DNA from: Amanita rubescens
Taxonomy: Eukaryota > Basidiomycota > Agaricomycetes > Agaricales > Amanitaceae
Reading direction: 5' to 3'
NCBI GenBank assembly: GCA_015039365.1
Contig: WION01000143.1
Coordinates: 62,001-126,000 of the forward strand
DNA length: 64,000 nt
Below, piece after piece: positions 1-64,000 of the stretch. Each line of letters begins with the position of its first letter. Position 1 is the stretch's first letter. A program made the position numbers and the translations under genes. The notes beneath the pieces are model-generated. The model saw only the letters and a list, made by a program, of their open reading frames with translations, was not told the origin of the DNA and made no database searches.

Positions 1-3000
1 CAAGATCAAGTACAAGTTCGACTAGGAAACATAAAATCTCGCGTCCGACTGATCCCAGGCCCATCCTCGACGGTTACGCTGCTGGAGGCAGTCGGCAAGT
101 TTTCACTTTGCGCGCGATTTCACTCTTTGATCGTTTTTTGAACAGCTCAGTCCTTGATTTGCGCGGCGGTTTACCTCCAAGTGTCCCTTCGAGTCCAACA
201 GCGCCCTCCATGGGCGACCTACGCAATGTGTCGCGTAGAGCCTGGTCCAGATCAGCAGACGACCTCAGCCAAATGTCCTCTTCCTCGACCGGGTTCATCA
301 ACCCCGCTTTTCAAGATAAGGTACAACAGTACAGGGCTCGAAGCGGGAGCTCAGCCAGCATGGCCAGACCCACCACTCCCCTCTCCATTTTGTCTTCTCA
401 ACCATCCGCTGGTCATGCTAGCCCTAACGCTCGCCATCCATTCCCAACAATTCAAACAACCAACCTTCCGTCCATTCCACCCGTCCCCGTCTCCGCCTCC
501 CCAAGTAGCACAACCAGTAGCCTTCCCACAGTCTCAATTACCGCGGACGAGGCTTCAAACTCGGCCGTACACACGCGATCCCACTCCTTTACCCCGAAAC
601 TCTCCTCCAAACTCGCCAGTCAGCGTTTCATGCCTTCCAGCCCAAAAAGGAAAGGATCCGCGGCTTCAGAGCGAGAACTCGACGCTCACAGTAGCCAAGA
701 TGCACGACTCCCACCTTCTCCTCGCACCGCGTTCCATTTCGGCTTGGCTGCAAAATCCTCTGCGGCCGAATTGGGAAGCGCTAGTCACGGTCACGTTGGT
801 CACGCACCCTCTCCGCTGGCAGTGGTGGGTTCTTCGTTGTTGGCTCCTCCACCTGCGATTATCGAACCTGGTGGTGGTCATCATCATCATCATCAACATC
901 ACCATCACCACAACAGAAAGGAAGAACAACACCAAGACGAGAATCAAGACGATGCCGTGGGGTACAAGGACCAAAAGAGGGCTTCTCAAATCATGTATTA
1001 TAGCGGGTTTATCAACCGCCTCGCGGATAATCAACACCAGTATGTGAATCTGTCTTCGGCAAAGGGTTGGAAGCCGTTCAAGATGGAACTCAAGGGTTCC
1101 AAGTTGTATTTTTATAAACCCCCACATGATCGGGCTGCGTCGGTCAAGGAGCTTTTTCCGACCGAAATCGTGCCTGCTTCCGGGGAACCTGGCGAAGAAG
1201 AGGCAGAAGCCGAGTTTCTGCTCGTATCCAGCCCGAACGAGGATAATAATCCCGCTAGGAGGGAAGGTTTGGGTACGATTGGCAGGAAGAAGCGCGTTTT
1301 TTGGGGACGACGAACTCATCCCGAGTTGGTGAGAGGTTTAGAGGGTGTGGAAAAGGGATCGTATGAAGCGCTCGTTCACGAAACCGTGTTTGCGACGACT
1401 TTTGAAGTTGTGCCCGTTGTTATTCAGGAAGGTGAGGAAAACGAAGAGGAAAACGAGGAAAAGGACGGCGTACTACAGGAAGATCAACAACAGCAACACC
1501 ATACGAGGAGTCAACCTTGGAGAGATTTCGCGTCGTCCGTTATTCTATGCCTCCCCATTCTCATCGGTCGTCCCAAATTTGAATCCGAATTCCTCCGCTG
1601 CTGCTCGTACCTCGTCTCCGGTGCAGCAGACGATTCCTCCAAATCAGATGCACAAACCCACGTGACGTGGCTCGCTATGGAATACTTGCGATACCACGGC
1701 TCTCCGCTCGACTCCACCGCATGGGAAGAATGGAAAACCGAAACTCTTCCAGGCGTGTCCCTCTCCCTAAGTGTTCTGGAAGGAAATTGGGATTCGGGTG
1801 GGATGGGAATGCCTACTTCTGCGTCTATGCAAGCTTTGTATGTTCCTACACCTATGATGGGACCTGGTTCGCCTAGGTTTGGAGGACCGGGGGGGATGTT
1901 TTCGCCGAGGCCGGAAGATGGAGTGAATCTCGTGTCGTTGGTGCAAGCTTTGGAAGGGTTGAAGATCCAGGGGGTGCCTGGATCCGGTGCGGGTGGGAGT
2001 GGGAGTGGGGTTGGAGCGGCTTCTGCTGTTGCTGTTGCTCCGAGGGTGCCTTGGGCTGCGCTTGAGAAGGAAGGTCTTTCAAGGGACGTGTTGCTCGCTT
2101 CGGATCCTCGCGTCGTTGCGCAGAGTTTGACGTTGTACCATCGGACGGTATTGGAACATGCGCCGGATAATGTGACGGCGGCGTCTATTCTTTCTCCTGG
2201 AGATTCAGGGGAGAGCGAGTTTGACGTGCCGAGTTTGAGGCCGTTGTTTGGGACGGAGGAGCAGCCGCATTGGTTGACCAAGTTGGTTTTGTTGCAAGTG
2301 TTGGGGAGCGATACGTCGACGGGGTTGGTGTCTGCGGCCGTTTGTGCTTCTTCTTCATCGATACCGACGCCGATATCACCTACTGGGTGCCCTCGCAGAT
2401 CTGAAGACCGGAATCCCACGTCGTCTCAGTCTCATCCTCAACCTCCATCTCGACCCCATGTGCCTTCTCGATCGGATGTGATCTCTGCGTGGATAAGGAT
2501 CGGCGAGCTGTGTCGTCAAGCTGGGGATGAGTGCTCGTGGCGTGCTATTTTGAGCGCGCTTTGTTCTCGGCCGGTTGCGAGGCTTGATAAGGTCTGGAGG
2601 AGAGTTGATTTGCAGGCGTTGGGGTTGGTTGAAGGGTGGGTTCACCCTCCAGAGGCAGAGGGAGAGACGACAACGACGACGGTGCAAGTCGGAGAGCCGT
2701 CTAGTACGCCGTGGGGTGGGGATGTCAAGATTAGGTTGAAGGAAGAGTTGGATAGGGCGAGGGTTGAAGGTTCCTCGGCGTCAACAGAGGAGGCGTTCAG
2801 AGTCGAGACGATGGACAGGGCGAGGATCATTTTTGAAAGGTTCCGAACTTCGTTTTTACTTTGCCCGCGCAAGACGTTTGTTGTGGATGGGGAATTGGAT
2901 CAAGACGTGAGGTGGATGGTAGGCTTTTGGAGTACGTTGGCGAATGACGGTGGAGGTGTTGGTGGGTTTGCGGCAAAGTTACAGAGGCAAGTTTCGTTTT

Positions 3001-6000
3001 TTCTTCGGTCTCAGAGAGCAAAGATTGACGATATAATTAAGAGTTGAGCAGTTTATGAGTCTTTCGCTTGCGGCAGAGCCGAGGAGAAGAGGTCTTTTTG
3101 AACCATTTTATTGGGCTCCAAAGTCATCAGCAAGTCAAGCACCAGGACAATTATTGTTCCCTGTTCTTTTCCCGGAACCTTTGCCCTCCTTGCATCTATT
3201 GGACCGTACTCAACTCGTACGCGGTCGCGTGGACAGCGATGCTTCAGAAGTATTTAATATCCGCGCAAGCCCTGACCATCAGCGTTCTGGCAGTAACGCA
3301 ACTCAGCAACAGCAACAGCCGCAGCGCAACCGAACCCTCTTAAGTCAACAAGGAACCGTGATACCGGTTTACAACGGCGAGCTGCTTCTCGTCGTTCAAA
3401 AAGGTCCTGCAGAGTCAACGCCCAACTCGCGCCCCACGTCGTACGCGACTTCCCGCCATTCGAGCAGTATAGACGACGCGTCTGTCGTCCCTGAAAAGAC
3501 TGTCAGCCGGAATCCTTCTATTCGCGTTAAACCTGGCTCTTCTCAAGGTCTTGAGCGTAAAGCGAGCATGGCAAAACGGAGCTCGCTTCCTTCCCTTTCT
3601 CATAGGCCCAACTTTGTCATCACTGAGCCATCGACGAATCCACCGTTGAGGGTCGTCGTTCGGGCTGGGACGCTCTCGGTTTTAGTCAAGATTTTGGTCC
3701 AGGGGCTTTTAGGCGTTTCGGTTTCGGTTGCAGACGATAACGGGGAGATGTCGCTTCGGGAGGGGATCTCTCGAGAGTTGGTTTTGGACCGGAATGAGTT
3801 TGCAAAAGTGTGGTGGAACGTCTTTAGGAGTTTTGTTACGCCTTTGGCGTTCTTTGAGGTATGTGTTTTGAGTATTCGTCTTTTTTTTTTGCTGGTGGTT
3901 GACTGTATGTTTGAAAGGCTTTGAGAAAGATTTATGTTGGTTGTCAAACTCCCAGTTCGTCCCCGTCCGTTGGGGACTATCTTCATGTGGCAAATCAGCG
4001 TGGACAGGTTTTAGGGACCATTCAGGAATGGTTGGCATCGGGAGGAGGGGCGCAGGACGTCCTGGACGATGCACAGCTTTACACCGCTATTCGAGCTTTC
4101 CTCGATAGCATGACGGACCATGCTGTCCTGGAGTCTTCTCATTTCTCGGATCCGATGGTTCATCAGGCGTGGGATGCGTTGCGGCGCACGAGGAGAACCC
4201 TCGAGTCGTTCTTTGTGTCGCAGACGATGAGGCCAAGAATGGTCAAGGGTTCGTTGGGGCAGCATATAAGGGTGGGAACTAGGTCGAAGCAGCAAGGGCA
4301 ACAGGGACCGCAACAGCAAACAAGTCAGACTGCGCGGGAGAGGGAGCCTCCGGATGTGGATCGTACTAACCCGGAGGAGTTTGTGGATAGCTTGGATGGG
4401 ATGGCAGCTGCGGTATTTAGTAATATCACCGAAGAGGTATGCCATTGTGTGATGTAACTCAGGGCTGTTTTCGCTAACGCTTATATGGTGTAGGATTTGT
4501 ACGTCCTCGCAGATTTGCTTGAAGTCCAGACGGCAGACAAGACTGGGTGGTTCTGGCATAAAGAAGTGGGGACAGTCGACGATGTCGTGGAGATTCAAAC
4601 CATGTACACGCATGTTCAAGATGTCGAGCCGTCTCCGCTTATCCCCGAGTTGGGGCACGAAAGCCTGTACAGGCTGTTGCCCACGAGTGTGCGGGGCTGC
4701 ATTCGGGCGTACAGCTTACTCCGCAAGTGGCTTATCTCCAAGTTGGTCTCACCCCGTCTTGGTGTACGTAGCCGGCAGACTAGGATGGAGTTTCTTCTCC
4801 AGGTTATCGAGGTGGCGCGGTTGAGGAATATGGAACGGGTAGAGCCGGGCCAGGTTGCTGTGCAGCCTTGCGTGAGGTCATTTGTGGAGGCTGTGGTGTC
4901 GTCAGCTTTGATCAGCGTCGAGAGCCGCATACATCAACGAGCGTGGCAGTGCGTGGCGGTGAATCGGGGTGTGATGCACGATTCGCTCGTTTCGTTTTTG
5001 AGTCGGCCGTTCAATGAGAGGGCGACGAGTGGGCATGAGCTGACAGTGGACGTGGGTTGGTTGATCGAGCGCATGTTGGAGGTGATTGTGGCGCCTGATG
5101 TGGTTGATTCGACTGTTAGTGAGGGTCAGACGTTGGTTAATTTTGATAAACGGAGGTAAGCTCACGTTTTGTGCGGGTGTTGAAGGGTGCTGATGCAGGG
5201 GTACAGGCAGTTGCATAATCTCGTCAGTCAGAGTCATTGGTCCCCGCTTATACAGCGACATGGTCAATTAGAAGATACGAATCGACGGGGCTTTGAGCGT
5301 CTCAGTCTTGTTGAGAAGGAAGTTTTGCACATCCAGTTCGATGTTCGCGGGATCAAGGAGGAAGCAACAAGAGAAGCGATGCACGCTTCCGCTGGTGTAA
5401 ACCAGTCTGCCAAAAAAGCCGGGAAGCCGTTCAACAAGCTCGTGACGTACCAGATGGAGAAAAACCGGCGGGACAAGAATCTTCGAGCACGGTTGCAGAA
5501 GGAGAAGCTCTACGAGCAGGCGAGGTTCGAGAAGAGGGAGGACGTGTTTAATAAAGCGTTGAGGTCGAGGAAACCTGTGCCCGTCGTTCAGAAACAGCAT
5601 CGGAACAAGAAGTCTATGTCTGCTTTCCTCAACTTTATGCGGCCCCTCTCGAGCGCGTTTGGCACGGACGCGTTCCAAACACCTGGGTTGAAGCGTACAG
5701 CGTCTGAATTGGATTTCAAGACGACGGGCAAGCCTGCACAGGTGCTGAGCCTAATGGACGCGCGTGTGGCCCCGTTCGTGAACAACGAGCGTTCGTATAC
5801 GTTCAAGCTCGATACCGAGGATGGCGGACATTACATTCTTCAAGCGATGAGCAAGCGCGAACTTGGCAAGTGGTTGGAGACGATTAGCCGCGTGGCGAGG
5901 AGCGCGACGAAGCGTCGGTTGACGTACCTTGGAAATTCTCCCAAACCGATGCTATCGGATCATCTACACGTTGAGCCAGTTAGTGCGTCACGCGATCCAA

Positions 6001-7074
6001 CAGCTGGTAAGTTCCGTGATTTATGGGTTGCGTTATTGCGGACTTAGACTGGGAATGAACAGTATTTGGCGTTGAGCTTGAGGTACTTTTGCAACGGGAA
6101 GCCGGCGGAGGAGTTGTATCACCGGGCACTGTTCCACATGTTATCGATGAATGTCTATCACAAATCGAGTCTCGTGGTTTATCCGAGGTTGGAATATGTG
6201 AGTTGCATGTTCAGTTTGGGCGATCTGCGCTGATAAAAGTTTTGTAGACCGTATTGCAGGTGCAGCTACCGAAATCAATGCCCTCAAGGATGCGTTCAAC
6301 AGAGGTATGATCTAATTATCTCATTCGGCATTCGTATCGCTGACAGCCCGTCTAGGGGAGAGCCCTATTCGACCGGAAACGGATATTCATGCCGTTTGCG
6401 ACTTGGTCAAATCATGGTTTCGCGTATTGCCAGAGCCGGTTTTCCCGCCTTCGTCTTATCACGAGATTATGCAGAAGATGCGTAAGTCTTAGCGTTTTCG
6501 TCATCTACGTGCGCCTTTTTGATCGGTGTCGATGATAGAACTGGAAAGATTGGAGGATCGGCTCACAGCTATCAGAAACATCGTTCAAAAGCTCCCTCAA
6601 GCCAACTTTAACTTGCTACGGAGGGTATCTGAGCATTTGGACAAGTACATATATCGTCGAATGCTTCTTTGAATTTGTTTGACGCGTTTCTTTTTAGAGT
6701 GACTGATTATGAAGAACAGAATCAGATGACCGCAGAAGCACTCGCGATCGTCTTTAGTCCTAATCTATTGCGTGCCCCCCAAAACGATTTTGTTATGATT
6801 CTTGCCAATATGGGGCACACCCATAAACTTGTAAAAGCTCTCATCACGCATGTAAGTTTCCCATTTGCTGCGTAGCTATCTTCGTGATTCTCACATCCTC
6901 TTCTAGTATCACGTTATATTCGACGCCGAAGCTGAGGCGCATTCAGAGGATGAATACGAGGCACCTATACCCGAAGAAGATGAAGAGGAAGAAGCGGAAG
7001 AAGAAGACGCAGGCGATGAGTTCCGCGCTCGGACATCTGAAGATGAGCGTCATGCCACTGATCACGACTCATGA
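1..7074 (+). CDS. RasGEF / PH / RhoGAP multidomain signalling protein, 5' partial
   Basis: Eleven exons can be joined in frame (3-2990, 3052-3858, 3918-4436, 4494-5155, 5207-6006, 6063-6197, 6248-6304, 6356-6481, 6539-6644, 6698-6851, 6907-7074), giving about 2,170 visible residues. The frame is open to base 3, so the start lies left of the window; the first in-window ATG is at 210. Order: a Ser/Pro-rich low-complexity N-terminus with a His-rich run near 880-910; a PH-like segment (about 990-1130); a region with RasGEF N-terminal and RasGEF-like character (3052-5155); a second PH-like stretch (about 5700-5930); a RhoGAP domain (6063-6851) whose arginine finger is in GIYRIAG; an acidic tail. 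Such proteins regulate Ras- and Rho-type GTPases in polarity and the cytoskeleton (family knowledge). The apparent stop at 3045 falls in intron 2991-3051, so the gene is not broken. The RhoGAP assignment is firm; the RasGEF part is weaker. Confidence 0.85.
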
Positions 7075-7439
7075 GATTGCATATACCTCACGAACATTCC
7101 GTTACATTTGTACGCATACCTGTATCGACATTGCTTTTCGTTGGACTTTACTCTAATATCTTGCTCACTGTCACTCATTGTCACGCTTAATAAGCATCGG
7201 CTCATCCGCATCGATTTACAATGCAGAGTCCACTAAGCTAAAAAGGTATGATAGCCTGATGAACAATGTCGACAGAGTCCTGGTAAGATACCATCCTTAA
7301 ATTTAAAGTGGAAATGTTGTCGGGACGATGTCATAGTGGTCACAGGTCACACAACAGTATCGGCGTGCGTACACCGATTGAGCATGATTTTCCAACTTTC
7401 TTCTGACAGTATATATTCAATAAGGATAACAATACTATC
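7075..7439. other. convergent intergenic spacer
   Basis: This 365-base stretch separates the 3' ends of the RasGEF/RhoGAP gene and the PNGase A-like gene. It is AT-rich and should hold both 3' untranslated regions. I see no reading frame, repeat or RNA gene in it. Confidence 0.5.
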
Positions 7440-9297
7440 CTAACGACCGGGCTCTCCCGGTCCTCGTCCCAAGATAGCTTTTACACTACCACCGACAGTG
7501 TCGCTCCATCCTACCGGGAGAGCTCCAGATTGGGCTTGGGCACTTCCTTGCGTATCCATGACGACACTTCCGTTTATAGCCCTGACGGACCTGGAATACG
7601 ACGAACCTCCTGATGTCTCGTCAAATTGATCAGAGGTATCACCGTAGGAGTAGGAAGAGCCGCCGGTAACGGAGAAGTAGTGTCCCGTTCCCCACTGTTT
7701 CGTGTTCAGCTCCATAGGGCCAGAAACGAGAGTGAAAGTCGATATGCCAAGTCCTCCCGTAGACGTAATCTCAAGACCGCGAGATACAGAAGCGTCAATC
7801 TGCAAACTCTTATTCGTACTGGAAAATGTCGAATTGACTTCGACCGGGTAATTGAAATCGGTATTGATCTGCGCCTTGCCGGTAGGCGCTGCGACTAGTT
7901 GACCTTGAGTGTTCTGCTTGTTCCACTGGTTGAAGCCTTCTTGAGTAAGAAGACCATCGTTGGTATAGGAAAGGGCTTGGCTCCACGAGAAGCCAGGAGA
8001 GGTTATGGAAAGCGTTCGCTTGGCCGTGACGGAGTACGCGAGAGAAATATTGGCACCTGTCTTCGGATCTTGGGCAAGTTTCCTGGTCGTACTGAACGTG
8101 GGTTCTGGCGCAATGATCTGAGGGAGGCTACCCTTGGAAGAACCGCCGTCGGCGCCTCCATCCAGGTACAAGAATATGGTGCCAGTTACGAGCCAGTACG
8201 AGCCGATGTTATCGGAAAGGGTTGCAGTTCCGTCTGCTTGGACGTCGAGGCCGGCTATTTTGATTTCAAAAGAATGTGAATTGCCGTCTGTCAGCAGAGG
8301 GAGGAATGGAGTTATGTCGATTTCTGGCATTCGCAAGTCAAATGCGTCGATACCAACAATTGGCCGCCAGAGTCCCGGGACAACTCCGCCCGTAAAAATG
8401 ATTGGGAACGGCCATACTACTCCGGCAAGGGTTCCATCAATGTAAAGCTGGACTTCACGGAAAGGAGATGATCCGTATAATGGACCCAAGGTGCTGTTGA
8501 ACGCATATATGTCCTGGGAAAAAACGTTTGAAAACCAAAATTCTTCTTGGATCTGTCCGCATGCGGAAATAGATACCACGGCACGTGAAGTCGTTGCCGG
8601 GACATTAACGGTCACAGCAGCATTGTCGGACGGCACGGTGAATACACTAGACAAATTACTAGCTGACCGCTTCGCCGAAATTGGCAGGATTACGTCCGGT
8701 GTCTTCACGTTGTTTTGCTTGGAAAAAGAGACAGTGAGTGTGGTATTGTAAGGACCGGTGTATATATTGTTGATCAAGTTGCCGAGATCGAATATCAATT
8801 TTTGAGGCTGCTTCCACAAGGCATTGTACTGCGACGTGTCTTTGATATAGGTCCAGACAATCCCATTAGCAGTTGGTTCCGCTGTCGACGTTCTGAAAAT
8901 CTCTATGTCGCCCAAGAACATGAGTGCGATCCTGTCAAACTGGCGTCCCTGGGAAGACACAGAGAAATTGATTCTGACGGTGTCGAAGTCGCACTGTGGT
9001 GGCTCGTAACCCCCTGCAAATGCCATTATGAGGTGCTCCACCAAAGAATTAAACTTGAACCGTACCGACGAATGGTTTCCCATAGCTGAACGCAAATTGG
9101 TGTTCCATAAGCGGAAGTTCTTGATTACAACCGGATCCCTGGGGCGCGAATTCTACCGGCTGATAGGTCTGAAAAACATTCAAAATAGCCGTGGAATCGC
9201 CTTGATGCTTGCGACTGAGAACGCTCTCATACGAAAAGACGAGAGAGAAATGACTGGAGAACAGGAAAGCGAGACAGAAAGCGAACTTGAGAAGCAT
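7440..9297 (-). CDS. secreted peptide-N-glycosidase A-like amidase (PNGase A family)
   Basis: Two exons (9297-9066 and 9013-7440) join across a 52-nt intron, restoring a continuous frame through ...SYGKPFVGGYEPPQC... . The ATG at 9297 is chosen because it starts a clear signal peptide (MLLKFAFCLAFLFSS). The mature protein opens with the family hallmark: an aromatic/Pro segment, then CDFDTVRINF, GRQFDRIALMFLGD and an RTSTAEP motif. PNGase A enzymes remove N-linked glycans from glycopeptides in the secretory pathway or outside the cell (family knowledge). The length, about 600 aa, is normal. No truncation is visible. Function is inferred from similarity. Confidence 0.85.
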
Positions 9298-9637
9298 CCT
9301 TAATGACCACGAAAGACGACGTGGAATGCGGCCCCTAGAGCCCTTGGAACCACTTTCCATCAGAATCACAATATCCGAGACAAAAATTGATAAGGCTGTA
9401 CCTTTCAAATTGGGAATCCGTTAAAAAACACGTAGAGACAGAAATTAGGGAGCTGGGTAACCATTACGCTTCTTCGGTTGCTGAAATTGTTGAAACGCTG
9501 GCATGTTGTGGCGGCCCGAGCCGGCGCTGGAATATTTGAAACTCCGTCGCGCAGGAATGCTTGACTTCATTTCTTTCTGCTCACCTCCTTGCAACGCGTA
9601 TCTATAATCTCGTAACTCTACTCCTTAAACTTAAAAT
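9298..9637. promoter_or_regulatory. divergent promoter region
   Basis: This 340-base spacer lies between the divergently transcribed PNGase A-like gene and the four-exon unknown gene. It contains no supported reading frame, and I could not assign specific regulatory motifs. Confidence 0.4.
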
Positions 9638-11011
9638 ATGTCTTTCTTCCCTGGACCAAGTAATTTTCAAGCAAGAATTAATCAGCCATACATGTATACC
9701 CCTCAGACTCAGGTTATACTCACCGCTCCCGAAACTTGCGATACTAATAAAATTCTAATTGTAGTATTATATGCCTATGAATAATATCAGGAACAATATC
9801 AACACGTCCTCAAATGTCGATGTTACTAGATTACTTAGCTCTGCCACTGGGGAAATGTTACTTCAAGCCGGAAACCAGGCATACATTCAGTTGCAAACGG
9901 AAATTTGGATGCTGCGGTACGTTCGCGTATTGGCCCATAGGATCGCCTTACCTATCTCTATACAAAGGAATCAGCGCTTTGGTGCACAGTTAACTCAGCG
10001 AATTTCTGATAATAATACCCTAATCAAGTGCGTGGTTAACATATGCGCGTCATATATGCGTTCCTGAATGTCGTTAGCGCAAAACTCGATGCTTTGAATG
10101 ATAAGTTAATTACGCAAGTATACCCCGAACCCACTCCAGGGTCTACTCCATCGTTCATACTAGGCACCAACGATCCCGCTCAGGCGATTATAAGGCGCAA
10201 CGCTTTCCTCAAATATGCGTTCCCACTAGCGCATAATCATGAAAATATCATTCTCAATCAGCAAGACTATCCAGCGGTCAAGTTTTGGACAGCCGAGTCT
10301 TTCAGGTCATGGCTCTCGCAGCAATCAAAGGGCGAGAAACGCGTCCATCACGGCGAAATGTCTAAAAAGGATTATTTCCTCGAAGATAGGAACGGAAATT
10401 TAGTCCATTATAGCACGATCCTCAGTATTCGGCAATACCTCAGAGACGCATTCGCTAGAGTTAAGCATCAGATGCCAGGGCTCCTCGCGCCGTCATGCGG
10501 CAGGGTCGATCAAGCTCTTTTGAACGCTATCTGTCACGAACTACGCATTATGCATCCGCAGCTTGCTCTTTGTGCTCATGACTGGAAAGTGCTTGACCTT
10601 CTGTCACGTTGGTACTCACACTGGAACAAGAAAAGGCCTGGTAGAGCCGAAGGCGAGGATTACTTTAGCGAAAGCGACGAAGACGAACAAGATAGCGGGG
10701 GCTGTGCTAGTCCTACTGGAGAAGCCTCGGCGAGCAATGTTTCTGCTGCGATGAAACGTGGTCTACCGGAGGAAGCAACATCTATGGCTTTCAAGAAGGC
10801 GAAGGTCGAAGACCCCGTAGGATATCCACTGCAAACTGTACAGAAGGCTCCAAATGGAACTGTCAAATTTGAGAATGTCGATCAAGCAACTCTACCTGAT
10901 ATAACGATGCAAATGCCGAGGAAAAGGAGAGGAGAACCTGGAAGCAGACGCCAAAAAGTCACTTCTTCTTTCGAACCACGGTCAACTAGTTCGGCATCTA
11001 TCCTGATTTAA
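9638..11011 (+). CDS. unknown protein with acidic, nuclear-looking C-terminus
   Basis: Four exons (9638-9712, 9765-9916, 9968-10027, 10078-11011) with 50-52 nt GT-AG introns give 406 aa. The ATG at 9638 is chosen because its short first exon splices in phase 0 to the next exon, and the junction reads TPQTQYYMPMNN. The middle is a compact helical-looking region with ordered Trp/Tyr/His residues (for example AVKFWTAESFRSWL and DLLSRWYSHWNKKR). The tail has an acidic Ser/Asp/Glu patch near 10660-10700 and basic clusters (PRKRRGEPGSRRQK) that could be nuclear localisation signals. I do not recognise the family; a chromatin- or DNA-associated role is only a guess from composition. Confidence 0.75.
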
Positions 11012-11766
11012 AACCTGACTTTGTTCATAGTAATCTCTGTGCTAAAGACTGGAAGACGTTTCATCCAAATGGAACTACGAACGAATTCAGGGCATATTGG
11101 AGTTCCCTCGGAGCCAATGGGCAAGCGGTTGTTAATCTTTTCTCGATATTGCTTCATTATTCTGACGTGATTTAGAAATGGACCAAGATATCGGTTGAGA
11201 TGAAGGTATTCGAACATTTTTATTCGCATGTATACTATTGACTCGTCGTTCCAGGCTAAACAACAAGGTTCGTCGTAGGGATAGGAGAACGACTGTCTCA
11301 AGCTGCAGCTTGAAAGTAATAACAAGAAATGGAATTGATATCCAGGTTACCTGCGTGAATGGAAACTTAGAACATTGAGAGACTTGCGTTTGTCCGGTGG
11401 GTGGCGGATTTTGTTGCCCCGTCCGATGTGTGAAGAGCGATCGGGCATTATAATTAGCCACGCCATTTGGCTGACCTTCCTAGTTAGGAAGCTTACCTGC
11501 CCGTTTTGTCCAAAACAAGCCAGCTCCTACAGACCATTTGGGCTTCACATACTGGTAGGTCAAGCCACATCATCTGTCACCTGAGTGCTGGCCTTGGACC
11601 ATCCCACGTGAAGTGGTGGCCCGCACCTGACAATTGGTTCTTGCCGAATCCAGCTACCAGGGGCAGTCCGGCGATGCTAGTACTTGCGGATCCATGTGCA
11701 AACGATGTCAAATAGCCGCGTTCTTTAAGAGTCGACATTTGTCCAAGGCTCGTTTCGTTAACTACC
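11012..11766. other. intergenic region without supported gene
   Basis: About 750 bases between two plus-strand genes. Short open frames occur on both strands, but none shows splice-consistent extension or a recognisable domain. The right end should hold the promoter of the next gene. Confidence 0.4.
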
Positions 11767-12663
11767 ATGGCCAACGACAAGGAAACCGTTCCGAACGCCA
11801 ACGATACCGCTCCCATGAGCGAAGCACTTATGGACATCTCATCACTGTTGTATCCTCCAAGCCCCATACCAGGCTCTCCTGAGCTTGCACCGCCTCGCCC
11901 AAGGATTCCCGTCATGGACCCAGACGATTTCCGTGCGCGATATAAGGCCAACGACGTTATCCTAGCGCGAGCCGCACGGCTTCAAAATTCCGCCGTCAAG
12001 GTGAGTTTTCTTTAAATAAGGTCTAGTTCTTTTCGCTGACCATCCTCCTAGTGTGATAACTGCAAGAAGGCTCGAAAACTTGGCTTCTGCGCCCTCGACT
12101 CGCACTACCCCGAAGGGAAATGTCTCCGGTGCAAGGGCCATCGAATCACGGGATGTAATCACGAGAACCGCGACTCCGAGGACTATGTCACCCAGCTCCC
12201 TCCCATGGAAATGTTGGAGGAGGAGGGGAATAAAACCGTTGTCATCGAACGCAGGAGTTCTAGGGCGAGTAAAAGAAGCGCCAAAAAGAGGGCCCGCGAT
12301 GACGAGGAGTCCGAGGTCGAGGCACCGCGTAGGTCGTCCACCCGCATCAAAGGGAGGTCGTCGAAAGGCAAGGTCAGGGCAACGCGTAGCCCGATACCTG
12401 TTCCTTCCACTAAGATATCGGTGCCGCCGACTCTCGACTTTGATAAGCTGTCGATGAAGAGCAGAGTCCGCCGCCAAGCCATGTACTACGCGTACACCGA
12501 AGGAGTCTTTGGAGAAATCGAGGAAAAGTTAGAGGAAGTCCGTAACTTCATCCAAGAAGTCGCGCGCTTCGAATACCGACTTGGGAGGCGAGAGGGAAGA
12601 GAAGCCGTGCGCCGGGTTGTCGAAGAGTCCGAAGAGGATGCAGAACTTGGACGACGTTATTAG
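11767..12663 (+). CDS. small Cys-cluster (zinc-finger-like) nuclear protein
   Basis: Exon 11767-12000 joins exon 12052-12663 across a 51-nt intron in phase 0, giving 281 aa. The junction creates a Cys cluster CDNCKKARKLGFC followed by CLRCKGHRITGC. Its spacing resembles, but does not match exactly, the fungal Zn(II)2Cys6 binuclear cluster. After it come basic stretches (RRSSRASKRSAKKRARDD and a similar one), then a C-terminal Glu/Arg-rich helix (about 12500-12650) likely to form a coiled coil. This architecture suggests a DNA-binding or chromatin protein. Many Agaricomycete genomes carry short proteins of this type without assigned function, so I give no symbol. Confidence 0.75.
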
Positions 12664-12884
12664 TGTAAATTAGTGTAATTTTTTCACAATCGGGATGCAC
12701 CTGGGCGTTCAAGCGAAATCATTTCTCACTTGTTTAACCTCTCTTACTATCTTAACACAATCTTGAGTCCTAGAGTCCACTATTATTCGAGAAAAGCCCG
12801 ACAAGTAACCTATAGGTAAAACAACTACGATGGGGATAAAGCCTACAAAAGACCCAGTACGTGTGGAATCACGATCAAAAAAAG

Positions 12885-14860
12885 TTAAAGTCGAGAGAAC
12901 GAGCTTAGGTCAAGGAACTGAACGTACACGGGTGGATCTATGAGTCCCTTGATCATTAAGAAGTCATTGGTGCTCATGCCACCGATGACACCTCTCTCGA
13001 AGGAACCAGGGATTAGAGGGAGGGGCTCTGGCGCGGATTCGGCAACTTGTTCATACCATGATAAGATATCTGAAGATGAGGGGCCAGTTGGAGGTTTTTC
13101 CTCGACGTCCTCCATGGCATCGATGTTGTCGGAAGTCTCTGTGCCCTCGATGGTCTGAACATCCCAAGCCTCGCATGTTACTGGTAAGCTCATGGCGCCA
13201 GTAACGATTTCCTTGTCTGCGTGCTGCACATCCCCCGTCTCCGCTAACCTATCCGAGTACCCGGGTGTGAGCAACAGCTCGTCTCCGTCCCGGGAGAAGG
13301 AAGGGATCGTTCCAAGTAAAATCTGGCCTGAGGGAAGCTCAAAGGTGGGCGCATCCTGGTTGCGATTGCGGCTAGAAGAGTGCGTGGTCGGAGTGCCATA
13401 TGTAATAATGGGTTGCTTTGTTAAGAATGTGGTACCATCGCGGGATTGATGATTTATAGGATAGGGTTTGGCACCTCGAGTGCTGTCATACCGGTTTGCG
13501 GCAATTTTCTGAAGACGGATTTCCTCCGATTTTTTTATCAGCTCCGGCGGCGGATCCCACCACCACAAGCTTACAATTTCGGAGCCCATTGTAATGAGTT
13601 GCTGTTGGTAAAAACTGATTGGCACAATTCCAGCCAAGCGAGGAAGGTTGTGGAGAAGGGAGAACGGTATAGAAAGGAGGGTATTGATGATAGGGAATGC
13701 CGTCTGACTGGTTGGGTTATCGATGCCAGGACAATCCCGGTGAAAATAGATATTAATATGGTCGTTGCCCGCATCCCTTATGAAAGTGGGAAAGTTGTCT
13801 GCGACGTGGTAGCGATGTAGTGTGGGTTGTGTACCACCGAATGCCTGAAGTACCAGTGAGGCATGACACCGAATGAATGAAGACGACTGCTGGCCTCTTC
13901 GTATGTTGGTCTGCCAGGATCACTCCGCCCAGCTTCCAGCTCTGCAATTCTCCACTGATGTAGGTCCTGCTCGTAGGCAAGAGTGCGTGCCAAGACATCT
14001 TCGTGAAGGAAGAGCGTCGCGCGCGGCGGCCACTCATCCACAGCTTTGTGGTGGTTGGGCGTAACTTGGCCTAGTCAAAATTCAACCTATTTGAAAAGAA
14101 ATAAGGATGTACGTGGAACAATATTTTCCTGCACTTCAGCGGCATGTCGGGGATGTCGATCCTGACGCAGTTTGCGCGTAAGCATTTGTGAAAGCTAATA
14201 GGTACATCTTCAGCATCATCGCACAGGATAAAATGAGAGATTGACTCACACGTCTATTGCTGGGATGTAGGGTTGCGTCCAGGGTGTGAGACCATTCCAC
14301 GCCCTCCAACACCAACGTGATGACACATCTTTTGCCGTCGTAAAAATTTGTCATTGCGTCGAGCTCACTCTGAGGGTAGACATGGGTGGTCGTTCGGACT
14401 GATGGGGTTGTCATAATGAATGAATTCAAGTGAAGATATGAACAACGAATGGTAAATTCCACCTGTACAGGTGGGAGTTGTCACGGTGGCGGTACGAAGC
14501 GTCTTAGGTAAGCAAGTCCAAACACAAATGCCAGACTCCTTCCCAGTCTCGGCTGACGTTGGACGCCTTGACAATGTTTATGTAGGTTCTGTGTCGGGTA
14601 CAGGGCACTAAACATGGCAAACTGGAGATGATCACACGATCACGACCAGTCGTTGCAAAGCTGCAAATGAGGAGATCGTAGGAAAGGGAGCCAGGTAAAA
14701 AACAGTGTCCTTCAAGAGTCAGGTCCTTGCGATGCAAAGGTGCTGTTGGCCTCGGGGGAGATGACATCTGACGGTTATGATCTAGCGATGGCCTGGACGA
14801 CCGAATATAGGAACCACCTTGTGTGAGGGACGAGGCTAGCAAGGATCCCAAATCGGCCAT
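12885..14860 (-). CDS. unknown multi-exon protein
   Basis: I assemble one minus-strand gene from the ATG at 14860. Exon 1 ends near 14525; the next reading block includes TTPSVRTTTHVYPQSELDAM and a V(E)WSHTLDA segment; 55-nt and 42-nt introns (14249-14195, 14112-14071) join in frame to PRATLFLHEDVLART. A further intron near 13844 is needed to reach the frame that runs FPTFIRDAGNDHINIYFH and then the long 3' exon ending at 12885. The last exon ends in an acidic region with WYEQVAESAPEPLPLIPGS. I recognise no domain. Exon 1 and the 13.8-kb splice are the weakest points (non-consensus donor; a stop in the alternative frame at 13778). A genuine frameshift there is possible. Confidence 0.55.
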
Positions 14861-16093
14861 TGTTCAAGATTCGTGGTTCTCTCAACTCGGTTGAAGCCCG
14901 AAGGAAAAGAGCAGGAGAACCCGAAAGCGCCCGCCATGGATTACCCGAAGTGTACTAGGACTCGATGAAACCCAAAAAAGGTTTACCTCCCGATCCAATC
15001 GATCTCGCGCCTCGAAACCGAATTACACCGTTCTTGCACAAGTCGGCGTGGAGAGGCTACCCTTCGTTTCATTCGATAGAACCAATTTCTAGGGTGTACC
15101 GCGCTCCTTCTTCCGTCTCAGAAACTTTCAAGCTCGGATGGTCTCTGATGTTTTCCAACACTGCCGATTCGGCTCTCGCCTATCTAGTTCTTCATCACGG
15201 TCTTTCACTCCACAAGTTGCCCCATAAAGCCGGTGAGAGACCCAGCGTGGGCCCCCTTTGGCAAGATGTTTGTCAAGTTTGTGGCGGATCGGATACAGAC
15301 GAGTCCGGGTCGAGAGACGAAAGAGGTGCTCGAGTTGAACGCGGTGTATAGCTATTGGAGGTCGAGAGAATGGATCATGAATTCAATGAACAGATGCACA
15401 GGGCGAGGAGGATATGGACTTAACTGCATCGGGCAGCTCTTCCGACTCCTGCTTCAGGCCCTCAGTAGACAACTTCGTTGGTAATCCACCAGTCTTCTGG
15501 GTGCCCTTGTCTTATTCATGCCTTTTGGCTCGGTTATAAAATTGGTTAGATTGCGATGGACGGCGGAGACGCGAATAGAAGGTGGTTGGGCAGCGTGCAC
15601 GGAACGATCGTCCCGAGAGTCCGAAATACCATCAGGTCGGTTACCGAATTCCAAATGCGTATGATAGCTCGAGAACAACGTGGTGCCTGTCAGTGCTGAC
15701 TGTGAACTTATAGTCCTGCATGCTCTCACACCCCTTGACCAGAACGCACCATTCGATTTCGCTCGTATCCGCCGTGCCACACGCTCACATCGTTGCGCGC
15801 TCTGTCTTGACCAAACACATCGTGATTCGTTCCTTGGAGCCTGTCTCACGGTCACCTGACGCGTGACCGTTGTCTATAATCCCGACCAGGCTACTAGTGT
15901 AGGTCAACCACATCATCTAACTCACACTGTTGCCTCTGATATGTCTAGACACATATTGCCTCTTTCAAGTCCAGTATACTTCTTTTTTCCACATCCAGTT
16001 ATCCAAATTGCTTTTTTCCATTATCTCTGGTGTGCATTACTCCCTCATCTTGATGGGAGAGCTTGTGACCCCGTTTTCTAGCTGGTCCCCAAA
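14861..16093. other. region with one weak plus-strand open frame
   Basis: An open frame at 14965-15351 starts with an ATG (MKPKKGLPPDPIDLAP) and looks protein-like to about 15230. A second frame (15233-15484, reading MFVKFVADRIQTS) takes over afterwards. The switch could be an intron starting GTGAGA at 15231 or a frameshift in a decayed gene. I recognise no domain and cannot decide. The remainder, to 16093, becomes AT-rich toward the GTPase gene and shows nothing else supportable. Confidence 0.3.
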
Positions 16094-19000
16094 ATGAAAA
16101 ATGAGCAATATGGAAAGGGAAATGTTATTGGCTCAATACTGGGAAAGTTGGCCAAGACATTCAACAAGCAGGATTTGGCAAGGACCGAGTCAACACTAGG
16201 CAAGACAACTCACACACAAACTCATGTTCCTAGCAGAACATCAGTCATGGCAGCTACAACTGGTGCACCCTCTTTGAGTAGGCTAATTCATGTTTCTCAG
16301 CATTGCTCTGACCATGACACATATCAGATGAAACACATGATGTTCAAATGCCTTTGCAGTAACCCCTTGTTAAACAACCTCATCATGATTCTAGCACAAT
16401 GGCTACTACAATTGGTGCACCTTCTCTGAGTAGGCTAATTTATGTGTTTCAGACTCTCAGTGTTGCTAATCCTTGACTGACACATATCAGATGAAACACA
16501 TGTTCAAATACCCTTTCAGAAACCCCTTGTCAAACAACCTCATTGTGATTCTAGCACAACAACAATCATGGCAGTAGCTGGTGGACCTTCTTTGAGTAGG
16601 CTAATTTATGTGTTTCATTGCTAATCCTTGACTGCCAACACATATCAGATCCAGATGAGACACATGTTCAAATGCTCAGGGAACGCTATTTATGTCCATA
16701 CTTTCGCATCCTTGTCATTGGGAGGGCTAATGCAGGCAAGACAACCATCCTTGAGAACTTTTGTGGTGTAGCAAAAGGGACAAAGCCCATCATATATGAC
16801 AAGGATCGTAAGTCAGTCTGAGTCTTGTGCTTTCTAAGTTGACTGTTGAGTTTCTTGCAGGTAATCAGCTTGAACAGTCTGTGAATCATTTGATTCCATC
16901 AGTTGATGTGAGTCAGATCATGATGATGTATAGATGTACCTTCACATACAATGATAACAGAGAGGCCTGCATGATATTGAGCATGAAATCACATACCCTG
17001 GAAGTAACTTTATCTTCCATGACTCTAAGGGTTTTGAATCTGGTTCAACTGAGGAATTGGAGATTGCATGGAAGTTCATTAAAAAGAAGTCTACAGAAAA
17101 TGAGCTGAAGAATCAGCTACATGCAATTTGGTATCTTGCCTTATTCCTTTACAGTACTGGCTGACCTGACTTCCTGCAGGTACTGTATACCCATGGACAG
17201 CCCTCATCCTATTTTACATGCAGAACTTGAATTCTTCAATAAAGGGACAGGCAGAGGTAAGTCTTAATGAATTCATATATCATCTTGTTGCCCTGGAGAG
17301 ATTACTGTTAACTACATATATGTACATACCTTCTTTCCATTGGCTCAATTGACACAAAATCTACTAGTGCTGACTAGTCAATATTTCCTTTACAGTTCCT
17401 TTGGTGGTTGTATTCACTAAATTTGATGGTGAAATAACCAGTGAATTTGTCAAGTTGAATAAGGCAATGGATAAAAATAAGCGGTGGAATAGAGCCAGGG
17501 AAATTGCTGAAATCACTTTTCAGAATATTTATCTTCCCAAAGTTTTGGATGCCAAATATCCTCCCAAGGCATGTGTGCGATTGGAAGGTGATGATGAGGA
17601 TCTCTTCCTAAAAAAATGGGAGTAACTTTGTTTCATAGACATTGATTTACCAAAGAATAATTGTGCTCAATTAACTCAGAAAACTGCAGATGTAATAGAT
17701 GATGGCATACATCAGCTGTTTGTTTCAACACAGATGAATGATCTAGACCTTTCTGTTAAATCTGCACTTCAGTGAGGATCACATTCAAAACATTACTTAC
17801 TGACATTGACATTGTTCAGACATGTTCTGAAACATAAACATTGGACATGGGAGAATGTTATTCTCATAGTTTTTTCAAAATTTTCACATTTCTGGGTATG
17901 ATTTTTTGTCAAACTACACATTAACAATTAAATAGCAATAGGTGGACAGAGAGGTAGGTGTCTTTCAAATGGAATGCTAAATAATTTCAAAAAGTTAATC
18001 AGGAGGTAAGTAACACTTCAATGCCTTCACATGAAAACTAGATTAGTATTGCTTCAGATGGTCAATAAACAACTGGATGAAGCACATGTTAGTACATAAA
18101 TATTCTTGCTGGCAGCATCTGATGTGTTTTATATCAGTGGGTAAGTGACATTGGACTAGCATAGATCTACAGTACATATTGTCTCATGACAACAGTTTGT
18201 AAGTAATGCTTCTTTTTGTGATCAGCTGTCTTGCCTCATAATTTATAGGAAGTAAGTGACATGATAATTTTGATTTTTCATAAATGATCCCATGGTGCAT
18301 CATATGACCAATAGAAAGTGAGTTAATCTAACATTGTGAGCAGACCTGTCAATCCAGTGTCTCATCAACAGGGAGTGAGTAATAAAATGCTGCCTCACAC
18401 CACATCTGACCTGCTTAAAGAAAGTAAGCAACATTAATGTTGTCACAGTGCAGTTTATCAGACATATATTAATGAACAACAGAAAGTTAGTGACATCCTG
18501 CCATTATCTGAGAGAGTGTGCCTCAACAATTTCCATTGAATTAACAACAGGAAGTAAATGCCACTTCCTTTCTGTCTGCTTATAAGCATTACATCTTATC
18601 CCAAAACAACAGACAGTAAATATTTCTCTTTTTCAGAGCCTCTTCACAGGCAATTAAATAACAAACAGGATGTATGTGATACTTTTGTGAGATGCATATT
18701 CATCATATGAAATACTATGGAAAAAGATTGTCAGTGGCATTGTTTTCTTTCTTCTGACCCCATTACATATGTTCATTTCATTCTAAAAGGAAGTGAGTGA
18801 TGCTGGCCACTCAGCTGCAAGACATTACGAAGACATTATTTTGCTCAACAGATGGTGAGTGATACTACAAGTCTTGTGAAAAGCAGTAAATATTTTCCTA
18901 TAAACATAGAAGGTTAGCAGCATGTGATGCTAGTTTCATGGTTCAAAAGATGACCTTATCCTATGGCCAACAGTATGTGAGTAACATTGCAAATATGTCT

Positions 19001-21278
19001 GGAAAGCTTTTTTATGTATTTTCTATGACTGACAGGATGTGAGCAACATTGAAGACTTTTGTGTAATGCAGTCTCATCACATCTTTTCCTATGACCAACA
19101 GCAAGTGAGTGCATTTTGTGAAAGAACATCTCATCACATCTTTTTCTATGACCAACAGGAAGTGAGTGACATTGCACATTTTTTCACATCTTCTCCTATG
19201 ACCAACAGGAAGTGAGTGACATTACACAAGTTGTGAAAGGCAGTCTCACCACATCCTTTCCCATGACCACTAGGGAGTGAGTAAACATTGCACATTTTGT
19301 GAAAGGCAGTCACCTTATCATATGACCAACAGGTTGTGAGTGACATCACATATCTTGTGAAAGGCAGTCTTATCACATATTTTTCCTGTGATCAACAGTT
19401 TGTGAGCAACATTGCACATTTTGTGACACGCAGTCTCTCATCACATGTTCCTATTACCAACAGCTTGTGAGTAACATTGCAGAATTTGTGAAAGTCAGTC
19501 TCATCACATCTTTGCCTATCACCAAAAGCTTGTGAGTGACATTGCACATGTTGTGAAGGGCAGCCTCACCTTTCCTATCACCAACAGCGAGTGAGTGACA
19601 TTGCACATTTCATGAAGCAATTTCATCACACCCTTTCATACATATGACCAACAGTCAGTGAGTGATGCACACTTTGTAAAAGGCACTCTCATCACATCTT
19701 TTCCTATCACCAACAGGGTGTGAGTGACATTGCACCTTTTGTGAAAGGCAGAGCAGGCTCATCACATCTTTTTTTATATGACCAACAGCAAGTGAGTGAC
19801 ATTGCACATTTTTGAAATGTGGTCTCATCACATCTTTTCCTATGTACAACAGGGAGTGAGTGACATTGCACACTTTGTGGAATGCAGTCTCATCACTCAT
19901 TTTCTTATGACCAACAGCTTGTGAGTGGTATTGCACATTTTGTGAAAGGTAGTCTCATCATATGACCAACAGCTTGTGAGTGATATTGCCCATTTTGTGA
20001 AAGGCAAGCCCATTACATCTTTTTTCATGATCAACAGCAAGTGAGTGACATTGCACATTTTGGGAACTTGGGCAGTCTCATGAGTCATGACTCTCATCAC
20101 ATCTTTTTCTATGACCAACAGAGAGTGAGTGACATTGCACATTTTGTGAAAGCAGTCTCATCACATCATTTCTTATGACCACCAGCTTGTGAGTGATGTT
20201 GCACATTTTGTGAAAGGCAATCTTATTGTATCTTTTTCCCATAACCAACAGGTTGTGAGTGATGTTGCACATTCTTGAAAGGCAGTCTCATTACATCTTT
20301 ACTACTACTATCATGACCAACAGCAAGTGAGAAACTTTGCACCACATCATTTTGTGAAAGGAAGTCTCATCACATCTCTATGACCAACAGGGAGTAAGTG
20401 ACATTGCACATTGTGTGAAAGGCAGTTTCATCGCATCTTTCCTATGACCAACAGCGAGTGAGTGACATCACAATTTTTCTTACCTGTAGTCTCACCATAC
20501 ATCAATTCATGAATTGTATTTAATATATTATATATTATGTACATATGTACATATATCAGAAAGTGAGCATGTTGCCATACCTTTTCCCTAGATCTTCCTT
20601 TTACCTTACTGTCATCATAGATTGTAAGATTTCATTTCAACTTGCCCACTCCCACCTCATGTGATCATTCAATTCTGTCACTTATATGACTTTCCTTGAT
20701 TTCCAGGTGAGTGATGCTGGTTCATGATGTATTGATTTTCCTATCAGTTTGTATGCTAGTGTGTAGGTCTGATGATACACTGGCTTTGGATGTTTTATTC
20801 TTTCTCATAACCAGCATGAACTTTTCTCCATGTTTGGAGATATGTGGCAAGAAAACTTTGCAGTCAAGGTTTTTTTGTTTTTTGTTTTGAGAGGGGGTAG
20901 TGCACAACTCATGCCATTCAAACAAGCTTACTCATTGCCAAGTCTTAGTTTGTGAATTATTCCTTTCATTTACTGTGTTTATGCTTAAACTTTCGAGCAA
21001 TTATTATTATTGCCAAGTTATCCTTTTGGATCAAGAAACCATTTGTGCCATCAGTCACTGATGCCTTTGATCAATACAAGCAAAGAGGCTATGCTCAGAA
21101 GTTGAAGACCAACATTACTCCCAGCTTTATCCGCTCTTGTCATCGACTTGATTTTGTCACATTACTCCATATGCAGGTGACCCACACTGTTGATGGTATG
21201 AACTTTGTCTAGTCATGCATTACTATGAATAATTTATTGCAGGGTGTTGAAATGCATGACATGGTATCCAGTAGGTGA
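16094..21278 (+). CDS. P-loop GTPase (fungal G-domain family) with a single-codon exon array
   Basis: A 58-exon model gives 541 aa with every splice phase consistent. G1 is GRANAGKTT (exon 16649-16807), the switch region starts RGLHDIE, G3 is DSKG in FHDSKGFESG, then WYCIPMDSP, and G4 is TKFD (exon 17396-17587). The apparent stop TAA at 17623 lies in intron 17588-17638; splicing there gives VRLEDIDLPKNNCAQL, typical of this Agaricomycete AIG1/MMR_HSR1-like family. After exons 17639-17771 and 17820-17895 come VDRE (17942-17953), E (18003), MVNKQLDEAH (18058-18087), then 41 one-codon exons, then HELFSMFGDMWQENFAVK (20815-20868), exon 21018-21176 and exon 21243-21278. The protein presumably binds GTP; its role is unknown. 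The locus is AT-richer than its neighbours. The start is uncertain because the 5' end is a triplicated exon unit. The donor at 20869 (GTTTTT) is weak. Confidence 0.75.
16247..16690 (+). repeat. three tandem copies of an exon-intron-exon unit at the 5' end of the GTPase gene
   Basis: Copies begin near 16247, 16400 and 16568. Each has an ATG-containing stretch reading MA(A/T/V)..GAPSL or similar, a donor GTAGGC, an intron ending ACATATCAG, and an exon reading (P)DETHVQ or ETH(D)VQ. The first two copies are followed by a 36-base segment ending in TCTAG. In the first copy it starts GTAACC and can be an intron. In the second it starts GAAACC, so the donor is lost, and the segment reads through in frame. 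Only the third copy leads into the P-loop exon. Translation may truly start in any of the copies. Confidence 0.7.
17942..20814 (+). repeat. tandem array of about 42 introns separated by single-codon exons
   Basis: Each unit is an intron, mostly 46-81 nt, ending in AG (typically CAACAG or similar), then exactly three bases, then a donor (GTGAGT, GTAAGT or close variant). First bases of the triplets: 18003, 18138, 18196, 18249, 18315, 18372, 18421, 18483, 18551, 18613, 18669, 18727, 18790, 18852, 18910, 18974, 19036, 19102, 19159, 19209, 19274, 19333, 19399, 19464, 19529, 19588, 19655, 19717, 19789, 19853, 19918, 19973, 20038, 20122, 20186, 20252, 20324, 20391, 20455, 20560, 20621, 20748. None is a stop codon. 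Units from about 19080 to 20460 share a roughly 62-nt intron consensus starting GTGAGTGACATTGCACA and ending CTATGACCAACAG. Units left of 19000 are more diverged. The alternative is a satellite inside one big intron (18088-20814). Confidence 0.85.
20624..20747 (+). other. zero-length exon / recursive splice site candidate
   Basis: Between the single-codon exons at 20621 and 20748, a pyrimidine-rich acceptor (TTGATTTCCAG, AG at 20705-20706) is followed immediately by a perfect donor GTGAGT at 20707. The unit pattern is kept but the three-base exon is absent. It could be a deleted microexon, a recursive (ratchet) splice point, or part of one 124-nt intron. Confidence 0.6.
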
Positions 21279-21899
21279 TGTATCTGCATTGCCTTTGCAT
21301 TAAGCTCATACTTATTTGTACATAGATTAAATAATGTACATCTTGTACTTATATATGTATAACAAAGAATCATTCCCTCCTGAGTCCTCAAAGCAGTGAA
21401 AATACTGATTGAAAGCTTTTATGTATCGCATGTCAATTAAGGAAATGGTGTAGTACCATAAAGGAAACCATGTACAGCATATACCATATGCTTCGTGCAT
21501 ATACCAAAGCCTGAACAGAATACCTACGATAACATGATGCTGCACTTCAAAAAGGTGCTGGGGCAGTGACTTGTGAGTAACAAATGTTGAGCGTGTGTAT
21601 GTAAAGTTGTAAACTCACAGGTGAATAGAATTACTGACAAGGATGAAAATCGATGAAGAGCAGCCGGCTGATACCTGCGCCCCAAATGTAATTTGGACTC
21701 AAGTCTTTCGCCACTGTAATTCTGCCACACAGCCCCTCTTTGCGCGTTGTGGCCTCAGTTTTCTTCTGTCCCTTGGAAATGTAAATGATTATGACAAATT
21801 CCATTATTCGTTATTGCTACATTACGAGAAAGAAAAAATGATATGCCGATGTGTTGTTAATGTACAATGCTAGTAAATGTCTGTGGAGAGTGAATGGCA
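21279..21899. other. AT-rich intergenic region
   Basis: This stretch follows the predicted stop of the GTPase gene and precedes the 3' end of the minus-strand protease gene. It should hold both 3' untranslated regions. I see no supported gene. Confidence 0.4.
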
Positions 21900-23540
21900 T
21901 TAATGCAACTCGGTAGATGGGAAGAAGTTGGCATAGAGACCATGCATCTCCATGCGCTTGCGGATGAAGTTGATCGATGTGACGTACGTGCAGTCGGAGA
22001 CATTGGTGTCTCCAGCGCCGCCTGTCATCAAACCAGCAATTCTACCCTTGCCATTGACGACACTCGAGCCAGAGTCGCCAGGCTCGGAGAACGGCCCCGA
22101 CTTTGAGTTGCGCGGCAAGACAGACACCTCTTTCGACATGGGACTGACATCGTCCTTTGGCAGATGGAGCTCATCATCAAAGTAGTACCTTGCGAACGAG
22201 CGCATGGTGTTGAGCTGTCCGACGGTGAGGCCGGTGGCGTGGCCACGCTTCATCACCATTATGACCCCATCGTTATCGTGGCCAAGAATTTTCGGGTCCG
22301 ACTTCCACATCTCTTCGTCGGGAATAAAGCCGGATAACTCATGGAGACGATTTCCGGGATATTTGAAGGAGTGCGGGTTGCTTGCATGGGGGGACATCCA
22401 TGAGGTGAAGTTCTGCACCGTAACGTCGATGCCAAGATCTATAACATTCCCGACGAAGTTGGTAGAGTTGATCTTGGACGCGTCAACCTTGACGACGGCC
22501 CAATCTTCAGTAAACCCGCTGTCCCCAACGTTTCGAGCAATGGGGGGAGACAGAAAGACGTGGCCGATGACTCGCTTTTTGGGGTCCTTCCAGTCCAAGT
22601 CGCGGGTGACATCCGGGAGGAATGCCTGGAGGTCTTTGATAGCCTCGTCCGCTTCCTTCAACAACGGGATAACAATATCCGTCTCTCGCTTAGCGTATGC
22701 CGGCTCCATCCGACCAGTAGCAGTAGCATTCAACCGCATCTGGAGCTGCTCAATCAAGTTCTTCGTTTCCCTAATCTCGAACTCGATGTCCTTGAGGTGC
22801 TTCTCGGCAGCGGATTCGCTGAAGAGCAGGACATTCCGGCGGGGTTGGTAAGTGCGGTCGCACTTGACTAGCTCGTTGTCGTTGCGATTAGCCTGTATGA
22901 CAACGTGACGGGCTGTTACGAGGAAGAGCTCGCCAGGGTAGCGGGGATCAGAGATGAAGAGGCCCCCAGTCCCGCCGACGGTTGGGCGGGCCTCGGTAGA
23001 GATCGGGAGACCAAGGGCGGTGGAGAAGGGTTCGATGACGCGGACAGTGCCAACGGAGGTAGGAACTGGCTTGTACAATCTGGCGGACCGGAACACTGAC
23101 GACTCACGCAGTTCGACGTCGACGTCATTGATGCCGTTCGAAGATAGGATATTCTTGCATTGAATGGCGACATTGACGCCAGCCTCCGGAGCGAGGGTGC
23201 CAGGAAGGACACCAACCCAGATGATGGCAGGGGGGGACGAGTCACCGGCGTAACCGATGCGGACAGGGTCGAGGCTTGAAGCCTTCACCCCTATATCATT
23301 CAAATAGCTAATCATCTGGTGGCCAACCTTGTCCTCCCAGCAATCCTCGAGAGGATGGCCAAAGCCAAAAAGACTTAGCTCCTTCGGACGAAGGTATGCC
23401 TCGGGGCCCCGAGGCTCAATCCAGAGGTAGGTGCTTGAGCGAGCGATGAGACGGGGTTTCGAGTAAAGGCCATAGTAAAAATACATGGCCTCGACAGAGG
23501 TTGGAGCGGCAGGGCGGTCGCTGTCCTTGGTGGTGGACAT
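21900..23540 (-). CDS. intronless trypsin-like serine protease homologue
   Basis: A single open frame of 546 aa from the ATG at 23540 (MSTTKDSDRP). The catalytic triad of a chymotrypsin fold can be placed: His212 in LVTARHVV, Asp346 in TEDWAVVKVD and Ser490 in EPGDSGSSVVNG. Between His and Asp lies a long helical insert rich in Glu/Lys/Leu (about residues 235-310) that could form a coiled coil. An N-terminal segment of about 190 aa precedes the protease core. There is no signal peptide, so the protein is probably intracellular. The lack of introns contrasts with every neighbouring gene. Comparable basidiomycete proteins have no established role. Protease activity is inferred from the intact triad. 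Confidence 0.75.
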   Translation of the reverse strand: MSTTKDSDRPAAPTSVEAMYFYYGLYSKPRLIARSSTYLWIEPRGPEAYLRPKELSLFGFGHPLEDCWEDKVGHQMISYLNDIGVKASSLDPVRIGYAGDSSPPAIIWVGVLPGTLAPEAGVNVAIQCKNILSSNGINDVDVELRESSVFRSARLYKPVPTSVGTVRVIEPFSTALGLPISTEARPTVGGTGGLFISDPRYPGELFLVTARHVVIQANRNDNELVKCDRTYQPRRNVLLFSESAAEKHLKDIEFEIRETKNLIEQLQMRLNATATGRMEPAYAKRETDIVIPLLKEADEAIKDLQAFLPDVTRDLDWKDPKKRVIGHVFLSPPIARNVGDSGFTEDWAVVKVDASKINSTNFVGNVIDLGIDVTVQNFTSWMSPHASNPHSFKYPGNRLHELSGFIPDEEMWKSDPKILGHDNDGVIMVMKRGHATGLTVGQLNTMRSFARYYFDDELHLPKDDVSPMSKEVSVLPRNSKSGPFSEPGDSGSSVVNGKGRIAGLMTGGAGDTNVSDCTYVTSINFIRKRMEMHGLYANFFPSTELH

Positions 23541-23876
23541 TGTTACACACGTGGAGATCACTGGGCGAAAAGCGAATTGAAAACTGGAAGGCAGCGAAGC
23601 GCTAGCAGGTAGTCTCCGTTCACGAACACGTCGAGTGGACTCCTAAATAAGAGTCCTCTGGGGCAAAATAGGGGTCAAACGTTATGTAATGTGCAGATGA
23701 GTCAGCGGTTTGTCAGCGTCGAAACGGCGTTGCCATGTGAATTGGGCTGCAACAGCCGCAGACTGGCTCGTAGCTCAACCTCTGGGTCACGAACAGCATG
23801 TAAATGTACAAGCTAATAGTACACAGGGTTTCAATGGTATAGATCAAAGTTCCATGTCCCTCGTAAGATAGTGCAT
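23541..23876. other. spacer between two minus-strand genes
   Basis: This 336-base stretch lies 5' of the protease gene and 3' of Hsp70-like gene A. It presumably contains the protease promoter. No coding frame or repeat is supported. Confidence 0.35.
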
Positions 23877-26329
23877 TCATGCGGCAGGCTCAGCCATGTT
23901 ATCATAGACAACCTTCGCTGAGCTCCTGCTCGCAAATCAATACAAGCCGGAAATCTCAAGATAAAACGAACGCACCGTCTCTCGACACCCTAAGTGGAGA
24001 AACAACAATATTTCAATCAGGAATCGCTCTGGAAAACATAGAAGGACAACAAACTTACGTTTTCGGTCCACGCAAGCTGTGCTTTCAACTCTGTCATTCC
24101 AAACAACAAGATGATATCAAACTCTTTGCGATAATACTGCATGCCATCCGCAGAGTGCCGAGTTGTCTCGGGCTCGGGTATACTAGAAGTATCAGCGACG
24201 ACCGTGCATACGGGTGAATAGTTATCTGCGATAGAGGGTGTGAATAATAATCAGACACGATGTCGGCAAGATTTACGCACATTGTTCGGTATCAAGCCAT
24301 TTAGGATCTTCTCGACGACCACGATAACACATGATTTCTTCAGTTCTCGACCGGATAGGAACTGTTGACTCCACGTGGTACGATCTCCGGAACTCTTTTT
24401 CTTCAGAAACGCGGGTACCCTGTGCAACAGAGTCAGTTTCAAAGAACTACGTCGTTTCCCCATCAGACCCACCTTCTGCAATATGACATCAAAGTAATCC
24501 GGTAACACAATCCTGCCTGAAGGACGGAAGATGGCCTTATTGGACCGTGCGACATGTTCTATGTCGTTTTCGTCAAACGACGTCAGACACTCTATTCCAT
24601 AGGTGGCGGTAGCAATGCGAACGCCAACACAGTGATCGATGTAGAACGATACAGCTCCATCGGCGACTGCCTTGTTCCTGTAACACAAAAAGACATCAGT
24701 CATGCCCGACTTGGAAACATGGGGAAACGTACAAATGACCATCCGGTCTGGAAACTTGGAGATCTTGCGCTTGAAGTTGTTCTTGAACTCTGGCAAACAG
24801 GTAATCGGACGCTGCGAATCCTCCGACCAAGAATACTGCCTGAACGTGGTCAACGCGAGCTCAGCGGAAGTACTTATTGATGCACATCGTGCTTACTTTG
24901 ATGGGAACGGTCGTTTGTGAGCGTTGTTCTTCGATGGCCGTCAAGATGGCCTGGAGAGACGGCTTGAATAACTCCTCGATCTCCTCGCTATAACCACGTG
25001 TTCAACATGTGTTACGCCAATCGAAAAAGGTAATACATTACCCCGCGATCTTCATTTGACCAGAGCGTATCCCCACGGTAAGATCCTTATCCTTGCTGGT
25101 CCCAAACCTAATGAACGCGGGGGAAGCGGGGTTTCGGAAGCTCAGTTTTGCGGACTTGTCAAAAACGGTGGTCATATGTTCGACTTCATCTTTGAACTTG
25201 GACTCTTTGAGCTTATCTAACAAAAAGTGGACGATTTCAACGCGACATCTAGAGAACATTGATGAATGATGCTCACCCTGAAGATAACTCCTCGCTCTTC
25301 GGCTAACAAAAACTGATCCTTCCAAGTGACCTATGGTGATGCAGTTAGCCGAGGTATGCTGATGGATCGGCAATCAGTTTGACCCACATTGTGGATGCGC
25401 AATCTCCTCAAACTCGCGATGAGACTTGCAATCATAAGCGCTGACATCGATCGTGCCACCTCCGCAATCGACTATAATAAGACCTTCCCCGGGCTGTGCA
25501 GGTCATAAGCGCGTATCCATATAAATACACAATGAATGGCTTACTTTCACCGCTTCCTTTGTGATACCTTTTTGGATGCAATAATGAAGACTGGCTTCAC
25601 CTTCGGTGACAAAGGAGATTCTGTCCTGGGCCTGAGTTTCATTTGCCACTAAACCCGCCTTGAGAGCCGCCCGCCGCATTTGTGCCTGTTGTTGACCTTC
25701 CCATCCGTTTGGCAGACTCAACACGTATTCGACGTTTTTCTCCACGGATTGCCAAAAGGCAGAACCGCCGGGGTGAGTTTGTTTGATGTAGGTTTTGGTG
25801 GATTCGTGGAGGTACTTGAGAAAGTCTGCGAGGATTTGTTCTGCTGTCTTGTTCGGTGGCAATGGAGGAAGATCATCGTCGTTGATGTGGGACGAAGCTA
25901 GTGCCTTGGGGCGTAAATGAAGCTTGAACCTAGTATATAATGAACGGGAATTAACGCCGTCGTTATCGTCGAGAGCGCGTACCATTCAACTCTAACAAAT
26001 TCATTGTCTTCTGCTTCCTCTATGAAATCATCCTGAGTGGCTTCAGCTCCGACTGCGCGAACCTCGCCCTCTTTGTCGTAATACAAGACAGTTGGGATTT
26101 TAGAATCACCACCGACTCTCTGCTGTGCTGGAAACCTATAAGAGCGTGGGATATAAAGTTGAAAACATTAGGCGCAGAAAACCGTGTACCTAGTCACTCC
26201 GTGTATTTCTGGCACGATACCGGGATCCAATAACGCGTATGATGCACCGCTGTAGGTCGTGCCCACATCGAATGCCATCACCAGCTTTCTTGCGCCCCCT
26301 GAAAACGGACCTCGCTGTTCTGGCACCAT
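23877..26329 (-). CDS. HSPA12-like Hsp70 family ATPase (copy A)
   Basis: ATG at 26329 (MVPEQRGPF) gives the first exon, with the phosphate-1 motif AFDVGTTYSGASYALL. Donor and acceptor at 26189/26136 lead to an exon reading GGDSKIPTVLYYD; the next begins FKLHLRPKA and contains VLSLPNGWEGQQ and FVTEGEASLHYC. Phosphate-2 is IIVDCGGGTIDVSAYD (exon from 25493). C-terminal exons include AVADGAVSFYI, a CYRGRREDPKWLDTEQ block, LLFGMTELKAQLAW, and a last exon reading SSAKVVYDNMAEPAA with the stop at 23877. The protein ends soon after the ATPase lobes and lacks a standard Hsp70 substrate-binding domain, as in fungal HSPA12-like families. It is divergently paired with CC gene B, 238 bp away. It is the most diverged and apparently intact copy. 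Client and role are unknown. Confidence 0.85.
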
Positions 26330-26567
26330 GACCGTGATCAGAGAGGAACGTCGAGTGTGAGGTGATGAAAGCACAGGTTTTAATAAGACTGCGGGAGAAG
26401 CGTGTTCAGGCGTGTTTGTGAAACGCGTTCAAAGCTTACGTTTATCCGCAGTGCCTCAATCCAAACACGAGGCAATCCGGACATCAAAAAAATCGGGCAT
26501 TTCACACGTTTTAAAGGTCTAAACCTCATGGAGTTCCAGCTAAGTAAGGCAGGGAAGCAACTACATC
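26330..26567. promoter_or_regulatory. shared divergent promoter of Hsp70-like A and CC protein B
   Basis: Only 238 bases separate the two start codons, so both genes must be driven from this interval. It does not share visible sequence with the promoter modules of the younger pairs (38.6, 43.9 and 51.3 kb). Confidence 0.5.
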
Positions 26568-28066
26568 ATGCTCGTGAAGAATGCCCTGGCCAACTCTCTC
26601 TCTACAGTCACAATCATCCGCATGGCTACCGTCGTTGGCGTCGTTGCGTCCCTTTGTGGAGGCGCAAAGTTCTGGTCGAATGGTTCTCGGCAAAGAAGAC
26701 GTAAAGAAGTCGAAATGAAGGAGTTGCAGGAAAGGAAGGATGCGGACATTGCCAATCTCCAGCGAACTTTGGATGACACGCGTGCCCAACTGCAGGCGCG
26801 AGACGATGCGATTGCCGTTCTCAAAACTCAGACAGATAGTCTGAAAGGAACATCGTTTGACGTTCAGGAGCAATTGCAGGCAACTGTGAGTCAACTGCAG
26901 GTGCGAGAAGCTGCGGTGGGCGCTTTAAAAACGCAAACGGATCGTCTGAAATTGGACGTGGACGAGACGCAACGGCTGTTGCTGGAGGCGCGTAATGAGA
27001 CGACGGTCGCGAAAAGAGAGCTGGTAATGTTGGAGGAAAGGTTATGGCAGAGTCGGAGAGAGCTGGACGCCGTGAGGGTGAAATACGAGCAAGCGCAGGA
27101 GTTGCTCCAGACCCGGACTGCGGAACTCAAGGCCGCTCAGGCGTTCTTGACGACCGCGGATAAACTGTCCAATGTCGATGTCGTAAACCTGGTCGACGCG
27201 CTTAATGCGGAGATACTCCAGGTTTCCGCTTTGGTCGCGGATGCATTTACGTTCGGGCCGAAGAATGGGGGAGAAGGGGATATTAATTCAGAAGATGTCG
27301 AAGAAGCCCTTGCTCGTGCTACCGAGACCGTCGGACCACGCATGGTCCAGCTGCTCACGGCTTCTGAACACAACGAGGATCCGATATTGGTCCAAATAGC
27401 CTTTCAGGGTGGCCTCTGCGCATACGTCCAATGGATCATATCATCCTGGTACTTTGAGAGCCCCGATAACGAGCAACTATTGAGGGACGTGTACACTCAT
27501 ATCAGAGATTCGGGTAAGCCTTCATATCCTCGCGATCCTACCGATCTGACGATCAAATCCATCTAGAGGACCAAGCGATATACGGACGATGGAGGGCAAT
27601 GACGAGAAAACACGTCCAGCAGATGATAGGCGAAGGGCCAGATTTGACGATGTATTTCCTGGATGCATTTGTCACGATCCTGGTTGCGGCTGGCCTGAAA
27701 AAGGAGCACTCCCATGTCGCTGATATAATACAGTCCAGGTTCTCCGGCGATGTTGAAAAGATCGTCAGAAAATCACAGGAACTGAAAAAGGTACTGGGGG
27801 AAGACGTAACGTCATGTGAGCTTGAAATGCTCTACATTGAGCCGGATCAAGTTTACGACGAGGCCACAATGGAAGACACTTTCCAGGACCAGTCAGTAAA
27901 AGAAAACGGAGTAGCGACTGAAGGCGTGCTTTGTACGACGGATTTAGGTCTTATCCGACATGAAAAGGTTAAAGAAAACGATTGGAAATCCTCGGTCCTC
28001 CTAAGGCCGAAAATCGTCCTGCAATCTAAACTGAATGCCATTGTCGCGAGCGATGAAGACAGTTGA
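26568..28066 (+). CDS. membrane-anchored coiled-coil protein (CC-B)
   Basis: Exons 26568-27513 and 27567-28066 join in phase 1 across a 53-nt intron; the protein is 481 aa. An N-terminal hydrophobic stretch (MATVVGVVASLCGGAKFW) is followed by a long heptad-rich coiled coil to about residue 200. Next comes a globular C-terminal domain with WIISSWYFE, and the splice junction reads GEDQAIYGRWRAM. A conserved late strand reads VLCTTDLGLI. The same order and junction recur in the other CC genes of this window, which defines the family. It sits head-to-head with Hsp70-like A. I know of no assigned function; the co-duplicated partnership with Hsp70-like genes suggests a cofactor or adaptor (inference). 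Confidence 0.8.
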
Positions 28067-28488
28067 GATTTGGATTCAGGATATACTGCGTTACCATACG
28101 TTTGATAACGACGGACATGACATCAGATGCTATTTATGACTTACGATCGTGTATTTGTACATGTTTTCTAGTTGCCTTTGATATAAACAACATGCAACTT
28201 CTATAACCTTAACCTAGACTTCTTTCACTTGTCACCATCTTCGCATGTCAAGCATGAGGTTATAGGTTATTGGCTGTGTAGAAGAAGTGACGCTGGCTTT
28301 ATGTCAGTTATAGCAGGAAAGCGCGTAGGATAGTTGTATCAATGACTTATTTGGGAAGCCATCAATCATCGTTGCCGTAAACTTTAAAGCGCCTCTGGAC
28401 AGCACGCTGGCCTTGTGTCGCCTACACAGCAACTGCGCTCGTAGGGCTATTTCTAAGCCTTACGCTGCTGCGGTCTCTTTCGTTCACA
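28067..28488. other. spacer between CC-B and CC-C
   Basis: These 422 bases hold the 3' end of CC-B and the promoter of CC-C. I see no reading frame, and no copy of the cluster's repeated promoter module. Confidence 0.35.
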
Positions 28489-29779
28489 ATGATTGTTCTC
28501 CCCGTGTTGTTGCTTTTTGTCGCAGTGCTCATCCTTTACTACGTTCTCAGGCAACAGCAGCATATACGGAGTCTACAGAGTCAATGTGACAGCTTCTCAA
28601 ACGCAAATAGGGAACAGGAAAGCAAAATCGATGAACTACAGGGAGACGTTTCATCGGTAAAAGGCAGAGCGAACGATGCAGCCCGGGCCTTCAAAACGAA
28701 AGAGAATAATTGGAATACGAAGGCCACTGAAGGGCAACGCCGTATTACGAAGCTGCAGAACGACCTTGATCGGCTTCAAGAGAAATACAGCAGAGAGCTG
28801 AGAGCGGCACAAGACGAGCTTCAGGCTCTCCGTGAGCAGAGGGACGAGCTCAAGAAGCTCGTTGAGACCCAAGCCGTCGAGCTGACCGCCGCACGCGAGT
28901 TCACTTTCATGACCGACCAGGTCTCAGCAGCCGACGTTAGTCGGACAGTACAAGACCTCAATTCCGCCATATACCAAACTGCTATGCAGTTAATCTCCAT
29001 CGAACAACCCACCCCTGCCACTACAACCCCCTCTGCATCACCCGCCGCGGATATGGAACGCCTGCAGGTTCAGGCACGAAACAATACCGTCAATGTCATT
29101 GGCGAAAGATTGCTCCACCTCGCACAAACCGTTGGAAAAGAGGACGAGTCGTTCCCAATCCTCGCTTTCCAGAGCGCCATAGCCCACGTGTGCTTCTCCG
29201 TCATCTCTTCATGGGTTTTTGGGCGTGGCCACGAACCTCAGAACGAAATTCTCAACGTCACATACGAACAGATCTGGGCCAGCGGTAAGTGCCTAAATCA
29301 ACGTCGACCCGCATTGCTGACGACGCGTTATAGAGAGGCAAGCCGTTGCAGGTCGCTGGAGAGCTCTGACGCATACACAACTATCCAATATGAATGGCGA
29401 TAAAGTTCAACGCGAAATCCATGGCCTCCTGTTTTGCCTCCTGCTCTCTATCGGTTGGAGTGCCGAGCCGCGGCATATTCAGGCGTTGCTTATGGAAGAG
29501 TTGAAAGAGTGCATTGACGAGATCGCCGAGTTCGTGGCCAAGACGTCCAAGATGATCCGCGAGGAGTTCGTCTCGGACGACTTGCAGGTCACGTATGTGC
29601 GGGCTGGGCAGTACTTCAACCCATCCTTGATGGATGCAGAAGAAGGGCAAGCTTCGCCTGAGGTCCAGGCACCTGTCCTCGGTACGGTAGAGCTTGGTCT
29701 CGCGTTGCGAAATCGCGCTGGAGGACAGCAGATGTTGTTGAAACCGAGGGTAGCCCTTGATACTCCCACACCTGCTTGA
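28489..29779 (+). CDS. membrane-anchored coiled-coil protein (CC-C)
   Basis: Exons 28489-29284 and 29334-29779 join in phase 1, giving 413 aa. The start ATG opens a strong transmembrane anchor (VLPVLLLFVAVLILYYVL). A coiled coil follows, with DELQALREQRDELKKLVE near 28810, then a globular half with SVISSWVFGRGHEPQNE. The splice junction reads GERQAVAGRWRAL, then REIHGLLFCLLLSIGW and the strand VLGTVELGLALR. It is paralogous to CC-B and is the closest intact relative of the CC halves found in the fusion copies at 31.8 and 41.0 kb. It follows CC-B in tandem on the same strand. Confidence 0.8.
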
Positions 29780-29831
29780 TTATACGCTTCATACTACATA
29801 TATACCATTACGAGACAGAAGGTAGTACATA

Positions 29832-30059
29832 TCATATCTTCACGTTCATTACAGTAAATATCTCAATTACGACAACATTCGTCGACCCATTTATCTCCTT
29901 GACGTAGTACAACGTCCGAGCAATTCCTATTGTCGTCGTACACATGATGGACCCAACCACCAGCTTTTGAGACTTGCCTCTGGGATCATCCACTTGCATC
30001 TTCTCCGGATCGAATATGCTTCCGGGTGGAGCAAATACCTCCACGTCATTGGTTACCAT
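29832..30059 (-). pseudogene. remnant of a CC gene, C-terminal end only
   Basis: The minus strand reads DVEVFAPPGSIFDPEKMQVD and then MCTTTIGIARTLYY, matching the last exon of CC-F (37268-37762). No upstream exon is present: Hsp70-like sequence begins on the other strand at 30164. It looks like the trimmed half of a once divergent CC/Hsp70 pair. Confidence 0.75.
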
Positions 30060-30163
30060 ATAAACACAATCATCATAATCGTGGGTATTATGTAAATGCT
30101 CTCACTCAGAGATCTATCATCTATATACCCTACTGAGCACCAATCTACACTCAGGGCACCAGC

Positions 30164-33029
30164 ATGTCCCGCGCGTCTTTACCGCAAACAAAGCCTGATG
30201 ACGGATCTCAAAGGAAACTCGTTATTGCGTTTGACATTGGCATCACCTTCAGTGCCGTCTCCTACGTGTTTTTGATACCTCACGAAACGCCGGTAATTCA
30301 TAGCGTTACCCAGTGAGTTGCCCTTCTAGTGGTAACCGGCGGATACCTCATCTTAGGATTCCTTTCCAGGTTCCCTGGGCAACTCCGAGTCGGCGGTGAT
30401 TCCAAGATTCCAAGTGTCGTTTGTTACGACACGTATGGTAATGTCGTTGCTGTTGGTTCGGAAACAGACGTAGATACCAATCCTGAGCTCCTGGAAGTTG
30501 AAGGTCTTGTTCGAGCGGAATGGTGTGCTCCAACTCTTTATCAGCTGCCTCTCTCCTAACAAGGTGATATAAGGTTCAAGCTACATCTTCGACCAGCTCG
30601 TCTTGTTGCAGAGCAAGGGTTCGATGATAAAGACTTACCTGCACTTCCTCGGAATAAGTCAGTTATCGACATCTTCAGCGACCTGTTGAGATACATGTAT
30701 AAATCCACGAAGGAGTATATCCGACAGAGATCAGATGACATGTTGAGATCCGTTGGGAATAACATTGAGTTTATCTTCAGTCACCCCAACGGCTGGGAAG
30801 GCCGACAGCAATCCGAAATACGCCATGCGGCAATCAATGCAGATTTGGTCAACGCAAATGAAGCCCCGGAACGAATCAGCTTCGTCACCGAAGGCGAGGC
30901 CAATCTTCACTTTTGCCTAAACAAAATTCCTGATACTTTCAAGAAATACGTAGGTCGATTCTACTACAGTATCCGACTTGCTGAGTTGTGGTAGGCCAAT
31001 GACGGAATACTAGTCGCTAACTGTGGAGAAGGAACTGTGGACATCAGTTCATATGCGCGATCGAAGTCAATGACGTCGGGGAGCAATTTCGAAGAAATCG
31101 CTCCGGCTGAGTGTACGGGTGCTTCACCTTCCCTGACGCAACACTTACATCTCTTAGGCGTTTTGCAGGGCTCGTTGTTTGTCACCCGTAGAGCGCAAAC
31201 TTTTCTTACAGGTCAGCATAACCAAGTTTGTGACGTATGTGATCTAATCATGCTTTCTAGAGAAGCTTCATCTATCGAGGTTTGGAACGGAGAGCGACAT
31301 ACAAGTTATGACCAGATATTTCGACAAAACGACGAAACCCTGCTTTAGGGAACCTTCAAAACCGCACTTTATACGTTTTGGTCGAAATGAACATGATCCA
31401 GAACACGATATTCGGTCTGGCTGTATCAAACTCAATGGGTAAACGTTTATCATACGCTCAATGTACTATAATAAAATTTCATTGCATATAGCATCGACAT
31501 TGCGAAGTTTTTTGAACCTACCATAAAGGACATTATAAAAGCTATCGAAAAACAGACTAGGAAGACGACTACAAGGATTAGAGTACGTCTCTGAGAAAGT
31601 TGGATGTGTCATAACTAACAACTTGACGTAAAGGCTATCTGTATGGTCGGAACATTTGCTACCTCCGATTATCTGTTCTCCAAATTGAAGGATCATTTCA
31701 AGTTGAGGGGTATCGACATCTTGAGACCGGACGCTTCTCTGTGAGCAAAGAAACTGCTGCGCTTCGCATCCATTAACTTAAGGCTCTTGTATCAGAAACA
31801 ACGCTGTTGCAGAGGGTGCTATAATATTCAAAATGGAACCTTTTGTGTCCCCAGGCTGTGAAGCGCATCACCGTCTTACGAAACTGCAGAACGGCTTTGA
31901 CCGGCTTCAAGAGAAATCCAGCAGAGAATTGAGGGCGGCACAAGACGAGTTTGAGGCCCTCCGTGAGCAGACCGACGAGCTCAAGGAGCTCCTCGACACG
32001 CAAGCCGTCGAGCTGACCGCCGCAAGCGAGTTTACTTTCATGACCGACCAGGCACAAGCAGAGCTTCAGGCTCTCAGTGAGCAGACCGACGAGCTCAAGA
32101 GGCTCGTCGACACGCAAGCCGTCGGGCTGACCGCCGCACATGAGTTCACCCCCATGACCGACCAGGTCTCAGCGGCCAACGTTAGTCGGACGGTAAAAGA
32201 CCTCAATTCTACCATATACCAAACTTCTATCCAGTTAATCTCCATCGAACAACCCGCTCCTGCTACGGCCCCCTCTGCATCCGCCGCGGATACGGAACGC
32301 TTGCACGTCCAGGCACGAATCTATTCCGTTGGTGTTATTGGCGAGCGGTTGCTTCATCTCGCGCAAACCGTCGGACAAGAGGACGAGTCATTCCTTATCC
32401 TCGCTTTCCAGAGTGGCATAGCCCACGTGTGCTCTTCCGCTATCTCTTCATGGGTTTATGGGCGTGGCCACGAAACTCAGAACGAAATTCTCAACCTCGC
32501 ATACGAACAGATCTGGGCCAACGGTACGTCGCCCTTTTCACAATTGGCGTCAACCGCATTGCTGACGGCGCGTTGTAGAGAAGCAACCCGTTGCAGGCCA
32601 CTTGGAGAGCGCTGACCCATAAACAGCTATCCAATATGTAGCGGCGATAAAGTTCAACGTGAAAGTGCATAGCCCTCCTGTTCTACCTCCTGATCAGTAT
32701 CGGTTGGAAAGCCGAGCCAGCGGCAGATTCGCGGTTTGCTCGAGGAAGAGTTGAGAGAGTGCATCGACGAGATCGCCGCGTTAGTAGCCAAGGCTTCCAG
32801 GATGATCCGCGAGGAGTTCGTCTCGGATGACTTGCAGGTCATTTATGTGCGGGCTGGGCAGCACTTCAACCCATCCTTGATGGACGCAGAAGAAGGGCAA
32901 GCTTCGCCCGGAGTCCAGGCACCTGTCCTCGGCACGGTAGAGCTTGGTCTTGCGTTGCGAAATCGCACTGGAGGACAACAGATGTTGTTGAAACCGAGGG
33001 TAGCCCTTGATACTCACGCACCTGCTTGA
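30164..33029 (+). CDS. Hsp70-like / CC fusion gene (copy D), with a damaged last exon
   Basis: ATG at 30164 starts an Hsp70-like ATPase with the same exon structure as copy I. After intron 31741-31795 the frame continues NNAVAEGAIIFKMEPFVS and then, at about 31850, switches without a break into CC sequence (RLTKLQNGFDRLQEKSSREL). The Hsp70 part beyond this point is missing. The CC half carries a duplicated coiled-coil block (ALREQTDELKELLDT and ALSEQTDELKRLVDT). Nucleotide motifs are eroded: phosphate-1 reads FDIGITFSAVS, phosphate-2 VANCGEGTVD, adenosine motif MVGTFATSD. In the final exon an extra T near 32611 shifts the frame to an early stop (...ESADP, stop about 32620), and an in-frame TAG follows ATATG at 32639. 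The fused protein would therefore end there; the C-terminal CC segment at 32736-33029 is orphaned. Confidence 0.75.
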
Positions 33030-33201
33030 TTATACGCTTTATACTATATTACTACCCAAGTCGCACAGGGTATGTATGATATACCATTACGAGACAGAAG
33101 GCAGTTCCATAGTACATATCATATCCTCGCGTTCATTACAGTAAATATATACAGTATCTCAATTGTCAAAGTTTACGACAACGTTGGCTCGATATAGCAC
33201 G

Positions 33202-33546
33202 TTATAACTTATTATCCTCTTCGTTAACCCATTTATCTCCTTGGCGTCGCCGAATGTACAACGTCCTAGCAATTCCTATTGTCGTCGCGCACATGATGGG
33301 CCCAGCCATCAGCTTTTGAGACTTGCCTCTTGGATCATCCACTTGCATCTTCTTCGGATCGAATTCGCTTCCGGGTGAAGGAGCAAATACCTCCACGTCA
33401 CCCGAAACGTAGTCTCCATACATCATTTTCCGAAGATCCACCGTCTTGTTGAAAAGTCCTCCTCGAACATGGACTGAAGTTGTTTTTCCGGAAAACCATA
33501 CAAGCGTGACAGGTCTTGCTAACAAGCATGGGAAATGTGTAGTCAA
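33202..33546 (-). pseudogene. remnant of a CC gene, last exon
   Basis: The minus strand carries NKTVDLRKMMYGDYVSGDV, then EVFAPSPGSEFDPKKMQVDD and IARTLYIRRRQGDKW, nearly identical to CC-F. Upstream, only GFSGKTTSV-like sequence remains and the earlier exons are absent. It lies tail-to-tail with fusion copy D, the same geometry as CC-G with the 39.4-kb fusion copy. Confidence 0.8.
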
Positions 33547-33720
33547 AGGGTGAATATTGAATTGAGTCCTACCCTATGACAAACAGGCTACAACTATATA
33601 AATATGAATGAGAAAGCTACGTGGAACATAAGTGAAGCAATCAACGGCCAGGGGAACGACCGGATATACGACGGTGGGTGTTACAATGTGCGAGCCAATC
33701 AAAATGTGCTAAAGAAAGCA

Positions 33721-35903
33721 CTAGGATGACGAACTTATGGCAAGCCTCCTCACCCGCCGCTCTTCACCAAGTGTTGCGATCTCCTTCTGCTCGATCACCT
33801 GGAAAGGCCACGTGAACCAATTTCCACCACTTCGCATATAAGGAAGATGCATATCCATGAGTAATGTATCCACATGTTGACACCAGCTGAATAAAAAACA
33901 AAAGATCAACCAAAAAAGCGACATTTATGCTGAAGAACTTACTCCCACAAGCAGAGAGCACCGCAGTAGCTCTCGTTGACGAGCATACACTCATTTGGGA
34001 ACCGCTTCCTCAGCCATGCAGCATAGTACTCCCCAGCAACCAGTGCTTCTTCTGCAGAAGACGGAAGCTGCATTATATCTTCGAGGAAGTACGAAGATAT
34101 CCAGTGAGCCGCAACTTCTAATGTGTAGCCAATATTGGCCCCAAACTGCAAGCATGTGTGAGAATAGATTCGATGGGTTGACGGCTTGACTACGTACAAT
34201 AGCACCGTTAATAGCAAAATCACGCTTTTCAATGTTCTTCGCGGGAACAATGCCACGATGGATCGAGGACGCCCATTGTTCGCTATCCGGATGGGCTGCC
34301 GGCGCATCCCTCAGGGTCATAAAGGACTCCCAAGCATCCTTCACCTGTGTTTGTGGAGGATGCTTGTTAATCCCCAGCTCTTCTGCCGTCTCGGCTAGTA
34401 ACAAGATACATAACTTTCAGCCTCACGTTCCCAAAAAACCACGATGAACAAAAACGAACCATCAAATAGACGGCTCCAAGATGATGTGAAGCCTGTGGCT
34501 AAAATGACAACATCCGCCGGCAAGCTTTCGCCCGTACTCAGAATCACAGAGCGGCCGTCCGCACCGAAGCCTTCCACATGGGTTGAAGGGAAAGCCTGGA
34601 TGTCTCGCCGACTGACTGCAGCATAGAAGCTGTCTGGGCGGTATACCCCCTCATCAGTGCTGTGCATGTTCCAGAAAAGTGATTTAGTGTTTCGGAGTGG
34701 AGAGTTTTGGGGGACTTCGAGTACGTCAAGCTAATGGTGGAGTGTCAGACAGCTGGGTCGTATGATGGAGGTAACGGAAATTATGTACCGATGACGAAGA
34801 TAATGTATCCCAAACGAAATGTGTGATTTTACTCCCCAGCCAGGTCGTGTGTAAGAATCGTCTAGAGGATTATCGTGAGGAGAACGAGAGATCGGGGAAA
34901 GGTCAAAGACTGACTCTAGGCGTGTCCGTAATTCAATATGAGGGGACAGTGTGCTCAACAATCTTATTTGAACAAATTCAGTAATCAGAAGAGAAGAGCG
35001 ACGACTTGCCACTTGCCGACTTCTGCGAAGATAGTTAGGGAGCGGCTTTTTGTTGGCTAGCGGGGCATCTGCTTTGTTAAACACAATGGCAACATTTCGA
35101 CCCTGATTTACCAGGTGGCAGGACGCACTACCAGAATATCAGATTCTTGGAGCGGGTGCAAGAGAACGCGATATCCTACTCTTGGGCGGATTTACCGCCT
35201 CCTACGACGACGACGTGTTTGGGTTCACTCTCAGAGTTGGTCCGCTCAAGAATGTTATCCAAATTTGACGCAAAGTTCTTTGAATGGACGATGAGGCCGT
35301 CGAATCCAGCAGCTTCCGCAGCCGATTCCGACAAGGCTTTAGGGACACTGGGTAAATGGCAACCCTGTAAATACGCATACTTCAGAAGCTGTTCAAACAT
35401 TTTCAAACTGAGTACTGACGCCAGTGCACAGGACAAGTCGGGAGTATTCAAGGGTTGTTATGGTTCCCTCGCGCTTGTCCTTGATATCCACGTTCCAGGA
35501 GCCGCTAGGAGACCGCCGTATGTTGAGGACCTCAACCTCAAATTTGATTTTATCTTTCAAAAATGTCTCCGCAAACGTTTCCATGTAATTGCATAAATGT
35601 TCTCCGGACAGTCGACCGCCAGTCTTTGCGGAGTCCTCAGGCAATGGCATGGATAAAGAAGAGAAGCAATACTCTCCATGGGGGCTATGGCAAATCATTT
35701 AACAGATGAGGGACAAGCGTCCAGGTAACGTACTTGTTAATCTTCATGCCGGGGTAGATACGATGCCTGGCCCAGACGCCTCCAGGAGAGCTGTCCTCTG
35801 TAAGCAGCTGGACGTCAAACCCATCTTGTATCAGGACGTGAGCAGTGATAAGACCGGCGGGACCGGTGCCAATAATTCCTACAGTATTAGCGAGGGTGGG
35901 CAT
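33721..35903 (-). CDS. flavin-dependent monooxygenase (FMO-like)
   Basis: ATG at 35903 places the FAD-binding Rossmann motif GIIGTGPAG at residues 9-17. A multi-exon frame then reads PGGVWARHRIYPGMKINK, an exon with GRLSGEHLCNYMETFAE, and SRLVLCTG. The second dinucleotide-binding motif is VVVVGGGKSAQE (NADPH side), in the exon near 35180. Later exons contain LPADVVILATGF, the ATG-type motif of this superfamily. The last exon ends WTWPFQVIEQKE... with the stop at 33721. These enzymes oxygenate soft nucleophiles or act on secondary metabolites (family knowledge); the substrate is unknown. It is unrelated to the cluster around it and is probably a bystander between duplicated blocks. Exact exon borders in 33.9-35.2 kb are approximate. 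Confidence 0.75.
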
Positions 35904-36074
35904 TGCGGAGGTAGGAGGGTGAAGAAGCGAAAGAGTTCCGAACCCCAACCAGTCATTTCAACCTCCGCGTGTACAGTCAACTCGTAACCCAAACCCTGAA
36001 CTCTAGAACGTGATTGACAGGAGATGAATTAATCAAGTCCGCCAGCGTGTCACATCCTGTCACATAACGCACGA

Positions 36075-36285
36075 TCATCTATCTGGAGTCTGGAAAGCGA
36101 GGATCCGGCCCGACTCGTCCTCTTGTCAGACCGTTTGCGCGAGGTGAAGCAATCGCTCGCCAATGACACTAACGGAATGGATTCGTGCTTGGACCTACAA
36201 GCGTTCCGTATCCGCGGCGGATGATGCAGAGGGGGGCGTAGCAGGAGCGGGTTGTTCGATGGAGATTAACTATAACCCGCCAGCC
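36075..36285 (-). pseudogene. inverted fragment of a CC gene
   Basis: Read on the minus strand, this segment matches the middle of the CC half of copy D (32230-32400). It includes LISIEQPAPA, SVIGERLLHLAQTV and the start of LAFQS, with in-frame stops. The following part of the same gene continues on the plus strand at 36626, so an inversion split the copy. Confidence 0.75.
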
Positions 36286-36625
36286 AGCTTGGTACTATTC
36301 CGCGCCTTTATACCGCTCCCGAAATTATTTTGGGGGAACCTGTTCCTGCTGGGCCACCAACGGACATCTGGGCACTGGGACTAGGTGGAAGGCAAACGGC
36401 ACCGGTTCGTCGTCATTGGGCCTGAGCTTGTTGACGAGTGTTTCGAGGGTGAGATTTGCAGGGATGGTGAGATCTCGCCGTCAACGTCAGACACAAACTG
36501 GACTATGACATTAGATGCTTGCTTTGTGAGCTCCTGCTTAGGTTCTGGAACACCATGGTGAAGTTTTTTACGTTTTGGAGGGGGAAAGAGAGTTGCCACA
36601 TCATATAGTGAAGGTGGAAAAGACG

Positions 36626-37135
36626 CCCACGTATGTTCCTCCCCAATCTCTTCATGGGTTTTTGGGCGTGGCCACGAACCTCAAAATGAAATTCTCAACG
36701 TCACATACGAACAGATCTGGGCCAGCGGTACGTGCCTAAAATTTCCACAATCAACATCGACCGCATTGTTGACGACGCGCTACAGAGAAGCAAGCGGTTG
36801 CAGGCCGCTGGAGAGCTCTGACACATACATGACTATCCAATACGAATGGCGATAAAGTCCAACGCGAAATCCATGGCCTCCTGATCTACCTCCTGATCTC
36901 TGTCGGTTGGAGTGCCGAGCCGCGGCATATTCGGGCGTTGCTTAGGGAAGAGTTGAGAGAGTGCATCGCCGAGTTCGGCCAAGACTTCCGGGATGATCCG
37001 CGAGAGTTCGTCTCCGATGATTTGCAGGCACCTGTCCTCGGTACGGTAGAGCTTGGTCTCGCGTTGCGAAATCGTGCCGGAGGACAACAGATGTTGAAAT
37101 CAAGGGTGGCCCTCGATACGCAGACACCTGCTTGA
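36626..37135 (+). pseudogene. 3' part of a rearranged CC gene
   Basis: The plus strand resumes with SSWVFGRGHEPQNEILNV, the usual intron, AVAGRWRAL, then an in-frame TGA near 36829 where intact copies read on. The last exon contains an internal deletion, lacking the FNPSLMDAEEGQ block present at 29620-29650, but keeps VLGTVELGLALRNRAGGQQM. Stop plus deletion make it a pseudogene. The 340 bases between this and the inverted fragment are not recognisable. Confidence 0.75.
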
Positions 37136-37267
37136 TTATACGCTTTATACCATATTACTACCCAAGTTGCACAGGGTATGTAAGATATACCAACTACAAC
37201 GATTACGAGACAGAAGGCAGTTCCATAGTACGTATCATATCTTTGCGTTCATTACAACAACGGTATC

Positions 37268-38563
37268 TCAATCGTCAAAGTTCACGACAACGTTGGCTCG
37301 AGATAGCACGTTGTAGTCCTCTTCGTCGACCCATCTATCCCCTTGACGCCGCCGGATGTACAACGTCCGAGCAATTCCTATTGTCGTCGTGCACATGATG
37401 GGCCCAGCCGCCAGCTTCTGAGACTTGCCTCTCGGATCATCCACTTGCATCTTCTTCGGATCGAATTCGCTTCCGGGTGAAGGAGCAAATACCTCCACGT
37501 CACCCGAAACGTAATCTCCATACATCATTTTCCGAAGATCCACCGTCTTGTTGACGAGTTCTGAAAAGTCCTCCTCGGACATGGACTGAAGTTGTTTTTC
37601 CGGAAAACCATACAAGCGTGACAGACGGCGTATTAGCAGACTGAAAAGAGATTGTTGGTCCTGCTTCAAGATCCGACTAGCCTCATTGTCCGAGTATACC
37701 AGCGCTCTCCACCGAGCTGAGACAGCTTTCGGTTCTGTAACGCAGACGATCAGATGGGTCATAGGGAGGGGAAAGCGCTTATTTACGTGACGCCTTTATA
37801 GCATCAGAGATTTGTTGGAGCATCTGCGTTTTCTCTGGATTAACGATGGAATCGAATTCGGAGGATAGAACTAGAACACAAAAGTGGTTCATACAAGCTT
37901 GAAGCGAAATCAAGATTCTTGGATGTGTCGAATTTTGTTTAGCATCCACTACGAAGTTGCACAAGGATTCGCCAAAGAATGATTTCGTGTTGCTGCTCGG
38001 TTGATCCTTCGAAAGCTTGATGGCGTTATCCTGATGTGCGTCTGCAATCCCAGAAGCCAACTGGTAGATGCAGTCGTTCAGGGCGTTCACTTTGGTTATA
38101 ATGTCGGTCTCCGAGACGACGTCAGCTTTGTTACCAAAGACCCTATTCGATTCGAGCTCTTGCTTTGTCAAGCTCAATTCTTTCTTGGTACGGTCGAGTT
38201 CGAGTTGTAACTGATCGCCGCGCTGCTGTAGTTGGAGGACCTGGAAAGCTCTTAGTGATTCTGTCAAAGAACGACGGTTACACTTTTCCAGTCCCACCTG
38301 GTACTCTAGTCTTACGGGCCTTCCATTCGCGCGTCTTGGGTCTGGTGCCACCGGTTCCGCTGGCACCAGAGCGGATGACGTTCCTTCAAAAGATGTAGGT
38401 GAGGTATAACCTGTGGCCTATCGCCGACATCAGCAAGGTTGTTAGTCGTTCAGGTAAACATACAAATACTTACGCGTCTCGAATCCCTCTTGCCACCAGT
38501 GGTGCTCGATTTGCCCAAGGGGTTCCACCCTGCGGCAATGTTGAAATACCGTGACCAGGACAT
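37268..38563 (-). CDS. coiled-coil protein (CC-F)
   Basis: ATG at 38563 opens exon 1 (MSWSRYFNIAAGWNPLG...), spliced at a CGC/GTAAGT donor (near 38473) to an exon reading ATGYTSPTSFEGTSS. A further intron joins LEYQ to the coiled coil VLQLQQRGDQLQLELDRTK. The globular part reads LNDCIYQLASG, FFGESLCNFVVDAKQN and MNHFCVLVLSSEF. The last exon (37268-37762) carries VSARWRALVYSD, LRKMMYGDYVSGDVEVFAP and IMCTTTIGIARTLYIRR. Unlike CC-B and CC-C it lacks an obvious N-terminal membrane anchor. No stop or frameshift is visible, so it is probably functional. It is head-to-head with the 39.4-kb Hsp70-like copy. Confidence 0.75.
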
Positions 38564-39369
38564 TATGGAAAATACTCAGTATATGAGGTTGTAAATCAAA
38601 GCGGAATCTAACTTCGTTGGTCACTGGTACGAGTTTGTTTCTCGGCGGGCATGCGTGAGTATCGGGATAATAATATCAGGGACGGTTAGTCACCTTACTA
38701 CCCTTGCCTGTTGTTTTGACACGTGTACGCTTCGTGCCTTAAGACCTCACTCCAATCACGATCACAGCACCTTCCAAACCAAGCCACAAGACTAGATATA
38801 CATACCAGAATCCTCGTGTTGTGTGATGACACATGTATATGCAGCACCGTACCACAATACAGGGGTAGTACACTCTTCTACCTTGTATATAGTAAGTACG
38901 ATCAATGATACACGTGGCACTGGACTCATTTACTATCCTAATCCAAGCTGAATGACTCGTGAGTGTATAAATCTTCCTGTCAATGAGTGTCCAAATCAAG
39001 CCAACAGATGCTGTGAAACAATGACCTGAAAACCTTATGAAGAATTTATTTTTGTAATCCCACGTGTGCGAAGCCATCCTAATCGCACCCTATACGTCAT
39101 ATGATACTTTATCGGGAATTGAATGGCATGGCAGGCAACTCACGGTGATTCGACAGATGCGCAGGCCGATACATAGGCTGGCGGTGATTGAACGATATCG
39201 ATTGGGTGTTGGTGGACCAACAAACTCTGTTGTACTGCGCATGTGACAATGATAGCCCGCAACCCAGGTTTTTTGTGACTACCATATCACAATCACCATA
39301 ATTGTGCGTATTAAATGCTCTCAAGAATCTAGACTAAGCACCCTTCCATGCTCAGTTAACGTGTCCCGC
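38564..39369. promoter_or_regulatory. divergent intergenic region between CC-F and the 39.4-kb Hsp70-like copy
   Basis: It holds a degenerate copy of the cluster's promoter module: ACCTTCCAAACC near 38770, an AATCCTCGTG element near 38810 and CACGTGGCACTGGACTC near 38910. The last element recurs at 44055 and, partly, at 51370. No coding frame is supported. The heat-shock-like GAA half found in other modules is changed to GCA here. Confidence 0.5.
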
Positions 39370-42051
39370 ATGTCATTACCGCAAAGAAAACCTTATGATG
39401 GGATCCAAAGAAAACTCGTTATTTCATTTGACATTGGCACCACCTTCAGTGGCGCATCCTACGCGTTTTTTATACCTGACGAAACGCCGGTAATTCTTGG
39501 TGTTAACCAGTGAGTTGTCCTGGTGGCAACTGGACACCTCATCTCAGGATTACTTTCAAGGTTCCCTGGGCAGACGGTCGGCGGTGATTCCAAGATTCCA
39601 AGTGTCGTTTGTTACGACAGGTATGGAAACGTCGTTGCCGTTGGCTCGGAAACGGACGTAGAGACCAATCCTGAACTCCGAGAAATACAAGGTCTTGTTC
39701 GAGCTGAATGGTGCGCCGACCTTTTATTAGTGGCCTCTCTACTAACATGATATAGGTTCAAGCTACATCTTCAACCAGCTCATCTTGTTGCTGAGCAAGG
39801 GTTCGACGATAGAGACATACCTGCGCTGCCTCGGACCAAGTCAGTTATCGACATCTTCAGCGACCTGTTGAGATACATGTATAAATCAACCAACCAGTAT
39901 ATCCGAGAGCGACATGGAGATGACATGCTGAGATCCGTCGGGAATAACATTGAGTTTATCCTCAGTCACCCCAACTGCTGGGAATGCCAACAGCTATCCG
40001 AAATGCGCCGTGCTGCAATCAATGCAGATTTGGTCAACGCAAATGAAGCCCCGAAACGAATCAGCTTCGTCACCGAAGGCGAGGCTAGTCTTCACTTGTG
40101 CCTAAACAAATGTCCCGATACTTTCGGGAAATACGTAGGTCAAGTGTACTACAATATCCGACTTGCTGACTGGTGATAGACCAGTGATGGAATACTGGTC
40201 GCGGACTGTGGAGGAGGAACTGTGGATATTAGTTCATATGCGCGATCAGTATCAATGACGTCAGGGAGTAAGTTCAAAGAAATCGCTCCGGCTGAGTGTA
40301 CGGGTGCCTCTCCTTCCCTGACGCAAAGCTTACTTTTCTTAGGCCTTTTTCAGGGCTCGTTCTTTGTCACCCGTAGAGCGCAAACGTTTCTGACAGGTCG
40401 GCATAACCAATTTTGCGACGTAATTGATCTAATCATGCTTTCTAGATAAGCTTCGTCGATCGACGTTTGGAACGAAGAGAGACATAGAAGTTATGACTAG
40501 ATATTTTGACGGAGTGACCCAACTTAGCTTTAGTGAACCTTCGAGATCGTACTTGATACGTTTTGGTCGAAATGAGCAAGATTTAGAACACGATATTCGA
40601 GTTGGCACGATCAAGCTGAATGGGTAAACGTTTATCATACGTTCAATGTACAGTGATAAAATTACATTGCATATAGCATCGACATTGCGAAGTTTTTTGA
40701 ACCTACCATAAAGAACATTATAAAAGCCATCGACGAACAAACCAGGATGACGGCGACAAGGATCAGAGTACGTCTGCAAGAAAGTTGGATGTGTCATAAC
40801 TGAAAACGATAGGCTATCTTTATGGTTGGAAGATTTGCTACCTCCGATTATTTGTTTTCCAAATTGGAGGATCATTTCGAGTTGAGGGGTATCGACATCT
40901 TGAGACTGGACACTTATATGTGAGCAAAAAAGCGCTGCGCTTCGCATTCATTTACTTAAGGCTCTTGCATCAGAAACAAAACGGTCGCGGAGGATGATAG
41001 TCAAAATCGAATCTTTTGTGTCCAGTGAACCGCAACGCAGAACGACTTTGACCTGCTTCAGAAAGAATACAACAGAGAACTGAGAGCGGCGCAAGACGAG
41101 CTTCAGGCTCTCCGTGAACAGAGGGACGCGCTCAAGAAGCTCGTCGATACGCAAGCCGTCGAGCTGACCGCCGCACGCGAGTTCACTTTCATTACTGACC
41201 AGGTCTCAGCGACCGACGTTAGTCGGACAGTACAAGAGCTCAATTCCGCCATATACCAAACAGCTGTGCAGTTAATCTCTATCGAACAACCCGCCCCTCC
41301 TACAGCCCTCCCTGCACCCGCGGCGGATATGGAACGCCTGCAGGTTCAGGCACGGATCTATTCTGTCAGTGTCATTGGCGAGCGATTGCTTCACCTCGCG
41401 CAAACCGTCGGACAAGAGGACAAGTCATTCCCTATCCTCGCTTTCCAGAGTGGCATAATTCACGTGTGCTTTTCCGCCATCTCTTCATGGGTTTTTGGGC
41501 GTGGCCACGAACCTCAGCATGGGATTCTCAACCTCGCATACGAACAGATCTGGGCCAGCGGTACGTGTCTTCCTCAAAGTCTGCTGCATGGCTAACGACC
41601 CGTTTTAGAGAAGCAAACCGTTGCAGGCCGCTGGAGAGCGCTGACCCATAAACAGCTATCCAATATGAGCGGCGATAAAGTTCAACGCGAAATCCATACC
41701 CTCCTGTACTACCTCCTGATCAGTATCGGGTGGAAAGCCGAGCCAGGGCGGATTCGGGCTTTGCTTGAGGAAAAGTTGAGAGAGTGCATCGACGAGATCG
41801 TCGCATTAGTGGCCAAGACTTCCAAGATGATCCGCGAGGAGTTCGTCTCGGACGACTTGCAGGTCACGTATGTGCGTGGTGAGCAGCACTTCAACCCATC
41901 ATTGATGGAAGCAGAAGAAGGGCAAGCTTCGCCCGAGGTCCAGGCACCTGTCCTTTGTACGGTAGAGCTTGGTCTCGCTTTGCAAAATCGCGCTGGAGGA
42001 CAACGGATGTTGTTGAAACCGAGGGTAGCCCTTGATACTCACGCATCTTGA
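39370..42051 (+). pseudogene. second Hsp70-like / CC fusion copy, frameshifted at the junction
   Basis: The first ATG of sister copies is GTG here (39361), so the next ATG at 39370 (MSLPQRKPYDG) is the likely start. The Hsp70-like exons resemble copies D and I, with FDIGTTFSGASYAFF and VADCGGGTVDISS intact but the adenosine motif changed to MVGRFATSD. After the exon start at about 40976, a 4-base deletion relative to copy D shifts the frame to a TGA at about 41034. The sequence then runs into CC sequence (FDLLQKEYNRELRAAQDEL) in another frame, from the same TTTTGTGTCC breakpoint as copy D. The CC exons themselves, including REIHTLLYYLLISIGW and VLCTVELGLALQ, are open to the stop at 42051. Confidence 0.75.
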
Positions 42052-42178
42052 TTATACGCTTCATACTATATTACCACTCAAGTCTCACAGGGTACGTATG
42101 ATATACCAACTACAACGATTACGAGACAGAGGCCATTCCATAGTAAAATATCTTCGTGTTTTCAATAAATACGGTATC

Positions 42179-43430
42179 TCAATTGTCGAAGCTTACGACA
42201 ACGTTGGCTCGAGATAGCACGTTATGCTCCTTTACGTCGACCCGTTCACCTCCTTGACCTCGTCGGATATACAACGTCTGAGTGATACCTATTGCCGTCG
42301 TGCACATGATGGGCCCAGCCGCCGGCTTCGGCGTCCTGCCTGTCGGGTCATCCGCTTGCATCTTCTCCGGATCGAACTCACTTCCTGGTAAAGGAGCAAA
42401 TACCTTCACGTTACCCGAAGCGTAATCTCCATGCATCATTTTCCGAAGATCCATCGTCTCGTTAATAAGATTTGAAAAGTCCTCCTCGAACACGGACCGA
42501 AGTTGTTCTTCCGGAAAACCATACAAGCGTGACAGATGGCGTGTCAGCAGGGCGAAAAGAAACTGTTGGTCCTGCTTCAGCGCTTGGGTGTCCGAGTATG
42601 CTCTCCACCGAGCTGAGGCAGCTTTCGGCTCTGTAATGTAGAGGATCAGATAGGTCATAGGAAGGGGGAAAATTGCTTATTTACGTGACTCCTGCGTTTT
42701 CTCTGGATTAAGGATGGAATCGAATTCGGAGGATAGAACTAGAACACAAAAGTGGTTCATACAAGCTTGAAGCGAAACCAAGATTCTTGGACATGTCGAG
42801 TTTTGTTTAGCATCCACTACCAGGTTGCACAAGGATTCGCCAAAGAATGATTTCGTGTGGTTGCTCGGTTGATTCTCGGAAAGCTGAATGTCATTATCCG
42901 TATGTGCATCTGTAACTTCAGAAGCCAACTGGTAGATGCAGTCGTTCAGAGATTTCACTTTGTTTATAATGTTCGTCTCCGAGACGATGTCAGCTTTGTT
43001 ACCAAAGACTCCATCCAATTCGAACCCTTGCTTTGTCAAGCTCAAATCTTTCTGGGTACGTCCGAGCTCGAGTTGTAACTGATCGGCGCGCTGCTGTAGT
43101 TGGAGGGCCTTGGAAGCTCTTAGCGATTCTGTCAAAGAATGTGGCCACAGTATCATACCTGCTTGGTACGTTTGAGTTCGAGTTGTAACTGATCGGCGCG
43201 CTGCTGTAGTTGGAGGACCTGGAAGGTATTAGTGATTCTGTCAAACAACGGGGCGCCGTATCATACCTCTGGACTTGGACAAGTATTCTGTAGGAAACGA
43301 TTAGAAAGTTAACGCTATCGACGGTTGCACTTTGTCAGGCTCACCCGGTCTTCTGGTCTTACGGACCCTCCATTCGTGCGCCTTGGGTCAAGTTCCGCTT
43401 GCATCAGAGCCGTAATGGGATTTATCGCAT
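42179..43430 (-). CDS. coiled-coil protein (CC-G), 5' end uncertain
   Basis: The last exon (42179-42658) reads ASARWRAYSDTQ, LRKMMHGDYASGNVKVFAP and MCTTAIGITQTLYIRR. The previous exon has LQLQQRADQLQLELGRTQK, LNDCIYQLASEV and MNHFCVLVLSSEF. Upstream, a tandem duplication repeats the coiled-coil exon, and a short exon reads LDPRRTNGGSVRPEDR near 43380. I do not find the equivalent of the CC-F start exon with its ATG, so the gene may start internally or be inactive. It is tail-to-tail with the 39.4-kb fusion copy; the stops are 128 bases apart. Confidence 0.6.
43050..43250 (-). repeat. tandem duplication of the coiled-coil exon in CC-G
   Basis: Two roughly 100-base copies (about 43050-43150 and 43160-43250) share the strings GAGTTGTAACTGATCGGCGC and GCTGCTGTAGTTGGAGG as printed on the plus strand. 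The same duplication is in CC-H at 50640-50830, so it predates the split of G and H. Confidence 0.8.
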
Positions 43431-44927
43431 TCACGGGCTATTATTGATGTCAGCGAGGGTGTTATTCAAAGCAAAATACACAGCTTACACGTCCACTTTT
43501 GGCACCGAACCAGCTTTCTACGCGTAAGAGTCAGCAATATGTGGGGCCACGAAGAAAAGAGAACCTAACTTCGTAGCTGTTCGGCGGTACTCGAAGTTCT
43601 GTCAGCAGGCATGCCAGTCTCGGGTTAGGGGTAATCTCAGGGGCACGATTTTCGCCGTGCTCTGAGCCAGAACACTGTGGCGTCTAATGATTGTTTTTGT
43701 TGAACAGATTCGTTCGGAGATAGAAGGCTGAGAGTAAGATTGAGGCACACGACTACTAATAATTATGCCCGTGTGATAGTAGATGATGATTTAGATAAGT
43801 ATGCTATTTATAGAGGGTAAGATGTTATGCCTTGTTTGGCCGGCCGAGGATTGCCGAACGTAGAGCGTCGTTCCATCAGATTCAGAGAACCTTCCAAATT
43901 TGAAATATCCAAACCAAGGGATGAGATGAAGATAGAATCCTCGTGCTGTGAAATGAGACTCAAGGTGCACCGGGGTACAGTCCAATGAGTAGGTAAGCTA
44001 TTCTGAATTATATCATGTGTACCAATAACGGCTAATGGCAATAGTATCACTATCAGGACACGTGGCACTGGACTCGTTGACGTTTGGAACCACGAAATCG
44101 AATTTCTTGTCGCAGTTTCTTCGTTCCCGTCAATACCGTGAACGAAATCAACGGATGCTACTTGGGGTCCATGCGTGTGCGACGCTCCGCAACCGATTTC
44201 CATACAAATCAACAGCAATTCTGAAAAGGACGGATACCGTTAGAGTCGCGAGAGAGGTTCAGGACAAGGTGACTTGATCCTCTACTCTCAAAAAAAGGGC
44301 CTTGGACCCGCCACAATAGTTGGTTTTGGTGGTTTGGGAATTCATTGAGAGATGTTACGCGTTACGGATTCAATTCATGATGCATCATGGCATGACCCTT
44401 TGTTACGCATTATGTGAATCTATGGTCGTAACTGCCTCCACCTCTACCACTTATGGGCCGCTACTGCGCACGGTTGCTACGAATACTTGGGCAGCAGGCT
44501 GCCATGCTTCGTCCCCTCCAAAACGCGTCGGATATCCGGGGGAATGGTAAATGTGCTTCTCTGATAATCGGCTGTGGTTTGTTGATCATCATGTCGGGCG
44601 TTGAGGAGGACTCCGGCGGCAATAACTGAATGGAAATTTTGACATCACCTCTGGACGAGTACTAAGAGAGATGTCAACAAATAAATTTCCTATTCCGAAA
44701 AAAAGAGAGATCATTTCTAGATGACATAAGTATTGTGCCACCCACATGTGCTGCAAGTGAATCCGGTAACATATAACAACGGACAACTGCAGTGATCCCA
44801 ATCCCAAACGCGTAACATGCCGTGAATCTATGGTCGTAATACTACAGTAAGTACACTATATAAAGATCGCATTCAGGCCTTTGACAACTAAAAGCAGGGC
44901 CAACTGGGACTTCCCTCTAAGCTAGAC
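43431..44927. promoter_or_regulatory. intergenic region with a promoter-module copy
   Basis: The left half is a copy of the CC/Hsp70 intergenic module: AGAACCTTCCAAATTTGAAA near 43865, AATCCTCGTGCTGTGAAA near 43937, CACGTGGCACTGGACTCG near 44057, and GTGTGCGACGCTCCGCAACC near 44175. No Hsp70-like gene follows on the plus strand, so a partner may have been lost. The right half leads into the GH12 gene and shows no other coding signal. Confidence 0.5.
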
Positions 44928-46065
44928 ATGTTTTTCACTGCTATTTCTTCCGCGCTCTTCTTCGCCCTTCTCGTCGCGTCCGTCGCAGTTCCATCTACCG
45001 ACTCGGACATCGCAGCCCGAAGTACCCAGGCTGGCGCAGTCTTGCGCGCACAGTACGAATGTGAAGCGCAGGGTGCCTCACACTACTTGTTGTGTCTGAA
45101 CCTGTGGGGAAAATCTTCAGGTGAGCAAGCCTGTATGATCAGCGTCTTAATTGCCGCCACGATAAATAGGTGCTTCGCGATCGTGGCAAACCGCTCAGAG
45201 GCAAACTTCGGGTCGTCACGACATCGCCTGGACCACTTCGTACGATTGGAGCGGCGGATCTAATGAAATTAAATCTTGTGAGCATGCTCACATCCCGAAA
45301 TGTATCACGGGTGCCTCTGACATTGATACGCAAGACTCCAATGTGGCTCTCAAACAGAACCTCCCCATCCAGCTTTCCAACATCTCCAATTGTCGGAGCA
45401 ACTGGCATTGGACTTACACTGCCCAAAATAACGTCGTGGCGGATGTGTCTTACGACATCTGGTTCGCGGTCAGCAATTGTTTCAAGGTATCCAGGATCAT
45501 GAACTAAACTAAGTATTCACTCAGGCCTCTCCTGTCAGCCCCCCTTGGTCCGCCCAAGCTGTTTCCGGCGTATCCACATGTGAGTCGTTTTCTGTTCCCT
45601 CTCATATGTGCATTGAAGGACCACGCCTAAATCGACTCTAGACGAAATCATGATCTGGCTCAGCAAAGTTGGAGGGTACGTCGGCCGTCGCCCTCACATG
45701 ACAGTTCACTAAAACCTCGCCCGATAGAATGGGACCCATTGGCTCCCCAATTGCCACCACTAGCATTGCTGGACACACCTGGAAGCTCTGGAAGGGCACT
45801 AACCAAGGTTGGACTGTCTTCTCCTTCCTCTGCCAAGGCTCCGACATCAAGAAATTCTCCGCTGATTTGAACGGGTTCTTCCAATACTTGATTGACCACC
45901 AGGGTGTCGAGAGCAGCCAGTACTTGGTGGGTTTGGAGTCAGGTACCGAGCCCGTGACGGTGAGCAGCCCTCATCGTTCATCGTATCGAGAGATCACTGA
46001 TCATTGGACAGGGATCGGCTACTCTTGCCACGAGTTTGTACAACGTAGCGGTTAACCCCTTGTGA
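44928..46065 (+). CDS. secreted glycoside hydrolase family 12 endoglucanase/xyloglucanase
   Basis: A signal peptide (MFFTAISSALFFALLVASVAV) precedes a GH12 beta-jelly-roll sequence assembled from about seven exons. Family landmarks in order: YECEAQGASHYLLCLNLWG, TTSYDWSGGSNEIKSY, NVVADVSYDIWF, then EIMIWLSKVGGMGPIG with the nucleophile Glu, WKLWKGTNQGWTVFSF, and GLESGTEP with the acid/base Glu. The last exon after a GTGAGC donor reads SATLATSLYNVAVN and stops at 46065. GH12 enzymes cleave beta-1,4-glucan or xyloglucan outside the cell (family knowledge). Both catalytic Glu residues are present and no stop interrupts the frame. It is probably a lignocellulose-degrading enzyme unrelated to the flanking cluster. 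Confidence 0.88.
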
Positions 46066-46520
46066 GGTTCGCTGGATACTTGCGCTGCGCTAGGCGACCG
46101 CGCTGTATTTTCTAAAAGTTTTCAACATTTCATCTTGTAGTACCTATGTTTTGTAATTTGATGAAATGGATTTGATTTGGCTCTGAGCAGGTTGTCTTGT
46201 CTAGCTCGGCATAAGGAAAGGAGACGCGTTGGGGGTGGTGGACAATGCCGTCATGGGGCAGACGGGCCCGATAAGCAGGTATGACGTCATATCCGGACCC
46301 AGGTCCCCTTGTCACCACGGTCCCAATCAATGTGATCGATCACCAATCCATCGGCGGGTGATCAATCGCAGCCCTGTGGCTGTACCCATGCGCGTACAGT
46401 GACCAGGGATCCACTTTTCTCCCAACGCGTTAAAACTGCAAGAGCAACAGCCACAAACCACCTTATCACCGCGAACATCCCGTCAAATTGAGCCAAGTCA
46501 TTACAAATTCAATTCGCACA
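46066..46520. other. convergent spacer
   Basis: These 455 bases separate the 3' ends of the GH12 gene and the membrane-protein gene. No supported gene or repeat is seen; both 3' untranslated regions should be here. Confidence 0.4.
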
Positions 46521-48974
46521 TCACACCGCGTCGCCCTCTAAATCCAAAACTCTGTCCCTGTCTGTCTCCTCCCGGCGGTTGTTCCAACCCAAGCCCAGGA
46601 GGATTCTCCTACCCATCTCCCGGAGTCCTACCGGCCGACCTCGATCGTGGTACGACTCGGGCGGGTCGGGGGATGCAACAGTCGATTCTACCCCTCCCAC
46701 AGAGGGTGGACGTGGGAGGTTTGCTATGAGCGCCTGAGAAGCTTGAGGTTGGTTGTCGGGAGAGATTGGGAGGGCAGAGAAGAGGGTAGCCGTAGACGTA
46801 TTCATAGCCGTGGTAAGAATCGCACCGGGAGACCCAGACTCGAGCGTGACAGGGAGGGGGACAGTTACCCTAATACCCTCCAATAAGAGGGATTGTTGTA
46901 ACGGTAACTCGGGTGGCCGTGGTCGTTCGCTTCTCCTGTTCCCTCTTTCCCTTTCCCTGTCCCTGTCCCCGTCCCCTCCTCGTTCTCGCTCTCTTTCCCG
47001 ATCCAGATCAGGACTAGGACTGGACGTAAGCCTCCTACTCGACCTCCCTGATCGTCGTCCCCCATCTCCACTCGCAATCCCAAACTCTACTCCAGATCTA
47101 GGGTCAACGGTATACGCAGGCGGGGCAGGCCCAAGTGTTCCCCCGGCGATAATGGTACCTTCAAAATTGTTACTTTCAGGCTCGTACCCGAACCCAAACC
47201 CATACTCGTGCTCGTACGCGTCGCCGCCACCACCACCACCACCACCATTAGACGGGGGAGGAGGTTCAACCGTTGAGATGCTCGTACTAGTCACGGGAAA
47301 GGGGGGAGGAAGAGTAACATAAGAAAGAAGGAAAGGAGGGGAAGGCACGTCTGGCGGGAACTGCGTAGGAACGCGTCGAACTCCCTCTCCCACTCCAGGC
47401 GCCGCCGTCATCGTCAGCTCTGGGGCGGAATCTGCAGAGGAGTTGGGGTGTTCAGAGTGCGTTTGTTGTGGTCCTTGTTGTTGTTGAAGGGGGGGCTGAG
47501 GATCCTCGCCACTCGGTATATATTCGATCGACTCGGCATACCATGACGGCCTCTCATGAGAATACAAAGAAGATGGTTCTTCTCCCTCGCCCTCCGCGAT
47601 TGAGAACAAATGCGGTGGGGAGGAAGGTGGTGGTGAAGGTGGGGTATGATAGGGTGATAAGAACCGGCTGGTGGTGGTGGTGGTGTGTCTGATGTTGAAG
47701 TCGTCGGCGGAGAGAGGAGGCAGAGCTGGGATGAAGGGTGTTGTGTTCGGGCTGATGTGGTCTTGTAGTCTGGGGTATGGGAGAAAGGCAGCGGTGTAGA
47801 GGGGGGACAAGTTGAGGGAATCAGCTGAGTGACGGCGGAAGCGGGAGATAGGGTCTTGTAGGGGAGTGAGGGTTGGGTGGAGAGGAAGAGGGGGGAGAAA
47901 GGTAGCGGAGGTGTAGAGGGGGGAGAAGTCCGCGGGAGAGGGGTGTCGGAGGGAATGAGTTGAGCGGCGGCGGCGGAAGCGGGAGATAGGGTCTTGTGGG
48001 GAGGGTGGGACAAGGGGGGGCCGGAGGTGGACGACCGATGCGTCAATAAACGCCCGGGTGTATTGAGTGTTCTCCAAGGCGATTTGTAATCGATCGCCCC
48101 AAGCTTTGTCCATAGAGTCTTCGTAGTGAGAGAATGTGGATAGGATGAGGGAGAGGCATAGGACGCCTATGAAGAGGAAGACGGAGATGATAATTTTGAT
48201 GATGGGGAGGAGGCCGTGGAGTGGGGAAGTTGTGTTGCCTGAGGCTTTCCAGATAACGGCCATGAGACAGATGACAAAGAGGATGAGGGACCAGGAGAGC
48301 CAGAGAAGGGGGAGGGAGAGGAGGACAAAGACGTTCCAACACGTGCCGGTGACCGCGAAAAGAGCCTCCTGAGGGGTGTGAGTGTGGGGAGCTGACAAAA
48401 AGGGACGGCGCACTCTGGCCTCCCGCATTGCTTTGTGGGATCTTCGCATCGTTTCGAGCCGGATGGCGCACAAGCAGCCAAAGATGAGGCTCATAAGCGC
48501 GCTGATGAAAGACATGAGGGCTGTACACTGAACGAGAGGCGAAGTGACTCCGCCGAGTTGGAGGACGTTGTAAATGGCAGTGAGGAGCAAGACGGAAACG
48601 ATGTTGAGGGAGTTCCATTCTTTGAGCATGGAGTCGATAAAGTCACTCCAAGCGTATTCGATTTCTTCCCAGCGGCGGGGTTTGATAGCGCCAACGGGCG
48701 GACCGCCGACGTAGTGGGAGGATATTTCGTGTACTATGAGATTGGCGCCGACGAAGACATACTGGACGCGTCTACGGTAGGAAAAGGGGAGGAAGAGGAG
48801 CAATGCGATGTAGATGAAGCGGAATATGAGGGCTATAACGTGTCGGAGGCCTTGGAGGTTGAGGGTATCTGATCTCGTTTGGTGGTGATGATCATCTGTG
48901 GTCACAGGGGCTGGCTCAGGGTAAGGCAGGGGTAGCAGTGGTGGAACGATCGAAGACGGAGTCCAAGAAGCCAT
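46521..48974 (-). CDS. multi-pass membrane protein with a long disordered tail
   Basis: One intronless frame; ATG at 48974 (MASWTPSSIV) gives 817 aa. About six hydrophobic segments lie in the first 330 residues, for example VIALIFRFIYIALLLFLPF, IVSVLLLTAIYNVL, VFVLLSLPLLWLSWSLILF and IIKIIISVFLFIGVLCLSL. The C-terminal half is low-complexity: Pro/Ser-rich, with two copies of a QDPISRFRR motif, a poly-Gly run (about 47225-47250) and an Arg/Glu/Asp repeat near 46960. No catalytic motif is seen. Similar basidiomycete proteins are annotated only as membrane proteins. In-frame ATGs upstream (MLCSYETHV) make the exact start uncertain. Confidence 0.75.
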   Translation of the reverse strand: MASWTPSSIVPPLLPLPYPEPAPVTTDDHHHQTRSDTLNLQGLRHVIALIFRFIYIALLLFLPFSYRRRVQYVFVGANLIVHEISSHYVGGPPVGAIKPRRWEEIEYAWSDFIDSMLKEWNSLNIVSVLLLTAIYNVLQLGGVTSPLVQCTALMSFISALMSLIFGCLCAIRLETMRRSHKAMREARVRRPFLSAPHTHTPQEALFAVTGTCWNVFVLLSLPLLWLSWSLILFVICLMAVIWKASGNTTSPLHGLLPIIKIIISVFLFIGVLCLSLILSTFSHYEDSMDKAWGDRLQIALENTQYTRAFIDASVVHLRPPLVPPSPQDPISRFRRRRSTHSLRHPSPADFSPLYTSATFLPPLPLHPTLTPLQDPISRFRRHSADSLNLSPLYTAAFLPYPRLQDHISPNTTPFIPALPPLSADDFNIRHTTTTTSRFLSPYHTPPSPPPSSPPHLFSIAEGEGEEPSSLYSHERPSWYAESIEYIPSGEDPQPPLQQQQGPQQTHSEHPNSSADSAPELTMTAAPGVGEGVRRVPTQFPPDVPSPPFLLSYVTLPPPFPVTSTSISTVEPPPPSNGGGGGGGGDAYEHEYGFGFGYEPESNNFEGTIIAGGTLGPAPPAYTVDPRSGVEFGIASGDGGRRSGRSSRRLTSSPSPDLDRERERERGGDGDRDRERERGNRRSERPRPPELPLQQSLLLEGIRVTVPLPVTLESGSPGAILTTAMNTSTATLFSALPISPDNQPQASQALIANLPRPPSVGGVESTVASPDPPESYHDRGRPVGLREMGRRILLGLGWNNRREETDRDRVLDLEGDAV

Positions 48975-49735
48975 TACGTGAGTTTCATACGAGCACAGCA
49001 TCGTGAACCTCCGGTACGTTCGCGCAGAAATGGCATTATTGATCAATCGCTCGTAGAGAATGGCAGGGGTATGGGCAACCCCTCACCCTTCATGGCCCGA
49101 TTGCTGATGCAACAGTGAATGGTGTGACGGTGCAAAGTGATGAATCATGAATGACATCGACGACAGCCTCTGGCAAGTGGCTTGAAGCTCAGCTTTGGAG
49201 AAAAGAGAAGCCGAATTCCTGAGCATGCGTAACGAGTCGGAAAGCAGCGCGATGGCATCACCAAGCTTCGTCAAGCACTCAGCTCAATGAAGAGCGCGAC
49301 TGCGGTTCTATCGAATGGCAGCCGTTGCGCACGTCCCGAGAAGAACGCGACGAGTTTTATGACTTAACCGACGAACCCCTGAACCTGAGGTTGCAACTAA
49401 ATGACTCGCGCGAGGCTTGAGACCACAGTAAGGCGGGATGAAACGGACGCCCGATTTCTGAAGCAGATGATTGAGAAGCTACTGTACACTGTGTCGCGCT
49501 CGTGGCTTAGCACGTTACGTGGAATCTCTGAGTCGTGTTATGTGCACAATCAATCCGCCCACGCCAAGATGAACGTCGTCTTGCGCACCAGTCAACACTG
49601 GTAGCTTTAAGTATACATGAGAAATCTCATGTCAATAGATTGAGTCTATCACGTATGATATACCAACTACAACGATTACGAGACAGAAGGCAGTTCCATA
49701 GTAAATATCTTCGTGTTCTCAATAAATACGGCATC
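48975..49735. other. intergenic region
   Basis: About 760 bases between the 5' end of the membrane-protein gene and the 3' end of CC-H. From about 49650 the sequence (GTATGATATACCAACTACAA) repeats the 3' flank of CC-G near 42100 and of CC-F near 37180, so the duplicated block begins here. Nothing else is supported. Confidence 0.45.
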
Positions 49736-50845
49736 TCAATCGTCGAAGCTTACGACAACGTTGGCTCGACATAGCACATTGTGCTTCTCTTCGTCGACCC
49801 ATCCACCTCCTTGACGTCGCCGCCGGATATACAACTTCTGAGTGATTCCTATTGCCGTCGTACACATGATGGGCCCAGCCGCCGGCTTTTGCGTCCTGCC
49901 TATCTGACCATCCGCTTGCATCTTCTCCGGATCAAATTCACTTCCTGGTGAAGGAGCAAATGCCGAAACGTAATCTCCATCCATCATTTTCCACAGATCC
50001 ATCGTCTCCTTGACAAGATTTGAAAAGTCCTCCTCGAAGATGGACTGAAGTTGTTTTTCCGGAAAACCATACAAGCGTGACAGAAGGTGTATCAGCCGGC
50101 GTATTAGCACGCTGAAAAGAGTTTGCCTCAGGGCTTGACTAGCTTGTTTGTCCGAGTATACCAGCTCTCTCCACCGAGCTGGCTCTGTAATGTAGAGGAT
50201 CAGATAGGTAATAGGAAGGGGGAAAATTGCTTATTTACGGATCTCCATTATAGCATCAAGGATTTGTTGGAGCTTCTGCGTTTTCTCTGGATTAAGGAGG
50301 GAATAGAATTCGGAGGATAGAACTAGAACACAAAAGTGGTTCATACAAGCTTGAAGCGAAACCAAGATTCTTGGATGTGTTGAGTTTTGCTTAGCATCCA
50401 CTACGAAGTTGCACAAGGATTCGCCAAAGAGTGATTTCGCATTGTTGCACGGTTGATTCTCGGAAAGCTGGATGACATTATCCACATGTGCATCTGCAAC
50501 TGCAGAAGCCAACTGGTAGATGCAGTCGTTCAGAGATTTCACTTTGTTTATAATGTTCGTCTCCGAGACGATGTCAGCTTTGTTACCAAAGACTCCATCC
50601 AATTCGAACCCTTGCTTTGTCAAGCTCAAATCTTTCTTGGTACGTTCGAGCTCGAGTTGTAACTGATCGGCGCGCTGCTGTAGCTGGAGGGCCTTGAAAG
50701 CTCTTAGCGATTCTGTCAAAGAATGTGGCCACAGTATCATACCTGCTTGGTACGTTCGAGCTCGAGTTGTAACTGATCGGCGCGCTGGTGTAATTGGAGG
50801 ACCTGGAAAGCTATTAGTGATTCCGTCAAACAACATGATGGGCAT
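49736..50845 (-). CDS. coiled-coil protein (CC-H), 5' end uncertain
   Basis: The last exon (49736-50110) carries LSRLYGFPEKQLQSIFEEDF and MCTTAIGITQKLYIRRR but lacks part of the MMYGDYVSGDVEVFAP block. Its upstream edge differs from CC-F: the segment with the WRAL motif is shortened. The exon at 50231-50845 reads LQLQQRADQLQLELERTKKD, LNDCIYQLASAV and MNHFCVLVLSSEFY. The coiled-coil exon is duplicated as in CC-G, and the 5' flank (50900-51170) parallels CC-G. Deletions and the missing first exon leave it unclear whether it is expressed. It is head-to-head with Hsp70-like copy I. Confidence 0.6.
50640..50830 (-). repeat. tandem duplication of the coiled-coil exon in CC-H
   Basis: Two copies, about 50640-50735 and 50752-50830, share GAGTTGTAACTGATCGGCGC and the following GTTCTCAGAAAG-like context seen in CC-G. 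The arrangement is the same as in CC-G, pointing to a common duplicated ancestor. Confidence 0.75.
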
Positions 50846-50899
50846 CGTATTATACCTCTGGACTTGGACCAGTATTCTGTAGTAACCGATTAAAAATTT

Positions 50900-51719
50900 A
50901 ACGCTATCGACGGTTGCACTTTGTCACGCTCACCTGGTATTCTGGTGTTACGGACCCTCCATTCGTGCGCCTTGGGTCAAGGCCTATCTCATTCACGGGC
51001 TATTGTTGATGTTAGCGAGGTTGTTATTCAAAGCAAAATATACAGCTTACACGTGTACTGAAACAGCTTTCTACGCGAAGCACGAAGGAGGCGAAATTCA
51101 CGTAAGTGTCAGCAATATGTGAGGCCACGAAGCAAAGAGAATCTAACTTCGTCGTTGTTCGGTGGTACTCGAAGTTCGTCTGTCAGCGGGCATTCGGGTG
51201 AGGGGTAATATCAGGGTCGGGGGCCGGAACTCTAATGATTATTTTGACACCCCGACCCCCATCAAAGAACCTTCCAACCAAGCGATGCGATGAAGATAGA
51301 ATCCCCGTGCTGTGAAAGGAGATTCAAGGGTACAGTCCAATGAGTATAGGTAAAAATTATATCGATCAGGACACGTGGCACTTCGTTCCCGTCAATACCA
51401 ACGGATGCTACTTGAGGTCCACGCGTGTGCGACGCTCCGCAACCGATTTACATTTAAATCGCATCCTATACATCATACGATGATAGTCGATGGGATTGAA
51501 TCCGGGCATGATAAGACGAAAGTAAACCTACGGAGATCGGGTTGGCAGTGATCGAAGCCAACACCATGACTACTATGATTCTCAGAAGGCCGTCGTGCTG
51601 CGCAACTGTCAATGTCACCATTCTCAAGGATAGCCCTAGCCCTGTTTTGTTCACCCTAATCGTACGTATTAAATGTTCTCAAGGGATCTAGACTAAGCAC
51701 CAATCCACACTCAGCCAGC
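50900..51719. promoter_or_regulatory. divergent intergenic module between CC-H and Hsp70-like I
   Basis: It contains AAAGAACCTTCCAACC near 51265, an inverted GAA-nn-TTC pair that fits a minimal heat-shock element. AATCCCCGTGCTGTGAAA (51300), GGACACGTGGCAC (51370) and GTGCGACGCTCCGCAACCG (51430) follow. The same ordered elements occur at 43.87-44.2 kb, and more weakly at 38.77 and 60.42 kb. No coding frame is supported. Confidence 0.5.
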
Positions 51720-54154
51720 ATGTCCCGAATGCCTTTGCCGCAAAGAAAGCCTTATGAGGGGTATCAAAGGAAACTCGTTATTGCATTTGACATTGGCACC
51801 ACCTTCAGTGGCGTCTCCTACGTGTTTTTGATACCTCACGAAACACCGGTAATTCTTGGCGTTACCCAGTGAGTCGCCCTTCTAGTGGCAACCGGACACC
51901 TCACCTTAGAATTGTAACTTTCCAGGTTCCCTGGCCAGACGGTCGGCGGTGATTCCAAGATTCCAAGTGTCGTTTGTTACGACAGGTATGGAAACGTCGT
52001 TGCCGTTGGCTCGGAAACAGACGTAGAGACCAATCCTGAACTTCGAGAAATCCAAGGTCTTGTTCGAGCTGAATGGTGCGCCGACCTTTTATTACTATTA
52101 GCGGCCTCTCTTCTAACATGATATAGGTTCAAGCTACATCTTCGACCAGCTCATCTTGTTGCTGAGCAAGGGTTCGACGATAAAGACATGCCTGCCCTGC
52201 CTCGGAACAAATCAGTTATCGACATCTTCAGCGACCTGTTGAGATACATGTATAAATCAACAAAGCAGTATATCCGACAACGACAAGGAGATGATATGTT
52301 GAGATCCGTTGGGAATAACATTGAGTTTATCCTCAGTCACCCCAACGGCTGGGAAGGTCAACAGCAATCCGAAATGCGCCGTGCGGCAATCAATGCAGAC
52401 TTGGTCAACGCAAATGAAGCCCCGGAACGAATCAGCTTCGTTACCGAAGGCGAGGCCAGTCTTCACTTTTGCCTAAACAAAATTCCTGATACTTTCAAGA
52501 AATACGTAGGTCAATTCTCCTGCAGTGTCCGACTTGCTGACTAGTGGTAGGCCGGTGATGGAATACTAGTTGCTGATTGTGGAGGAGGAACCGTGGACAT
52601 TAGTTCATACGCGCGATCGAAATCAATGACGTCGGGGAGCAAGTTCAAAGAAATCGCTCCGGCTGAGTGTACGGATGCTCTTCCTTCTTCCGTAGTGCGA
52701 CACTTACTTTTCTTAGGCCTTTTGCAGGGCTCGTACTTTGTCACCCGTAGAGCGCAAACTTTTCTGACAGGTCGGCAAAACCAAGTCTGAGATTGTACTT
52801 GATCTAATCTGCTTTCTAGAGAAGCTTCGTCAATCGACGTTTGGAACGAAGAGAGACATAGAAGTTATGACCAGATATTTCGACAAAATGACGAAACCCG
52901 GCTTTAGGGGACCTTCAAGATCGTACTTTATACCTTTTGGTCGAAATGAGAATGATCCGGTATACGATATTCGATCTGGCAGTATCAAACTCAACGGGTA
53001 TACGTTTACCATACATTCCGTGTACTGTATTAAATTTTCATTGCATACAGGGCCGACATTGCGAGGTTTTTTGAACCTGCCATAAAGAACATTATAAAAG
53101 CCATTGAAGAACAGACCAGGAAGACGACGACAAGGATCAGGGTACGTCTCGAAGGAAGTTGGATGTGTCATAGTCAACAACTTGACGTACAGGGTATCTT
53201 TATGGTCGGAGGATTTGCCACCTCGGATTATCTATTCTCCAAATTGGAGGATCATTTCAAGTTGAAGGGTATCGACATCTTGAGACCGGACGCTTATCTG
53301 TGAGCAAAAATAAACGCTGCGATTCACATTCATTAACTTATGGGTCTCGTGTCAGAAACAAAGCAGTCGCAGAGGGTGCTATAATATTCAAAATCCATCC
53401 TTTTGTGTCCAGTCGAGTTTCCAAATACGCCTACGGAATTCAATGTTCCCACGTCTTCAACTCGCATCGTGCAGATCACCTTGCCCGGCAACACACTTGT
53501 TATGAAGTTCCCTCCGGGGAAACCTGGGTTCCAAATTCCTTCTCAGCCATACTGAAAAAGGTCGATTTCGCACTTATATGCCATTCAGCCTCTAATATTT
53601 TCAATAGGATATCGAAGTTGAAGAGGAGACAGAGTTCAGATCATCCTATACTTCTGTGGTTTCTCACTCTGCATTCCGCAATCTGCAGACCAAGTCTGTT
53701 GAGATCAAATGCTACCGAAATCGTTCGGACGACGCTCCTGCATGGATCGATGTAGACCCTGGTTTGTTCCTCAGTTAAGGCACTACATCGTAAACGACTT
53801 GTTGACTGCCAACCCATCCACAGCTCGCTTCGTTGACCTTTGCGAAATCACTGCCGATGTTACCAAGGTCAAGAACTCCATTCAACGTGAATACAATTCC
53901 CGCGGCGGTGTCCCGTTCTACCAACTAAAATTTGATGTTGTTCTGCTCTTTGGGCTAACGGAGCTCAAGGCGCAGATAGCATGGATTGAGAATGTGCGGT
54001 GTCTCTTACTTTTCCCCATGACGAAATATCTCTGACGCTGTGCAACAGGGAGTAGAGAAACGGTACGTTGATGACGAACATGACAAACGATATGCTTATT
54101 TGACCTTTGGACTCCAGAGGGCCCGCATCCATCGTTTATGACCCAGACCCCTAG
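51720..54154 (+). CDS. HSPA12-like Hsp70 family ATPase (copy I), intact
   Basis: ATG at 51720 (MSRMPLPQRKPYEG). About eleven short exons join in frame. Phosphate-1 is FDIGTTFSGVSYVF; then GGDSKIPSVVCYD, FILSHPNGWEGQQQSEMR and FVTEGEASLHFC. Phosphate-2 is VADCGGGTVDISSYA; then FVTRRAQTFLTG, EVMTRYFDKMTKPGF, the adenosine motif MVGGFATSDYLFS, AVAEGAIIFKIHPFVSSRV, CYRNRSDDAPAWIDVDP and LLFGLTELKAQIAWIEN. The last exons read GVEKR and GPASIVYDPDP with the stop at 54154. All nucleotide-contacting motifs are intact, unlike the two fusion copies. A canonical Hsp70 substrate-binding domain is absent, as in HSPA12-like proteins. This is the best template for the cluster. Confidence 0.88.
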
Positions 54155-54837
54155 CGTTTCTTGACGGATTATATGATATTTCTGCGTTAAATGTATTTCC
54201 GTTTAAATGTAATAGGTCTCGAGTCACAAGTGCCGCTACGGTCGCATTAACCTATTAGCAAATGTGCCGAGTTAGCGATGCCTGGAATTCTTATTTAAGG
54301 TACAAAAAAAGATTATCAGGGCCATCCACGACGTTGACACGGCCCGGTGTGCTCCAACTCCGCGGCGCGTCTGTTGTTTTGACGCGCCTCGTGCCTTACT
54401 CCCATCAAAGAACTGTCTCCAAACCAAGCCAACAATGCTGTGAAACGAGTGCTCGGACCTTCGACTCGAGGTCCACGCGTGCGCGAAAAATGAACCATGC
54501 CTGTGCAGCTAGCTATATATATGAGGCCCTGGCCTCGGACCATGCCACACGAAGCGGTGGCTCACATGTGACCCTTGTCGAGAGCATTTGATACGCGAAT
54601 TACGTTATGGTGGTCATATAAATAAGGTTTGAGGCCTTTGAGTCTGCCATTCTAGTTGCGCAGCACGACGGTCTTCTGAGATAGTGCCACCACTGCCAAT
54701 CTATCGATCATCTGTCAAATTATGTACTTCTTGCTGTTAGTAGGAAAGAAATGGTGACTTCAGACTTAGATAGGAAGCAAGGGCGAACAACAACGAGCAC
54801 GTTGTAGATGAGACTGAGTCTCTCAAGAAGCAGGATG

Positions 54838-54911
54838 AATCACATCTTCTTTGCAGTATTGCCAGTGGCCAGGTGTAGTATATCTTGCGAATTGCTCTCG
54901 CGTATCGCCAT
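54838..54911 (+). repeat. dispersed repeat, copy 1 of 2
   Basis: About 75 bases containing GTATTGCCAGTGGCCAGGTG and ATCTTGCGAATTGCTCTCGC are repeated nearly identically at 57630-57704. Copy 2 lies in the 5' flank of Hsp70-like J. Copy 1 lies downstream of Hsp70-like I. The repeat therefore brackets the secreted-protein block. Confidence 0.75.
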
Positions 54912-56379
54912 TTCCGAGGCCTGTGAAAGGACTCGGTATATCTTGCTGGTGCGGCTAGGTCCGGTTCTTGCACCGGAACTTGCACCGGAAAAACGCGAGA
55001 CACGCTAGTCCGGACGGCATTTTCCGGCCAACATTCCGGCCAGACGCGAGACGTACGGCGAGACCCGACGTATGCTTGCTGGCCACGGCAACTCCTCAAG
55101 TGTTCTTCGGTGAGACTCGACATCTGCTACGCTGCGCCTTCACACTTAGGGCATTACTCGCTGCGACGAGACGCGAGACCGTGATGCTTTTTAGACTCGG
55201 ACGCGACCTTTCCCCAACACATCTACATCAATATCCGAGACATGATGACCGTCTCCTGCTCGTTGCTCTTCCTCTGGTATGTTGGGCGAGAAGACCACCT
55301 GGGATGGCTGTTTCTGGTCATCATGACGGCTGGATCCGAGACTCACGGACGTACAGCGAGACGACTCTCAGGATCGCAGCGCCTCCTGCGGCTAACACGA
55401 AGAGCTGCAGAACCTTGGATGCGGAATTGACTCTGCGCCTAGTCTTGGTGCTCTTGTCTCGGCCGTCCACTGCACCTCCTGTGGCTAACACATACACCGG
55501 TCATCCAGCCGACAAGTTGCGAGACACGACCCGGCGAGACGCGAGACATCCCGGCACGTTCGCGTCCTGGTCTCAGGCTCTCAGCTGACGCACGCACTTG
55601 TTATCATGCGACTACCCACGAGACAACTCTCACGCCTCTCGCCTCTTGAAACGCATACTACTTTAATCATTTTTGAAAGAACATACCCATCAAAGGCCAA
55701 ACCCTTCTTTGCTCTCTGCTCTCGTTTATTGGTAACCTCGGACTCCGGAGGCGATATTGTAGTCGTCCCCATGGGCGTAGACGAGTGCTAGGGTGAGTTG
55801 TCGCGTTATCTGCGCAATGCCCTCTTCTGACGTGGCGCGCAGAAAGAGTTATTCAGGCATGCCCGCCGTGGGTAAAGGATATGCTAAATGTTTGCTTTAG
55901 TCATTGTGTTCGTGTTCATGTTCTGGCAGTTAACCCAATGATACACATAGTTCCCTATGCCTTTGCTACAATATTGATGATACATCCTGCCATGAATGAT
56001 ATGGATGAAAGTAAAGGTTAGTGGTGAAAAATTACTCTATATCATGTACTAGTTGTGCAAAATGCCATCGCGTAGCATGTCTCGCGAAACACCGGAAGGG
56101 TTCGTCGGCAAATCCCGTCCGACTAAGAGATTCAGGCCTCGGAAAATTGTTCTCGATCCCCAAAAATTACACGAAGATTTAACGCTGGTGTCGAGAAAAC
56201 ACAATTTTGAGCCTCGTTACTAGTGGGTTATCTTCATCTTAGCCCAGTCACAAAAGGCTCAAATACTGGGATCTCCAGGTGATATGCCTCTATCGCATCG
56301 AACCGCCACCCCGCGTGCCTCAAAATCTCCCACCACCGTCCAACGAAGCCAAAAACAACACGCTGCAATGATCCAGGTG

Positions 56380-56760
56380 CCCGTACAGCACCCATCCCAT
56401 GCCTTGCTGTAAGGCTAACAAAGCCCTCCGCACTCAAACAGCTACTGCCACCCAAAAAAGCCCAAAACTGTCCCTCCGCCGCCCACCTGGGTGCGTACCA
56501 CGTCCATCCTATTACAGGCGAGGCTAAAAAACGCGCCACCCACCCCAAACAGCCCACCGTGTGTGACCTGACGCACCCTGAAACCGCCACTGCCGTACAC
56601 CTAGGTGCATACCCATGCCCAGTGGGGCTTCCGTGCACACCATATAGCCCTGTACTGCTTCCCAATGCACCCTGAAATCGCCCACTGCTGCCCAACGAAG
56701 GCATAAACTGCCCTCCCAGACAGGTGCACGAAGGCCCAAGGCATTTCTGTGGCCGTATTG
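56380..56760. repeat. degenerate tandem repeat of about 70-80 bases
   Basis: Successive stretches repeat an order of AAAACTGCCC-like, GCCGCCCAC-like and CAGGTGC(G/A)TACC(C)AT-like words (for example near 56460, 56590 and 56705). On the minus strand the frames read VQGYMVC/FLGGSSCL-like Gly/Trp-rich peptides without a recognisable domain. I treat it as non-coding. Confidence 0.45.
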
Positions 56761-57019
56761 CATCCATACGTATACCTTCGTTTCATTGATGATACATTTA
56801 CGAGGCTGTTCACAAAGCGGCGGAAGTTCACCGTGCAAGTTAGGAATAAATAGTCCGGATCCACGGATTTTCCAAACAACATCCTCCCATTGCTCAGGTC
56901 TACTGCATATCACCCACTCGTAAATTGTTCTCCTCCGTTCAAGGTAGCCCGTACGTGTCGCTCGCAGTGTATGCCCCTCTTTTCGCTGATGTTTAACTGG
57001 GCGCGTAGTGCAACTTATC

Positions 57020-57439
57020 ATGAAACTCGCCCAGTCACTCGCACTCCTAATCAGTGCATCGTTCACCATCCCTTCCACCCTCGCCGACTTCCACGTCGTA
57101 CAGGTTGTCCCTAATCGCAGCATTGCAAGTCTACAAGCCTGCCCTTCAAATTACTACAACTGCAAATGTCTGTTGGACGGTGATCGTGCAGCACAAGTTG
57201 TGGTCAACTTTCAAGGGGTGGGACTTCTCCCCGACAACTTTTTCTCTACCATAGCGGGACTTTGTGGTATGGGCCAATTGAATTTTTACAAGCAGGGCGA
57301 TGGACATTGGGACTTTTATGTGGATGGTGGAGATGGGAGTTTGCAAGGAACGTGTTACCCGAACTCGGCTGACTCGTCGTGTTTTGGCACTGCCGTCCAC
57401 GATCAATTGGTTTGTTACAGTTACATCTGTGGAAATTAG
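57020..57439 (+). CDS. small secreted cysteine-rich protein
   Basis: A single exon of 139 aa from ATG 57020. A signal peptide (MKLAQSLALLISASFTIPS, cleavage probably after LA) is followed by DFHVVQVV. The mature part has eight cysteines (ACPSNYYNCKC, LCG, TCY, SCF, VCYSYICG), enough for four disulfides, and an N-x(2)-C-x-C type core. An in-frame GTG lies upstream at 57008 but ATG is preferred. Secreted proteins of this kind are abundant in Agaricomycetes. Function is unknown; an effector-like or cell-surface role is only a possibility. No stop or frameshift is present. Confidence 0.75.
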   Translation: MKLAQSLALLISASFTIPSTLADFHVVQVVPNRSIASLQACPSNYYNCKCLLDGDRAAQVVVNFQGVGLLPDNFFSTIAGLCGMGQLNFYKQGDGHWDFYVDGGDGSLQGTCYPNSADSSCFGTAVHDQLVCYSYICGN

Positions 57440-57913
57440 TTTCAAAGCTCTCTCTCTGTACCGCTTACCTCTTCCCATGATTTTATGTAGATTTGATTAC
57501 CATCCTTGTGTATCATAATTGATGACAACCTTGTCAGCCATCACACGCATGAGACTCTAAGGTATTACATACCTGTTATATCCTTCAAAGGAGTGACAAT
57601 GCTCTAAACGGACACACACTTTCTGCCAAATCGCATCTTCCTTGCAGTATTGCCAGTGGCCAGGTGTAGTATATCTTGCGAATCGCTCTCGCGTATCGCC
57701 ATTGCTTCAAGTTACGCTGCTGTCCCGGAAATTGCCGTGCGCCGCTTGTGTCTCGCGCATCACCGTTGCTTCAGTCTCGTGAATTGCCGTCCGCTGCTTG
57801 GATGTCTCGTGTATCGCCGTGGTCTTGGTCAAATCCGCGCCAGGAAGAGAGACCGAGTGGAACTTCCATTTCACTTCCGTCTCAGAACTCTACGCCCAGC
57901 TAACATCTCCCAC
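57440..57913. promoter_or_regulatory. 5' flank of Hsp70-like J
   Basis: It includes the second copy of the 75-base dispersed repeat (57630-57704), then short repeats of a GTGTCTCG(C/T)G(C/T)ATC-like word near 57750-57810. The promoter here is unlike the module used by copies D and I. No gene is supported. Confidence 0.4.
57630..57704 (+). repeat. dispersed repeat, copy 2 of 2
   Basis: Near-identical to 54838-54911 with only a few substitutions (for example GAATCGC against GAATTGC). It ends about 210 bases before the Hsp70-like J start codon. Confidence 0.75.
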
Positions 57914-60307
57914 ATGTCTTTACCGCAAATAAAACCTTATAACGGATCTCAAAGGAAACTCATTATTTCGCTTGACATTGGCACGACCTTCAGTGGCGTC
58001 TCCTACGTGTTTTTGAGACCCCACGAAACGCCCGTGATTCATGGCGTTACCCAGTGAGTTGCCGTTCTAGTGGTAAGCAAACAGCTCATCTTGGAGTTCA
58101 TTTCCAGGTTCCCTGGTCAGGCAGTCGGCGGTGACTCCAAGATGCCCAGTGTCGTTTGTTACGACAAGTGTGGAAATCTCGTTGCTGTTGGCTCGGAAAC
58201 AGACGTAGAGACCAATCCTGAACTTTTGGAAGTTGAAGATCTTATTCGAGCGGAATGGTGTGCTTCGACTCTTTATTAGCCGTCTCTCTCCTAATATGGT
58301 GATATAGGTTTAAGTTACATCTTCGACCAGCTCATCTTGTTGCTGAGCAAGGGTTCAATGACGAACAAATACCTCGCCTTCCCGGGGACAAGACAGCCAT
58401 CGACATATTCAGTGACCTGTTGAGATACATGTATGAATCCACAAAGCAGTATATCCGACAACGACAAGGCTGTGACATGTTAGCATCTGTTGGGAACAAC
58501 ATTGAGTTCGTCCTCAGTCACCCCAATGGCTGGGAGGGTAAACAGCAGTCCGAAATGCGCCGTGCGGCAATTAATGCAGGGTTGGTCAATGAAAATGAAG
58601 CCTTGGAACGAATCAGCTACGTGACCGAAGGCGAGGCCAGTCTTCATTTTTGCCTAAGCAAAATCCCTGATACTTTCAAGAAATACGTAGGTCAATTCTT
58701 CTACAGTGTCCGACTTGTTGACTCGTGACAGGCCAATGACGGCATGCTAGTCGCTGACTGTGGAGGAGGAACCGTGGACATTAGTTCATATGCGTGGTCG
58801 AAGTCAATGACGTTGGGGAGCAAGTTCAAAGAAATCGCTCCGGCTGAGTGTACGGGTGCTTCTTGTTCCATAGCTCAATACTCACGTTTCTTCAGGTCTT
58901 TTACAGGGCTCGGTCTTTGTCACTCATAGAGCGCAAACTTTTCTGACAGGTCGGCATAACCACGTATGAGACGTACTTTATCTAATCATGATTTCTAGAG
59001 AAGCTTCGTGGATCGCCGTTCGGAACGAAGAGAGACATAGAGGTTATGACCAGGTATTTCGATAAAATAACGAAACCTGGCTTTAGGGGACCTTCGAGAT
59101 CATACTTTATACCTTTTGGCCGAAATGAGAATGATCCAGAACACGATATTCGATCTGGAAGTATCAAACTCAATGGGTAAACTGCGTCTACCGTATGTTT
59201 GATATACTATAATAAATTTCGCTGCATCTAGCGTCAACATTGCAAAGTTTTTCGAACCTGCCATAGAGAAAATTATCAAAGCCATCGAAGAACAAACCAG
59301 CAAGGCGACGACAAATATCAGAGTACGTCTGGATGTGTCATAGTCATGGCTCACAGCTTGACGTATAGGCTATATTTATGGTCGGAGGGTTTGCCACCTC
59401 CGATTATCTGTTTTCCAAATTGGAGGATCATTTCGGGCCGAAGGGTATCGACATCCTGAGACCAGACGCTTATCTGTGAGCAAAAAACACCTTTCTTCAC
59501 ATCCGTTAATTTAACACTCTTGTATCAGAAACAAAGCCGTCGCAGAGGGTGCTATAATATTCACAATCGATCCCTTCGTGTCCAGTCGAGTCTCCAAATA
59601 TACGTACGGAACTGATTATTCGGTTACCTTCAACCCAAGTCGTCCAGACCACCTTGCCCGAGCGCATACTTCTTATCAAACCTCCTCTGGGGAAATTTGG
59701 GTTCCAGGTGTCTTCGAAGCTATACTGAGAAAGGTCGACTTTACACTTCCATGCCATCCATCTACTGACAATTTCAATAGGATACCAAGGTTGAAGAAGA
59801 GACAGAGTTCAGAGCATCTTATATCATCTACCTTTCTAGCTCTGCGTTTCATTGGTCAGATAAGATTATTTGCTACCGAAGCCGTAATGACAACGCACCT
59901 ATTTGGATGGATGTCGACCCAGGTGCGTAACTCAAGCCGCCTAGTATACGACTTGTTAACAGTCATTCCACCCAACAGTGCATTTCGTTGATCTTTGTGA
60001 AGTTACTGCCGATATGACGAAGGTCAAGAACTCGATTGAGCCTCAATATAATCCACAGGGTTCCAAGTACTACACATTGAAGTTCGATGTTGTTCTCCTC
60101 TTCGGGTTAACGGAGCTTAAAGCTCAGATGGCATGGATCGAGAATGTACGTCTTGCCTTTCCCCCATAACGAAACGTCTCTGACGCTGTCAACAGGGAGT
60201 AGAAAAACGGTACGTTGACGATTAACATTACAAACCAAATGGTTATATGACTTTGGGACTTCAGAGGGCCTGTTTCCATCGTTTATGACCCAGATTCCGT
60301 TTCTTGA
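57914..60307 (+). CDS. HSPA12-like Hsp70 family ATPase (copy J), intact
   Basis: ATG at 57914 (MSLPQIKPYNG). The exon pattern matches copy I. Phosphate-1 is LDIGTTFSGVSYVF, phosphate-2 VADCGGGTVDISSYA, adenosine motif MVGGFATSDYLFS. The C-terminal exons read AVAEGAIIFTIDPFVSSRV, CYRSRNDNAPIWMDVDP, LLFGLTELKAQMAWIEN and GPVSIVYDPDSVS with the stop at 60307. No frame break was found, so this is probably a functional ATPase. It lies tail-to-tail with CC-K. The upstream region differs from that of copy I because the promoter was replaced by the 57.6-kb repeat context. Confidence 0.87.
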
Positions 60308-60755
60308 CAAATTTTATGTCAATTCTCGTCAAATTGTATATAAGTTTAAATGTAGCAGGTCTTGGTACACCTCATGCCTTACTCCGTGATATACTTGGCA
60401 ATATTCTAAGTGATGGAAGGTCTGTCATGGAACCTTTCCGAATATCCAAACTAAGCCAAAAGACGGAGATAAAATCCTCGTGCTGTGAAATAATGACCCT
60501 CAAGGTGCACACGTGTACGACGCAGTAAGCTTCTTGAATCATACGTCACCGGGTACTTCGGTGGTCAACGAATCCCTCGTCGTACCTTTGCTTTACAAAC
60601 TGGAAATGCGGCACACAATGCTTGGTGCAGTCCAGATACAACGTAGAAAAGTGTACGGCAAACGTTCTAAATCATAAAATGGAGTTACTTCTCGCAGTTT
60701 TTTCGCTCACAATGTGTCGTGAGCGAAATTACTGTGAAAAGCATGGAAAATGTGT
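60308..60755. other. convergent spacer with promoter-module debris
   Basis: Between the stops of Hsp70-like J and CC-K lies a copy of module elements (ATGGAACCTTTCCGAATATCC near 60428, AATCCTCGTGCTGTGAAA near 60474). In a convergent spacer this cannot serve as a normal promoter, so it marks a past rearrangement. Confidence 0.5.
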
Positions 60756-63123
60756 TTAAGAACTCTTATTACTAACTTTAATCCACTCGTCGTCTACTGG
60801 AGAAGAGCTCAGTAACACTTTCGCCTTCAAAATGGTTGTCTCGTGCTCGGAGAACTTGTATTCCTCGTCGTTGAACACCTTGTCGACGACCGACTTCATG
60901 AGACCCATATCTGTCGTACACATGATGGGTCTGCTGCGCAGCGAATTTGCATCTGCAGTTCCCTCTTCGCTGGCTTCCATCGTATCAGGATCGAATAAGG
61001 TACCATACTCTGGCGAGATGATTTCGATATCCCCCGAAAGGACTTCCGCATATATCATCCTGTGCAGATGAAACGTTTTCGAGGCGATGGATTTTAGCGA
61101 GTCGCGGTAGATCGACTCCATGGGTGAAGAAAATCTAAAAACTGTGCATAATTTCCAAATGTTCTTTTTGAAGCTGTCGAAAATCTCTTGATCCGTCACG
61201 TCCAGCCCATGACGATAGATAAGGGATCTCCATTGCCCCGATACGCCCTGGCTCTCTGCGTAAATCAGCTCAGCGTTGACGCCAGAGTATCATATTTACG
61301 ACCTACCCGCTTTTCTAATTTTGGCATGCATGTCTTCGAATGTGCCAGACCTTTTATGGCATGGAAGCAACGTCATCAGGACACCGCTGCAGCATGAAAT
61401 CATGCAGGTCTGTACGGCGTGCACGAGCATCGAGTGCTCTCGTTTAGCCTTTGCCCGGAGAACGAGATCGGCGTTGTTCCGCCCAAAGAATTTTCGTAGC
61501 ACGTCAAAGTCCTGGGTATCAATTGAACGCACATCCATGTTATGCTCCCTCGGCGTTTTGTCGAACTCTTCTGCAAGAAGTGCAGCAAACTGGTAGATCT
61601 CGTCGTTCAATCGCTCAGTGTCTCGAATTAAATCTTGACCCGAGACACCATCAGCCGTGTGCGGGGTGAAGGTGCTGGTTGGCACAACGGCGACAGGGTC
61701 TGGCCGATCATAACTTGTGGCTTGATGAAGCTGCCTTTGCATATTTACAAAGTCGGTTCGTAGTGTCTATAGTACTATTAGGATATGAAATGCAAACAAC
61801 TTCATTTCTTACATTTATTTGTCGAAGCAACTCGTCTCGTTCATGCGTAATGTTCGACAGTTTGAATTGCTGTTCGTTAAACGTATGTTCATATTCTTTT
61901 TGCTGAATATTAAAACAGTTACGCAAGGAATGTTGTAGTTCCACCCTTTCTCTGATTTGCTCGTTGTAGGCTCGGACTTCGCGTTCGCTCAGGCGGTCCA
62001 GGTGATGGAGTACATCCTCTATTGCGTCATCTGCGTCTTTGCGCTTTATCGATCCACCGTTAAAAATATGAATGCGTAGTACTTGGTGAATTTACCCGCG
62101 GTCCAAGTTCTAAGTCGGATTCAACTGCAGGAGAGCTTTCATCTCTTCGCGCATACGTGTCGCGTTGAACCGGACCAGCCACGGAACCGTTTCTCCTGCG
62201 CTGCATGGGACTACTTACGCGCGAATTATGCTGGCCTGATGTATCAGTTTGCGATGCATACATTTGGGTAAACTAACCGGTAGTCCAGGTGGTCCACCGG
62301 ATTCAACTACGGGAGAGTTATCAGCTCTCGGCGAGCGCACGTCGCGTTGATGATGGAACGAGTTAGCTGATGACCCGTTTCCGTTGCCTCCAGCTGGACT
62401 ACCTTTCCGCGAGTTTTTCGGGTTTGGTGTCTCACTTTGGCGCCGAATAGCAGGACCAGTATTTGTAGTAGTAGCATGGGTTGGCCTCATTGAGCTATTT
62501 GTCTGAGGGTTTTGCTGGCTTGATCCAGTCATTTGGCTGTTGGCGTGACCACCAGCACTTGTGCCTGTAGTAGTGATGGCTGGCAGAGAGGTCACATGCG
62601 AATATGAGAGCTTGGGTGTCGAACGGTTATGTTCATCAGATTCTGACTTTGGCTTTGGGCGCTCTTGGGGATTGTGATATCGGTTCTGATCGTTATTACG
62701 AGCCGCCGCTTGAGTTGATGCTGTGGTGCGTTACGAAATTTAGCATATACTTCAGGCTCGAGGAGATATGATACGGACCTGATGTTAGCGGTTTGCCGTC
62801 TGTCGTCGTACTTGGCCCATCGTATCTCTCCTTCTGTTGCTGCTCCTGTTTAGTATTGTGTGATTGGCTGCGTTGAGGGTGGCCAACTATGGCGGGAAGT
62901 TAATCATAAAAGTCAGGATGGGCTGTTGGCTAGGTCTACGCACTTGGGCCATATGGCGGACTGGCTCGGCGTGAACGACGTGATGCGTCACTGGGATACG
63001 GGTGAGGGGCCATCCGTCTGCAGAACTCAGGTTAGGAGGGTCAAATTTCAATATGCTTGTGATATTGCCGTAGTTGCTGCGCACGTACTTTGCAATTGCC
63101 TCGTGTTCAGCTCCTTCCTGCAT
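60756..63123 (-). CDS. long coiled-coil protein with disordered N-terminus (CC-K)
   Basis: ATG at 63123 (MQEGAEHEAIAKYVRSNYGN) starts a multi-exon frame. After it come Gln/Ser/Asn/Thr-rich exons (62,215-62,880), including two related segments (DVRSPRADNSPVVESG and RDESSPAVESDLELG). A strong coiled coil follows, DAIEDVLHHLDRLSEREVR through QQKEYEHTFNEQQF; intron 61845-61800 joins LLRQIN to TLRTDFVNM. The family C-terminus has LNDEIYQFAALLAEEF, VQTCMISCCSGVLM, a GQWRSL junction and IMCTTDMGLM, with the stop at 60756. It is more diverged than CC-F/G/H and has no membrane anchor. Exon limits in the N-terminal half are approximate, and the true start may lie further right. Confidence 0.65.
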
Positions 63124-63331
63124 GTTAAGAGCCAGAGATAGAGCCAGGGGCGACACGAGGTTGGTATCAGCGATAGCTGTTCAATCACGATTAGGGAAAC
63201 CTCATACACATGTGAGAAGGAGTGTGACAAGCGTATCAGTCAGGGACGGATCCCAAGCCTCTGGATACTAGTAATACACTATCGAATAAATATCAATACA
63301 TTCGATACAGATTCTCCGCGCAGTCGAACTT

Positions 63332-64000
63332 CTAAGTATTTACTGTTGGCGTTACATCGTAAATGATCGAAGCAGGTCCCCTAGAAGTCGGATAAGCATT
63401 CGGTCCTAGTATGGCGTTAGATACGTGTATACCGTTTTTTTACACCCTATTTACAGTATCAAGCAAAGGTCGCAGCGAAATAAGAAATACTCACATCCTC
63501 TTTCCATGCTATCTGAGCCTTGAGCTCCGTCGACCCGAAGAGGAGAATCACATCGTATTCTGCCGTCCAAAATCTAGTTTCGCCATGACGGCGATTAGGT
63601 TGCGACTGAATCGACTTTTTCATCCCAGAAACGTTCGCAGTGACTTGACAGAGATCAACGAAAAACTCTGTTGATTTATGATCGTTAATCTGTGCTCAAG
63701 ATTTGAAGGCAGTTGACTCACCTGGCTCCATGTCGATCCAAGCGGGTGCCCTTTTGTTGCGGTTTCGATAACATTTGATTATGACGGACTCGGTCGTCAG
63801 CTTGCGAAATTGGGATCTGGTATATTCGCTAGAATAAGGCAGTGTGAACTCCGTTCCCTCTGACACTTCAGTATCCTATTGACATTAGCAAAGAAGTACT
63901 TGATGAAACGTAAAGTGGACCTTTTCTAGTATTTCCGAGAAGGACTTTGGCAATAAAATCTCTCCAGAGAGTGCCTGGAACGCAGTATGCACGCGTGCGC
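63332..64000 (-). CDS. HSPA12-like Hsp70 family ATPase (copy L), C-terminal part only
   Basis: The window cuts this gene; only its 3' exons are present. Reading from 64000: TAFQALSGEILLPKSFSEI, then DTEVSEGTEFTLPYSS, CYRNRNKRAPAWIDMEP, FFVDLCQVTANVSGMKKS, LLFGSTELKAQIAW, and a last exon GPASIIYDVTPTVNT with the stop at 63332. Each block aligns with copies I and J. It is upstream of CC-K on the same strand, so this pair is tandem rather than divergent. The sequence is diverged enough to be an old copy. Confidence 0.8.

Follow-up and report, generated by a model that had tools for sequence, protein, structure and literature searches.

The micro-exon genes of schistosomes combine many small exons of one phase with rapid protein evolution, and TAL effectors, PRDM9 and fungal WD40/NLR proteins are built from near-identical repeats whose few hypervariable codons can be shuffled by recombination. 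The microexons of plants and animals include exons of 3 nt, as in Ncam and Drosophila TnT (PMC8042270), and even of 1 nt, as in APC11 and VPS55 (PMC8831610). In a fungus, isolated 3-nt exons have been described for lipS of Dactylellina haptotyla, where the accessible part of the report describes two such exons in a duplicated gene and mentions neither an array nor variability (PMC5639578). According to the portions available of a study on aphids, the internal exons of bicycle genes are almost all in phase 2, and megacycle genes contain more than 100 microexons (PMC9168663). Introners and introner-like elements are near-identical introns that occur in many copies, also in fungal genomes (the available parts of PMC4457414 and PMC9860276).

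The window studied here, a stretch of 64,000 nt from Amanita rubescens, contains a gene that invites comparison with these systems. The first-pass annotation had proposed about 42 exons of exactly one codon, all in phase 0 and without stop codons, between two flanking exons in the same frame, within a model of 58 exons and 541 codons. The recurrent AG-NNN-GT pattern is indeed present from 18003 to 20623, and 41 single-codon exons could be placed. All 41 are free of stop codons and in phase 0, as opposed to the phase 2 of the bicycle exons, and together with the exons at 18058-18087 and 20815-20868 they form a single frame. The remaining triplet, at 20748 (TTT, with the donor GTATGC), was left uncounted because it has no counterpart in the paralogue L023, in which the intron after the ATT exon extends to the CATGATTTT exon. 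The resulting gene model has 410 codons, from PDETHVQ to LHMQ, with its first exons and stop codon not fixed (Table 1).

Table 1. Exons of the array-bearing gene, with positions in the window
Feature	Position	Strand	Remarks
GTPase-encoding exon, P-loop GRANAGKTT	16649-16807	+	Frame closes; model begins at 16651
GTPase-encoding exon	16861-16907	+	Frame closure
GTPase-encoding exon, DSKG	16961-17130	+	Frame closure
GTPase-encoding exon	17180-17256	+	Frame closure
GTPase-encoding exon, TKFD	17396-17587	+	Frame closure
GTPase-encoding exon	17639-17771	+	Frame closure
GTPase-encoding exon	17820-17895	+	Frame closure; end of GTPase block 16649..17895
12-nt exon VDRE	17942..17953	+	VDRA in P0002, VGRD in P0009
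Single-codon exon GAG (E), 5' of the 30-nt exon	18003..18005	+	Paralogues have E, V or K; P0009 has E, and P0002 apparently lacks the residue
30-nt exon MVNKQLDEAH	18058..18087	+	MANEQLSEAQ and variants in paralogues; VTNEQLSETK in P0002, MANKQLSEAQ in P0009
Conserved head, 15 single-codon exons	18138..18976	+	Triplets and AG/GT conserved in paralogues; WFEKGKKESDREIEY in P0002
Head exon starts 1-8	18138 W, 18196 F, 18249 E, 18315 K, 18372 G, 18421 K, 18483 K, 18551 E	+	
Head exon starts 9-15	18613 T, 18669 D, 18727 I, 18790 E, 18852 M, 18910 K, 18974 Y	+	
Variable array, 23 single-codon exons	19036..20457	+	Introns of 47-81 nt
Variable exon starts 1-8	19036 D, 19102 Q, 19159 E, 19209 E, 19274 G, 19333 V, 19399 F, 19464 L	+	
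Variable exon starts 9-16	19529 L, 19588 R, 19655 S, 19717 G, 19789 Q, 19853 G, 19918 L, 19973 L	+	
Variable exon starts 17-23	20038 Q, 20122 R, 20186 L, 20252 V, 20324 Q, 20391 G, 20455 R	+	
Last two single-codon exons: AAA (K) at 20560, ATT (I) at 20621	20560..20623	+	9 of 15 longer arrays, this one and L054 among them, close with K and then I or N
Exon HELFSMFGDMWQENFAVK	20815..20868	+	Frame closure; ELFSVFG / LLSLF in relatives past the variable segment
Exon of C-terminal helical region (LSFWIKKPF...)	21018..21176	+	In-frame model; homologous region at many places in the genome

The arrangement resembles plant and animal microexons in that exons too short for exon definition would still be spliced. 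Microexons are spliced exons of at most 30 nt; here the genomic pattern with its near-invariant AG and GT borders was found, and splicing may be read from transcript-like contigs of relatives. Microexons as described in the accessible sources, however, occur singly or in small numbers, whereas dozens follow one another here, mostly variable and separated by near-identical introns. Many small exons of one phase and fast protein evolution are shared with the bicycle and megacycle genes, as far as these are described, but the present exons are single codons between repeated introns and belong to a gene for a GTPase, which also sets them apart from the schistosome genes. Near-identical introns recur in many loci, as expected of introners (10 of 12 loci compared; 1031 exact frames genome-wide), but lie in tandem at successive codon boundaries inside one gene family. 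In TAL effectors, PRDM9 and WD40/NLR proteins the conserved part of the repeat is kept, whereas here it would be the intron, which is removed, so that the variable residues alone reach the protein.

The spacing of splice sites in the window array was compared with 500 Markov shuffles. Thirty of the 34 strong donors lay exactly 3 nt past a [CT]AG, against 0.12 on average and never more than 2 in the shuffles, which rules out a chance pattern, and in the remaining 57 kb of the window no acceptor-donor length stood out on the + strand. L055, an old array with diverged introns that belongs to a different gene, had 22 of 25 donors at this spacing against 0.07 expected, and 35 distinct loci together had 1260 of 1316, in a tally with 29 zero-length cases that by position are mostly the end of the 30-nt exon; the regular expressions and score cut-offs of the chain and locus tallies were our own choice. 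With exact flanks, ACCAACAG-N3-GTGAGTGACATTG occurred 1031 times in the genome, compared with 13 occurrences for N2, all in C13 and C749, and six for N4; in this search the 2- or 4-nt units were confined to four arrays (C13, C749, C254 and C599).

Stop codons were almost absent from the triplets. The 1031 exact-flank triplets included no TAA, no TAG and one TGA, the latter in C537 (L033), whose Y exon has a GC donor. Two stops were found among the 1260 triplets of the 35 loci, two among 710 unique-context triplets (55.5 expected from base composition) and none among 591 triplets of 21 loci chosen as non-redundant (26 to 29 expected). The last set leaves out the two loci with one TGA each, L033 because its chain broke and L053 as a near copy of L052, both of which are in the 35-locus tally. 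The 2- and 4-nt units in four arrays and the stops in two loci indicate that some family members are broken or mis-assembled, the broken arrays including C13, C749 and C537. Reading the repeats without splicing was rejected, since units of 65 bp, a length not divisible by 3, cannot sustain an unspliced frame.

The array is a feature of a gene family and not of one odd gene, as its start was found at at least 50 places in the A. rubescens genome. Insertion into many unrelated genes is a further mark of introners; among the arrays, a GTPase exon lay upstream in 34 of 35 loci read, and for the exception, L055, the sequence piece starts too late or lacks such an exon. The paralogue table has 47 rows for 34 distinct places (L019, for example, is a cut piece of the place of L042), and at these places the first 15 triplets are conserved as WFEQGKKETDREIKY. 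Five head triplets were identical in all 31 aligned sequences, the others were mostly identical, and the surrounding AG and GT were nearly invariant. The later triplets varied strongly, and the introns between them varied little; one chain of L018 numbers 83 triplets. Nucleotide diversity ranged from 0.61 to 0.71 over the three positions of the triplet and did not exceed 0.17 at any of 62 flanking positions, as computed on 97 unique units of 427 with 65-bp spacing required on both sides, a uniqueness filter that favours variable positions. Without the filter, the mean difference per site in 11 loci was 0.35 to 0.71 in triplets and 0.03 to 0.40 in flanks.

These data bear on the view that the locus is a non-coding minisatellite of ~65 bp with splice-site-like ends inside one long intron, the triplet being merely its variable position. 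The tandem repeat finder does report periods of 50 to 65 bp in the window, and array units share introns between loci. We nevertheless consider this view barely credible, because the triplets almost lack stops, their length is fixed at 3 with rare exceptions, the head triplets are conserved between loci, the diverged L055 array retains the pattern and transcript-like contigs of relatives encode the head peptide.

Two such contigs from other fungi, P0002 (386 aa on 1446 bp) and P0009 (311 aa on 1903 bp), have best matches of 77 to 89% per segment in this genome. Both encode the predicted peptide contiguously, in order and in frame, and contigs of this size cannot hold the array introns. P0002 and P0009 agreed with the single-codon part of the window gene at 12 and 10 of 16 residues and with that of L021 at 14 and 11 of 16, respectively. 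Against the family consensus P0002 scored 13 of 16, compared with 8 for the best of 20,000 tail shuffles. The genes of these two species might themselves be unsplit codon by codon, the contigs being transcript-like by size. Together with head conservation, near-absent stops and strict 3-nt length, the contigs support the dozens of one-codon exons that had been proposed for the window.

The alternative that the codons are real exons of an array that is mostly skipped or partly spliced, as a device for regulated splicing or length variation whose main product lacks most codons, has some points in its favour. The transcript-like P0065 lacks the array start and has a shifted last exon, so that unit skipping may also occur; the ends of P0002 and P0009 fail to match the expected HELFSMFG exon, and that of P0009 may be a retained intron; and the frame is kept whatever number of units is skipped. 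P0002, however, carries 17 conserved and 40 further residues in one frame, and stop avoidance along the array argues that the units are translated at least sometimes. We regard predominant skipping as unlikely.

Among further relatives, P0022 and P0027 are largely alike in their first 250 residues and diverge in the variable segment. A region query for array-bearing proteins gave none at E up to 10 among 62 candidates, and a 147-aa tail query gave 44 proteins, including the transcript-like relative P0122, many of which stop with FPHFW or shortly beyond it. A 174-aa piece of P0022 that ends in the C-terminal helical region matched at least 150 places in the A. rubescens genome (the best 150 of 217 candidates were scored). 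The matches listed included no contiguous exon for the variable segment; they all start at residue 87 or later, leaving the FPHYW-WF-variable part uncovered, and short exons could miss the E-value limit.

Very probably, A. rubescens possesses a large GTPase family with a hypervariable loop encoded one codon per exon, a reading that includes the proposed splicing, codon exchange and selection. The loop would follow the GTPase region and precede the C-terminal helical region, and each unit (AG-codon-GTGAGT...) would be a 3-nt phase-0 exon with an intron of ~62 nt. Acceptor and donor 3 nt apart could hardly be bound simultaneously; we infer for A. rubescens itself that the introns are recognised by intron definition and taken out by the spliceosome, most likely in succession, and such ordered removal is a reasonable proposal. 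About 18 conserved and ~20 to 70 variable codons would come together in this way in a single frame. With all units 3 nt long and in phase 0, a unit that is gained, lost, swapped or skipped would alter the loop by whole residues without a frameshift. The near-identical introns may serve as homology arms for unequal exchange and gene conversion, by which codons would pass from one unit to another, and selection would keep the codons diverse.

The origin of the shared introns could also lie at the RNA level, with a master intron reverse-spliced into codon junctions of an mRNA, followed by reverse transcription and recombination, the diverse codons being old. The consensus intron is identical (62/62) in 10 of 12 loci that differ in their codons, and the homogenised block of the 97 unique units ends sharply at AG and GT, as such homing would have it. 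We nonetheless think it quite improbable, since introns that share derived variants also share neighbouring codons (34 against 18.5 expected in seven loci) and adjacent triplets are identical in 81 cases where 54.7 would be expected (summed over 11 loci), both of which DNA-level unit duplication predicts. The first excess comes mainly from L018 and L013; two loci had no pairs and L023 pointed in the opposite direction. Some introner families leave target-site duplications of 3 to 9 bp, and after a duplication of 3 bp adjacent triplets should be identical, which here is far from always the case.

Possible codon exchange was followed in 10 chosen pairs of copies. L009 and L014 differ at 9 of 117 triplet sites compared with 6 of 3158 others, which suggests codon swapping by recombination between identical introns, and one unit reads ATC versus CGA in L009 and L017 with unchanged neighbouring flanks. 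The proposed recombination would find its main footing in this near-identical set (L009, L014 and L017), and differences in near-identical arrays could include assembly errors. No triplet excess was seen in the second set of near-identical copies, between L010 and L018 (0/213 versus 1/5120) and between L010 and L015 (0/141 versus 8/3591), or in older pairs (1/66 versus 88/1970 and 2/66 versus 43/1994). Over all 41 exons, the window gene and its near-copy L054 differ at 3 of 123 triplet sites, two of them synonymous, with no indel inside any triplet, and at 28 of 2468 other sites with gaps omitted (58 of 2498 if deleted bases are counted). A generally faster mutation of triplets was rejected on this comparison and the lack of excess in other pairs. 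Targeted triplet hypermutation in place of recombination plus selection would fit the ATC/CGA unit and the 2- and 4-nt units in C13 and C749. It appears very unlikely, as the older pairs and the L010 set lack excess triplet change and each swapped triplet is represented in both its states among the pooled counts (ATC 5, GCA 5, CTA 14 and the others 55 to 93 of 591), which include L009 itself and stand in place of a donor search.

Tentatively, and at somewhat less than an even chance, the units may act as a genome-wide pool of interchangeable cassettes of one codon and an identical intron that are shuffled within and between dozens of GTPase genes, the shared sequence being spliced away. Hypervariable loops for recognition of nonself or pathogens would then be built residue by residue without frameshift risk, and skipping may add variants. 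We found no report of arrays of dozens of single-codon exons in the open-licence literature, which does not prove their absence. Such runs would test the limits of the spliceosome to the extreme and make the order of intron removal a directly testable question, and they suggest codon-by-codon protein evolution with introns as recombination arms in a large mushroom GTPase family. Standard annotation misses the arrays: of the A. rubescens models deposited and listed as homologues, many stop short of the array, and similar arrays may therefore be hidden in other genomes.

The window protein had 1156 homologues at E up to 0.001, the best from Amanita. Its match to MMR_HSR1 was below the Pfam cut-off, and no match to the IRG Pfam family was found, other families appearing below threshold only (E up to 1 for the window protein and 0.1 for four relatives). 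Structure prediction on P0027, standing in for the window protein, leads us to conclude that the variable segment is probably a disordered loop of the GTPase. The predicted fold loosely resembles immunity-related p47 GTPases (Irga6 and IRGB10), which combine a G domain with an IRG helical domain, and GM4951, which would place these among the closest systems. This resemblance is a lead only, since the Foldseek list also includes dynamin-like, septin and other GTPases, and a role of the family in recognition or immunity is conceivable. The P-loop GTPase motifs G1, G3 and G4 are present in the model as GRANAGKTT, DSKG and TKFD, and their columns are near-invariant in 55 relatives.

In the window gene, an acceptor AG, exactly three bases and a donor GT recurred from 18003 to 20623, with a spacing of mostly 50 to 85 bases and a few wider intervals. 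We placed 41 such triplets, all of them in phase 0 and none a stop codon, and the joined model, leading from the GTPase region into the C-terminal region, read through 410 codons with no frame error. The first-pass annotation had described about 42 non-stop, phase-0 exons of one codon each; the pattern, phase and frame held, whereas the count fell to 41, because the triplet at 20748 was weak and had no counterpart in L023, the paralogue on contig C13. The array has 34 strong donors; 30 of them lay exactly 3 nt after [CT]AG, compared to an average of 0.12 in Markov shuffles. No preferred donor-acceptor length was observed on the + strand in the other 57 kb of the window.

Features of the window array and other genes in the window
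Feature	Window position	Strand	Location in the array	Peptide or remark
Single-codon exon			Upstream of the 30-nt exon	E
30-nt exon			After the E triplet	MVNKQLDEAH
15 single-codon exons (the head)			After the 30-nt exon	WFEKGKKETDIEMKY
23 single-codon exons			After the 15	DQEEGVFLLRSGQGLLQRLVQGR
Two single-codon exons			Before exon HELFSMFGDMWQENFAVK	K and I
PNGase A (peptide N-glycanase) gene	7440-9095	-		Clear, E 6.3e-137
Four reading frames	26568-27566, 28489-29403, 31833-32615, 50231-50845			Coiled-coil-like N-termini, common LNxxIxQ-like motif

The array is not confined to the window. A copy of the window gene with 97.8% identity was found on contig C777 (L054) and is probably the other haplotype. 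This copy ended near window position 21433, and the next aligned block followed about 340 bases on in the window and about 970 in L054; the two flanks are therefore set apart by an indel of several hundred bases. With an array start of 741 bases from contig C769 as the query, 40 places were obtained, the best 40 of 127 candidates scored. The window's own array start also gave 40, the best 40 of 104 candidates, nine of which, the window included, were absent from the first list. Both queries and contig C56 together yielded at least 50 distinct places with an array start, some of which are probably haplotypes or duplicates. A GTPase exon lay upstream on the same strand in 34 of the 35 loci read, the exception being L055, a far relative on contig C107 represented by a short piece only. 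Many of the deposited models among the listed homologues ended before the array. On contig C3, twelve exact units on one strand were spread across 8.5 kb (127055-135582) and may form one very long array or belong to two adjacent genes.

The triplets carried a coding signature. The exact frame ACCAACAG-N3-GTGAGTGACATTG occurred 1031 times genome-wide, compared to 6 times with N4 and 13 times with N2. All 13 N2 frames and 4 of the 6 N4 frames were in C13 and C749. Among the 1031 triplets there was no TAA, no TAG and a single TGA; NGA, in contrast, occurred 308 times. The sole TGA belonged to L033 on contig C537, whose Y exon also had a GC donor. Of 1316 donors that had an acceptor close by in the 35 distinct loci, 1260 followed it at a distance of 3 nt, and two of these 1260 triplets were stops (in L033 and L053). 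Stops made up 2 of 710 unique-context triplets (55.5 expected from base composition) and 0 of 591 triplets in 21 selected loci (26 to 29 expected). Furthermore, the head triplets TGG, TTT, GAA, GGA and a later GAA were invariant across all 31 aligned sequences, with most others nearly so, and 34 distinct places encoded peptides resembling MANEQLSEAQ and WFEQGKKETDREIKY; among these places were three GC donors and a few gaps in the alignment. Even in L055, with its diverged introns, 22 of 25 strong donors lay 3 nt after [CT]AG (shuffle mean 0.07). The scarcity of stops, the conserved head and the design kept in L055 are not expected of a non-coding repeat.

The variable triplets mostly ended in A or T (CGA, CAA, GAA, GGA, CTT, TTT, GAT). 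NAG, which would set a second acceptor beside the first, accounted for 2 of 591 (one CAG, one GAG). In L023 and C749, several 2-nt and 4-nt units stood within otherwise regular arrays; such genes could be in decay or misassembled, or could hint at the way units mutate. A few 6-nt gaps in L012, L019, L020, L022, L046, L050 and L051, such as CAAGCA (L020) and TTCTAT (L050/L051), are consistent with two-codon exons, and some may be misread acceptors.

The array product was uninterrupted in two homologous proteins of short JGI contigs, P0002 (386 aa, contig of 1446 bp; FPHLWVDRAVTNEQLSETK-WFEKGKKESDREIEYDG-GPPQRGQGGHVARLQPGHIRNGLNPLLRLGGGLHGGLLFR...) and P0009 (311 aa, contig of 1903 bp; FPHFWVGRDEMANKQLSEAQ-WFEHGKKDTDKQIVYDG-ERLLQRNYEHQYQNLLLLPLQK...). 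Over the 16 residues of the predicted single-codon part, P0002 agreed with the window at 12, with locus L021 at 14 and with the family consensus at 13; the best among 20,000 shuffles of its tail was 8. Judged by size, both contigs are too short for the array introns and are thus most simply cDNA. They come from outside this genome, since their best matches in A. rubescens reached only 77-89% per segment. Two further homologues, P0022 and P0027, were alike over most of the first 250 residues, with dissimilar variable segments. P0065 lacked the array start and its last exon was apparently in a different frame, and the C-terminal residues of P0002 and P0009 were unmatched, which counts against constitutive inclusion.

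Exons of 3 nt have been recorded as isolated cases in animals (PMC8042270) and in one fungal gene (PMC5639578). Also known are 1-nt exons in plants (PMC8831610), genes with many microexons in aphids (PMC9168663) and repeated introns in fungi (PMC4457414; PMC9860276). Our searches of open-licence papers gave no report of one-codon-exon arrays. We therefore rate the architecture, known in A. rubescens from genomic sequence, as a new kind.

Variation was concentrated in the codons. Among 97 unique 65-bp units (of 427), diversity was 0.61-0.71 at the triplet positions and at most 0.17 at all others, with a sharp edge at AG/GT. With no uniqueness filter, 11 loci showed mean differences per site of 0.35-0.71 in triplets and 0.03-0.40 in flanks. 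In seven homogeneous arrays, 183 of 238 62-nt introns matched the local consensus, which was identical in 10 of the 12 loci compared; a spread of introns at the RNA level is possible. Introns with common derived variants also had the same neighbouring codons more often than expected (34 versus 18.5, chiefly from L018 and L013). Where the flanks of two units were identical, two or three bases of the triplet often differed; L023 was the exception, with mostly single differences. The simplest reading is that units were duplicated, that gene conversion acted between identical introns and that selection would maintain codon diversity.

In the near-identical loci L009, L014 and L017, differences fell mainly at triplets: 4 of 117 triplet sites versus 4 of 3159 others for L009 and L017 (one unit being ATC versus CGA), 9 of 117 versus 6 of 3158 for L009 and L014, and 5 of 117 versus 8 of 3158 for L017 and L014. 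Targeted mutation of triplets is a possible alternative to duplication, conversion and selection, and single differences between near-identical arrays are possibly assembly errors. In a second set of near-identical copies, no triplet excess was found between L010 and L018 (0 of 213 versus 1 of 5120 others, plus one whole-unit indel) or between L010 and L015 (0 of 141 versus 8 of 3591). There was also none in older locus pairs, and no strong excess between the window and L054 (3 of 123 versus 28 of 2468).

For the four reading frames elsewhere in the window, which look related to one another by eye, no Pfam family scored above the cut-off. The 5' end of the window GTPase gene (16150-16660) is itself a tandem repeat with a period of 160 and 1.8 copies at 16315-16617. 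Successive copies have ATG starts and peptides like MAATTGAPSLSRL-, MATTIGAPSLSRL- and MAVAGGPSLSRL-, and are perhaps alternative first exons.
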